This document shows positions 1 through 64,000 of a DNA stretch of 64,000 bases, one piece after another. The position numbers and the translations under genes are program-made. The DNA is taken from contig OZ038465.1 in assembly GCA_964036295.1 (NCBI GenBank), positions 6,889,667 through 6,953,666 on the forward strand, given 5' to 3'. Within the stretch, counting starts at the first letter, position 1. Each line of letters begins with the position of its first letter. This stretch comes from Plumapathes pennacea. Its lineage: Eukaryota > Cnidaria > Anthozoa > Antipatharia > Myriopathidae. Under the pieces are notes generated by a model, which was not told the origin of the DNA, made no database searches, and was given only the letters and a program-made list of their open reading frames with translations.

Positions 1-248
1 AATGAGAGTGCACACGAGAAGCGAGACATGTGATGTTCCTTGTGGGTCACTGGCCGGTTGGCGGTAGCAGAAGTGATAAGAGATGCAACAACAGCAAGAG
101 TCAAAATAGGAGTAACAGCAAAAAAAAACAAAAACAAACAAAAACAAAAAAAAAAACAAAAAACAAACAAAAACAAACAAAAACAAACAAAAACAAAAAC
201 AAAAACAAAAACAAAAACAAAAACAAAAACAGAAACGAGAGACGTTAC
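1..248. repeat. Intron sequence with (AAAAAC)n simple repeat
   Basis: This is HUWE1 intron downstream of the exon that ends at 249. Positions about 120-233 are almost pure A and C, built from AAAC and AAAAAC units. Translation gives only lysine/asparagine/threonine runs, so no gene is called here. Confidence 0.85.
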
Positions 249-3200
249 CTAGCACCATTTCCTCCAACTCAGCATCTTCCCCTGTCAGCTGCCGAGTATA
301 AGACGGGTGGTGTCTCGGTGACAGGGTGTGTGTCTGTCCCGGTTGTTGTGACTGACCAATGATGCTGTTAATCATGTCGCCCACTTGTCCCAATGCTCGC
401 CCCACCTCCCCCAGCATCTGACTGTCTGACCGACAGACACGAGCTATTTTCTCGGCCAGAGCTCCGTCCGTCCGTCCACACAGACCGTTGGCATCGCACA
501 GAGCGCACAACAAGTCATGGATGACACTCTTGACCGAATCACACAGCGGAGGGGACTTTACTTGTTTGCTGGGCAGCGCTGCTTCGACGAGCTGAGCGTG
601 ATTCGGAGGAACACTGGTCTGGTTCCCCTCTATAACAGTGCGTCTCAACTGAGGCGTGATCGAGTAGCGCAAAGTACTCCTTGCTACGTCTGTGAAGAGC
701 TGCGAATTTCTGAACGCGGCTGGACCGAGCGAGCGCAGCATGTAGTTGATCTCCTTGGAACCGGTGGAATTGGGCCCGACACCGCTCGCCGCACTGCTAA
801 CTCCATTCATCGCTGCTGACCGTACGACTTTCTCCATGGTATATTTTAAGCTGTCCTCATCTTCCAAGACGTGCCGCAGGACCAGGTTCGCTAGCGAGTG
901 AAAGCCAGGGAAGACGGACTTCTGAGTGAGTCTGAGCAGCGCCGCGGGACCGCCATGTTCCACAAACTGTACAGCATACTTGTGATCTTGAGTGATGCGA
1001 AGGCACAGCTTCAGGACGGCATGCAAGGCTTGCGGTGGAACAGGAATGCAGATGAACGTAGCACAGCACCTGCAAAAAAACCAGATATTCAAAGTCCTGT
1101 TGCTCAAAGCTTGATTAAGTTAAGGATTAACCGACCAAAGTGACTGCTTTCTAAACGTCGTACACGGGAATAGGACGTCTTTGCTTTTGTACCGAATACA
1201 AGAGAGAGAGAAAAGCTGTTTTCCTCATTCAAAATTGGGCCTTGTATCCTCGTTGTAAGCCTGCCCCTTGCGTGGTAGTGTAGAAAAAGAGCACACTGAT
1301 TATGGAAGATGTTATTCATTGGTATGGTGGCATGTTGCGCTGGTGGTTGTGGTTGGTGGCATGTTGGGCTGGTGGTTGCTTGACGAACAGTAAAACGAGA
1401 CGCACCTGATGATAAGCGACTTCTGCCTCTTGTTGAGTTTCTGGATTACCGGCTCTTCACTGTTTGAGCTGTTCTTGTTTTGGCTCGACGTGCCCGCCTT
1501 GCTCTGCTCGGCGCTGCCAGTAGAAGACTTCGCTGCCTCTTTTGACTGAGCAGACCCAGCCGCTCCCTCCGTCGTGCTTTTTTTCGAAGCCTCCAAAACT
1601 GTTTCCAGCATGATAGGACGCCTGTTGCCTGAATCCTCATTGACCTGAAGATGATAAAAGCACAAAATTGGCAAGAACGTGCAAGTGTAAGAACGTGCTT
1701 TCGTGAGGTGCGTCGAAACGACTACACAAGACTATTTTTCGCTCTTGCACGTACGTAGATAATAATAATAATACAGTAGAAACTATTAACTGCAGCCTCA
1801 TACCGTCCTAGTGTCAACACTTCTTTCAGACAGTGATACCAATAAAGTTTAATCATTGCCTGCAGCAAACTGTATTATCCCAGAAAAGATCACAATCGAG
1901 ATTGTCATTCAAAAAAAAAAAAAAAAAAAAAAAAAGGCACACCAGTTTCACCACTTACCTGCACCATAGTGGTAAAATTGACATTGTATCTTCTCCTTCC
2001 CGCCATGAACCTATTAAAGCAAAAATATGGAGGTTAACATTCGGCACCCAAAACAAGAGTCCCATGACGGGGAAAAAAAAAAGAGACAAAAGTACGCAGC
2101 AGTTTGGCCAGTGGGTCTCCTGACCCAAAATCTGAGCTGCTTACCTCACTTTCGTCTCGCCGTTTCGATACGCATTGTCAATGGAGGTGTTATTGTTCAC
2201 GTTGTAGCTGTACCAGCGACCACTACGGTCATCAAACCATTTCCAGCTGCGTGTTGTGCACTGTTAATAAATAGGAAGGTATTACACTATCCAGTGAACA
2301 CTCAACTCGTATCGCTCACCTCTGACCTCATAAAGATTCAACACAAGGTTTTAGGTTGCACTTCCACTTGCGTTCACCTTATTGCGATAACTTTTAAAAA
2401 CTTGCACCGACTTTGACTGACCCCCAATCTGCATGCAAGGCGATGTAGATTTTTCACCGTTTCCTCGACAGAATAAACAAGTTAACTTCTAGGTGTAGCA
2501 GGTTTCGGTTTTATTGCTTTCGCTTCTGCTCGTTCAAAGGTTTTTCGTCCGGCCCTGGAAATTGGGTGTGTAAACACTTTGGCTCAGTTCTGGTTGGTGG
2601 TAAGAGGCATTCTAACGGTGCCCACGATTTGCTTTTTTGATTACCCGGGTTTCTGGTTTTATGAAACTCAATCGAAAATGGAAAAATATAACTGCAAATT
2701 ACGTTGACAATAAACATGATGGATTAATAGCAGCACAACAGGATACCTGGTATCTCGTCCTGACATTATGACAATTTATATAAAATGTGCATGTACCAGC
2801 TTTTTCCCGGGACAAATCAACAGAAATAAAACTGAAACATCCTAGGATGCTGTAAGCTGGAGAAATCTGATGTTGCATTGGTAATAAAGACCAGACACAC
2901 AACAAAATCTGTGGACTGGGGGTTCCCGCAATGCATGACCTTTTGCTGCTAAAATTATGTTTAATCCTTCCACTCCCAAGCTCAAAATACAGATTCTCCC
3001 AACCTTTTAGGAAGAAAATGTATGAGTGATGTAGTGAGAATTGATAGCTGAATCAGCTGAGTACACTATCAAGTGGCAAATTCTCCATACTGTATTACAT
3101 AATATCTGGTTAGAGATTGAAAGGGAATATAGAACTTGATCACTACCTTGTCATGAGCTCGTTTTTTCTCCGACGACAGCGCAACTTTCTCGTACAGATC

Positions 3201-6200
3201 CAGGAGGAGGATAAGTGGAGAAAACCACCTGCGAAACAAATTACTTGGATTCACTCACAGTGCACAATTTACACGCCTCGCTACGGGAAACACACAAATC
3301 AAGTCTTCAAGGGACCCGACGCCTTCTCAACCAATGTACTGCAATGCTCTTGTTGACATCTTGAAATGTGTAAAACAGTCAAGGCTGAATTTGGTTCTCA
3401 AACACGAAAAACGTAGTAAATCGGTGACAAAATATCTACTGTACAGCAGTCTAAAAGTCTTCCAAATGAGTCGCAAGGAAATGGGTTTCTTTCGACTTTC
3501 GGGAACCCTGAAATGGCAGGTCAAGAATTTCGGCGCGAAAAGGACTGTGGTTTGTAGGGCCTGTTAATGACGAGTACAAGTAAGGTTATCGCATACCGTT
3601 ACCACTTCTAAAAGTGACAACATATTGAACAATAGATGCTTTTAAAGTGTACCAGCTTAACCCAGGATAACCCGACAAAGACAGGTGCGGGAATCCAACG
3701 ATGCGTGGAAGCTGGTTGCGTTTGATGTTGCATTGGTTTTACGACCAGACATACAATCAGACATGTGTGCTGGAGATACCTACAATGCGTCTTTGCAAGA
3801 TTTCCGTCTGCGTGTGTTTGATCTTCAGATTGACTGCATGACTAGTCCCTCTTACCCTTCATCGCCACACCCTACCAACACTCCGCTGATTTTGGACTTC
3901 GGTAGTATAGTATTATATTTTTTAGTTTTACCTGGGGATAGAAGGGTCACTTGAAGAGAGCTTTAGCTGACACATGATGTCCAGTAGTTGCAGCAACTGA
4001 TTCAGAATACCAAACGTCTGTACGGCACTGCCACACTGGACCTTCATTTCCTGCAAGGTATTGTGAACACAAACACGGAGTTTCAAGACACACAACTGTC
4101 TTCTTATAGATTGAAACTAGCACAACTGACTTCAATTGTGAGTAACATTAAGCAATTACTTGAATTTGCTTTGCAACTGGTGGACCCAGTTACTCAAAGC
4201 AGGATTAGATTAATCCTGGACTAAACCCAATCATTTCTGTCATCTTTAGGTAAAGAAACGCAGAGGTTTATCTTAGAACTTAGCTTCCTGGATACGATTT
4301 GAACTAAAATAAGCTTTACATTGGTGTTTGAACAAAACCTTTTAGTTCATTGGCCACAAGGTCGAGAGAAAGAATTTGGTTGAACCTGGATTAGATTTGA
4401 ACAACCGGGTCCAGTATTTTGTAGACGAACGTGCATGCAAGCGATAGATATTTCAAAACGCAGACGTAGATGTTAAAACAGAATACCCAGGCAGCTCTAA
4501 AAGTTCAATAATTATGCAGAGTTCTGCGTGAAATGCGGTGTATGGCTATTCGTTTCCTAGAAATTAGGGAGCTTAAGCAAACTAGGACGGCGACGGCAAC
4601 GCGAGGAACCGTGAAAAAATGGTCTCCATATTCCTTATGTCTTTGTAACTTTGCCTATTTTTAAGTTGCTCAAATTTGTTCCGTTTTTGCCAAAGTTCTA
4701 TTGCTTAGTCATCATCCATTACTAAGAAGAACGGATGTCGTGATTTCTCAAAATGTCGTCCACGTCCTGACAACAACCTAAAAAAGAAGCATTTGAAGTC
4801 GCACGCGAGAGCACGACGACCCCGAGATCATGTCAATTTCACATATTCACGTGCGCCTTTTGTCTTCTGCAATGAGTTTTATTGTTTCACCGACGTTGCC
4901 GTCGTCCTCTCCCGTCCTGGTGCTTAAGCTCTCTATTACGAGCTGATCGAGTGCACACCTCAAACAGCAGACAAGTGAGGTGGAGGAGAGAAGACAGTCT
5001 TGGAGCCTCCGCTGCAGAGCACATCTGTGATGCACACTCTTCCAACGATTTGCCATCATTACTGTCTGGGCTGCAAACCTTCATTACAGTCTGGATGTCC
5101 TCCGAAATCTTAAAAAGACCAGATACGAAATTAGAACAAATAAACATCGTCTTGACAAACGGCAAATCACCAAGCGATGACAACAACGAACAGATCAACA
5201 TGAACAACTCAAAACAACAGCACTGATCATAAATCATTATCAGCAACATTATCATCACCACAGCCATGATCAGTATGATGTCCCCCCCTCCCTCCCCCTC
5301 CCCCTCCCCCACCAGGATCATGATCATGATCACGATCAACATCGTTAACAAAACCATCATCAACGTCATCATCGAAATCATCATCATCATCATCACCGTA
5401 GTCATCATTACCATCACACACGACAATGATAGCCTTATCTAATTCCTGCATTACAGCAACAACAGCAGATTACACTCAAACTACAAATGCCTCGCACAAC
5501 CTACCTGTCTGAAGAGGTCAGCCAACATCTTGTCTCTCCATTCCTCTCCATTGCGTTTGGACGCCACAGCCAGCAGCTCACACACGTGGCATACAGTCTC
5601 CGGCACGTCCGTCAATAAAGTCAGACAACTGTTGAGCATCTCACTCGTGAACGTCGTCAGGACATTTCTGTCCAGAGGAACGGAGTCTTCGGCGCTTTTG
5701 TCATCTTTGGAAGATTCGCTTGGGAGCTAAAAACCGTAACAAATCGATGACAAAATAGGTAAATAACACCCTAAGGTCAAATGACTTTAATCTTTCAAAC
5801 GAGTTGGACGGAAATGGGTTGCTAATTCATCTTTCGAGTTTTGGGGGCCCCAAATATGGAAGATCCAAAGATTTCGGCGCACAAAGGACTGTACTTGGGA
5901 GGGCATCTTAAAGGCGAGTACCAGGAAGGTTATCTCATACCATTACCACTTCTAAAAGTGACAGCATATTGAACAATAAATGCTTTAAAAGTGTACCAGC
6001 TTAACCCAGGATAACCCGACAAAAGACAAATGCGGGAATCCAACGATGCGTGGAAGCTGGTTGCGTTTGATGTTGCATTGGTTTTACGACCAGACATACA
6101 ATCAGATATGTGTGCTGGAGATACCTACAATGCGTCTTTGCAAGCTGTTTAGGAATAATTACCGGATCCGTCACTTCTTAGCTCGGTAGAAAATTGGAAG

Positions 6201-9200
6201 AAGTCTATCAATATTTCCTTTGTCAAGGCAATTGTAAGGAAAAGAGCTACAAAACCTGATTGCTATGTTCTTACACAGAAGTAGCTATAGCGTTTCCTCG
6301 CGCTGATAATTGCTTTCCTCTTCCAAGTAAAACCGGACGCAATATTGGTTGAAAGTTTCTTACAGCCTCCGTAATTGATGGTGTAACTACTATGGTTTTG
6401 GTTTTCGACAGTCATCCGAAAGCGGCTCTGAAAGCGGTGAAAAACTGTTTTTCTCATGTAAAGTAGCTTACTTTTTGGCTTTGTTTCGACTCCAGCTTTC
6501 CTTGTTCTTGAGGCTCTTGTGAACCTGTGGAGGCAGTTATGTTCTGTCCGAGTGAAAGAGCTATGGCTCTCATCATCTGATCCTCCTCCGTCATGTCCAA
6601 ACCAATATTCTGCGACAACAAATTGCAAACAATGTTGAATGCAGTGCAGTGCAATACAGTATCATAACATGCAACACAAATTACAGTAAGCATAACATTA
6701 TCACACTGCAGAGAGTATGGTGCTTGCTGACTTTGATCAGTGATTAATCCCCAAAGCTAATAAGACTCAACCTGAGAAACTGTTGAACTGTCAAGTGAAA
6801 AACCTAAAAGTGTGACCACTCAGCTCAAAAGCTCTCAGTGAGTACATTCTAACAGCAGTGTTCACTCTAACCACTGAACCGTGCAGTGAAACCTATAAGG
6901 TGTGTGTCAAATGCCCAAGACGATGAATAGATTAACTGAATACAAATAAGAATGTACAGTATGTAAGTCAAAAAGGAAAGAAGTACGGGCCGAGCGCCAT
7001 CTGTTGTATGAACTGGACTCAAAGAGTGTTATGTAGTTGGAATTGCTAAACGTACAGATACTCTAATGACATGTACCAGCTTTTTCCCGGGACAAATCAA
7101 CAGAAAACAAACTGAAACATCCTAGGATGCTGTAAGCTGGCCAAGTTATGATGTTGCATTGGTATTAAAGACCAGACACACAATAAAATCTGTGGGCTGG
7201 GGGTTCCCGCAATGCACTACCACTTGTACAGACTTGTTGAAGACTAACTACAGACCGACTCTCAGAAACATGGAGACCTCACAAAAACAAAACAATAACC
7301 ATAACCATAACCAAACAAACAAACAAACAAAAAAAGAAAAACAACAGTACAATTTGTAGAGTATGATTCAATTCTATGAGGATCTTCGACAGGTAACGGT
7401 TACTTTGGACAAATGCAAAACCTAAATGCGATTTCCTCACGCAAGCACTGCTGATTGGTCTATACGAAGTAAAACAAATCGCAAATAACTTTGACTCCTG
7501 GTTGGTTGGACGTTTTTCTTACAGCCTGTGTGATTGGTGCGGTAATTACACTGGTTATGGTTTTCGATAGTCATCCAAAAACGTACCCTGGCAGGGCGTG
7601 CAGCTGCCGGTGGATGTGATAGGATGTACTCCATGGCCTGTTCCAGATTGCTCGTGCTCGACAGGGCTTCTCTGGCCAGCTCACCGTCGAAACCCATATC
7701 AATCAGCTGTGAAATAAAACAAGGTACAGCCTGTCAGTTGTCTGCTTGAAGTACCTTATCTCTACTGGTCACAGAAGCAAAGCAATTCGTGCTCCTTTGA
7801 ATTTCCATTCAAAAGTGCTTGCTAATGATCGCTCTGCTGTCGGTATGTGCTTGGTTACGCGGTCGATATATGATCGACATGCTCTCGGTGCGTGGTCGGC
7901 ATGTGGTCGTTACGTAGTTGGTGATGTGGTCGGTATGTTCTCGGCATGTTCTCACTACGTGTTCAATACATGCTCGGTATGAGATCGGCATGTGCTCGGA
8001 AAATGTAGTCGGTGCGTGGTTTTAGTAGGCGATACGTGATCGATATGTGCTCGGTAAACATGGTCGGTATGTACTTGGCATGTGTTCGGTACGTGGTAGT
8101 TACGGCTCGCTAACGTGGTCGGTATGTGTTCAGTAAAGGAATAATGCGCACTTCACCTGCTGTCGTTGTTGTTCATTGCTTTCTGACAAAGCCGCTGGTG
8201 GGTTGGTCGAGGTTCTCGACGTCGACGCCGAAGGCGAGGCGCTGCTGGTAGCTGCTGCCTCCTTGTTCTCAGCGCCCTTGAGTTTCTCCTGCACGGTACT
8301 CTCGCCTTTGATGATGTGACAGATGATAGACAGCACCAGCTCAGCTATGTGTGCACCGTATCGCTTTGGCAGTTTGCGACCCCAAAGTAACATGACTGCA
8401 CGGAAAGCTCTCTGTGATGGAAACAAGAAGGTTTAGCCGACCTCACACACAGCAACGTATGAGCTGCAGTCACGGTGTACGAGCGACCACACGTTGTCTT
8501 CTGAGACTGCGTTTACGCGGATACGTTTTCATTTCCCGTTTGCGGCACGAAAAAGATCAAATTCGGCAATAAAAACGCATCGATTCGAAAACGCAGCGGC
8601 AAAAGTGGATCGTTTTTAAAACGCTTCGGTTTCTGTTTTCGTGTAAACAGAAAACACGGGGTGACAACACGCCCGCGTACACGCAACCTAAGTTACGAAA
8701 GGGGACCGCTGTACACAGACTGTCCGGACCGTCGCTGTCCGGCTTCTCAAGGTCACTCAAACAAGATGACTCAGCCATTCGTACTGAGCTGAATACACAT
8801 ACCTTCTGAGAAACGCTAAGAAATTCTACAGGTTTGAAAGGCACAAATCCTGTTGCATTAGACTGGCTTGGAAGAGTGTGGGAAGACTCCGTTAACGACT
8901 TGCAGTTCACGAGTCTGTTGGCGAGCATTAACCATGCGTCCAGCATCTCCTCCGTGCCATCTGTGAAACACAATATGGAATCAGGAACAGGCACCGCGGT
9001 AATACGTTTACCGACCGTCTGATCACCTAATTTTTGACTCAACAGTCATTGCACAAAATTGTGGATTCAAGCGCAGATTTTGAACTTCAGTGTAACGCTC
9101 GGAAAACCTCAGAACTTTAGTGCCAAGAAACTCAATACTAGGACTCGATTCTCAACTTTAAATTAGTTCAATGTAATTTCTGACATTAGTTGTGCAAAAG

Positions 9201-12200
9201 AAAATTGAGGTTTGCTGTGTAAGGCTCGAGGGTTTTCACTGCAGCCTCATACCGTCCTAGTGTCAACACTGACTTCAGAAAATTGATACCAATAAAAGTT
9301 TAATCACTGGCTGCAGATGAAAACCCGGTCTAACGAGACTAAGATAGTTGCGTGAACAGTTTAAACCTTGTAGCTCAAACTGTATGTGATTTCAGACATT
9401 CTTCATAATTACAAACTGATAAAGTGCTTGAAAGTATGACTCACCAGGTAAACTGGAGTGCTCGATTCCCTCGTTTGATGGAACCGTACCATTCTGGCTC
9501 AACACCAACTCAAACAGTCTGCAGTAAACATATGAACATTAGGATGGATTTTGGCTGGTACAATCATGGTCAAAATTGTTGGGTCGATAACAAATTACTC
9601 CCCCCCCCCCTCCACACCTCCCACGGTGCATTGTTGGATGGTTGAGTATTGTTCAGCCTATGCTACATAGGGAGCAACCACTGAATGCGGTGGGGGGTGG
9701 GGGGGGGACTTCAAATGATCACCATAGCGATCCGTTTGTACGTGTTGGTATTCTGTACAGACGACTCTTGACCATGACCGTCGTAAATGACAGCTCGACT
9801 CTCATAGCTGGTAATCAAGAAAAAAAAAATGAAAGAGAAGTTTGAAGGGAACAGCGCGTACTCACCCAAAGAAACTCTCGTGCGCTTTGCAGAAAACAAA
9901 CTGTTGCAGCATCAGATGATAGGGAAACTTCCTGTCGTCATACAGCAAGCGAGAGACAAAGCTCACAGAGCACATGTAGAAATGCAACCTAAAAAGAAAA
10001 AGAAGAAAAAAGGCCCGTTGTCAAGACCTTTTCTGTGGCAATGAAAAGCAGTCGCTTCCCATTACATGTAAAATCAGCTGCAAAGATACTCTCATGACAT
10101 GTACCAGCTTTTTCCCGGGACAAATCAACAGAAAACAAACTGAAACATCCTAGGATGCTGTAAGCTGGTTAAGTCTGATGTTGCATTGGTAATAAAGACC
10201 AGACACACAATAAAATCTGTGGGCTGGGGGTTCCCGCAATGCACAGCCATTTGCGACACTTGTTGGAGAGTAACTACAGACCGGGTGGAGGCGTTAAAAA
10301 AAAAAAACAATGGGAATTACTCTTATTATCATTAACGTCCAGTGTCGGGCGTAAGTGCGGGCCCAGGAGATTTAATGTTTTGATTGGCAGACAGTAAATG
10401 GTTAAACGGCTGAGGCATGTAACTTAAAATGGTACAGTGGAAGCCCGTAAATAGGGCCACCATCGGGACATAAAAATCTGGCCGTATTAACGGGGTTTTA
10501 AAATAAGAAAATGACGGGGCGTTTGTTCCACGGGACAAAAAATACTGGCCGTAATAACGGGGTGGCCGTAAGGCGGGGTTCCACTGTAAAACGGTTACGG
10601 CCTCGGAGAAAAGAATGGTTCTTAGGACTATTTCAAAGGTCGAACTTTCCGTGCATCAACCTCAATGCAGACAGTCAAAAAGACGACGTAATTTTAAATA
10701 TAACGAGTTTGGTGCATAAAAATGTTTGGACTGCTTTTTAGTTGGCTCTTTGTCGCACCTCAGTCTTTGCAGCGGCACCTGTGGTGGTCCTTTCCATGTT
10801 AGCATGCTGTTTAACAGTCCACACAGCTGCTCTGTCACAAGTCTGGCCGGTAAAGGTGGCAGGCTCGGATTGGCCGCGGCATGCGGTGCACGACGCTGTC
10901 TCTGCGCTGTACTGATGCTCAGCTTCACTAACAGTCCAAAGAACTCTGACAGGGACCTGCCAAGGTTTGAAGCCGTGTGCAACAGCTGCTTAATCAGGCT
11001 GACTTGGCCTGGTTTAAGAGGCAACTTGGACGACGAGGTCTCTTCCTTTGCTGGCGGTGGAGCTGTCGAGTTTATGTCTGATGTGGTATCTATTTTCAAA
11101 GAAAAATGACCAGTTTCAGGTTTGGCATGCAGTGAAATACAGTTCATGCTTACACATTGTGTGTCGTAGCATCTCTCTTCAAACACCACCATCAGCCACG
11201 GAGATAAATGCACAGTATGAGTGAACTGAAGACGACAGAAGTGATGTTGCAAGTGCAGTACCTATTTATGAAATACTCTGACAGTACGCGTGCTCCGATT
11301 AGTTGAAAACAAAATGCAAAATCAGAAAGTACAGCACAAACATTACACGTGTGCAAATATGCATTATAGACCAAATAGGATCCAGATCTACAGTATTTAA
11401 TGTCTGCAACAAGGTTTTACAGACAGATTGAATTTCGACTCACCTGAAATGTCCTCTTGTGAGCCGAAGAAAGACTTGAGCAAGTCCAGATCGTCTTTGG
11501 CAAGCTGCCTTTCCTCGTCTGAAGCATCTGGCTGCCGCAGACTCTCCAGCACGATCGTCTCCCACACAAGAGAGATGTACAACTCACTGAGCTGCTGGAG
11601 CACAGAGATCCCCAACTCCGACCCCCAGTGACTGATACACAGGCTACGGATGTCACTCTGAAATCAACCAAGAATTGCTGTTACTAAAAGTATGAGTGGG
11701 CGATGACCTTGCCAAAACCTGACTTCTTTCTCCTGTAAATGGGATTATTCATGTCTCACCTGGCTTGCTTTGCACGTATGCAAGAACATACTGATGTAGG
11801 CGTGCACGGCAGAAATGCTGTGAAGAAGAGGAGAGTGCTGTGGTGAAGCTGGAGCCTGAGAGGGTCGCGGAGAGGAGGCCACCTCGTGAAGTAACAGAGA
11901 CACAGCAGAGTCGTCAGACCGCTGATACAGCGGCTTTAATCTGTCTAGTACTTCTTTTAGCTGCAGTTGACCCTGCCTGATCACTTGTGGTTCGTGGGAC
12001 AACAGCTGCAGAGAATACAGGAATAGCATCGTCATTTAAAAAGATGCCAGAAACAAGGTTTGGGAATTAAAGAAGCCATACACTGCAGAACAGTCATCAC
12101 AGGAATATCAATGTTACAGATGGACTATGTTTTTTTTTTTTTTTCCCAGCTTCTGGTTGGTTTGTAGCATTTATTCGTGCGTTAGGTTTGGAATATAACG

Positions 12201-15200
12201 AAAAGTTAGTACTCGGGAGAACTAGGAAGACGTATGATGAATTAGCTACGAATTGACGTGTAAAAACTGGACGTCGTTAAGAACTCTGAGCTCACATTTT
12301 GAGCGCTACCCCGCCTTACGGCCACTCTTTTTTGTCCCGCAGAACAAATGCCCAGTCGTTTTCTTATCTGAAAACCTCGTTAACACGGCCACCCCGTTAA
12401 TACAGCCAAATTTTTATGTCCCCGTATTAACGAGGTTCCACTGTACTTTCCCCGCTCAAAACAATGTACAGTACAGATGGTGTTACTCACCAAGATGGAC
12501 TTGCTCACACCTGAAACAGCTTGGCAGTATGGAGAAGATGGGAAATCAAGTGGCAGATTGGGCAGACCTAGGATACTGACCAGAGGCTCGAGACCTTTCA
12601 GACGCACAAACTCTCGACAATGGTCATCTGTCGAGTTAGTACTCAATATGGCTTCCACAAACTTAACCTGAGAAACACAAAAGTACATCGTCACTCCACT
12701 TTTTTGTGTTCAGCTATATTTGTCGCTTTGTGTTTACCTTTCCCTCTCCTTTGGTTTATTCCCATTTGTAAAACAAGCACTGGAGACTAAAATATAAAAG
12801 GAGATCCTGCTTATCTCTGATGATCTAATCCAATCCACGACACTTTACCCACACATTAATGACACATTGACACACTACAGACACATTTTTTACGGCATTG
12901 AGTCAAATGTTTCACGACTGGTGTAAATGACTGTAAACCTGCAGACAGTTTCTGGCGGCGATTTAACATGCTTTCTGCTTTATAAGGCTTTTACTACGTA
13001 CAGTACATGTACTCACTTCTATACATTTGCGAAAACGAGACTTCTGAGAATTCTGAAGACGGAGAACTATCTCCCGGGTAAAGCCCGTTAAAGAGAAATG
13101 AAGAAAGCGTGTTCCAAAACCCCTCTGCCTAAATGATGCTGTCCGTGTACAGCGTTGATTAGAGGGTGTTCTTACCACATTCAAGATGTAGTCCAGCAGT
13201 GGAACAAATGTTCTCTTTTCCTCTTCTGCATTTCTGTGCAAATTAAATAAAGTATCGCATTAACTAGAAATACGATAATCGCAGATATTCCCTCACCCTG
13301 TGGGTGGGTTTTCGAGATAAGAGATTCATTTTCCGTCAGGAGATACGGAGGCTGCTGGTTAGCGCAAGGTCTCAGTCGGTTGCTAAAAAGAAATCGCAAC
13401 CACTGAAAGCTTGTCGCACGGCGTTCAGTTCAGACTACGTGTACAGTGATGTGTTGTAAAGATTTCGTGGAACGAGCTCCCTTATAACGGGTGTGTAATA
13501 GTTTTCGGTTAGTCTTTACATGAAGTGTCGTCTGCCCCACGATACTGGCTGACGGACTGACTGACGAACATTCAACCGATGACATGGCGTCACGTTTAGA
13601 AACCCCTCCCAAAGCTCGGGGGACAAAATGAGAAGGCTCATACTGTACATGCTGGAGAGTGAATGAAGGTGTCACTTGACTGCAACTATCAGAATGCTTG
13701 GAGCAACAGCAAGACTGAATTTGTAAACAACAGTCCATGATGTGACACAAATCCTCATGATAGAGACTGGAACGAAAAACGTTGTAGTACAAGTAGCTGC
13801 AGTCACGTCATTTAATTTTGGGATATGCGAGCATCTACGGCTGGTGCAGTCTACTTGATCTGTACAGACTTACTTTGTCAAGTCTTTGCTTCCAAGTTCA
13901 GCAGCAATCTTGGATGCACTGGTCGTGCTTGTGAAGCTAAACCGATCCTCGTCATCTTCGTCTTCATCAGACATTGGTTCATCGGCCACCTGGGGAGGCC
14001 GGCTGGATACAAGTGCTGCGCCTCCCTCTGTGGAGAGTTCTTCCGCTTTGGTGGTCACCTTAAACCCAATGTACTTAGGATCCCGACCCATGGAACAAAG
14101 TTCCTCCAACAACTGCAAACAATACAGAACAGAACATCAATCTGGGCTTGAAATATCTGCTAGCCCGATGTCCGGATATTTGACATTGGACCGAGAAAAG
14201 TTTCTGAGTTATGCGATACAGGTGAATGTCAAAGCCAGGCAACTGCACCTTCATTACCTGTTAGCCTAGAGTATTGTCAGTTTTGAGCCCTGATCAAGAA
14301 TATGTAAATTTGTACTAGGGAGAACGTTGTAATGTACACTGGACATAATCTTTTGTTATGATTTTGTAAATGCACAGCAGCAAGCGCTCTACCTTGATGA
14401 TTGCCTTCATTGCTTCAGTCTTTAAAGTTGGTTGGTGTCTCATTAGTTCATCCATGGCTGTTCCAAGATTGTTTGCAGTCTCTCCTATGCCACAAACAAC
14501 AATAACAACATTAGCATAGTCATCTTTGTCATCACTGTTATCATCATGGGTGTAACACACACAGACACACTGAAAGCTCTCACATTGTTCAATAGCATTG
14601 AGTGAAATGCTTCACAATTGGCAATCCCAAAATATCAACGACGTGCAAATCTGCAACAGTTTCTGGCAGCAATTTAAACATGCTTTTGACTTAACAAGTT
14701 AGTTTCTTTGCAAAAAGTATTCAAATCACGAGGTTTAAAGACAGTTATCTCTACATAATGTACACTAACAGCTCTCACCTAACGCATCTGCCGCCCTTCT
14801 TCTCCTCATAGCAGGAAGATACTCAGGTGACAAGAGAACTCTAAACAGTTTGTCAAAGGGCTGGCATTTCATGAAAGCCTGCAAGCCACGTGTGTTCAAA
14901 CACAGAGCACTTAGTACACTGGGCAGAGATGACAAGACTTCACGTGTTGCAGGAATCTGAAACAGAAAAGTACTTGTTTATGTAGGGAGCGGTTTCCTGA
15001 TGGCTTTCAAAAACCAGAACCAACATACACACAGTAACGTGTAATACACACTGCGAGTGTAATACACGCTATTTGAACTAACAAGGTTTGGCGTGTAATA
15101 CATGTACGTGTAGTGCACGTACTTTACATGCGTGGACATGTCCTAAAACTTTTAGGCGCCACTGTACGTACAGCGCCAATCACAAAATCTGTAAGAAACA

Positions 15201-18200
15201 TCTTAACCAACCTGAAGTTAACGTAATTTGCGTTTGGTTTTACTTTGCAGAAAAGACCAATCAGCCTTGTGAGACAATGCTATTCCCACTTGATTGCTTC
15301 CATGACAAAAGATCACAATCAGCTTTTGTTTTGTTCCTGATTGGCCAAGAATGCAGCCAAACATCTGATCCAAAAGCATGACAAATGCAAAATCAAGGTA
15401 AATCAAGCAACTACCTCTTTGACTACAAGAGCCTTGAGTAAGACTCCAGTCAGACCACCATCTTGCAGAGAGGACAGAAGTGATGGTTCATGGAACACAT
15501 ACACTGTGACAACATCAATAGCTGTAGAACACAAAGGATTCAGATTAAAGTCAGATAAACAGCTTATCCTTCTTTTTGGAGACATGTACAAATGTTTGAG
15601 GTTCTACAGTACATAGTAAGACTATAAATATCCACATAAAGTACAGGTAGGTACATTGTACATGTATTACAGTGCTCGACATTAAGGTTTTAGGTTGGTT
15701 GCCCTTCAGACTGTAGATTGACTTCAAGCAATAGAAAGTTTCATAATTTCTAGTTGCCCCGGGCAAGCGGGCAACCGTTAATGTCGAGCGCTGTATTAGA
15801 GAAAGAACACATGCAGAATAGTACACCTAGGCAAACTACAGTTCATTATAACAGTGGAATATGGAAGTGCCTACCAGCCATGAATAAAACAGGGCCATAG
15901 TACTCCACATTGCTGATGATGTACTTGAGTGAGGTGGGGAGGGAACTGTCCATTACTGTACAAAAAAAAACAAAAAAAAAACAAAATGCAATCAGGAAAT
16001 TGTGAAACAAAAAATACAAGTGTGTAATCATGTGTGTACTATGTGAAAAACATACAGTTATCAAAACTGTAAAAATTAGTAAGAATGTATGGCAAATCAC
16101 AGTACAGTAATTGGGAAGAGTGTGAGAAACTGGCTAGGCAGTAGGATGTGAATAGAAATGGTACATGGAGACAACAGAAGATTCAAGATAACATACTATT
16201 TCTGATACTGTCAGAGAAGGAGGGATCAGGGATGGATTTCTTCAAGAAACTCAGAACAGCCTTGATGAGAGCAGCCCTCTGTGGCAAGCATCTGGTCTTG
16301 CTGACAGGTCCTGGTGACGCTGGATCCAATGACGATGGCCCTGGTTGGACCTGCTCAGATTCCACCTCCATTCTGCAGTCTCCGTTTAAAGATGGCTGCT
16401 CCGTTTCCATGGGAACCTCAGTTGGAGAGTTGTTTCCTGAAGACTGCCCTCCTGGTTCACTGCTTGTTTCCATGGCACCCACACCGCTTGGGTTCTGCTT
16501 GTCAGTTGGGCTGTTCAGTGATAGGATACCTCCATGGTATGGCTGGCATTTTTTCACTTCCCACTGTTAAGAACAAGTTCAAATTAATTACTTGTTTGCA
16601 TGTTTCACTTCAACAAGAGAAATGTCACTCAGCTCTCTTCAGTACTTGATAAAACGAATGCCTTTCATGTTTTGTTGTTGTTGTTGTTATTGTTGTTGTT
16701 GCTGTTTCACATGATAATCCTAGCAGATGCTAACTCTCCTTACAAAATCTAAAGATTTAAATGTTGAACAAAACGTACACATAATTTTCTAAACAATAGA
16801 AAATAGTTCACCAGAACATTAAAAGTAAGTATGAAAACAAACCCTTGACCATTCCTTGCAAAACATGGGGATGTAAAGCCCATGACATTGAGATGCAGTT
16901 CAGTTACCCACCTCCAGTCTTTTAACAATGCAGTTCAGACCATTGTGGTTCTGGTAGCCTGACACATCCATATTGGCTATCCACTCCATTATTCTGATGG
17001 CTCTTGTCACAAACTAAAGACAGAGAAGAAGATCCGTTAAAGATCATAATACAGTGTTATGTTTATACTGTATACTATGTACATGTAAAGTATGATCAAA
17101 GTTCTTGTACAGTAACAAATGCCACCATCATTGTAATGACTTCACACATTTGCGTGTGTGTATGTTTGCTTGATAAGAAGAACCTTGAATCATGTTGTAT
17201 TTACTGTATTCAGTTATTTACTGTATTAATGAGAAAAGAGCAGGAACAAGGCAGTGAGTTGGATGTCAACTACAATAAATATTATTGCTTCACTGAACAT
17301 GTACACTAACCGTGAGATGTTCATTGCCTCCTGGAAACTCTACAACTTGAAGGAGTGATTCCATCAAACCACAAGAAACTAATGCCTCAGCACCTAAAAC
17401 ATGTACAGAAAATGATTAACCCTTTCATCTTCAATTTCAAAATACAGATTCTCCCAACCTTTTAAGAAAAAAACTGTATGAGTGATGTAGTGAGAATTGA
17501 TAGTTTAATCAGCTATCATCTGAGCAAGGTATCAAAAGCCAAGTTCTCCTTACTGTATGGTATATTTGTGCTACCTAAACTGAAGGAGAAAGTTGAACTT
17601 GATCACTCTTGGGAGCGAAAGAGTTAAAACAAGTTCTGGTGATTTTCTTTTACACAAGTGCAGAACTAGAAAGCTCAGATTGAAACATGTCAGACTTACC
17701 CACTTCATAGTAAGCAAGGTGGTACAGAAATGAAAACAAGCCTGTAGCAAAGGCTAAAGGAAAAGGTTCCATTGGTGGTTCTATAAGGAGAGATAACAAG
17801 ATCAGGGCTGATTGTAGTTCTTATGGCACACCTGACAGAGACCCTCAAAAGACAGCCCATACATGTATACTACAACCTTACCAGTCATGGCTTGAATGCA
17901 CTTTCTTGTTAACGTTGGTAAGAAGCCATGATAGGAGGCCAAGCCAGTACTTTCTATGATGGTGTTCACCCTGAAGAAGCAATGTACTTTTAATAGTACT
18001 CAGAATTTTACTATAATTTTATACAATATGTCCCCATTTAATGGTGTTAAACTGCTATAATTTTACACTGACACTCAAATAAAGTTATTATTATTATTAT
18101 ACAACTTTTCATGGTGGTAGATTTCACACAGTAATGATTGGTTGTGAACCGATTCCACTGCAGATTACATGTTGAATAAGAACTTTATTCAAATACAAGT

Positions 18201-21200
18201 TTGGTAAAATTCTTTATCAAAGAGAGTGGCACAGTCACATACTTTACACCCTTAAACAACAGAAAGTCACCTTGGACTGAACTCCATGTGAACAACAGCA
18301 GTCAGCGTCCTGATGGCAGCCGTCTTTATATCCTGCAACAGAATCCAACTGTAAGTTGACTCACAAACAGTAAAATTGTTAAAAGTGTCACACAGAATGT
18401 TTCCCAAGGTGAAGTACTGTATCTTTAACTGAACAACAAACAAGATTAGATGACAACTGGAGAAAAATACAAACTTATTTGCACCTTTCCTCTTCTCGTG
18501 TGCAACACACTGTTGACTTACTACACTGTATATACAAGTAACATTTCTTTGTTCTCAACAGGTGCTTTTTGTTTTCCCCTGCATTGCCCAAACTCTCAAA
18601 CACAACAATTTGCCAGTCATAATACAGTTAGCCAAAGGAGAACACAAAAAGTTTAACACATACAGTAGAGACCATGTATTACGGTATTTGTGCAACTACT
18701 CTTAACAAAATCCTTTGTAAAAGAAAAGGATGCTCAACACAAACTGACCATCATGCCAGGATCTTGTATCTCAAGCAGGGCCACAACCTCCTCAATGAAG
18801 CCAGGATATAGTAGGTGGGTAACAACATCCTGACTTGCATTGGAATACACTGCCAAGAAAAAAACAAAGCAATTGTACAAAGAGGTTATTACACGGGAAG
18901 GAGTGCAATACGGCAGAGTATTTTTACAAGTCGGTTTTATTTTTTTCAGGCGAGAAAAAATACAACTGACGAGTAAAAATACAGCCATATTGCACGACTT
19001 TTCATGTAATAAATTGTTTATTATACGACGAACGAAGTGGGGCAAACATTTTTGCCGTGCGCAAAATGGAACAAAAAATGACACATTCATAAACTTTGCT
19101 TGCGAAAAATGATCATGTAAGCTAATAAACCAGTTAATCTGGTTCCTGACGAGTGCAATACGCTCCCATCTTTGCACTTGTTTTGGCCTGTATTTGCACT
19201 CAAAAATGTGAAGTCATGTAATAAAGTATCTTACAATGCAGTGCTATTGTTAAACATAGCTCATGAACTACAGCATCAAATCACCACCATTAATACTACA
19301 CTGTAAGTTACGGTACACAGAAACACTACAACAAAACCCGACCATTTTGCATGCAAACTTCGTCCGGGACGTGTCTTCTGAGTCGGTACATGTAAGTGAC
19401 TACAGTTTACTGACGGAGATAGTGTCAAGTGGTAGTGTACAAAGTTGTAGTAGCTTTAGGTTTACTATCAGTCAAAGTTTGCTTGTGTTGAGTAAGAATG
19501 ATTAACCCAACAATAAAAGTAAAATAAAACTCTACCATTACACAGTAGCTTCTTCCTTATTACTGCCAGTTCCTGCATGTACCGTTACCACTATTGCTAT
19601 AGCACGACTACAGCAACAGCAACTAAACCAACCACCACCAAAACAGCAAAGAGAAAACATACACAATATAGACACAGCTTGTAGGCGAGCTTGAATGCAC
19701 TGTAGTCTCCTTTTGTGGTTAGGAAAATGTTTGGCCAGTCTGACTTTATTGAACAAGCTCACCTGCAATGCAAAAGGAGAACAAGCAAGTTCGGCATTTT
19801 ACCATTGTTGCATGAACTACAATCATGGCCAAAATTAGTTGGGAGGATGCTGACTGAATATTGATTTACGACTTACTGCTTTACCCCAAGGCTATATATT
19901 TTGTACTGAAACAAAATCATTAACATTAGAGGTAGCTATGATACCCCCCTCCCCCTGAATCAATGTTGGTGTGAGTTGGTGCATGTTACGTACTGTGTGC
20001 AGCTGATATTCCAACATTGATTTGGGGGAGGGGGGAAATTGGTATCGTCCCAACACTTTTGGCCATGATTGTAGTTATGAAAACTGAACTTGAACTTGGT
20101 GTCTTATAGTTTTTGTGTAGTAACCCTAACTCCAAAATAAGGTGATCACACTGTTAAATAAAATATTTCTGTGGTGACATGTGCAGGCCCTATTCTACTC
20201 ACTTGCTTATCCGAAGGGACAACATAGGAGGATATCAGATGTTCCATGACTTCTCCAGGTTCCTCTGAAAACTAAACAAGAGAGAAAAACTGTAAGGCTG
20301 GAAAACTTTTAAACTCCTTGAAGTTATAAATTGACAAAAATAAAATAAGATACTGTCATGGAAAACCTTAGCCCAACAGCAATATTAATTTTGCTCCACA
20401 TACGTCATGATATAACAGCATTATTACCTGGTAGAGCTTTTCAATATGGATGGTACATGTCTGATTTCCAGCATTGGCATCCTGAAAACAACAAAATAAA
20501 ATGTAAGGCACTTCAAATTCAAATTTACAAACAGCTCATGGTAGACCAGCTGTTCCTGATGAAGATGGTCATTTGCTGACATTCCCTGAATGACAGACAG
20601 TATCAATACCACTCTATGACTGTGTTTACATCTTCAGGCTTCCAGGCTTTTGTCTGCTTGGATAGATGTTTCCTTACTGCCAAATTCAATTTTGTTTTCA
20701 TGTACTGTAAACAGGGAGATGAAAATAATGGAAAACGTATCTGTGTAAATGCAACATAAGGGGTAAAAACTGTGCACTTTCTTTCCAAATTTTACGAGGA
20801 ATTCTAACAGCTCATTAAAGTACATACCTGGCTGCCATTTTCACTTTGAGAGTAAAACTCAAAGTAGACATCTCCAGCACTGGGAGGGAAATCCTGTAAT
20901 GGACAATATAATGATGAATAAACAATCTTCAAATAAGACAAGAGATACAGGGAAAACAAAGAACAATCAGCAACACAATGTACAACAATACAATATTCTA
21001 AACTGCACGAGTTGCTCTACGTACATGTATGTTTTTCAAACTCAATATCTTTTGATAGTCCAGTGAAAGATTTACTGTATCAAAAGTGAGTGAGTTCGTG
21101 TCAACATGCATGTACAGTGTAAAGTATTCTTAACTCCTGGACTGACAAGTGAAACCTAAAGGTGTACTGTAATCACTCAAATAGTAGAACCTCTCTATGA

Positions 21201-24200
21201 GTGCATTCTAACAGCAGTATATTAAGTTAAATTCATGCACTGTACATGTAGTTTAAGCAGTGTTTAATTTGGACAGAGAACGTGACAACAAAAGGATTAG
21301 CGCTAACAATAATGCACTGTACCATACTGTACCTGAACTGGCAAATCTTTACAACAGAAATTCAGCCCAAATCCAGCATTCGTACCACCCCAGGTCTGAA
21401 AGCAGATAAGTATGTTTTATGCATTGCTCTCAGAACAATTTTTATACAATGGTAAACAACTGTCAAACTATTTTGACACCAGGCTCACCTCTCCTAAAAA
21501 CATCAGTCTCTGCTGAATGGCTTTCCTCTTCTCTGCAGGCAACCTTGGAATAAAACTAGAGCGCTTGCTAAAAAGAAAAAGAAAAAGAAAAACTGGGATT
21601 AGAAACAACCTGTTTGTGACCAAATTAACATTGTATATTGCTATTTTCCGTACTGTATAAATCTTTGCTGGACAATAAAACAAGGACAGGCAAACTCTTG
21701 ATTAAAGCTGGTGTTACACTGGTCGATTTGCAACGCCGATTTGCTCCAAATTCGCGCAACGGTGTTGCAAGTTTATGAATCGCTTTCAAAAACTTGCAAC
21801 GCGTTGCAGCACTGCAAACATCACGAAAAATCGTTCGCAATGGGGTGTTACACCTGAACAATTTTTAGCGCAACATCGTATCGTTGCAAATCGTCGTTGC
21901 AAATCGACCAGTGTAACACCACCTTAAGACATCTTGACTTGTTTCAGCTGTTAGAGCTGCTGACAGTGTGAAACTCCTTACAAGGTTTCACTTCTCTCCT
22001 CATTGGTGAACTTGATGGACATTACATGTGCTGTGAAAGCAGAGGCACTTAAATATAATGACCTACCTAAAAACATACAGTACTCCCAACACAGATAAGA
22101 CAACCTCCAGATCACTGGCACCCAGTAGCGACACCAAATGCTGCAACGAAGAAGACCAATTTAGCCATTACACTGTACATACTCTAATTCAGTGGAAAAC
22201 ATACAGTCATGTACAGTATTTTTCACAGGAGCTGGGCCACAGGTTATGAGGTGTAGCTGGGGTTGGCAGCATTTCTTTTTACCACAAGGGTGAGGTTTGA
22301 TCAATGCTTACCTCAACTGAGTTGTACAGCTGTCTAGTGTAGGAATGTTCCAGCATCAGTGCTGTGAATTTAAGTACTTGGTTCACAAGTTCTCGCTTCT
22401 CAGCCTTCAGTGGAAAGGAAGTCCCAATATTTAATATATAGTTATCATTATTTACAGTACCTGTCTTGATCAGGTACTGCACTATAAGTTGTGTATCCAC
22501 CTATTGTACAGTATGCTACAGTACTCTCTCCCTGGTGTTAATTATCAAGAATCCAGTATACCTGTAGTATAAACTGGTGTATCAACTAAGTGTTGATGAG
22601 GGTAATGGAATGCCGTAAGAGACAATAGCTGACGTTTCGAGCGCTAGCCCTTCGTCAGAGCAAATGAGAGGATTATGGGTACACAGGGTTTAAAAGGGGA
22701 TTAAGAAAGAAACTTACCTCAGAGGAAACTTAATAATTTTTGATTGGCTGTTGTGAAAAGCAGCCAATCAGAAAAACATGGTCAAAGGGTAAGGAGCTAC
22801 AAGAAAGAGAACCGTTCGTTGATTCCTGCGGGAGATAAGGTACCAATTTTGAAAATCAGGTGCTGTTCTGTGCACTTGCGGGATTTGGTGTTGCTTTTCA
22901 CAACAGCCAATCAAAAATTATTAAGTTTTCTCTGAGGTAAGTTTCTTTCTTAATCCCCTTTTAAACCCCATGTACCCATAATACTATCATTCGCTCTGAC
23001 AAAGGGCTAGTGCTCGAAACGTCAGCTATTGTCTCTTTTATGGCGTTCCATTACTCTCATCAATACTTAGTTGATACACCAGTTTGTCTTCCGCCACGCC
23101 GACGCAGTTCACCTAGTTCTCTTAAAATCTGGTATTACATTACCTGTAGTATAGTTACATGCACAAGCAAAACTCTATGTAGATCATACACATACAATAC
23201 CCATAGGTAAATAACTTACAGCAATTTCAGGGCCTTCTAGATGGTCCAACTTGTCATATGTTAGTATCCATGAACTTCCATTAACAGGCTTGGCCACAGC
23301 AGCCAAAATCCCATCAAATCTATCCATGACATCCAGCCAGTGTTGAAGTTCACACTGAAAATGTTGACCCACACATTTTACAAATAATTGAAAGACAAAA
23401 GAAAAACACATCTTGAACCAGACACCAACAGCAGGTTAACTCCCTACTCAAAATCCAGATTCTCCCAACCTTTTAAGAAGAAAATGTATGAGTGATGTAG
23501 TGAGAATGTTGATAGTTTAATCAGCTTTCAAGTTCTAAGTTCTGCAAGGTATCAAATCCCAAGGCCCATTTCAAATGTCAAACTTTTCATGTACCAAACT
23601 CAATGCAAATTAGCTCAAACAATAGATTTTGCTCATTTGCATTGAGCTTTGCATAGCAGTGGCGCGACATTTGAAATGGGCCTTTACTGCACAATATATA
23701 TTGGTGAGAAACTGAAGGAGAAAATTGAAGTTCATCACATTCTCACTTGGGCCTTCCAAATAATGTCCAAGGAGCAGCAGACTAGTATCCTAACCCTAAA
23801 TTATTACAGTATGTCTAAACGTTTTAGTCATCTTTAGACCTGAAAATAGGAAGCTTTTGCCACCAAAACAATATTATTGATACATTTTGAACTACAATCA
23901 AATGCAAAAGTAGTTGAGACACTGTGCATATTTTGAGCAATTTATCGGCTTTTAAGTTTTGTTCATTTCTGCTCCCTCTCCCCCCGTCTCAATGTTGTTC
24001 AGGCCTGAAAACTCGTTGTGCGATATTGGATACTCAACATTGAAAGGGGGGAGGGGGAAATATGCTGTCAAATGAAATCCAGATAAGAGTGAGGGAATAG
24101 AAGAGATGATTGGGTCTTTTTCTGCGAGTGTCTCAATCATTTTGCATTTGATTGTAGGAATGAGAGAAAGAATGTGGCTAACCCTGAATTAGCCAAATTA

Positions 24201-24841
24201 AGCTTTGAACTGGATTCATTAAATCAAATTAGTTATTGTGTATACAAATCTCATGTGTACACTGTAGATTAAAGCTTTCAAATGCTCACTAGAAACTTCC
24301 CACATTGTACATGCATGTCTTACTTACAGTACATGTTCTTCCTACACCATAAAATATGTTTGTGTGCCAGACAAAAGAGCTTAACCTTGTCCATGGTTAG
24401 GAATATTGACAATTGAGCAAAACAGGCACAGTGTAATTAATGACTGATTGACAAATTATCTCTTTGGTCACAGTTGAAGTTGACTCTCTCAAGTACATAA
24501 ACAAACTGGTCTAAATAGTTTGTTATAACTAGGTAAACTAAAAGGCGCACTAAGAGTTCACTTGCAGAGCTTAATAAGTTAATATTGATAAAACTTGACT
24601 CTATACCTTGCCATAATACCAAGTGTTGATGTCTCTCAAAATAACCACCAGATCGGAAGTACTGGATTCTTTCAGCTGTTGGATGAGCTGCCGACACTCA
24701 GGAGCCTGAAAAACGAAACCTCACTTAATGGCCGAGAACATAGAAAAGCCACACAACATGCCAGCCCTCGTGGATAATTATCAATGGGAAACGTACCACT
24801 TCTGTTTGGCTTTTACGCAGTTTGCTGCGATCAACCTTCAT
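1..24841 (-). CDS. HUWE1: HUWE1, HECT-type E3 ubiquitin ligase, N-terminal half (gene runs off the left edge)
   Basis: HUWE1 is a giant cytoplasmic/nuclear E3 ligase that ubiquitinates substrates such as MCL1, p53, histones and unassembled proteins. The start codon is at 24839-24841 and the protein opens [15 protein letters not shown], nearly the vertebrate start. Exons, coding order: 24797-24841, 24607-24705, 23220-23354, 22312-22404, 22067-22140, 21489-21567, 21333-21395, 20828-20893, 20428-20481, 20203-20262, ~19663-19762, 18749-18849, then approximately 18272-18333, 17881-17970, 17701-17780, 17317-17394, 16909-17013, 16183-16565, 15873-15957, 15413-15522, 14778-14957, 14391-14486, 13873-14113, 13176-13235, 12490-12668, 11759-12005, 11443-11659, 10755-11095, then 9866-9988, ~9444-9521, ~8804-8960, ~8158-8412, 7587-7706, 6472-6609, ~5505-5728, ~4959-5115, 3932-4050, 3147-3228, 2145-2260, 1959-2010, 1406-1644, 249-1069. 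Joins given exactly keep frame. The catalytic HECT domain lies beyond the left edge. No disabling mutation was seen. Confidence 0.96.
249..1069 (-). other. HUWE1: HUWE1 821-nt exon with BH3-like motif
   Basis: This is the largest HUWE1 exon in the window and the last before the left edge. It starts after TTTGCAG and ends before GTAACG. It encodes [29 protein letters not shown] and [18 protein letters not shown], each with a clear vertebrate counterpart. At 361-414 it encodes [18 protein letters not shown], which lines up with the BH3 segment of human HUWE1 (MULE) and keeps the Leu-x-x-hydrophobic-Gly-Asp core. The exon ends [11 protein letters not shown] before a polyA/(AAAAAC)-rich intron. 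Confidence 0.88.
1790..1867 (-). ncRNA. Candidate box C/D snoRNA, copy 1, in a HUWE1 intron
   Basis: This 78-nt unit sits in the intron between the exons at 1406-1644 and 1959-2010. Read on the host strand it has a terminal stem (CTGCAG with CTGCAG), a C-like box ATGATTA (consensus RTGATGA), an internal CTGA that would be the D' box, and a guide-like segment ACTAGGACGGTAT just before a weak D-like ATGA and the closing stem. ATACCGTCCTAGT (plus strand 1800-1812) matches a conserved 18S rRNA segment as I remember it from invertebrates. A second copy lies at 9239-9316 with the guide and boxes conserved. The imperfect C and D boxes are the main doubt. Confidence 0.5.
1959..2260 (-). other. HUWE1: HUWE1 WWE-domain exons
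   Basis: Two exons, 2145-2260 and 1959-2010, join in frame (AG then GTTC restores Arg-Phe) and encode [16 protein letters not shown] followed by [20 protein letters not shown]. The paired tryptophans in W-x-W-F-D-D and the G-R-W, with the final R-R-R-Y, define the WWE fold, which binds poly-ADP-ribose in other proteins. The exon just upstream (3147-3228) encodes the [16 protein letters not shown] helix that precedes WWE in vertebrate HUWE1. Confidence 0.93.
2789..2937 (-). ncRNA. H/ACA snoRNA-like unit, family A copy 1, HUWE1 intron
   Basis: On the host strand this unit of about 149 nt folds by eye into hairpin 1 (TGCATTG closing with CAATGCA), an overlapping hinge box ACATCA that fits the H-box ANANNA, then hairpin 2 (ACCAGCTT closing with AAGCTGGT), and an ACA three bases before the 3' end. 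That is the full H/ACA pseudouridylation-guide layout. It lies in the intron between exons 2145-2260 and 3147-3228, one per intron, as expected for a processed intronic snoRNA. In this copy the second stem is changed (the base of hairpin 2 reads CTCCAGCTTACAG), so it may be the weakest copy. Confidence 0.6.
2961..3146 (+). mobile_element. TTAA-flanked MITE copy abutting a HUWE1 splice donor
   Basis: This copy belongs to a family of about 190-200 bp whose ends read AACCCTTTCACTCCCAAG inward from TTAA. Here it begins at TTAA (2961-2964) and its far end (AACTTGATCACT) runs into the 5' splice site of the exon ending at 3147, so the terminal CTTGGGAG is missing or blended with the donor. Other copies: 17420-17623, about 23440-23750, about 27206-27363 and about 52705-52893. 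Confidence 0.65.
3350..3644. repeat. Duplicated intron block beside the family B snoRNA-like units
   Basis: This block resembles 5740-5988, with shared stretches such as ATTTCGGCGC, GGTTATC and CACTTCTAAAAGTGACA. A third, more diverged stretch with the same core occurs at about 44580-44700 in the intron of the ROCO gene. The core is therefore a dispersed repeat that was copied together with the RNA-like unit inside HUWE1. Confidence 0.6.
3645..3791 (-). ncRNA. H/ACA snoRNA-like unit, family B copy 1, HUWE1 intron
   Basis: This is the same two-hairpin design as family A, but with mostly different sequence inside the loops. Hairpin 1 is closed by GCATTG with CAATGC, the H box is ACATCA, hairpin 2 is closed by ACCAGCTT with AAGCTGGT, and an ACA is followed by CTT at the 3' end. 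Family A and family B agree at the stems and boxes and differ elsewhere. It lies in the intron between exons 3147-3228 and 3932-4050. A near-identical copy lies at 5989-6136, and the similarity extends into neighbouring intron sequence. Confidence 0.68.
5225..5440. repeat. Simple repeats: C/T-rich tract and (ATC)n
   Basis: Positions 5281-5313 are a CCCTCC-type tract. The sequence from about 5315 to 5420 is an ATC/ATG-rich microsatellite. Its translation on the minus strand gives runs of Asp or Met that are not credible protein. It is HUWE1 intron. Confidence 0.85.
5989..6136 (-). ncRNA. H/ACA snoRNA-like unit, family B copy 2, HUWE1 intron
   Basis: This copy differs from the one at 3645-3791 by only a few bases and keeps both hairpin stems, the H box ACATCA and the 3' ACA. 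It occupies the intron between the exons near 5505-5728 and 6472-6609, on the host strand. The 3' flank (toward lower coordinates) is also duplicated, so a stretch of intron, not only the RNA unit, was copied. Confidence 0.68.
6472..6609 (-). other. HUWE1: HUWE1 ubiquitin-interacting-motif exon
   Basis: This 138-nt exon encodes [19 protein letters not shown], a ubiquitin-interacting motif with its acidic lead, the central alanine and the conserved A-x-S-L-G core. It then runs into a Q/E/K-rich linker. Vertebrate HUWE1 has the nearly identical motif right after its UBA domain. The donor (AAAAA then GTAAGC) and acceptor (TCGCAG) are clear. Confidence 0.92.
7069..7217 (-). ncRNA. H/ACA snoRNA-like unit, family A copy 2, HUWE1 intron
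   Basis: This family A unit sits in the intron between exons 6472-6609 and 7587-7706. It has hairpin 1 closed by TGCATTG/CAATGCA, the H box ACATCA, hairpin 2 closed by CCAGCTT/AAGCTGG, and an ACA followed by TGT. It is about 95 percent identical by eye to the copy at 10097-10245. Confidence 0.68.
7587..7706 (-). other. HUWE1: HUWE1 UBA-domain exon
   Basis: This 120-nt exon, flanked by an AG acceptor and a GTACG donor, encodes [18 protein letters not shown] followed by [14 protein letters not shown]. This is the ubiquitin-associated fold signature: the MGF loop, then the helix ending in a hydrophobic Y-L/I-x-H-P tail. The domain binds ubiquitin and has the same order relative to UIM and WWE as in vertebrate HUWE1. 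The exon is in frame with both neighbours. Confidence 0.93.
8508..8660. repeat. MITE-like sequence in HUWE1 intron
   Basis: GCGTTTACGCGGATACG and GTTTTCGTGTAAACAG near the two ends suggest an imperfect inverted-repeat element with AAAACGC blocks, similar in style to 60215-60600. Boundaries are uncertain. Confidence 0.5.
9239..9316 (-). ncRNA. Candidate box C/D snoRNA, copy 2, in a HUWE1 intron
   Basis: This is the second copy of the 78-nt unit, in the intron between the exons near 8804-8960 and 9444-9521, same strand as the host. The closing stem is stronger here (CTGCAGCC with GGCTGCAG). The C-like box is GTGATTA and the internal D' box CTGA. The segment antisense to 18S (ACTAGGACGGTAT, at 9249-9261) is identical to copy 1, although the sequence between the boxes has diverged. 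That pattern is what a duplicated guide RNA would leave. Confidence 0.5.
10097..10245 (-). ncRNA. H/ACA snoRNA-like unit, family A copy 3, HUWE1 intron
   Basis: This family A unit is in the intron between exons 9866-9988 and about 10755-11095, with its 3' end about 110 nt from the downstream exon. It has hairpin 1 with TGCATTG/CAATGCA, the H box ACATCA, hairpin 2 with ACCAGCTT/AAGCTGGT, and ACA then TGT. All elements are intact, making this the cleanest family A copy. Confidence 0.7.
10435..10586. mobile_element. Small pogo/mariner-type MITE in HUWE1 intron
   Basis: This 152-bp element is bounded by TA on both sides, with ends CAGTGGAAGCCCG and CGGGGTTCCACTG. The inner sequence carries GGCCGTATTAACGGGG motifs. 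CAGTGGAACC-type ends with TA target sites are typical of pogo/Tigger-derived MITEs. A truncated relative lies at about 12290-12444. Confidence 0.7.
12290..12444. mobile_element. Truncated pogo-type MITE copy in HUWE1 intron
   Basis: The right end (CGAGGTTCCACTGTA) and interior (ACCCCGTTAATACAGCC) match the element at 10435-10586 in inverted arrangement. The left end has lost the CAGTGG terminus. Confidence 0.6.
15671..15794. mobile_element. Short MITE with GCTCGACATTAA ends
   Basis: The ends ACAGTGCTCGACATTAAGGT and ACGGTTAATGTCGAGCGCTGT-like sequence are inverted repeats enclosing about 85 bp. The element lies in a HUWE1 intron between the exons near 15413-15522 and 15873-15957 and encodes nothing. 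Confidence 0.65.
17420..17623 (+). mobile_element. TTAA-flanked MITE (CCCTTTC family), best-preserved copy
   Basis: TTAA target duplications lie at 17416-17419 and 17624-17627. The ends are CCCTTTCATCTTC and CTTGGGAGCGAAAGAG. TTAA duplication points to piggyBac- or Kolobok-type transposases, but the element is too short to encode one. Confidence 0.75.
19816..20076. mobile_element. MITE with ACAATCATGGCCAAAA ends
   Basis: The inverted ends AACTACAATCATGGCC and GGCCATGATTGTAGTT enclose inner inverted blocks of C-rich and G-rich sequence. It lies in a HUWE1 intron. A related element with ACAATCAAATGCAAAA ends is at 23890-24158. Confidence 0.75.
21706..21923. mobile_element. TTAA-flanked MITE (GGTGTTACACTGGTC family), copy 1
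   Basis: TTAA lies on both sides (21702-21705 and 21924-21927). The ends are AGCTGGTGTTACACTGGTC and its near-complement GACCAGTGTAACACCACC. The interior is rich in TTGCAACG/CGTTGCAA. A second copy, internally inverted, is at 57011-57241. Confidence 0.85.
22571..23085. mobile_element. MITE with long (about 170-bp) terminal inverted repeats
   Basis: The ends AAACTGGTGTATCAACTAAG and CTTAGTTGATACACCAGTTT begin inverted arms that continue through GACGTTTCGAGCGCTAGCCC and AGAAAGAAACTTACCTC. The arms enclose a short unpaired centre. It sits in the HUWE1 intron between exons 22312-22404 and 23220-23354. Its 515 bp have no coding potential. Confidence 0.85.
23440..23750. mobile_element. CCCTTTC-family MITE interrupted by another MITE
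   Basis: The family start (TCAAAATCCAGATTCTCCC) and end (AAACTGAAGGAGAAAATTGA) are separated by an insertion at about 23552-23690. The insert's ends are AGGCCCATTTCAAATGTC and GACATTTGAAATGGGCCT. This is a nested insertion inside a HUWE1 intron. Confidence 0.75.
23890..24158. mobile_element. MITE with ACAATCAAATGCAAAA ends
   Basis: The inverted ends CTACAATCAAATGCAAAAG and a GCATTTGATTGTAG terminus enclose paired C-rich and G-rich blocks. The architecture matches the element at 19816-20076, with diverged ends. Confidence 0.75.
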
Positions 24842-26888
24842 GTCTCATGAGCTGTGTTCCAATGAAAACTACCGAGTTCTTTTTATGAACATCACCATGT
24901 TTACCACAATGGTAGAGAAAACTTTCCTCCACGTGAAGCCAAGAAATGGTTTCCCAAGCCCCACACTTTCGTGGGTTACACAAGGAAACTCCCAGAGAAT
25001 GGGACTGGAGTTACAGCTCTTGTTAAGGTTATGATAAGCTCTGCCCGGAACTTTTCCTGATAGCAGCCTGATGAACGTAAATAATGCAGAGTTCAATAGC
25101 AACGCATTCTTTCCTTACAAAATGTTCCGTTCAGTCAAGATGGCGGACTTTATGGCGTGCACGACACTTAGAAACGAGGCTACGTCCTGGCAAACTTTCT
25201 TCCCAGAATACATCGCAAGGGAAATCACGCAACTGGTAGGAGTTAAACAATAATTGTATTGAAAATATCTAAACAACCATAAATGTAACCCCAAAACATA
25301 TTTCTTTGAATCCAGGGGTTTAGAGTTATTGTTAGTACATATGGGTTATAACTGGTATAGCATTTTTTTTTTCTGCCCTTTCACTTGCCTCTCTTCTCGG
25401 GGTCTTGTATCGCTTTCTGTTTCGACTAGACTAACTGAACGACAGGCATCTTTACTTTTCCCATTGTCGTAAAACGGCATTTTGATTTTATTTCGCAGAT
25501 TCTATTCAGTGCGCGTACCCCCAGGTTTGGTGGTGGTAGTGGTGAGGGGGGAGGGCTGCTGAATAAAAAACCTCAGCACCGCGGTCAGACTGACTTTCAA
25601 AGTTCATTTTAATACAATACGTCACAGAACAAGCCACTACAAGTTGACGTTAACAATATACAGTGAAACAAATGTCTCGCAATACCACTATTTTACAAGA
25701 CGGAAACTTTTTTTAATGCAAGAGATCAGCATTTTTCCCTGCGTGGATGCGTTCGGTTTTCGGACAACTCAAAAATACAAACCAAAGTAATTACAGCGCC
25801 AATCACAAAGGCTGTAAGAAAACACTTTTAACCAATCAGAAGCACCGTAATTTGCTATTAGTTTCTTTGAAAAATAAGAGAGACCAATCAGCAGTGCGCG
25901 AAAACGCCATCACTACCTGCGTTACGTGCGCAGATCGCAAATTGAGTTTTATCTTTTGTTCCTGGTTTGCCTATAATGCTGCTAAACTTGCTTGGACCAA
26001 TTCTAAAGCGTAGCAAATACACAAAACAAGGCAATCACACGACTATTTTCGACAGTCATCCGAAAACCACACGATTACTATCGACAGTCATCCGAAAACC
26101 GCTCTAACTGCCACTCGTAAACTTTATAAACAGTGTACGACTTCGACGTAGCCTGAAATGTCAGTCATCTCCTCGGCCCTCAACCCAAGCCCCGGAAGAG
26201 AGACGACTGACATTTCAAGGCTGGACTTCGGCGCTATGCCTTCGTGGAGTATTTAGCCCTAATATAATCTTATGGTATATGACCTGAACAAAATGTTACA
26301 GTAGTATTAGGAGAAATGCTAGCCTGACCAGCTTCAGTGGCCAAGCAAGGGATCACATGCTATTTTTTCCACGCTGAACTGTACGTATATTTAGTTGACT
26401 ATGTGAGATTTGTTGAATTCAGAACCCTTCATTACAGGACCTTCTGTAAAACACTTTTGGGTGTCTGAATAAAGACATTAGCACCCGAAACACAGCCGCA
26501 CAAGAAATTATCACGGCGCCATGACACTTCTTTCCTTGCTTGTTTTCTCTGGTCTGGAGAGCACCAGCAAGCTTCAGGCTTGTGCGTAGAGTCAGAAGTA
26601 CTTGCGAGTGCGAACTTGCAAAGGTTTGCTGTTCAGCAAACAAACCAGAGCTCCTACAATGGGTGGGACCAATTCCAACTTCACTCAGTGCTAAGGTTTC
26701 AAGTTGGCATGAAAACACCAGTACTAGGCAGACGGGAATTTATCACAGAGTGCAATATCAAGCAAACTGCACCGAACAGAAAGTATAGCATGTTGAAATA
26801 TCTCCGACAAAAATAGTAACTTCGATTGCCTGGACACTCAGAGTTTTAGATAATTCTGTTCTTGAGCCCGCGGTGCTAATGGTGAACG
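24842..26888. other. Intergenic region between HUWE1 start and MCM2 stop
   Basis: About 2 kb separate the HUWE1 start codon from the MCM2 stop codon, both genes being on the minus strand. The part nearest HUWE1 should hold its promoter and 5' UTR, but no TATA box or splice-supported 5' exon was identified. Dispersed repeat fragments occur at about 25750-26100 (ACAGTCATCCGAAAACC twice, and CCAATCAC motifs shared with HUWE1 introns near 6270-6420 and 7430-7575). A short inverted pair, TGAAATGTCAGTC and GACTGACATTTCA, flanks about 26155-26218. I see no gene. Confidence 0.7.
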
Positions 26889-35278
<8,390 letters not shown>

Positions 35279-36227
35279 GCTGCTGCTGCTCAACGGCTGA
35301 TTTCGTTCACGTGATCAAGTTTTTCCCGCGCTATCGAGCACTTTAACATCAATGCGAGGCTGACGGTTGGGAACTGGGGAAGAGTTTTTAAACTAAGAGT
35401 TCTTAAAAGACGCTGGAGGATGGCACGGGTTTATTTTTATGTCCGGCGCAGTGATATGTGTACAGGCACAGATCACTAGGGGATACACAAGACACTGAAG
35501 TATAGCGTCCGGGCTTAATATTCACGCAGTGCCTCATCGGGTACATTTTCTCGCAATTCGTCGGGCCGGACTCCTCTTCAGTTGTGATTTGACCCCTCTG
35601 GATCAACCTGATCCCTGAGAGACGGAACTAATTTATCATATTTGTCGGATCCATCTTTGCCGGTCGCGGTGGAAAGGGCAAACTCTCTCTGAAGCGGACT
35701 GTGGAAAATTTTCTCCTATTTCCATGACTGTATAGGAGCAACTACATGCAGAACACCCAACATGTCACAGATTTGAGAGTGCTTTGTAGAACAAGGAAAA
35801 AGACAAAAGGTTCCATTGATATTAATATTTAGCCACAAATATTATTTTCAGCCAATGGCCCGTTACAATGATATCTGTTGATAGCAAAAGTGATATCACT
35901 TAAGAGAGCTGGGGCGGGGGATATCGAAAAGACTAGCCACCATTTTGAAGGGGATACATAGTACTGCAACCCAGGCAAGATCGAAAACCAACGCGCCGAC
36001 TTCTTGGCCATTGTAATTTTATTACAGCATTTTTATCAAAACTAGAACAAGGTGCAAGGTTTCAAGGTAAAGAAGAACATAGTAAAGAAGAGCATAGTAA
36101 AAAAGAACATAGTAAAGAAGAACATAGTAAAGCGCTGATAGTCTCAATACATCAACACCTCTGTCAGCGTAATTTACATGGTTTTATTTACCAAGAGTAT
36201 ATTGCATTTGTGCAGCGCAAAACCTAA
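35279..36227. other. MCM2 upstream region
   Basis: This is the flank upstream of the MCM2 start codon and should contain its promoter. TTTCCCGCGC at about 35322-35331 resembles an E2F site, which would fit a replication gene; this is a motif match only. A small direct repeat of AAGAACATAGTAAAG units occurs at about 36072-36130. I see no gene. Confidence 0.5.
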
Positions 36228-37033
36228 AGCCCTGGCCAAACGAAGTGCAAGTCAACGCAAGTTGATGCAAGTTTTCAAACTTGCGCGGACTTGCGTTTCG
36301 TTTGGTCACCAACTTGCACGGACCACAGGCGGCCCAAGCTGATTGACTGTGTGACGTCACGGTCGGGTTTTATAAGCAAATGTATGGGATATTTTAGTCG
36401 ATCGATAACTCGAAAAATATTGCGAGAATAAAGCTTAGACTTGCTAACCTTGTTGTTGTGGTGGTTTTCTTGCTGCTGTAGCGATTTCAGCGTGTTTCGC
36501 TGAATTTTTCCTCTCAACACGCTGAAATCGCTACAGCAGCAAGAAAACCACCACAACAACAAGGTTAGCAAGTCTAAGCTTTATTCTCGCAATATTTTTC
36601 GAGTTATCGATCGACTAAAATATCCCATACATTTGCTTATAAAACCCGACCGTGACGTCACACAGTCAATCAGCTTGGGCCGCCTGTGCACGGACTTGCA
36701 TGGACTTGCATCGAATTTGAACATGTTCAAATTTTCATGCAAGTCTACGCAAGTTTTTTACCTAAAACAGCGAAGAACGCTTTAGCAAAGGCAGGTCTAA
36801 GCCGAAAAAATATCAATAGTAAATGCCTACTCATTAAGTTCCAGCTCAAGCGAGACCTCTGAATTGGACTCTGACTCAGAATTGTAAAAAATGAAAAATT
36901 ATCTACAAAACTTGCATGAGCTTGCATCGACTTGCGTCTCGTTTGGCCACCCCTTCTGCAAGTCGATGCAAGTTTACTGTCAAGTCGAACTTGCATCGAC
37001 TTGCGTCGACTTGCATCTCGTTTGGCCAGGGCT
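36228..37033. mobile_element. Harbinger-like MITE, interrupted by a second element
   Basis: The ends AGCCCTGGCCAAACGA and TCGTTTGGCCAGGGCT are inverted and flanked by TAA on both sides (36225-36227 and 37034-37036), the three-base duplication typical of PIF/Harbinger elements. The interior is rich in ACTTGCATCGACTTGCG-like blocks. A palindromic element (36324-36688) has inserted into it; without that insert and its duplicated site the MITE would be about 434 bp. Confidence 0.82.
36324..36688. mobile_element. Perfectly palindromic 365-bp element nested in the MITE
   Basis: Arms of 173 bp (36324-36496 and 36516-36688) read as exact reverse complements with a 19-nt loop. The element is flanked by the direct repeat CACGGAC (36317-36323 and 36689-36695), a 7-bp target duplication. 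The ends read CACAGGCGGCCCAAGC. It has no coding capacity. The absence of arm mismatches by eye suggests a recent origin or active homogenisation. Confidence 0.88.
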
Positions 37034-37036
37034 TAA

Positions 37037-37492
37037 GAGATGTTGCCATAAGAAATATATAACGCTTTATGGTAAGAAATAGATGCAATTTCAACATCGC
37101 TTCATACAAAATTTAAACTGATTTATAAATATTCATATAAGTATTTCCTTTAAAAAAATATATTGGTCGTAAGCAACGCCGGTTGCAACGTTTAGATTTT
37201 TACTGTGTTTCCTGTTTAACTTGTGGAGACCAACATTTCGTACAAAAATATTATACCAACTAATTAAGTCAATTGAATGTGCTTACAAAACTGCATGTGC
37301 TGAATAAAACACCTTCGAAATTCACAATACGTCTGTAGAATTTGCTTTTGCACCTGGTGTATTTTAAATGTTGGATGGTTTTAAATACCAACTACAATTG
37401 TAGTATTAAAATTGTAGTAATATTTAAAAATTCTAACTTCTTAATACTTGAGCGGAATTGTGTGTCCTGGCCCTGCTTACGCAAAAGGCCCT
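37037..37492. other. AT-rich spacer left of the BEL element
   Basis: No gene or clear repeat boundary is visible. The last five bases (37488-37492, GCCCT) form the left target-site duplication of the BEL/Pao element. Confidence 0.7.
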
Positions 37493-37693
37493 TGTTATGG
37501 ACGCCGGAAGTGACTTTTACTTAGCCGAAAATTAGTTTCTGTTTTTAGTTAATTAATCAATAACTCACGGCACGGGGACCACGTGCGCGAGTGTGGTTTC
37601 GCAAGTGGTAATTTGAGTCGAAAAAGAGCGTGTGAGTGAAGTGAATGAATAAAAGCCAATTGAAGATTTATACAGTCCTCTGAGTCGACACCA
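37493..37693 (+). repeat. Left LTR of BEL/Pao element
   Basis: This 201-bp LTR runs from TGTTATGG to GACACCA. It contains an AATAAA polyadenylation signal (in GAATGAATAAAAGCC) near its 3' part. By eye it is identical to the right LTR. Confidence 0.96.
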
Positions 37694-37697
37694 AAGC

Positions 37698-37716
37698 TGG
37701 TCCTTCGAGCCGGATT
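37698..37716 (+). other. tRNA-Tyr primer binding site
   Basis: The 19 nt TGGTCCTTCGAGCCGGATT are the exact complement of the tRNA-Tyr 3' end with its CCA as known in animals. They begin four bases after the left LTR, where minus-strand DNA synthesis would prime. Confidence 0.9.
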
Positions 37717-37760
37717 ATACAGATTGCCGCCTAAGCCGTCCGTGTTGACATTTGTTGAGA

Positions 37761-40700
37761 ATGGCAGACAAAGAGCCGTCTGAACAGCCTGTAAACAAAG
37801 CCACTAGCGACGCATGCCGGTCGAAGCGCAAGGTCGCTAAATCTGCGCTCACAAGGAACGCAAACCGAGCCAGAGAGATTATGGAACAGACCGGCAGCCG
37901 ATTCAAATTACGACAGTTCCGTGATGGAATCGTCGAAGCCCTAAACAAAGCCCGAGCCTTGACGGAGGCGCTCGAAAACACCGACCCTGAGTCCATCGAG
38001 AGCGATGGAGAGTGGTTCTTGGAGGTTGACGAAAACGCTCGTGAAGTTCTTGGAGAAATCGAGGACTACCTCGAGACTCAAGGACAAAAGCCCGAATGTT
38101 CTGTGTCAAGCGTGGGTGAAAGCGAGCAACAGCAGCCGAACCAGAATCACTCCGAACACGTTCATGATGACGTCGAGTCTCTGCCCGTTCCTGACCAGAG
38201 TGGCGTGACCAGTTCAATGCATAGCCTTGCCCGAATACAAGTGCCGAGATTTGAAGGAAGCCCCGACAAATGGCCGTATTTTTGGGGGATCTTCAGTGCC
38301 CTCGTTCACCAGAACTCGAAGCTACCAAGTGCCATAAAGTTCGCACACTTGAACAATGCGCTTGGCGACGGTGTGAAAGAAGCAATTTCCTGCCTCACGG
38401 GCGAGCCAGGAGATTACGAAAAGGCCGTCGATCTGTTGAACGACCGCTTTGGCGACCCGCGTGATGTCGTCGACGCGCATCTTCGGCGCATTATAGCTTG
38501 GCCATCAGTCAAAGAACGCGACCGGAAGGAATTTCAGCGATTCGCTGATGCACTCCAAGCAGCAGTATTTGCTTTGGATAAGCCGGCATACGAACACGAA
38601 CTGCGGAGTTACCCACTCTGCACGCAGCTAGTGCGTAAATTGCCCCCCAGTGAGAAGGACGAGTGGGTGAGGCAAGTAGAACAAAAGCTTGTCAACGAAG
38701 ATGTGCGCGGGTTTGCACGGTGGGCGCAAACCAGGTCTAAGACGTTGCGTAGGCGTGACCGTTACGACGAGGCACCAACTCAGACCACCGTACAGCCAAA
38801 ACAGCAGAGCCACGAGCTAGTGAAGAAAACCCCGCCCAAGGTTTCGACTATGCTTGCATCCACTGAAACCCGTCCACTGTCCGGACCGAGGCCTTCCCAG
38901 TGCGCTCTTTGTGACGGCAACCACCAAGAATCAGAGTGTGAAGTTCTGTTAGCCGCGGATGCAAATCAACGTTGGGAGCTAGTCAAGTTGAAGGCCGTGT
39001 GTTTTGGATGCCTAAAGCAAGGCCATCAACGTCGAGCGTGCAAGAAATCCAGCCGATGTGGTGTAAACTCCTGCGTGAAGGGACACCATCGCCTTCTCCA
39101 TTCTGTCGAACCACAGGGTACATCTGTTGAACCACAGGGTATAGTCCGCTGTGGTAAGGCAGCTACACACGCCCCGATTGCCACCACCAAGGTTGCTCTG
39201 AAAACTATCTGCGCACCCTTTATCAGTGCCTCTGGCCAGACAGTTTGGGGCACTGTGCTGCTAGACTCAGGAAGCGAGACAACTCTGGTCCGAACGGCTT
39301 TCGCCAGACAACTTGGTCTCCGAGGGCCAAGCAAGAATCTAGTCGTTGATGCCGTCGGGGGGGTTCGGTCTACCGTCAAGTCCGAACGTGTGTGTCTGCC
39401 CTTTACCCAGCCGATGGAGAAGGTGTTTGCGTGGACCATGAAAACTATCTGTGCGCCCACGGAAACCATAAACTGGCCCGAGATCAAGCAGCACTACGCG
39501 CATCTACGAGACGTGCCCCTACAGCCGGTGAATTCCGCAGCGGTCGATATACTCCTTGGCTCTGACGCCGCTGGACTGATGTCGCCCTTGGAAGTCAGAC
39601 GTGGGAGGATCTCAGAGCCATGCGCCGAACTGACTCCGCTGGGCTGGGTTGTATCGGGACCCATTGTGTCAGGTGGGACGTATACAAACCGCATTCTGCG
39701 AGCCAACGTGTCAGCAGCCGAGGAAGAAACCGGCCAACTATTGCGCAATTTCTGGGAAGTGGACTCATTTGGTGTCCAGAGTGAGACTTCTTCTACGTAC
39801 ACCCGCGATGAACAAGCCGCCATGACCCTTCTCACTGAAACGTGCCGTCAAGTCGACTCTGGATATGAAATGGCGCTCCTGTGGAAACCGGATAGACCTC
39901 CACTACCGAACAACCATCCTATGGCATTTAAACGTTTGCAGTCAGTTGAGCGGCGCCTGCAGCGAGATCCCAAGCTTGCCGAGGGATACTGCAAGGCGAT
40001 CAATGCCTACGTGAAGAAGGGGTTTGCACGCAAGTTGCCCGCTGATGAAAGTGCCGCACAGGGGGAACAGTGGCTGCTGCCTCATCACCCAGTGGTGTCA
40101 CCCCACAAGCCACTCCCAAGGGTCGTGTTTGACTCAGCTGCGCAACACCAGGGTGTCTGCTTGAACGACTGCCTGCAGACAGGCCCTAGTTTGCATAACG
40201 ATTTACCGGGGATCCTGATGCGCTTCCGCGAGAATCCAGTCGCCCTGGCGGGGGACGTGTCAGACATGTTCTGTCACGTACGGCTGCGCCCAGAAGATTG
40301 CAAATACCATCGGTACTTGTGGCGTGACATGGAACTAGAGCGACCACCTGACGTGTACGAGATGAACTGCCTGGTATTTGGTGACAGGGCCTCGCCTTGC
40401 CAAGCAAACTTTGCAGTCATACGTACAGTCGAAGACAACAAGGAGCAATGGCCCCAAGCTGCTGCAGCAGTGAGGCGTGACATTTTTGTGGACGACCTGT
40501 ATACAACATGTGCAGATGTACCATCGGCTATTAGCCTTCGCCAAGACGTCACAGCACTAATGGCATGTGGAGGTTTTCCAATGCGTAAGTGGCTGTCTTC
40601 ATCGCGTGAAGTTCTGCAATCGATTCCTGAAGCGGAGAGAGCTGTTCCCGCTGAATGCCTGGAACTGGGGGACCTACCCTCCGGCCGTGCCTTGGGCATC

Positions 40701-43061
40701 AGATGGGATGCCGAGTCAGACACGCTAGGGTTTGCCCTTCCACATTTGGATCGCCCGAAGGCTTCAATCACGAAGCGTGGCGTTCTCCGCCGCCTGTCAG
40801 GCCTCTACGACCCTCTTGGCTGGGCCAGCCCCTTTGTCATCCGAGCCAAAGTCATACTGCAACGCACCTGGGCCCGTGGGCTCGCCTGGGATGAGCCCCT
40901 GCCTCCAGACATGACGATCCAGTGGTCTCAGTGGGAGAAGGAGGTAGCTGCCCTACGATCGTTTACAGTGCCACGGTACTACTACCCTGAAGTTACCGCA
41001 GGATGGACCAAGGAGCTGATTGTGTTCTGTGATGCATCTGAGGACGCCTGCGCAGCAGTCGCATACATGCGTGCAGTGTCAAGCAGTGCTGAAGTCGTCT
41101 GCCACTTGGTCCTGGCCAAAACCCGCCTGATGCCACTAAAGACCCTCTCGATACCACGAGGGGAGCTGATGGCCTGCCAGCTAGCGACACGCCTTGCAAA
41201 GACCACGTGTGACCAGCTGGGACTCAGCATGAGTACTGTCACCTACCTGTCCGATTCAACTACAGCACTTTGGTGGATTCGTGGTGAACCTCGGAACTTC
41301 CGCCCGTTTGTAGCTAACCGAGCTGCAGAAATCACCTCAGTGAGTGACCCCTCCCAGTGGCATCATGTGCGGACAGAGCTCAACGTGGCCGACATTGCGA
41401 CTCGCGGAGTCCCGAGCAGTGAAGTGCACTCGAAATCGTGGTGGATCCGCGGACCCGACTTCATCTGGACAGAACGGACTGAATGGCCATTGGATGATGT
41501 ACCGACCTCAAACTGTCCCACTGCCGAGGTAGAGCTCAAGAAGAAGGTGCTCCAAGTTGGTGCTCCAGCGGAAAGCCCTGTTGATCCTGCAGCCTACTCC
41601 AGCTGGACCCGACTGCTGCGTGTAACTGCTTGGCTCCTGCGTTTTAAAGACAACCTGCTCCACCGTCATGATAGAAAGTCCGGTCCACTGACAGTGGATG
41701 AATTGAAGAAGGCTGAGGTAGTCTGGATTCGCCGAGCCCAACAAGACCGCTTCCACGCAGAAATCAAAGCCTTGTCCGAGGGACGTCCTGTCTCCCAAAG
41801 CAGTCGCCTCGCAAGCCTCGACCCACAGCTTGTGGAGGGAGTCCTTTGTGTTGGTGGCCGAATCGGAAAAGCAGAGATCCCGTGGTCAGCCAGGCACCCG
41901 ATCATCTTGGACCATGGACATGACATAACGCGATTAATTGTCCTCCACTTTCACCGCAGCCTGATTCATGCGGGGGTTGAGCATGTCTTTAACCATGTGC
42001 GTGAAAGGTTCTGGATTCTGCGAGGACGTGCAGAAGTGAAGCACTGTGCCACAAAGTGTCCCTTGTGCCACCGCCGTCGGGTACGACCCATGACGCAGCA
42101 GATGAGTGGCTTGCCATCGGTGCGACTGCGAGATGTCAGCTCGCCTTTCCACCACTCTGGCTTGGATTACGCGGGACCATTCACGGTGCGTATCGGCCGT
42201 AACAGAGTGGAGAAGCGGTACATCTGTCTGTTGACATGTTTGCATGTCCGAGCGGTGCATCTCGAAGTAGCCCACAGTCTGGATACGGACTCTTGCATCA
42301 TGGCTCTGCGCCGTTTTCAAGCCCGTCGCGGAAAACCCGCCCAGATCTGGAGTGACAACGGTCGCAACTTTGTTGGTGCAGAGCGGGAACTCCGAGAGTC
42401 GCTGCAAGCCCTCGAGCAAGAACGGATTGCTGAAGACCTCACAGGCGCTGGAGTTCAGTGGCACTTCAATCCACCGCAAGCGCCCTGGTTTGGTGGAGCC
42501 TGGGAAGCCTTGGTGAAATCCACCAAACGCGCTATGAGGGTGATTCTTGGGGAAACTCTCACTGTCGAGGAAGTCTTCGCCACAGTAATCGCCGAGGTGG
42601 AGGCTCTCCTCAACTCCCGTCCACTGGTCTACGGCGGAAGCAGTAGTTCACCAACAGACGTCAGTGCGCTGACCCCGAACCACTTCCTCCATGGACGGGC
42701 GGGCGTTAACCTTGCTCCAGGAGAATTTGTTGAGAGGGACATGTCTCTCCGCCGCAGATGGCGCCATAGTCAGTTCCTTGCTGATCAGTTTTGGCAACGC
42801 TGGAGGCGCGAGTACGTTCCACAGCTGGTGCAGCGAAGCAAGTGGCGCACTCTGCAGCGAAACCTCCGCCGAGGAGACCTAGTCCTTCTGGTAGAAGACA
42901 ACTTGCCCCGAGGGAAGTGGCCTCTCGGACGCGTGGTGACCCCCATTGCCAGTGCCGATGGTCTTATCCGTTCTGCCGAGGTTGCCACAAAGTCTGGTAC
43001 CTACGTGCGGCCAATCAGAAAACTGGCCCTTCTGGAAGCCCACAACGAAGAAGATGCCTGA
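37761..43061 (+). CDS. BEL/Pao gag-pol polyprotein, intact
   Basis: A single frame of 1,766 codons encodes the capsid-like and enzymatic proteins. I chose the ATG at 37761 (MADKEPSEQ). Domains in order: a DUF1759-type gag region (about residues 150-310, with VPRFEGSPDKWPYFWGIF); CCHC zinc knuckles (CFGCLKQGHQRRAC, about residue 413); an aspartic protease (LLDSGSETTLV, about 500); reverse transcriptase with the FVDD catalytic motif (about 908); RNase H (FCDASEDACAAVAY, about 1088); an integrase HHCC zinc motif (about 1395-1435); then the integrase core with Asp (GLDYAGPF), Asp (IWSDNGRNF) and Glu (PWFGGAWEAL), and a C-terminal DUF5641-like region. No stop or frameshift interrupts it, which is uncommon for an old genomic copy. 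Confidence 0.96.
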   Translation: MADKEPSEQPVNKATSDACRSKRKVAKSALTRNANRAREIMEQTGSRFKLRQFRDGIVEALNKARALTEALENTDPESIESDGEWFLEVDENAREVLGEIEDYLETQGQKPECSVSSVGESEQQQPNQNHSEHVHDDVESLPVPDQSGVTSSMHSLARIQVPRFEGSPDKWPYFWGIFSALVHQNSKLPSAIKFAHLNNALGDGVKEAISCLTGEPGDYEKAVDLLNDRFGDPRDVVDAHLRRIIAWPSVKERDRKEFQRFADALQAAVFALDKPAYEHELRSYPLCTQLVRKLPPSEKDEWVRQVEQKLVNEDVRGFARWAQTRSKTLRRRDRYDEAPTQTTVQPKQQSHELVKKTPPKVSTMLASTETRPLSGPRPSQCALCDGNHQESECEVLLAADANQRWELVKLKAVCFGCLKQGHQRRACKKSSRCGVNSCVKGHHRLLHSVEPQGTSVEPQGIVRCGKAATHAPIATTKVALKTICAPFISASGQTVWGTVLLDSGSETTLVRTAFARQLGLRGPSKNLVVDAVGGVRSTVKSERVCLPFTQPMEKVFAWTMKTICAPTETINWPEIKQHYAHLRDVPLQPVNSAAVDILLGSDAAGLMSPLEVRRGRISEPCAELTPLGWVVSGPIVSGGTYTNRILRANVSAAEEETGQLLRNFWEVDSFGVQSETSSTYTRDEQAAMTLLTETCRQVDSGYEMALLWKPDRPPLPNNHPMAFKRLQSVERRLQRDPKLAEGYCKAINAYVKKGFARKLPADESAAQGEQWLLPHHPVVSPHKPLPRVVFDSAAQHQGVCLNDCLQTGPSLHNDLPGILMRFRENPVALAGDVSDMFCHVRLRPEDCKYHRYLWRDMELERPPDVYEMNCLVFGDRASPCQANFAVIRTVEDNKEQWPQAAAAVRRDIFVDDLYTTCADVPSAISLRQDVTALMACGGFPMRKWLSSSREVLQSIPEAERAVPAECLELGDLPSGRALGIRWDAESDTLGFALPHLDRPKASITKRGVLRRLSGLYDPLGWASPFVIRAKVILQRTWARGLAWDEPLPPDMTIQWSQWEKEVAALRSFTVPRYYYPEVTAGWTKELIVFCDASEDACAAVAYMRAVSSSAEVVCHLVLAKTRLMPLKTLSIPRGELMACQLATRLAKTTCDQLGLSMSTVTYLSDSTTALWWIRGEPRNFRPFVANRAAEITSVSDPSQWHHVRTELNVADIATRGVPSSEVHSKSWWIRGPDFIWTERTEWPLDDVPTSNCPTAEVELKKKVLQVGAPAESPVDPAAYSSWTRLLRVTAWLLRFKDNLLHRHDRKSGPLTVDELKKAEVVWIRRAQQDRFHAEIKALSEGRPVSQSSRLASLDPQLVEGVLCVGGRIGKAEIPWSARHPIILDHGHDITRLIVLHFHRSLIHAGVEHVFNHVRERFWILRGRAEVKHCATKCPLCHRRRVRPMTQQMSGLPSVRLRDVSSPFHHSGLDYAGPFTVRIGRNRVEKRYICLLTCLHVRAVHLEVAHSLDTDSCIMALRRFQARRGKPAQIWSDNGRNFVGAERELRESLQALEQERIAEDLTGAGVQWHFNPPQAPWFGGAWEALVKSTKRAMRVILGETLTVEEVFATVIAEVEALLNSRPLVYGGSSSSPTDVSALTPNHFLHGRAGVNLAPGEFVERDMSLRRRWRHSQFLADQFWQRWRREYVPQLVQRSKWRTLQRNLRRGDLVLLVEDNLPRGKWPLGRVVTPIASADGLIRSAEVATKSGTYVRPIRKLALLEAHNEEDA

Positions 43062-43100
43062 GGCAGTAACACTCCCCCAGGGTCATGTTACGGGTGGGGG

Positions 43101-43301
43101 TGTTATGGACGCCGGAAGTGACTTTTACTTAGCCGAAAATTAGTTTCTGTTTTTAGTTAATTAATCAATAACTCACGGCACGGGGACCACGTGCGCGAGT
43201 GTGGTTTCGCAAGTGGTAATTTGAGTCGAAAAAGAGCGTGTGAGTGAAGTGAATGAATAAAAGCCAATTGAAGATTTATACAGTCCTCTGAGTCGACACC
43301 A
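43101..43301 (+). repeat. Right LTR of BEL/Pao element
   Basis: This is the second 201-bp LTR, indistinguishable by eye from the left one, followed directly by the GCCCT duplication (43302-43306). Confidence 0.96.
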
Positions 43302-43306
43302 GCCCT

Positions 43307-43483
43307 AATTCTCCATACCTGCTTTGACAAAGACTGCACGAGTAGTAATAGAAGAATTGCTAATGTGACTAATTTGACCCAAAGAAAGAGGTAACGGTAA
43401 TCAATTTTCTGTACAATGAACCACATATAACTGACTACGACGTAACACGAGAAGATATTCTACTAATACCTAACCGTACTTTT

Positions 43484-43551
<68 letters not shown>

Positions 43552-44197
43552 GTCGGAAAAATCCTGAGGATCTCACCACAACTATAGAAATAACTAAGTT
43601 CTCAACCTTTCCCACAAAGACCTCTGATTGCCGCGTTTTGGTTCGCTCCTCCATCGATTCAAATTTTTGAGAAAGACGTAATTACAGTTCCATGTTATAA
43701 TAAAAATAACAGTAATAATAGTAATACCTTATTTGAAGAGGGTAAAATACGCTTTACAGTGAAGAATGATAAATTAGTGGCCCTCTATCTACAATAATAC
43801 TAAGTTACAGTATTAATAGTTATCAAAATCGAGACTCGTCATTACAACAAAATTATAAAATTGTACTCCTGAATTAAATATACTATAATTCTAAATATTA
43901 ACTAAAATAATTAGACTAATTGTAACTAACTAAATAAAAATAGACCTAGGATACATATAAATCTATCATAAACAAATATGGTACATTTGATGTAACTTGT
44001 TGAGTCCAACCACCTGTAGCAATGCCCTTTTTACACTGCATCAACTGTCTGGGTGGAAAAATCGCGGGCGTACCAACGGCTGGGGATTGAACCTAGTGTG
44101 CATGCGTTTTACCTCACTCCCAAAAATTGCTTTGAATAAGATGAGGATGTTCACTCCGGAGCCAACATAACTGACTGAGGTCTGGACAATGTCCACC
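43307..44197. other. AT-rich spacer with a microsatellite
   Basis: A compound (CA)n-(TA)n-(TTTA)n tract covers about 43484-43550. The rest is AT-rich with no recognisable gene. The part just below 44198 should contain the ROCO gene's 3' UTR. Confidence 0.75.
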
Positions 44198-47100
44198 CTA
44201 CTTATTCGGTCCTTTGAGATACTCCACCAGGTCCTCCCGATCCACAAGTTTGTCACACAGGGCGTCGGTGAGTTCGGCACACGTAGCTTGGGAACCTCGC
44301 ATGTGCTGCCATTTCAGGAGGACCTGGTAGCACTTCTCCGTGTAACCCTTTTCTTTGTGCTCAATGTCGTCCAAATAGGGCTCCTTCAACTTCAAAAGTC
44401 GGCCCAGCCACCGCCAGTTCGAACCGACTTCAAATGCGACCCTGGCCAGTTTCTCAGGTGAAGGGATGTCTCTGGCGACTAAAACATGAACATTAAAAAG
44501 GGTCACTATTTCGCGGCCCATGATGGTTTTTCACAAATATGGGCTTAAAAGCCTGGGCGAAGCAATCCCTTAACAAAAATTCTTCTCAAACGAGTTGGAT
44601 GAAAATGGATTGCTAATTCATCTTTCGACTTTCAGGGGCCCTAAAAATGGTAGATCAAGGATTTCGGCTGCCAAAGGGCTGTGGTTGAGAAGGCCTCTTT
44701 AAACAACTCTCATAAAATATTACTCATTACTTACCTGTCTTGGGAAGTGTGACTGGAACAGGGTCCCTCCCTTCTCTGCGACAAGTGTAAACTTCCTCAC
44801 CATCATTGGGTTTCTGGCGAACACATTCCTCCGGGAACCTGGAGGCATCAGCAGCCTCCCCTAAGTTCACACAATGAGGGCACAGCAACCAGGTCTCATA
44901 ACAAAGGCCAGGCCAATCTTCAAGGACCTTCTTGATCTCTTCACTAAGCTCTATTAACTGCAGCCTCAACTCTGAAGCGTCTGCGCCTTCCACCGCCAAT
45001 CTGATACACTTGCTGTCAGATGCGTGGTGTTGCAGAACAACCTTCGTGCTTCCTATCCGTGCGCTAAAGTCCCCTTTACTCTGAGCAATGCTGTCCACAT
45101 CTTTGACATGGTGGTGCATGCGCACAGCAATCTTCTCGTAGATTGAGGTTGGGAACTCAATGCACTGGACAAACTCTAAGATAAACCGATGCTGCCCGTC
45201 CGCTGGAGGTTCATCAAAGCTCGCACCTGTTGTGGGCGATGAGCTCTTTAGGAACCACGGAAAACACAGCTCTGTGACTTGGGGGCCTTTAGAAGGCAGG
45301 CTGTAGCACAAGTCAAACTGCTGAAGGAGCTGTATCAAGGTATCAAGCTCATCATCTTTCAGGTTCATCTGGGCCCAGAGAGCTTTCAACACCAGAAGGC
45401 TCACAACTCCACGCTGACACAGATTCTTCTTCGCCTTTTCCCATGACGTAGACGTTAGGTTGTGCTTTATCCGCTCCATATTTTCCTCCAAATGCCCTGG
45501 GAAGATTGCCTTGAGTAGGTTGATCAGGAACTCCTGCTTGTGGAAGACATAGTTTGATATCTTCTCGTTGTTTTCAAACCAAACCAGTTCCCCAATGCTG
45601 TGGAAGAAAGCTAGGATGTCACCCAACCTGTCACGGGAGATGCAAACTTGCGAGTCAGACAACGTTTGACGAACTTTTGGATGGCGTTTGCTTTCCGAGG
45701 TCTGCTCATCCGAGCATGATTTAATTCTCCTCCTCGTGGTTGTCTGTTGGTCAACACGAAGAACATCATGAAGAGTGATAAAGTGCTTTGACTCATCTGT
45801 AGACCGGTGAATCGCTTCGTACAGCGTTTGCCACGACGCAGGGATTGCCCTGCCATGATGCTTTGCATCTTTAGCGATCGTAACCCTTAGGGGGGCTATG
45901 TTGGGTAACTTCGGACTTGTAGAGGAAACTACATGCATGATCTTGGGGAGCTCGAGGCGAGTTTTGAGGCAGTCCTTCAGTTTTTTAGCAGTTGATTCTG
46001 CCAAGTTAGGGGCTCTCAATGCATCTTCGATGTTTTTCACCTTGTGATCTTCTTGCCTGTGCATTTCCTGCAGAATTTCTTTCTTCCTCTTGTCCGTTTC
46101 CTGTTGTGAGCACTGATCACTGTGGGTCCCAACCAGATGGACGCGAGCTCCTGGTGCACGTGCTTGCAAGGTCTGTATCCACGAACCGACGTGCTTGTGA
46201 TAATCTGGGTGTTGGTAGGTGCGCAGATTGACAACCAACACCACATTGGCATGGCTATCAAGGAACAAGTGCTGCACCACCTGGTAGGATTCATCGCCAC
46301 CAAAATCAAACAACTGTACAGTTGTGCCAGGCTCTGGTTTCCACGTTATATGGTCCATGACAATGGTCTTGTCTCGGCTATCCTCGGCGAGCAAACTTTT
46401 GCCTGAGATTAAGACACGACATAGGGTAGTCTTCCCGGCGTTTTCGCTGCCCAGGAAGATTAACTTCTGGTGCGCTGTCGGCTCTTGTTCTATTTCCTTG
46501 AGATAGTCAAAGACGGTCCTCACACCACGCTGACACACCACGAGAGGAGGCTTGACCAGAGGATTCTCGTGGACATACAGGAACGTCAGCTTGGGTAACT
46601 CTCTCAACTGACTTGGTAACTTGGTCAGTTGATTGCCACTCAAACACAGCCACCGGAGCTCTCGCAGTGAACAGAATGCCAAGGGGAAACCCTGCAATCC
46701 ACAACAACCAGCATCAAGATACTTTAACTTCTTGAGGTTGGCAATTGCGGCAGGGACAGCTTTGACATGATTTCCATTGATGTCAAGTGTCTCTAAGGCC
46801 TCCAACTGACAGACCACTTCCGGAAATTCACTTAATTTGTTGTCTTCCAACCACAGCTCCTTCAGCTTGTTGTGGCTCCCGAGGCATTCTGGAATGCTTT
46901 GAATTCCATTCTTGGCCAAATCTAGCCTTTCCAGTTCTTGCAGATCACAGACGCTAACTGGGAACGTGTTGAGGCAATTATTTTCGAGGTCTAGGTTCCG
47001 AAGATGTTTGACCTTGGACAAATCAATCTCAAACTTCTTGAGACTGTTGTAGGAAATGTCCAAAACTGACAGACCTACTAGTTCGCTGAGAACATCTGGT

Positions 47101-47663
47101 GTCTCTTCAAAAGCATTCTTGGACAGGTTGATCTTTGACAATCTTGTTAATGATTGCAAGGTCATGGGTAAAGCTGACAAACGATTCCGTGACAAATTCA
47201 ATTCTTTCAGGGCATGAAGCTCTCCAGTTTCTTTACATAGCTCCCCTTCTAGACTAGTGTCACACAGATTTAACACCTGCAGGTTTTTCAACTGGGAAAT
47301 TTTATCACACACCTGATGTAAGTCATTGTGTGACAAGTCCAGTTCTTGAAGTTGTTCCAAGCCACACAAACTTGAAGGGAATTTTTGAAGGTCACTGGCC
47401 TTGAGTTTGAGGACTTTCAGATTGGAAAGTCGAGTGATGTTTTCTGGGATGGTAATGATGCTGCTTCGGCAAAGTTCCAGTTCCTCTAGGTGATCAAGGT
47501 CTAGAACTGAAGCTGGGAACTCTTTGAAGTCTCTGTGGTTCAAGTCCAGCTTCCACCTCCCTTCTTCCGTTTTCTTGGTCATCTGGTCATAGTCTGTCCT
47601 TGAGGATTGTCTCCCAGGTCCCCTTGGCCCATACATTCTTGAGAACTCCTCTTTTGCCATCAT
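44198..47663 (-). CDS. LRR-Roc-COR-Death domain protein (ROCO family)
   Basis: Two exons, 44735-47663 and 44198-44478, join in frame (ACAG then TCGCC gives Val-Ala) for 1,069 residues; the start is the double ATG at 47658-47663. Residues about 30-365 are a run of leucine-rich repeats (LxxLxLxxNxL pattern, about 15). A Roc GTPase follows with P-loop GSENAGKTT (about 406), switch II DFGGDES (about 453) and the guanine motif THSD (about 514). A COR domain occupies about 560-900. The second exon supplies a Death domain (LARVAFEVGSNWRWLGRLL, then KCYQVLLKWQ). The layout resembles MFHAS1-like proteins extended by a Death domain; such proteins are thought to link a GTPase switch to apoptotic or innate immune adaptors. 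No signal peptide or membrane segment is seen, so it is probably cytosolic. Substrates and partners are unknown. Confidence 0.92.
44580..44700 (+). repeat. Dispersed repeat fragment in the ROCO intron
   Basis: It shares TTGCTAATTCATCTTTCGA and GATTTCGGC segments with the HUWE1 intron block at 5790-5900 and, more weakly, with 3460-3550. It occupies most of the single intron of the ROCO gene. Confidence 0.6.
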
Positions 47664-50657
47664 CAAGTATCTTAAAGATAATTATTTACCGTTTTTATGC
47701 AATGGTCAACATGCATGTCACCTCTAAGTATCTCTGAAATTGGGGCTTTCTGAATGGTGAACTGTCCTAGCTGTACAAAGAAAAAAACCAGTCATTCAGA
47801 AAATTAATGACACTTCTAATATTAACTTTGAATGTTATCAAAGTCATTCCTTACGTTGTCATGATACCACAGATACATGCATGTCATGTGTACAATGTAT
47901 AAATGCATATATCACATATATTATGTGGAACCAGATGGCACCTCACACAGTACTTCATCCAGAATGAGCTTAATTTGGGTCAAGTGTCATAAACTAGCCA
48001 GGGGGAGGGGGGGGTGGGGGTACTCCCATATATAAGTCATGTAGGTATGTGCCGCTTAGTGTTTTTTAGTCTGAAATAGGGTATCAATTTTGAGCCTTTG
48101 CTCTGGAATGGGGAGGAGATTGTGATATTTGGTCTGAAATAGGGTTGAAAATGAAACATTTTGGTCTGAAGTAGGGTCAAAAATTGCAAATGTTGGTCTG
48201 AAAACAGTTAAAAATTGCACATTTTGGTCTGAAATAGGGCCAAAAATCACAATGTTTGGTCTGAAGTAGGGTAAAGGTTTTCAGTCCCGGGCAGCACACT
48301 CCCACCCACAAATTTTGATAAGTGCCCCCCCCCACCCCCACCCCCCTTTAAACTAGTTACCTAAAAATAATGTCCAACTATATGCAAATGCCAATTAAAC
48401 TATTTTATTTTGTTATCATAAGCAGTTGGTTATAGATATTCTGTAAGGTGCTCTGCTTGCAACCAGTTGATTTTCTATATATGGAGTCATGTGCAAGACT
48501 ATGTCACCTATTCTACATATTGTGGATGAACAATGAACCACCCAATATGATAACCTGTTTATACTCATGAAAAAGTGGTTCAAATTAACTTTGTGACAAG
48601 CATACAGATTCAAGTTTGTAAAACTGGTTCCTTTTGATTTTTATTTTGTCTGAGCTGTGGATCCCATTTCTGATCAACTTCAGTTTTCTCCATCAGTCTC
48701 AGCTCACATAGAATACAGTTCATAGAAATTTGCTATTTTGAACTCAGTTTAATATCTCAAACAGAATCTGATTTCCCTTAAAAATGAACTTGTTTGGTCA
48801 GAGAAATTTCCCTTAGTTGGTAGACCCTGGCAATTGTATCTTGATCCCCCACTATCTCTAACTACTTCTGACTAATTCCCTTGAGAGTTTGAGATAGCAG
48901 GTTTAGGGTTTAGGGGTTTTACCTGATACTGTATACAGTAGTATAGAGAATTTGCCACTTTCTTTTTATGGCAATCAGGCATCACAGGCAACAACATGTA
49001 CAATCAAATGCTTAATTGGAAATCTGTGTTTGCCACTATCAGCGCTAAAACAGTTACCTTTGGGTTTACATTACTTCATAATTTCAGTTTCTTAAAAACT
49101 GAAACATCAGACTTTTCCGACTTAATTTTCAACTTCCGCATGGCTGACTTCATAATATTAATACGTGCACAATGACATGAGTAGTCGCTTATTACTGTTG
49201 ATCACTCAATCAGACTGCACAGAGCATTTCTCGTCGTATTTAAGTATGTCCACACCCTTGGCTCAAGCCGGTTGCAGCCCGGAAGTTTTAAATAAGCTAC
49301 TGTAGTAAAACACGCACTATTAATGAACTATAAATAAGTAAAAGTGGAACGTGTGGTTATCGTATATTCCTGCTGTAATACAATATTCTAGTACGAGTTT
49401 GTTAAAAGTACTATTTTATACTACTTGATCTAATCTTAGTCTCATAATTATTTAGATCAAAGTTGTTGATACCCACCCTTCAAGGTTCCTGCGCCACAAC
49501 GTGAGTCAGTTCCGCATTAATGATATCTCGAACAGACAAGAGCCACGAGTAGCTGTTTTTGGTAGGCTGTAATATTCACTGTCCAGTGGAGATTTCTGCA
49601 GAAGAGTCATATTAACTGCCTTGTTATCCAACTGGCCTGTCCATGCTCATGGATTGGACTATATGGGTCACGAACCTGCATGCATCAAAACATCTACGGC
49701 CAGGTTGAACGAGAGACCTGGAATCTAGTTTACGATGTCTGTACGGTTTCTTCCGGAACTTTCCGAATGTTCCCGACGTGAAATGGCGCGATTTTATCTG
49801 TGGCATGAAATTTTGCGAATTTGGATTTCAGACTTCACTGCTAGGAACAAATTTTTGCGGATCTCGGGCGAATTCCGTTTTTCGGGGGTTTTCTGTATTT
49901 CTTGTACGGTGTATCTTGTTTATTTATACTAATATATAGTCGATTACAACTCCAAAAATTAACACGTGTAGGCTCTTCCTCCGCATTTTCCCAGAGACTG
50001 TTTGTAGATGTTGTAATAATTGTAAGGAAGAAGGTCGTAATATTCCTTGCAGTCAAATTAATTAATTTAGATTCAGTAATATAAATAAAGCAAATTTTCG
50101 CGGACTGATTCAGCTGAAAAAAGAAAGGATCGGCAATTGCTGAGCAAATATTTTCGGATAATATACATTCTGCTTAAAAAAATTTCACCCCCGGCAGCAC
50201 GTCCTAGGGGGCCTGGACCTGGTTGTCTATTCTTAGTAACACCCAGTCCCTGGCGTTAGCGTTTCATGCCATCAGGCACTGGTCAGTCTTCCGTTTTCAC
50301 TCCCCCCCCCCCCCCCCCCCCCCCCCCCTTGATACTCTGTGCACTGACATTATTTGTCATTTTCTCGCTTCTTCTCCTGTACTTTTCTTTGAACCGTGAA
50401 AAGAAATGAAATTTAAAAAGGTATTTGATGCCGAACGCGCACCTAAGCTCCCTCTTAGCTCTTTGAAACTGCCCGTATAAAGATTTGCCTCAAAATAGGA
50501 TATTTTGGTTTCAAATTTGGTCGCACAAGCTCGTAAATCAAATTTTGCAAGGCTGTGGATCATTTGAAGGCCTATAAACACCTGGGTTTACGGAGTACTC
50601 TACTTTTATTCTGATTGAGATTGCCTGGTGCGTTTAGTGTTAATCGTTCTACCGGCT
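47664..50657. other. Intergenic region between ROCO and carboxypeptidase genes
   Basis: No gene is seen. At about 48000-48350 there is a repeat block: G-rich and C-rich ends enclosing five or six imperfect copies of a unit of about 35 bp with TTTGGTCTGAAATAGGG. It shares its GGGGTACTCCCAT and TATGTGCCGC start with 51680-51730. A homopolymer of about 28 C lies at 50302-50328. The promoter of the ROCO gene should lie just above 47664; no motif is distinctive. Confidence 0.7.
48000..48350. repeat. Repeat block with tandem TTTGGTCTGAAATAGGG units
   Basis: Five to six imperfect units of about 35 bp are bracketed by G-runs on the left and C-runs on the right. The left bracket GGGGTACTCCCAT and following TATGTGCCGC recur at 51680-51730, so this is a dispersed family, probably a non-autonomous transposon. 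Confidence 0.7.
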
Positions 50658-53600
50658 TTAAACTTTCATGGCAGCTACCAATGCTAGGATCCCGTGGAGT
50701 ATCTCGAGTCCTGTGGGTACAATCTGAGAGCTTGGTAGAAGAAACCCGTGTGTCCCTTTGTCGCGCAGTTCAACGGCAAATGAATACTTGATGCCCAGTG
50801 AGCCGTAAGTGTAGTCCTTACTTCCCCCAGAATTTTGATCTGCAATTCAGCATACAGTAAATAGAGATTATTATATACATACTGAGACATACTCACGAAA
50901 AAGCCATATCGTAAAATTTCGTACGCAAATGAGTTCTAGCCAATGAGAGGCCGCGAACGACGCTTTTCACACGTGAAAAAAATCGTTCGTCCAATCACAA
51001 GCTGCGAACGACGATTTTTCACTACTTTTAAAGGGTTTCCCGGTCCCATCATAAATGTCTCAGTATGTATATAATAAACAGAAAACATCATGGAAAGTGC
51101 TTTGTACAGTTTTTATTCACTCGTTGTTTCGTATCATAAAACTCACTCGCTCGCAAAGCCTCGCTCGTTCGTTTTATGATACTTCACAACTCGTGAATAA
51201 AAACCGTACGCGCGCACTTTCCATGAAGTAATCTCTATTTACTTCATGGAAAGTGCGCGCGTACGGTTTTTATTCACGAGTTGTGAAGTATCATAAAACG
51301 AACGAGCGAGGCTTTGCGAGCGAGTGAGTTTTATGATACGGAACAACGAGTGAATAAAAACTGTACAAAGCACTTTCCATGATGTTTTCTGTTTATTATA
51401 TAAATACTGAGACATTTATCATGGGACCGGGAAACCCTTTAACAGTAATGAAAAATCGTCGTTCGCAGCTTGTGATTGGACGAACTGACTTTTAAAACGT
51501 GTGAAAAGCGTCGTTCGCGGCCTCTCATTGGCTAGAACTCATTTGCGTACGAAATTTTACGATATGGCTTTTTCGTGAGTATGTCTCAGTATGTATATAA
51601 TAAAACATAAATATTTACTTCATCATCTGGAGAGCCCTTGGGGTGAAAAACAGGCTCGACGAAAGCGCCTCCCCCCTGGGAGGGGGGGGGGGTACTCCCA
51701 TACATAAGTCATATAGGTATGTGCCGCCCCAAAGGGTATACCCACACGTATTAGGGAGTACTCCCCGGGGGGGAGGCAAGCACAAGCACAAACACAAAGA
51801 ATAAAATATTTCGATCCTTGCGCTTGCGTCGAACCTGTTTACACATAAACTAAGGACTCTTGCCAGTGAAAACTCAGACTTTACCGCTATATTTACTGTT
51901 CTTGTTATTAAAGTTTCCGCCTTTACGACAAACTTGAAAAAAGCTACCTCGTCTAAACCCCCTGACTCAACGGATAAAGAAAACATCCAAACTGCTTTGA
52001 GCACAGATTGCAGAGATATTTCGCTCCTTGTTCGGACCCGTATAGCGCACCTGTTGCGCGCCCGCAATTAAGTCGTCCTGTGGTATCCTTCATCTAGCTA
52101 CAGTATATATGGTCTTACATAGTGGAAAACGAGCGAACCGAAACCTACATATGATGACAGATGATGGTCCATATCTGTAGACTGTGTTGAAGCCGGCCTT
52201 TTGAATCGCTTTCACAGCGATTTTACTTACTCTTATCTGAAAGGAATAGAAAACAATGACTATGAAAAAGAAAATATTCGATAGCGGGTAGTCCCTGATC
52301 TAACCTGCAAGCGAATCGGCGAACTCTCCCCTAAGAAGCAAGGATGTTCTGCGTGATCACCCGTCGATCCAAGTACTGGCCCCGTCCGACCGGTATTAAC
52401 TCTTTTTATCGGCACCATAACTTGTATATGTACAGCAGATAGCATAAAGAAATGAGCCCGATTAACTTACAACTTTTTAACAATTTGCAAAAACAAACTA
52501 TTCCCGTATTTCACGGGAGTCCCACTAAATAACTGTATGATAACTGCATGATTAGCATATTATAGTAAAAAAGATCTGCGGGAAGGACCCCAATAATTCT
52601 ACAAAAACTATATAACTGTTGCCTCAAATTTTGTGTTCTTTTTTAGTCTATTTTGGCAAATCAGTTTTGACAGCGAAAAGAGCTAATTCAGCCCATAATT
52701 AATCCTTTAACTCCCAAGCTCAAAATGAAGATTCTCTCAAGCTTTTGAGAAGAAAATGTATATATAAGTGAGAATTGATAGTTCAATCAGCTTCCATCTA
52801 ACTAAGCTATCAGAGGCCAGATTCTCCTTAGTGTATAATATATCTCTGGCGAGAAACTGAAGGAGAAAATTGACGTTGATCACTCTTAATTGTGGTACAG
52901 TACCAGCTCCTCGTTGTCATTGGTTGGCATTTGTGTGTAACCCCAGGGGATCATCCAGAGTTGACTGTAAGAGTGTACATCCATGTACCCAGCAACTCTG
53001 CTTCCTTCCGACTTCAAATAGTTGGCAACATTTAAAATCTCTACTTCAGAGAAAGGATGCGTCCCGCGGTAGGAGTTGCTACAAGGATCGCTACTTGCTC
53101 CAGGCACTACAAAGAACCAGCCGGGATCATGTTACTTGGACGAAGAAACATTGCCACATTAGTATATTACAGTTTACCCTGGTAACTATATTCAAAAGTA
53201 AATGATTGAAAATGGTTCTTTACTGACGTCCCCACTTGTAGTCCCAGTTCCTGTTTGGATCGGTTCCAACACAGTTGCTGTTCATGTTGGGCTTGCGTGT
53301 TTTTCTCCAAAAGCGATGCTACGGCAAGAAACGACAATAATAGTAACGATGACGCCGACTAACAATAACGACAACGAAGATCGAATAGTGTATCGATGGT
53401 AATAACGATATCAGTAGCGATAATGATAACGACAACGATACTATGATCGACTATACGAGGAGGCTCTGCCCGAAAGGGGTCCCTTTTCAAGCCTCGGGTG
53501 TACGTAAACAATGGCATAGAAAAACGAAAGCTTTGTGGTATTTTCAAAGGTCTGTAAGAACAGCTGGCCAAAAGATATCGCATTGCCATTTCACAGAGCC

Positions 53601-55896
53601 TTCTAAAACTCGTAGCTCGATAGAGCGAATTGCATGCGGTTTTTCTAGACGTTTTCCGGTTCAAGAGTATAAAAGGGGGGCAATTTGCACCCCAGAATGG
53701 TATTTGGAAGGGTAAGGGATTGAAAGCCTGGGAGGAGCCTCCCAGTATAAAAAATCTTCAAGTCCCTCCACTCCGCGCGGGCTATACACACATGATAATG
53801 ATGATATGATGACAGCCACGAAAATGATAATAACCTATTAGTAATAAAATAAAAAGCAAAGACGATAACAAAACGACACAGAGTCAAAATATCACTTACA
53901 GACTTCCATGTGTATACATAACCATCAACGTTCAGTACAGGTAGGACAACAAAATCCATCTTGTCGAGCATAGCGGTTACGCCAGGTTCTTTGCCATATC
54001 TGGAGACTATCTGAAAAGTTTTGAAAAACAGAGAGAATAAAACAGAGTAGAGAATAGAAAGAAACAGAAACTCACATCATAAAGAGACCAAGACAGAGGT
54101 AGAAGTAGCTTCCTGCTGCGCAGACTTTCGCAGAGACGAAGATAGAGAGACCGATATCAGATAAAGGCAGCTGAGTAGTGACCAAGGATTGTATCAGAAG
54201 GAGTTAAAACGCCGATACCTGTTCATCAGGTCATACCTGTTTAACGATGTACATACATGTCGCCGGAGACACCCATTCCCGCGCGTGAATTCCACAGTTC
54301 ATGAAGAACAAAGGTTTGTTGGGGCGAGGCCGACCTCGAAGCTAAAAACAACCAAGACAAAGTTACAAGCAAAATATACCGTAAATTCTCTAATAAGGAA
54401 GACTAGGGAATAACTCAAAGGCTATATTTATCTCATCACGGAGAGTGCTGTACTCTGAACCTCGTGCGCCTCTAACCGGTTCTAACCGGTTCTAACTAGT
54501 TAAGCTTAGTAACCGTGTGTCCTACTACAAAGAGAAAGAAGGGGAGAGGGGGCGTACTGTTGTTTTAACTTAGAAATTACACGACTACTTCATGATCACT
54601 TGTTTTAGCATGATATGGTTATCATGAATCTTCCGAGGGGACACCCGTTCACTCGCTGTGAGGGCTGAAATGAACAGTCTAGAAGTATTCGATTCGGCTC
54701 GCTCTCAGCCAATCATAACAACTTATACTCGGTTATACCCGAAGTTTGTTGGCGAAGCCTCACCTGCACGGCGTATTGAAGTCTCCGTTCATAGGACCAG
54801 CCAATACTGAACAGGGATACCATACGCGAGTATTGGTTTGCAATGTTCTTCAACTCCTGCTCGATCTACACAAGGAATGGACATGTCAAACTGAATTAGA
54901 ACAACGATCCAAAACATCATACAAACTTGGCGCTCTCAGTACCTCTGTGGTGACTGCTACGTGTTACCTCGTTCAATGGATGGTAATGACTGTACCAACT
55001 AGCCGGCGCCTGAATTCCCGCAATGTGGGACCTCTTTTCTCTTCTCAGTGCTGCTTCGACATCCGCAATAGCGATACTGAATTCTAAGCCAGCTGTCTTG
55101 AGGAGCCGGGCAAGTTTGGCGTAAGCCACATCCGTAACGTGTATATCCACTGCACTACCTCGAATGGCGGCGTGACTCCAAAAATCTACCTAAAGTTATA
55201 AAGTCAAGAAGTACAACTAGTGAATACAGGCTGGCGACCCTCCACGTGAGAACGTCTTTCGTGGGTCCAGTTTTCTGTCCTCAGCCAGACGCTCCTTGTT
55301 GAGGGCCGAGTAAGTTAATCAGAGAAGCATGGCAGTGCATGTACTGAAGTATGTAAAATGCTTACCTCCTCGTGGTCTTGTAATTTCTGTAAGAATTGGG
55401 CGTCTGCTTCTGTATCCGGAACAACACGAATCACCCGATTTCTAAAAGAAAATAGTAAAAAAAAAAAAAAAACGAGAAGAACGAGAGAACGTGCTCGAAT
55501 TTCAGTTTAATTTCTATATGCGGACCACTCGTATCTTCCCTGGTTTACCAGTTTTGTTTGCCCGTCGAACTCAGAGAATTTAAAACATTAGCATGTCTGG
55601 CTATTTTGTGCTCACGAGGAAGTTAAACTGTAAGACGGAGTGGCGCTTCTGGAAAAAACGTTACAAGGGTTTCGAGCGGCAAGAGTTGATTCTACGCCTA
55701 TTTGACACGACAAGAACGGACTCAAGAAGGAAGACTTTGGCCATGTACATACTGAAAGTCGTAGAAATTCCATATATCAATCGAAGAAAAAAAAAACCAA
55801 AACAGTACACGGAAAGAAACAAACGGCATACCCTGTGATGACATTCAACATCAATAGGAGTGCAGTCAGACCAAACTGCAGGAAGTGTAGTTCCAT
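50658..55896 (-). CDS. Secreted M14A metallocarboxypeptidase, complete prepro-enzyme
   Basis: Ten exons join in frame for 414 residues: 55832-55896, 55366-55441, 54968-55189, 54764-54865, 54237-54341, 53900-54010, 53228-53318, 52904-53106, 52149-52236, 50658-50839. Residues 1-22 ([20 protein letters not shown]) are a signal peptide; an activation propeptide follows to about residue 110. The enzyme removes single C-terminal amino acids. Zinc ligands His69 and Glu72 are in [11 protein letters not shown] and His196 in [10 protein letters not shown]; substrate-binding Arg127 is in FWRKTR, Asn144-Arg145 in DPNRNW, Tyr248 is rebuilt across the last intron, and catalytic Glu270 is in VELRDKG (bovine CPA numbering). 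Residue 255 is Lys, not Ile (CPA) or Asp (CPB), suggesting preference for acidic C-terminal residues. The donor after exon 7 is GTCAGT, usable but weak. Confidence 0.94.
50868..51603. mobile_element. Large palindromic element in the last carboxypeptidase intron
   Basis: A near-perfect inverted repeat of 736 bp has arms of about 360 bp. The ends are TTATTATATACATACTGAGA and its reverse complement; the arms meet at about 51235 in GAAGTAA/TTACTTC. It encodes nothing. Its edge is only 29 bp from the 3' splice site of the last coding exon (50839). The transposon type is uncertain, as no clear target duplication is visible. Confidence 0.85.
51665..51780. repeat. G-rich bracketed dispersed repeat
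   Basis: GGGGGGGTACTCCCATACA followed by TATGTGCCGC matches the left bracket of the block at 48000-48350. It ends in AGTACTCCCCGGGGGGGAGG. It lies in the penultimate carboxypeptidase intron region and has no coding potential. Confidence 0.65.
52705..52893 (+). mobile_element. CCCTTTC-family MITE next to a carboxypeptidase splice donor
   Basis: It begins near CCTTTAACTCCCAAGCTC and ends near GATCACTCTTAA. Its end lies about 10 bp from the donor of exon 52904-53106. Relatives are at 2961, 17420, 23440 and 27206. Confidence 0.7.
53330..53450. repeat. Intronic AAC/GATAAC-rich simple repeat
   Basis: This is an imperfect microsatellite of AACGA, GATAAC and similar units inside the carboxypeptidase intron between exons 53228-53318 and 53900-54010. 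Confidence 0.6.
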
Positions 55897-57010
55897 GGCG
55901 GGAAACAAATCTGAACAATACCTCCCTCACTCCAGATCTCCGAAAACGGTTCTGGAGAAAACAAGTGAATGACAAAAGGTTATTTCGCACTTAGAATACT
56001 CATCATCTGAACATTAAGTGATTCAGTGCTGTTTTCTCTACGCTGTCCAATATATCTCTCAGGGAAATAAAGAGAGAAGTTACGATTTAATCACTCGTGT
56101 ACGGTGGATCACAGTACAGGTTCGACTGTAACGCTTTATTTCCATAGTATAAACAGGTGATGAAATATGGTCAGCCACTACGAACAAAGAAGCGGGCGAT
56201 AAATCTTTTCTGTACCTCAATCTCAGGTTTATATAAGCTAAGTCAACTTTCAAACCTTTTTGTTCTTGCGCAAATAAATAAAACAATACCGCATGTTTTG
56301 TTCAGTCGTTTATTTATCCAGGGAATAAATCATAATTTAATGACCTCACATTATTCTGAGTCTCACTGAGATATCTTGTAAAGCCGGACATGAATACATA
56401 ATTATTTTTTTCTCTCGCATTTGCGGTTTAAAACACGCTTTTCAAAACAAATCATATTTAATTCGATAAGATTATTTAATTTTCTAGCATTTATTGTGCT
56501 GTATACTATGAACTCAGCACTGATAAATTGTCTTGTGTAGGTGAATAATTAGTAATTGGGAGAAGAGCGTTTTGAAGTCTTAACATCTGAAGCAAATGTT
56601 TGTGGGCGGCCAACTGCTGATAATGTACTATGTACTCATAGTGCGAGGACGACTCTCACCTGAAACTTAGTTCATGCCTCCGTTTTCCTTCAGCTGGATC
56701 AAGTTTCGTGTACAGACAATAGTCAAACATTCTGATGATCTGGCACTAAGCATTCGTTTCCACTTGCTATACTCTCATATTTACTTCATCATGCATGCAT
56801 GTGCACGCAGACATTCGATGAGTACCTCACGGAGTTTACAAAGCTTCGCATTTTGCATGTACGACATGCAGTCAACTTTAAATGGTTCTGACACTCGAAA
56901 TATAATCGACTGCAAATAAAACATTTTGCATAATAGTTTTCTGGGCAGTTATTTCAGATGCGAAACTGAGTGAGTTTGCCGGTATTCGTGCACCGCCTTC
57001 GTCGGAGTAA
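55897..57010. other. Upstream region of the carboxypeptidase gene
   Basis: This is the 5' flank of the carboxypeptidase start codon. No TATA box or recognisable site stands out, and the frames on both strands are short and unlike any protein I know. Confidence 0.6.
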
Positions 57011-57241
57011 AGCTGGTGTTACACTGGTCGATTTGCAACGACGATTTGCAACGATGCGATGTTGCGCTAAAAATCGTTCGGGTGTAACACCCCATTGCGA
57101 ACGATTTTTCGCGATGTTTGCAGTGCTGCAACGCGTTGCAAGTTTTTGAAGGCGATTCAAAAACTTGCAACACCGTTGCGTGAATTTGAAGCAAATCGGC
57201 GTTGCAAATCGTCGTTGCAAATTGACCAGTGTAACACCACC
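57011..57241. mobile_element. TTAA-flanked MITE (GGTGTTACACTGGTC family), copy 2
   Basis: It has the same ends as 21706-21923 (AGCTGGTGTTACACTGGTC and CAGTGTAACACCACC) with the interior inverted. TTAA follows on the right (57242-57245); the left copy of the target site has decayed to GTAA. Confidence 0.85.
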
Positions 57242-59221
57242 TTAAAGCACTTGAACGTGCGCAAGTCAGACGTTGATTGACGTGCTTCAACTATTTATTA
57301 AACAGTAAAAACAACAACAAAAAGACAGGGGAAGAGGGATAGCGAGAGAGCTACAAAACTTGCATGCAATTTTTTCAGAAAACGCTCACTTTCAGGATAA
57401 TCTCATGCAGAATCACATGTGAAACGGCTTCAGAAAACGTTCCCCGGAAGTATAACGACGGTCTCGATATGCAATGTTTAATATTTCATACAGAGAGTGG
57501 CGACAAGTAAGAGCGAACCATCGAATAATACATGACACTTCTTGCCGGAAATTGTGCTCAAAACCGCTGATCAATTGCTGATCAACAGCCAATAACTCGT
57601 CCCCAATCTCTACTTCGGCATGTTTGCTTTCCGGATGTGTTTTCGCAGTTCTAAATGTGTCAAATATATTTAATCTGTGTTTAATTTTCTCTTTACTTCT
57701 CTTGTGCTCCTCCTTTTCGACCCCAGATTATTATTTGTGGAAGAGTAATGGGTTGCAAGCCTGGGCAGAGCCTCTTCAAGTGCTCCCGGGTCTTTCCCGA
57801 GCCGTTAAATAAGTTACCACCTGATCGTACCCATTTTTGGTTGCTCTCTCATAGTGCAACTTTCTGGAGGTCACTGGCTGGCCGTGGAATTCAGAAAAAT
57901 CAAAACAAATGGCTAGCCATACGCCAGGAAAGCGTCTGAAGACGAAAAAACGGTTTTACTACAATATGTTTGATGAATGAGGCAGAATTAGGCCTGAATT
58001 CTTCGAAACTGTACTTAAGGCCTTTGTTTCCAACTGATGCTTTGACAAACACCAACAGATGAGAAGCTGGTGTGATAACATAATGTTCTCGTAAATATCG
58101 TTCCGATTTTAAAAGAAAATACTTAAAATACATATACAGTGTCGTGTCAGACCCACCAAATGCCCATAATTTGTATCTGGTTGGATTTTCTAGCTGGAGG
58201 TTCGCATACAGGGTCTTTTGGTCGCATTGTAAAAATGACGATTGCTACTAGTGATAGTGAAGGTGTAATTTTGTTTGAGCAGCGGAAAACTGAATACTGA
58301 ACACTTCAAATTGTGCGAGAAAGTGAGCTTTCAGTGATGGATCAAACAAATCTGGTTACGGATGTGAGCTCAGGAGAGCGAGCCGAGCCAGGAGATTCAG
58401 GCCGCGAATAGTGCAACTTTATCCAAAACTGCTGCGGTGTTGTTTTGAGTTCCACCAACAGGTCCTAGCTTTGAAAAGACGTGACAACCTGACTCTGCCA
58501 CGTTGAAATGATATGACAAAATATACATATGAACAGTTTCCTGTTCGTATTATTTATCTATTTATCAAGAATCTGTAAAACAAAGGATCGTGAAAACCTG
58601 CCTAAGTCATACCAGAGAAGAGGACGAACTCCACTGATCAAAAACTGATATTCCAATCGCACATATATGTTAACTTAACCTCTGTTACCCAAGACTTACA
58701 GCACTTTCCTCGTTCCGGAAAGGTATCTGAGCTGACAAGAGCACGTTTGAAGCCAACACAGCAACAGAGGAAATTGGTCCGACAGAAGAATTCTCACGAG
58801 TAACCACGAGTCACCACACGGCAAATAACAAATACTCTCTTAGTATTCAATTAACAGCGGTTACTCGTGGTTACTCGTGGTCCCCTCCGTACATTCACAG
58901 CAAATCCTTTTCTTGTTGAACTCAAGTGAAGTGTTTTGCGAAGCATTTCAAACAAGTGAGCGTTTAAGCGTTCTTTTTCGGAATTTTGCGTGTAAAATTG
59001 AAATATTCGGAAATTGTTGTTAAGCGACAATAATTACGCTATTTCCTCTTTTACTGTGGGAAACTTTTGAAGACAAATTTAGATGGCTCCCTTTTCCTAC
59101 ATATGGCATTTTCCCCATTTTTTTTCTCATAGGAAAACATTTCAACCTTCGATCATGTACGCAGCGTAAAAAAACTGAGCCGTTTAATTACCGGCAGTTA
59201 CCCAATCAATCCAAGACTCAA
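57242..59221. other. Intergenic, no gene recognised
   Basis: About 2 kb without a credible coding region. At about 58797-58885 short GGTTACTCGTGG/CCACGAGT motifs occur in both orientations. They are related to, but outside, the decamer arms of the foldback element that starts at 59232. Confidence 0.65.
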
Positions 59222-59250
59222 TGATTTTCACGATAGTGACTAAAAGAACA

Positions 59251-59390
59251 CACGAGTGACCACGAGTGACCACGAGTGACCACGAATGACCACGAGTGAC
59301 CACGAGTGACCACAAGTGACCACGAGTGACCACGAGTGACCACGAATGACCACGAGTGAATACGAGTGACCATGAGTGACCATGAGTCAA
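59251..59390. repeat. Tandem decamer array, left arm
   Basis: About 14 copies of CACGAGTGAC with G/A variants in each unit (CACGAATGAC, CACAAGTGAC). The variant order partly mirrors that of the right arm. Confidence 0.9.
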
Positions 59391-60214
59391 AATAAGCTCC
59401 TCATGTGACTGTGACGTCATTTTAATATCATTTAAATATAAAATGTAAAATCACTCGCTCGTGAAGTGTAAAACAAAATCTTTGAAGAAAACGCCGACCA
59501 CAAGGCGTAAAGTATTAATAGCGTGACAGTGACGTCATTACCAACTCACTGCAGAACAGTCTACAAACGACCAGGACCCAGTTGTTCAAAGAGCGGATAG
59601 CGCTATCCACAGGAGAAATTCTTATCCAGTTGATACTATAAGGCTAAATTTTAACACTTATCCACTATTCACACTTTGAACAACTGGCCCCAAGAGTTAA
59701 ATTTTAATTTAAGGACTTAAAAGTCCTTCGCGTGACTGTGACATCAATTTTATTGATATACTGTTTTAAACATAAGCTGTAATATGACCGGCTTATCGGG
59801 TGTCCCCGAGTCTGGAAAGTTTTAATAAATACAATCGACTGCCGGGACTTTGCTGTGCAGCATTTGGTAGTGATTCAGAATCATCACTTTCGGCGTCTGA
59901 CTGCAGCACCTTTCTCACGTTTCTGTTCAGTTACTGAAATTCTGTTCTTCCGCCGGTTCCCTATTTACTTTCCACGTCGCCGATAGTAATAACCTCCACG
60001 TCCTTCACTCCAGTGTTAGGTCTTTTCGTTGTTTTACTTTGGTCGTACTTTTTCGGAGTAAAATCTTTCCGTTTTTTTTATCCGGACTTCCATGGCAAGA
60101 GGACCAGAAATGCAAATTTTTTTGACGTCTCAGCAGCCTTATCTCTGCGATCAGCCAATCATATGTAGGTTCCCACGCCATGTAAATTTAGTGAGCAATT
60201 CCCACGACTTAATT

Positions 60215-60600
60215 AGGCCCCGTCCACACTACGCCGGATAAATTTGAAAACGCAACTTTATTCTTACGGTTAGGCCTACCGTCCACACTAATCTGGATAA
60301 ATTGTCCACGAAAACGGAACTTTTCGAAAACGCTCTTCAAAGTGGATAAATTTGAAAACGCCGGCTTTGCGTTTTGGTGTGGACGAAAAACATTTTGAAA
60401 ACGGAACTTTTCGAAAACTCTGACTCACGTGGTCACGTCAAGTGGTTTCAAAGATTGTCCGGACGTTTGTAGAGCAATAACAATACATTTGGGCCCGGAA
60501 ACATTTTATCCGTTTTCCAGTGTGGACGGAAAACATTTCTTGCGTTTTCAGAGTGAAAGTTGTGTTTTCAAATTTATCCGGCCTAGTGTGGACGGGGCCT
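60215..60600. mobile_element. MITE nested inside the foldback element
   Basis: The ends AGGCCCCGTCCACACTA and TAGTGTGGACGGGGCCT are perfect inverted repeats enclosing 386 bp with several GGATAAATTTGAAAACG blocks. It has no coding capacity. A clear target duplication is not visible. A related GTTTACGCGGATACGTTTTC-type sequence is in the HUWE1 intron at about 8508-8660. Confidence 0.8.
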
Positions 60601-60879
60601 TTTAAAAGAGCCAAATCTGTTCGGTAGGGTCACGAGTTTGAGTTAAATACAGCACGCTGTGTCACGTTGTCTACAGCCGACGCTGACACGTGATTCGTCA
60701 CGCAAGGGACATATTTGTGTGTACTTTACGCCTTGTGGTCGGCGTTTTCTTCAAAGTGTTTGTTTTTTAAAATGACGCTAGTGAAATTTTTACACTTCAT
60801 CATGGGTGCATGATATTGCGTTTTAAATTTAAAATGACAATAAAATGACGTTACAGTCACGTGAGGAGCTTATTTTGAC

Positions 60880-61010
60880 TCGTAGTCATTCGTGGTCACT
60901 CGTGGTCATTCGTGGTCACTCGTGGTCACTCGTGGTCACTCGTGGTCATTCGTGGTCACTCGTGGTCACTCGTGGTCATTCGTGGTCACTCGTGGTCACT
61001 CGTGTGTTCT
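60880..61010. repeat. Tandem decamer array, right arm
   Basis: About 13 copies of GTCACTCGTG with GTCATTCGTG variants, the reverse complement of the left-arm decamer. Confidence 0.9.
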
Positions 61011-61033
61011 TTTAGTCACTATCTGATTTTCAC

Positions 61034-61185
61034 ACCGTTTGTTTTATTCAAACAAACATGTAATGGGTCAGAGTCCGTAACACAGCGAAACATTAACTGT
61101 ATTTACAAGGATATAGTGATATATATTATTGATTTTTCCAACACTCCGCATTTTCCATAAAAATTACAAAGACTCCGCATTTTCC

Positions 61186-61221
<36 letters not shown>

Positions 61222-62138
61222 CACTCCGCGTTTTCCATAATAAATACGTCACACTCCGCATTTTCCATCCAACCCGCTATCACTCATATGCAGTTGTCAT
61301 TCTTCCGGACTTGCTTATGAGTTCAACTGTCTTGGTCATGTTCGTCCTCCACCTTTGATTGACTGGTAGGCGTATGACGCCAACATTGTTTGCACATAAT
61401 GAATTCCCAATAAAATGAGTTATTCGTGAAATGGACATACGGGTGGATTCATGTTGTGAAAAATTACCCATAGGTGAACATTTGGAAGGAACGGTATTAA
61501 ACGATAGAAATCGTGGGTCAGTCAGTTCAGAGGATGTTAGTTTAGGCTTTCGAAACGATTAATGCGCAGTTTGGCATAAATTCAACCAGAGCCGTTGTCC
61601 CAGGGCTGCCTTCACACGAACACAAACGTTAAGAGTTTGGTCGTCCGAATTCAGATCATTTCGAGATCACTGTCGATGTAGTATTCATTGTCGTTCTTCT
61701 CAAAAGCCTAGCGGAGAATCTGAAATGTTTGGTACAAAACAAAAATATACATTTTGGGATCTGTGGAGCTTGGAAGCAAGCCAGTGCACATTAAACGTTA
61801 TCTGCATGTGTCAACACCTCTGCGGGTGTGATCTCACACGTTGATGTAAAAGTGACAAGTTGATAGTAGGCACTGAACGCCCTCGTTTTCCCATCTTTTC
61901 TTCCATTTTTCTAACTTCCAGTTGTTGAATTTCATGTCATTAATACATAATATTGACATAACTTGTTCCGTTGTTTCACCGTTTCGTGTTTTATTAATAC
62001 CCCACGTTGACAGTTTACAGTGAGGTGAAAAAGGAAATGTGGAAGGGGAAGGAAAAGATTAAATATCTATAAACACCTACTCACACAAAACAAGGCATAA
62101 ACAAAAACTCACGCGAGCATATACACGTATACAAAAGA
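61034..62138. other. Intergenic, simple repeats only
   Basis: Positions about 61136-61270 hold four copies of a CACTCCGCATTTTCCAT unit interrupted by a run of about 29 A. No gene is recognised in the rest. Confidence 0.7.
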
Positions 62139-62414
62139 ACACCCCTCTGCAACAGACCTGGTGAGATTTTTCCCCTCCCTGAAGAAATTTTAGCCTACCT
62201 GGGCCCTGGTGAACTTTTTGATTCTACTTGCCCAGTTTTTGTCCTCCCTGGTGTACTTTTTACCTCCCTGGTGGAATCTCAATAAAACATGTTATAGTAT
62301 TTACATGTATAAATAAGAAATTTTAACAACCTGGTGGAAAATTTCTGACCGGCGAAGTTTTTACCGAAAACCTGTAAACATCCAGATTTCACCAGGTCTG
62401 TTACAGAGGGGTGT
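62139..62414. mobile_element. MITE upstream of the serpin gene
   Basis: The ends ACACCCCTCTGCAACAGACC and a GGTCTGTTACAGAGGGGTGT terminus are inverted repeats. Several CCTCCCTGGTG-type blocks fill the 276-bp interior. It ends about 155 bp before the serpin start codon. Confidence 0.8.
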
Positions 62415-62569
62415 AAAAAATACAAGGATTCACTGAGACACATCTTGCCCGTCAATGGCACCCTGCCATCAGTGTTGACAGAGATAAACTTGACACTCTG
62501 TAACGCCCCCTTCTGTGTGGATTTAAGCCATAATTACGATTTCTGCACGTAGAAACTGAAGGTTCCGCG

Positions 62570-63829
62570 ATGATGAACGTTTCGCGTATCTCTGTTCTGT
62601 TGTTCGCTCTGATACTTGCTCTGGTGGTGCGCTGTCGTGCTTCCGGCAAGAAGTACGACCTCCCCGTACGAACCAGCAACCGATTCGCCATCAAATTGCA
62701 CCAACTCTTGGCTTCAGATGGCGCATACAAAGACGGTAACATCATATTTTCTCCGATGAGTCTCTCGATGGCTTTGGGCATGGTCCGCTTGGGAACACGA
62801 GGCAACACTTCAAACCAGATTGATGGGGTGTTCCACTGGAATAACACAAAAAGCATTCTAAACGTTCACACCGGCTTCAGGTATCTTCGCAAGATGTTGA
62901 CTTCTTCCAAGCTGTCAAAGAACAAGGCCTATAAGTTGAGCATTGCCAATCGCATCTGGGCCGCAGACGGTTTTCGCATTTTGGCGGAGCTAAAGAACAA
63001 TACGCGCCAATACTACGGTGCGGGTGTCGCAACAAGCGACTTCACGAATCCGCGAGCCAGAGAAAAGATCAACAACTGGGTAGACGGAAGAACAAATGGG
63101 AAAATCAAGAACCTTATCCCACTGGGATTTCTTGATCCCCTGACAAGAATGGTCGTGGTTAATGCCATGTATTTCAAGGGGGCCTGGCAGAAAGCTTTCA
63201 ATCCTGCGTTCACAGCGGAGTTTGATTCTTCCAGCGGGAGAAAAAATCAGGTGATGAAAGTGAAGATGATGGCAATGCCGCGAGCGGAACTGAATTATTT
63301 TGAGGATACAAATGCAAAGTGTCAAATCTTAGAGCTCCATTACAAAGGCAACGATGCATCCATGGTGGTTGTCTTGCCGCGGAAGAGAGCGGGGTCCAAC
63401 ATTCATCTGCTGGAAGAAAGCCTCAGCTACGGGAAGCTACGTCGCTGGATGAAGAACCTGAGAAAGAAGAACGTGACAGTGTACCTGCCAAAGTTCAAAC
63501 TGTCCCAGGACCTGAGGGTGAAATCATTCTTGGAGAAAATGGGAATCGTCGACTTGTTCACTCCCAACCTTGCAGATTTGTCCGGCATAACGGAGAACAA
63601 CTCTGGCCTCTTCGTAAAACACCTCCTGCACAAGGCATTTGTCCAAGTGGATGAACAAGGAACCGAGGCTGCCGCTGCGAGTGGAATGATCGTCAGTGTG
63701 AGAAGCTACAATCCCCGTCGCATCCTGTTTCGCGCGGATCGGCCTTTTCTGTTCTATATTCACCACAAAATTACCAACACGATTTTGTTGATGGGCCGAG
63801 TTAAGAAACCGACCTTAGACGGGCTGTAG
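62570..63829 (+). CDS. Secreted inhibitory serpin, single exon
   Basis: The 419 residues are the usual serpin length with no visible intron. The ATG at 62570 is followed by a second ATG; either starts a signal peptide (ISVLLFALILALVV, cleavage near residue 25), so the protein is probably secreted. Family motifs are present: FSPMSLSMALGMVRLGTRG, NAMYFKGAW and the C-terminal FRADRPFLFYIHH. The hinge EQGTEAAAASG has the small residues needed for loop insertion, so it should be inhibitory. The reactive bond by hinge counting is Arg378-Ser379 (VSVRSYNP), as in antithrombin, which implies trypsin-like protease targets. Several Asn-X-Ser/Thr sites (NTS, NNT, NVT) may carry glycans. No heparin-binding function is claimed. 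Confidence 0.95.
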   Translation: MMNVSRISVLLFALILALVVRCRASGKKYDLPVRTSNRFAIKLHQLLASDGAYKDGNIIFSPMSLSMALGMVRLGTRGNTSNQIDGVFHWNNTKSILNVHTGFRYLRKMLTSSKLSKNKAYKLSIANRIWAADGFRILAELKNNTRQYYGAGVATSDFTNPRAREKINNWVDGRTNGKIKNLIPLGFLDPLTRMVVVNAMYFKGAWQKAFNPAFTAEFDSSSGRKNQVMKVKMMAMPRAELNYFEDTNAKCQILELHYKGNDASMVVVLPRKRAGSNIHLLEESLSYGKLRRWMKNLRKKNVTVYLPKFKLSQDLRVKSFLEKMGIVDLFTPNLADLSGITENNSGLFVKHLLHKAFVQVDEQGTEAAAASGMIVSVRSYNPRRILFRADRPFLFYIHHKITNTILLMGRVKKPTLDGL

Positions 63830-64000
63830 GAGACCCACAGAACGAGCCTTACATCGCGGGAGAAAACAATATATATATGGCTGATTTGACGTTTATAGGT
63901 AATTTAGACGATAGTATCGCAATTTAGAATGTGCAAGACAAAAAAAATAGGGCACCATTAAATAGCAAGACCATATAAACCTATTTTTCCCCCTGAGTTT
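63830..64000 (+). other. 3' flank of the serpin gene
   Basis: An ATTAAA at 63957-63962 is a possible polyadenylation signal about 130 bases after the stop codon. Nothing else is recognisable. Confidence 0.35.

What the first reader, a model, noticed from the sequence alone, without database searches (positions are those of the whole stretch)
2789..10245. HUWE1 introns host five H/ACA snoRNA-like units in two diverged families
Units at 2789-2937, 7069-7217 and 10097-10245 (family A) and 3645-3791 and 5989-6136 (family B) sit one per intron, all on the host strand. Both families keep the same skeleton (CATTG...CAATG hairpin, ACATCA hinge fitting ANANNA, ACCAGCTT...AAGCTGGT hairpin, ACA three bases from the end) while most loop sequence differs. 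Read on the opposite strand the H and ACA boxes are absent, so the architecture favours the host strand. Conservation of stems and boxes against diverged loops is the mark of selected RNA.
Basis: partly seen in the sequence, partly recalled or inferred. Interest (0 to 1): 0.85.

Follow-up and report, generated by a model that had tools for sequence, protein, structure and literature searches.

The report
Guide RNAs inside HUWE1 gene introns
Five small RNA genes sit one per intron inside the animal gene HUWE1; two of them look built to steer a chemical change at two neighbouring spots of the ribosome's RNA, which makes them a new case of a known kind of gene, while the target of the other three is still unknown.

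Summary
All five units lie at the stated coordinates on the HUWE1 strand, each in its own intron, with two hairpins, hinge ACATCA and ACA 3 nt from the end. They are not a SINE or MITE: the core motif occurs 5 times in the 290-Mb genome, all here; one diverged copy sits in a RICTOR intron. Identity falls outside the units (B1/B2 144/148 inside, 186/249 in the one long flank). In three A/B pairs compared, stems and boxes match at 51-52 of 53 columns but the pockets only at 10/19 and 11/19.

New here: the best rRNA matches of both family B pockets are 18S uridines equivalent to human 1056 and 1081, 25 nt apart, both pseudouridines in human. None of 1500 shuffled pairs matched this jointly, but neither hit stands out alone. 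Family A has conserved pockets but no convincing target. No Rfam family matches the units (101 for B2 and A2). Two copies of a possible C/D guide lie in other HUWE1 introns. Expression is untested. Verdict: probable H/ACA snoRNA genes, new members of a known kind.

The parts
2789..2937 (-). H/ACA unit A1 (family A), in HUWE1 intron about 2261-3146
3645..3791 (-). H/ACA unit B1 (family B), in HUWE1 intron about 3228-3933
5989..6136 (-). H/ACA unit B2 (family B), in HUWE1 intron about 5727-6471
7069..7217 (-). H/ACA unit A2 (family A), in HUWE1 intron about 6610-7589
10097..10245 (-). H/ACA unit A3 (family A), in HUWE1 intron about 9988-10760
6119..6125 (-). B2 hairpin 1, 5' guide arm GGUAUCU (same in B1 at 3774-3780)
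   Evidence: pairs 18S AGAUACC; positions read by eye
6086..6089 (-). B2 hairpin 1, 3' guide arm UCGU (same in B1 at 3741-3744)
   Evidence: pairs 18S ACGA; positions by eye
6068..6073 (-). B2 H box ACATCA (B1 at 3723-3728)
   Evidence: positions by eye
6042..6049 (-). B2 hairpin 2, 5' guide arm GCAUCGUU (B1 at 3697-3704)
   Evidence: pairs 18S AACGAUGC; positions by eye
6006..6008 (-). B2 hairpin 2, 3' guide arm UGG (3 bp only)
   Evidence: pairs 18S CCA; positions by eye
5992..5994 (-). B2 ACA box (B1 at 3648-3650)
   Evidence: positions by eye
9243..9312 (-). possible C/D-box guide copy 2, in HUWE1 intron about 8962-9445
   Evidence: inconclusive
1794..1860 (-). possible C/D-box guide copy 1, between the HUWE1 exon ending at 1959 and the next HUWE1-like reading frame (by eye)
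   Evidence: inconclusive

Best explanation
Each unit is an intron-encoded box H/ACA snoRNA gene: it is transcribed with HUWE1, freed from the spliced intron, trimmed and bound by the H/ACA proteins. Family B (two copies) is a two-pocket guide: hairpin 1 presents the 18S uridine in GACGA-U-C-AGAUACC and hairpin 2 the uridine in ACCA-U-A-AACGAUGC, 25 nt further on, for pseudouridylation; these are the equivalents of human 18S psi1056 and psi1081. Family A (three copies) is a paralogue with the same stems and boxes but rewritten pockets, so it should guide other, still unidentified sites. Copies spread between HUWE1 introns, and once to RICTOR, by duplication. Shown: sequence, fold, boxes, introns, copy number, conservation pattern, pocket complementarity. 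Inferred: transcription, processing, protein binding, the modification itself and the direction of the A/B change.
For: Structure and boxes 5 of 5; one unit per HUWE1 intron in the sense direction; low copy number; B1/B2 identity 144/148 inside against 186/249 in the low-coordinate flank, A2/A3 144/149 against 97/170 and 54/80; stems and boxes 51-52 of 53 between families, pockets 37/37, 36/37 and 36/36 within the three same-family pairs compared. B targets: top-ranked place for both pockets (27 and 28 points), distance from pocket to box 16 and 14 nt (by eye), six of six SSU sequences covering the first site score 24.5-27, joint event 0 of 1500 shuffled pairs, and both uridines are pseudouridine in human 18S, 93% and 94% (PMC6182160 Table 1; numbering check 11 of 11 sites at a single offset).
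Against: No expression data. Fold energies of family A are ordinary (z -0.5 to -1.0), and the A2 and A3 folds pair part of a box. Each B pocket score alone is within the shuffled range (p about 0.06 and 0.155; freer register: 27 against null median 27.0 and 28 against 28.5), and family A scores as high without a believable site (28.5; 31.5 and 28.5). Hairpin 2 has only 3 bp on its 3' arm. The 18S stretch with both sites is recalled human sequence; this species' own 18S middle was not found, and three other eukaryotes' 18S listed for the second site score lower (24, 22, 20.5). Few pairs covary: 5 of 34, all in the apical part of hairpin 2.
Confidence: 0.8

Rival explanations
1. Family B is a working H/ACA guide, but family A is a set of orphan or idle copies kept alike by recent duplication or gene conversion.
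For: No target above shuffles for A in the rRNA and snRNA set; A copies are 92-97% alike inside the unit (137/150, 139/149, 144/149); A2 and A3 share short flanks too.
Against: A pockets are 37/37 and 36/37 identical in the two pairs compared and ACATCA and ACA are intact in 3 of 3, while flanks have diverged far more.
Confidence: 0.3
2. The units are genuine H/ACA snoRNAs, but the family B target given here is wrong and the match is chance.
For: Each pocket score alone is within the shuffled range, and the second site has 3 bp on one arm.
Against: Both top hits fall 25 nt apart on uridines that are pseudouridine in human; the joint event was 0 of 1500. The RICTOR copy keeps the guide arms except one base of the short hairpin 2 3' arm.
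Confidence: 0.12
3. The units are a mobile repeat (SINE, MITE or snoRNA-derived retroposon) without function.
For: There are several copies, and a further diverged copy and a 38-nt piece lie in RICTOR introns.
Against: Only 5 exact core motifs and 6 places by BLAST in 290 Mb; all intronic and in the sense direction; no poly-A tail seen by eye; identity falls outside the unit.
Confidence: 0.05

Closest known systems
Box H/ACA snoRNAs of animals (intron-encoded pseudouridylation guides)
   Same: Two hairpins, ANANNA hinge, ACA 3 nt from the end, about 148 nt, sense in introns, pockets 14-17 nt from the boxes (spacing by eye).
   Different: No sequence match to any of 4227 Rfam families; expression and protein binding untested.
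The human guide or guides of 18S psi1056 and psi1081
   Same: Same two uridines predicted.
   Different: Which human snoRNA does this was not established here (searches gave no answer), so whether one RNA serves both in human is not known to me from a call.
Plant C/D snoRNA snoR20a (Rfam RF01193), for the companion element at 9243-9312
   Same: Same guide stretch CUAGGACGGU just before the D box (alignment).
   Different: 27.5 bits against a cut-off of 42, E 1.8, and an equally weak hit to ceN53 (24.4 bits, cut-off 50, E 0.6) at the same place; ATGA in place of CTGA. Shared guide sequence may reflect the same rRNA site, not descent.

Membership tests
Box H/ACA snoRNA | two hairpins joined by a single-stranded hinge | tested here: met
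   5 of 5 minimum-energy folds; A2 and A3 folds also pair part of a box; z-scores -0.5 to -2.9
Box H/ACA snoRNA | H box ANANNA in the hinge | tested here: met
   ACATCA in 5 of 5; the RICTOR copy has ACATCG, which does not fit
Box H/ACA snoRNA | ACA 3 nt from the 3' end | tested here: met
Box H/ACA snoRNA | pocket that pairs on both sides of a target uridine, 14-16 nt from the box | tested here: inconclusive
   family B: 11 bp each at two 18S uridines, 16 and 14 nt from the boxes, jointly 0 of 1500 shuffles but weak singly; family A: no convincing target, spacing 17 and 15 nt
Box H/ACA snoRNA | in an intron of a host gene, sense strand, one per intron | tested here: met
   5 of 5
Box H/ACA snoRNA | expressed as a stable nucleolar RNA bound by dyskerin, NHP2, NOP10 and GAR1 | not testable with these tools
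   no RNA or protein data available
SINE or MITE | high copy number across the genome | tested here: not met
   5 exact core motifs, 6 BLAST places (lower bounds)
Box C/D snoRNA (companion at 1794-1860 and 9243-9312) | C box RUGAUGA, D box CUGA, terminal stem, 10 or more nt antisense before D | tested here: inconclusive
   TGATTA and ATGA depart from consensus; CTGCAG terminal stem present; 13 nt antisense to L031 18S, 8 nt to four others

The most novel reading that the evidence does not exclude
A two-pocket guide for 18S psi1056 and psi1081 was copied inside one host gene and both pockets were rewritten while stems and boxes stayed frozen, giving family A a lineage-specific target; HUWE1 here works as a small snoRNA operon in which the B units and a C/D pair all serve one 18S segment.
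Probability: 0.3. Interest if true: 0.65.

Novelty: new member of a known kind. Interest (0 to 1): 0.45.

Why it matters
If true, one gene holds two sister guide families with an almost unchanged scaffold and two different pairs of pockets, so retargeting of a guide RNA can be studied directly. It also predicts two exact pseudouridines, and perhaps one ribose methylation between them, in the 18S rRNA of a non-model animal, each testable in one experiment. HUWE1 did not come up as a snoRNA host in the paper searches made here (2 papers listed; 15 of 72 listed; listings only, and most subscription papers are not held).

Tried and rejected
SINE/MITE reading: rejected on copy number. Known Rfam family: none on the units; the most permissive run covered B2 and A2 only and gave one hit, mir-33 on A2 at E 1.5, taken as a chance stem likeness. 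Family A targets: best places were one in L022 (28.5, p about 0.135; it lies outside the LSU match as placed), one at LSU position 1386-1387 of L019 (31.5 against a null median of 29.5), the equivalent of human 18S U1155, not a listed pseudouridine, and a 10-bp one-arm match in a 28S variable domain; none passes the 95% line of the shuffles. snRNAs gave nothing better. An intact 18S of this species was not found: only rRNA fragments. Relatives of the units in viral contigs: 0. 18S with the animal motif in viral and prokaryotic contig collections: 0; a general 18S motif gave 8 contaminant contigs, of which 5 SSU sequences were used (L030-L034) and L027, L028 and L029 SSU were not. Antisense 11-mers to rRNA occur dozens of times per strand in 28 kb, so the C/D match is not evidence by itself. 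Papers for the human guide of the two sites: no answer.

Full report
What is there. The window's minus strand carries HUWE1: 13 exon pieces, stitched by hand, match human HUWE1 residues 1024-1667 of chain 9plq_A (E 1.5e-161), and by eye the 12 gaps between them carry GT and AG signals. The five units of the finding lie one per intron in the gene's direction. Each is 147-149 nt, folds into two hairpins, has ACATCA in the hinge and ACA 3 nt from the end. Fold z-scores are ordinary for family A (-0.98, -0.52, -1.01) and better for family B (-2.08, -2.91), and the A2 and A3 folds also pair part of a box.

Copy number. BLAST of the own genome (290 Mb, 24 contigs) with A3 finds 5 places, all the five units. 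BLAST with B2 finds 5 places: B2, B1, A3, A2 and a new one on contig C5, 81% identical. The exact core pattern occurs 5 times, all here, with 0 for the reversed control. The tool warns that such counts are lower bounds. A covariance model of the five finds no further unit in the 64-kb window and finds the C5 copy at 86.5 bits. That copy (L055:4250-4393) lies downstream of sequence matching human RICTOR residues 299-413 (chain 9zbk_C, pieces from L055:1-4250) and upstream of a RICTOR exon matching 650-701, on the same strand. It keeps the B guide arms except one base of the short hairpin 2 3' arm, has one mismatch in stem 1 and ACATCG in the hinge, and its lowest-energy fold loses hairpin 1 (z +0.20), so it may be decaying. 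A 38-nt piece of hairpin 1 lies about 1.5 kb upstream of it (E 0.0002).

Selection. B1 and B2 also share flanking intron sequence: identity is 144/148 inside the unit, 186/249 columns in the low-coordinate flank, and 8/8 on the other side, where the alignment ends. A2 and A3: 144/149 inside, 97/170 and 54/80 outside. A1 and A3: 139/149 inside, 74/138 and 7/9 outside. In three A/B pairs compared (of six), stems and boxes match at 52, 52 and 51 of 53 columns, apical parts at 29, 25 and 21 of 46, pocket 1 at 10/19 and pocket 2 at 11/19. Within families the pockets match at 37/37 (A1/A3), 36/37 (A2/A3) and 36/36 (B1/B2). So the scaffold is frozen, and the pockets are kept within a family but differ between families. 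The consensus fold of six sequences has 34 pairs, 5 with double changes, all in the apical part of hairpin 2 where alignment is least certain; most stem pairs never vary and say nothing either way.

Target of family B. I scored every uridine of the available rRNA for pairing with each pocket (15 sequences: 7 rRNA fragments of this genome, 7 pieces from eukaryotic contaminant contigs, and a recalled 357-nt human 18S stretch). Hairpin 1 ranks GACGA-U-C-AGAUACC of 18S first; the 6 SSU sequences listed for it score 24.5-27. Hairpin 2 ranks ACCA-U-A-AACGAUGC first, at 28, in the recalled stretch; three contaminant SSU sequences listed there score 24, 22 and 20.5. Single-pocket p values were about 0.06 and 0.155 (200 shuffles). 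The sites are 25 nt apart. In 1500 paired shuffles the two scores were reached 22 and 52 times, best hits within 30 nt occurred 11 times, and all three together 0 times (on 5898 nt). Against this, with a freer pocket register (100 shuffles each) 27 equals the null median and 28 lies just under it. The human modification table (PMC6182160; passages and section 3 parts 1-3 of 5 read) lists psi1056 at 93% and psi1081 at 94%. The recalled stretch fits that table at one offset only among those tested, 11 of 11 sites, and puts the two predicted uridines at 1056 and 1081. The second site's sequence is also in published 18S primers (PMC11342540 and PMC4133247, passages read). I take the family B target as likely, not proven.

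Family A. No target above the shuffles was found in the same rRNA set, in the own-genome U2 repeat, or in recalled U1, U4, U5 and U6. The set lacks an intact 18S and 28S of this species. A's best scores (28.5; 31.5 and 28.5) are no lower than B's, which shows how little a single score means. The pockets are conserved, so I think A is a working guide with an unknown target, with a fair chance of being idle.

Companion. Two copies of a short element in two other HUWE1 introns (1794-1860 and 9243-9312) look like C/D guides: TGATTA near the 5' end, ATGA near the 3' end, a CTGCAG terminal stem and the same guide ACTAGGACGGT. Only these two copies were found in the genome. The guide is antisense for 13 nt to 18S AUACCGUCCUAGU of contaminant L031, and for 8 nt to the four other 18S sequences covering the site, a place between the two B sites. 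The boxes are not canonical, folding is unremarkable, and short antisense matches are common by chance, so this is a lead.

Known or new. The units meet the structural definition of box H/ACA snoRNAs and match no Rfam family (101 for B2 and A2). Searches of the held papers listed none that reports snoRNAs in HUWE1 and little on cnidarian H/ACA RNAs; only listings were seen and most subscription papers are not held. The kind is known; the members, the host and the frozen-scaffold, swapped-pocket pair appear new to me.

Noticed in passing
window 1794-1860 and 9243-9312, minus strand: Two copies of a possible C/D-box guide in HUWE1 introns, with an ATGA D box, guide ACTAGGACGGT and a CTGCAG terminal stem; may target the 18S stretch between the two B sites.
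   Followed up: partly
L055:4250-4393 and L055:2753-2790 (own genome, contig C5): A diverged copy of the B unit, and a 38-nt piece of its hairpin 1, in RICTOR introns on the sense strand.
   Followed up: partly
window 7149-7222, minus strand: Hairpin 1 of A2 gives a weak mir-33 match (E 1.5), probably a chance likeness of the GUGCAUUG stem.
   Followed up: no
own genome, contig C8, about 6836636-6889898: U2 snRNA genes repeat about every 1.37 kb; 40 places scored of 213 candidates, with a change of strand inside the array.
   Followed up: no
own genome, contigs C1, C2, C5, C7, C12: Scattered rRNA fragments but no intact rDNA unit found.
   Followed up: partly
L027-L034 (prokaryote genome collection): Eight contigs filed under bacteria carry eukaryotic rRNA, so they look like contamination.
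   Followed up: partly
window 37749-43061, plus strand: A 1770-residue open frame that looks like a BEL/Pao-type retrotransposon polyprotein (by eye; not tested).
   Followed up: no
window 2957-3058 and 17412-17514: Two copies of a repeat, 82-85% alike, one just beside unit A1.
   Followed up: no
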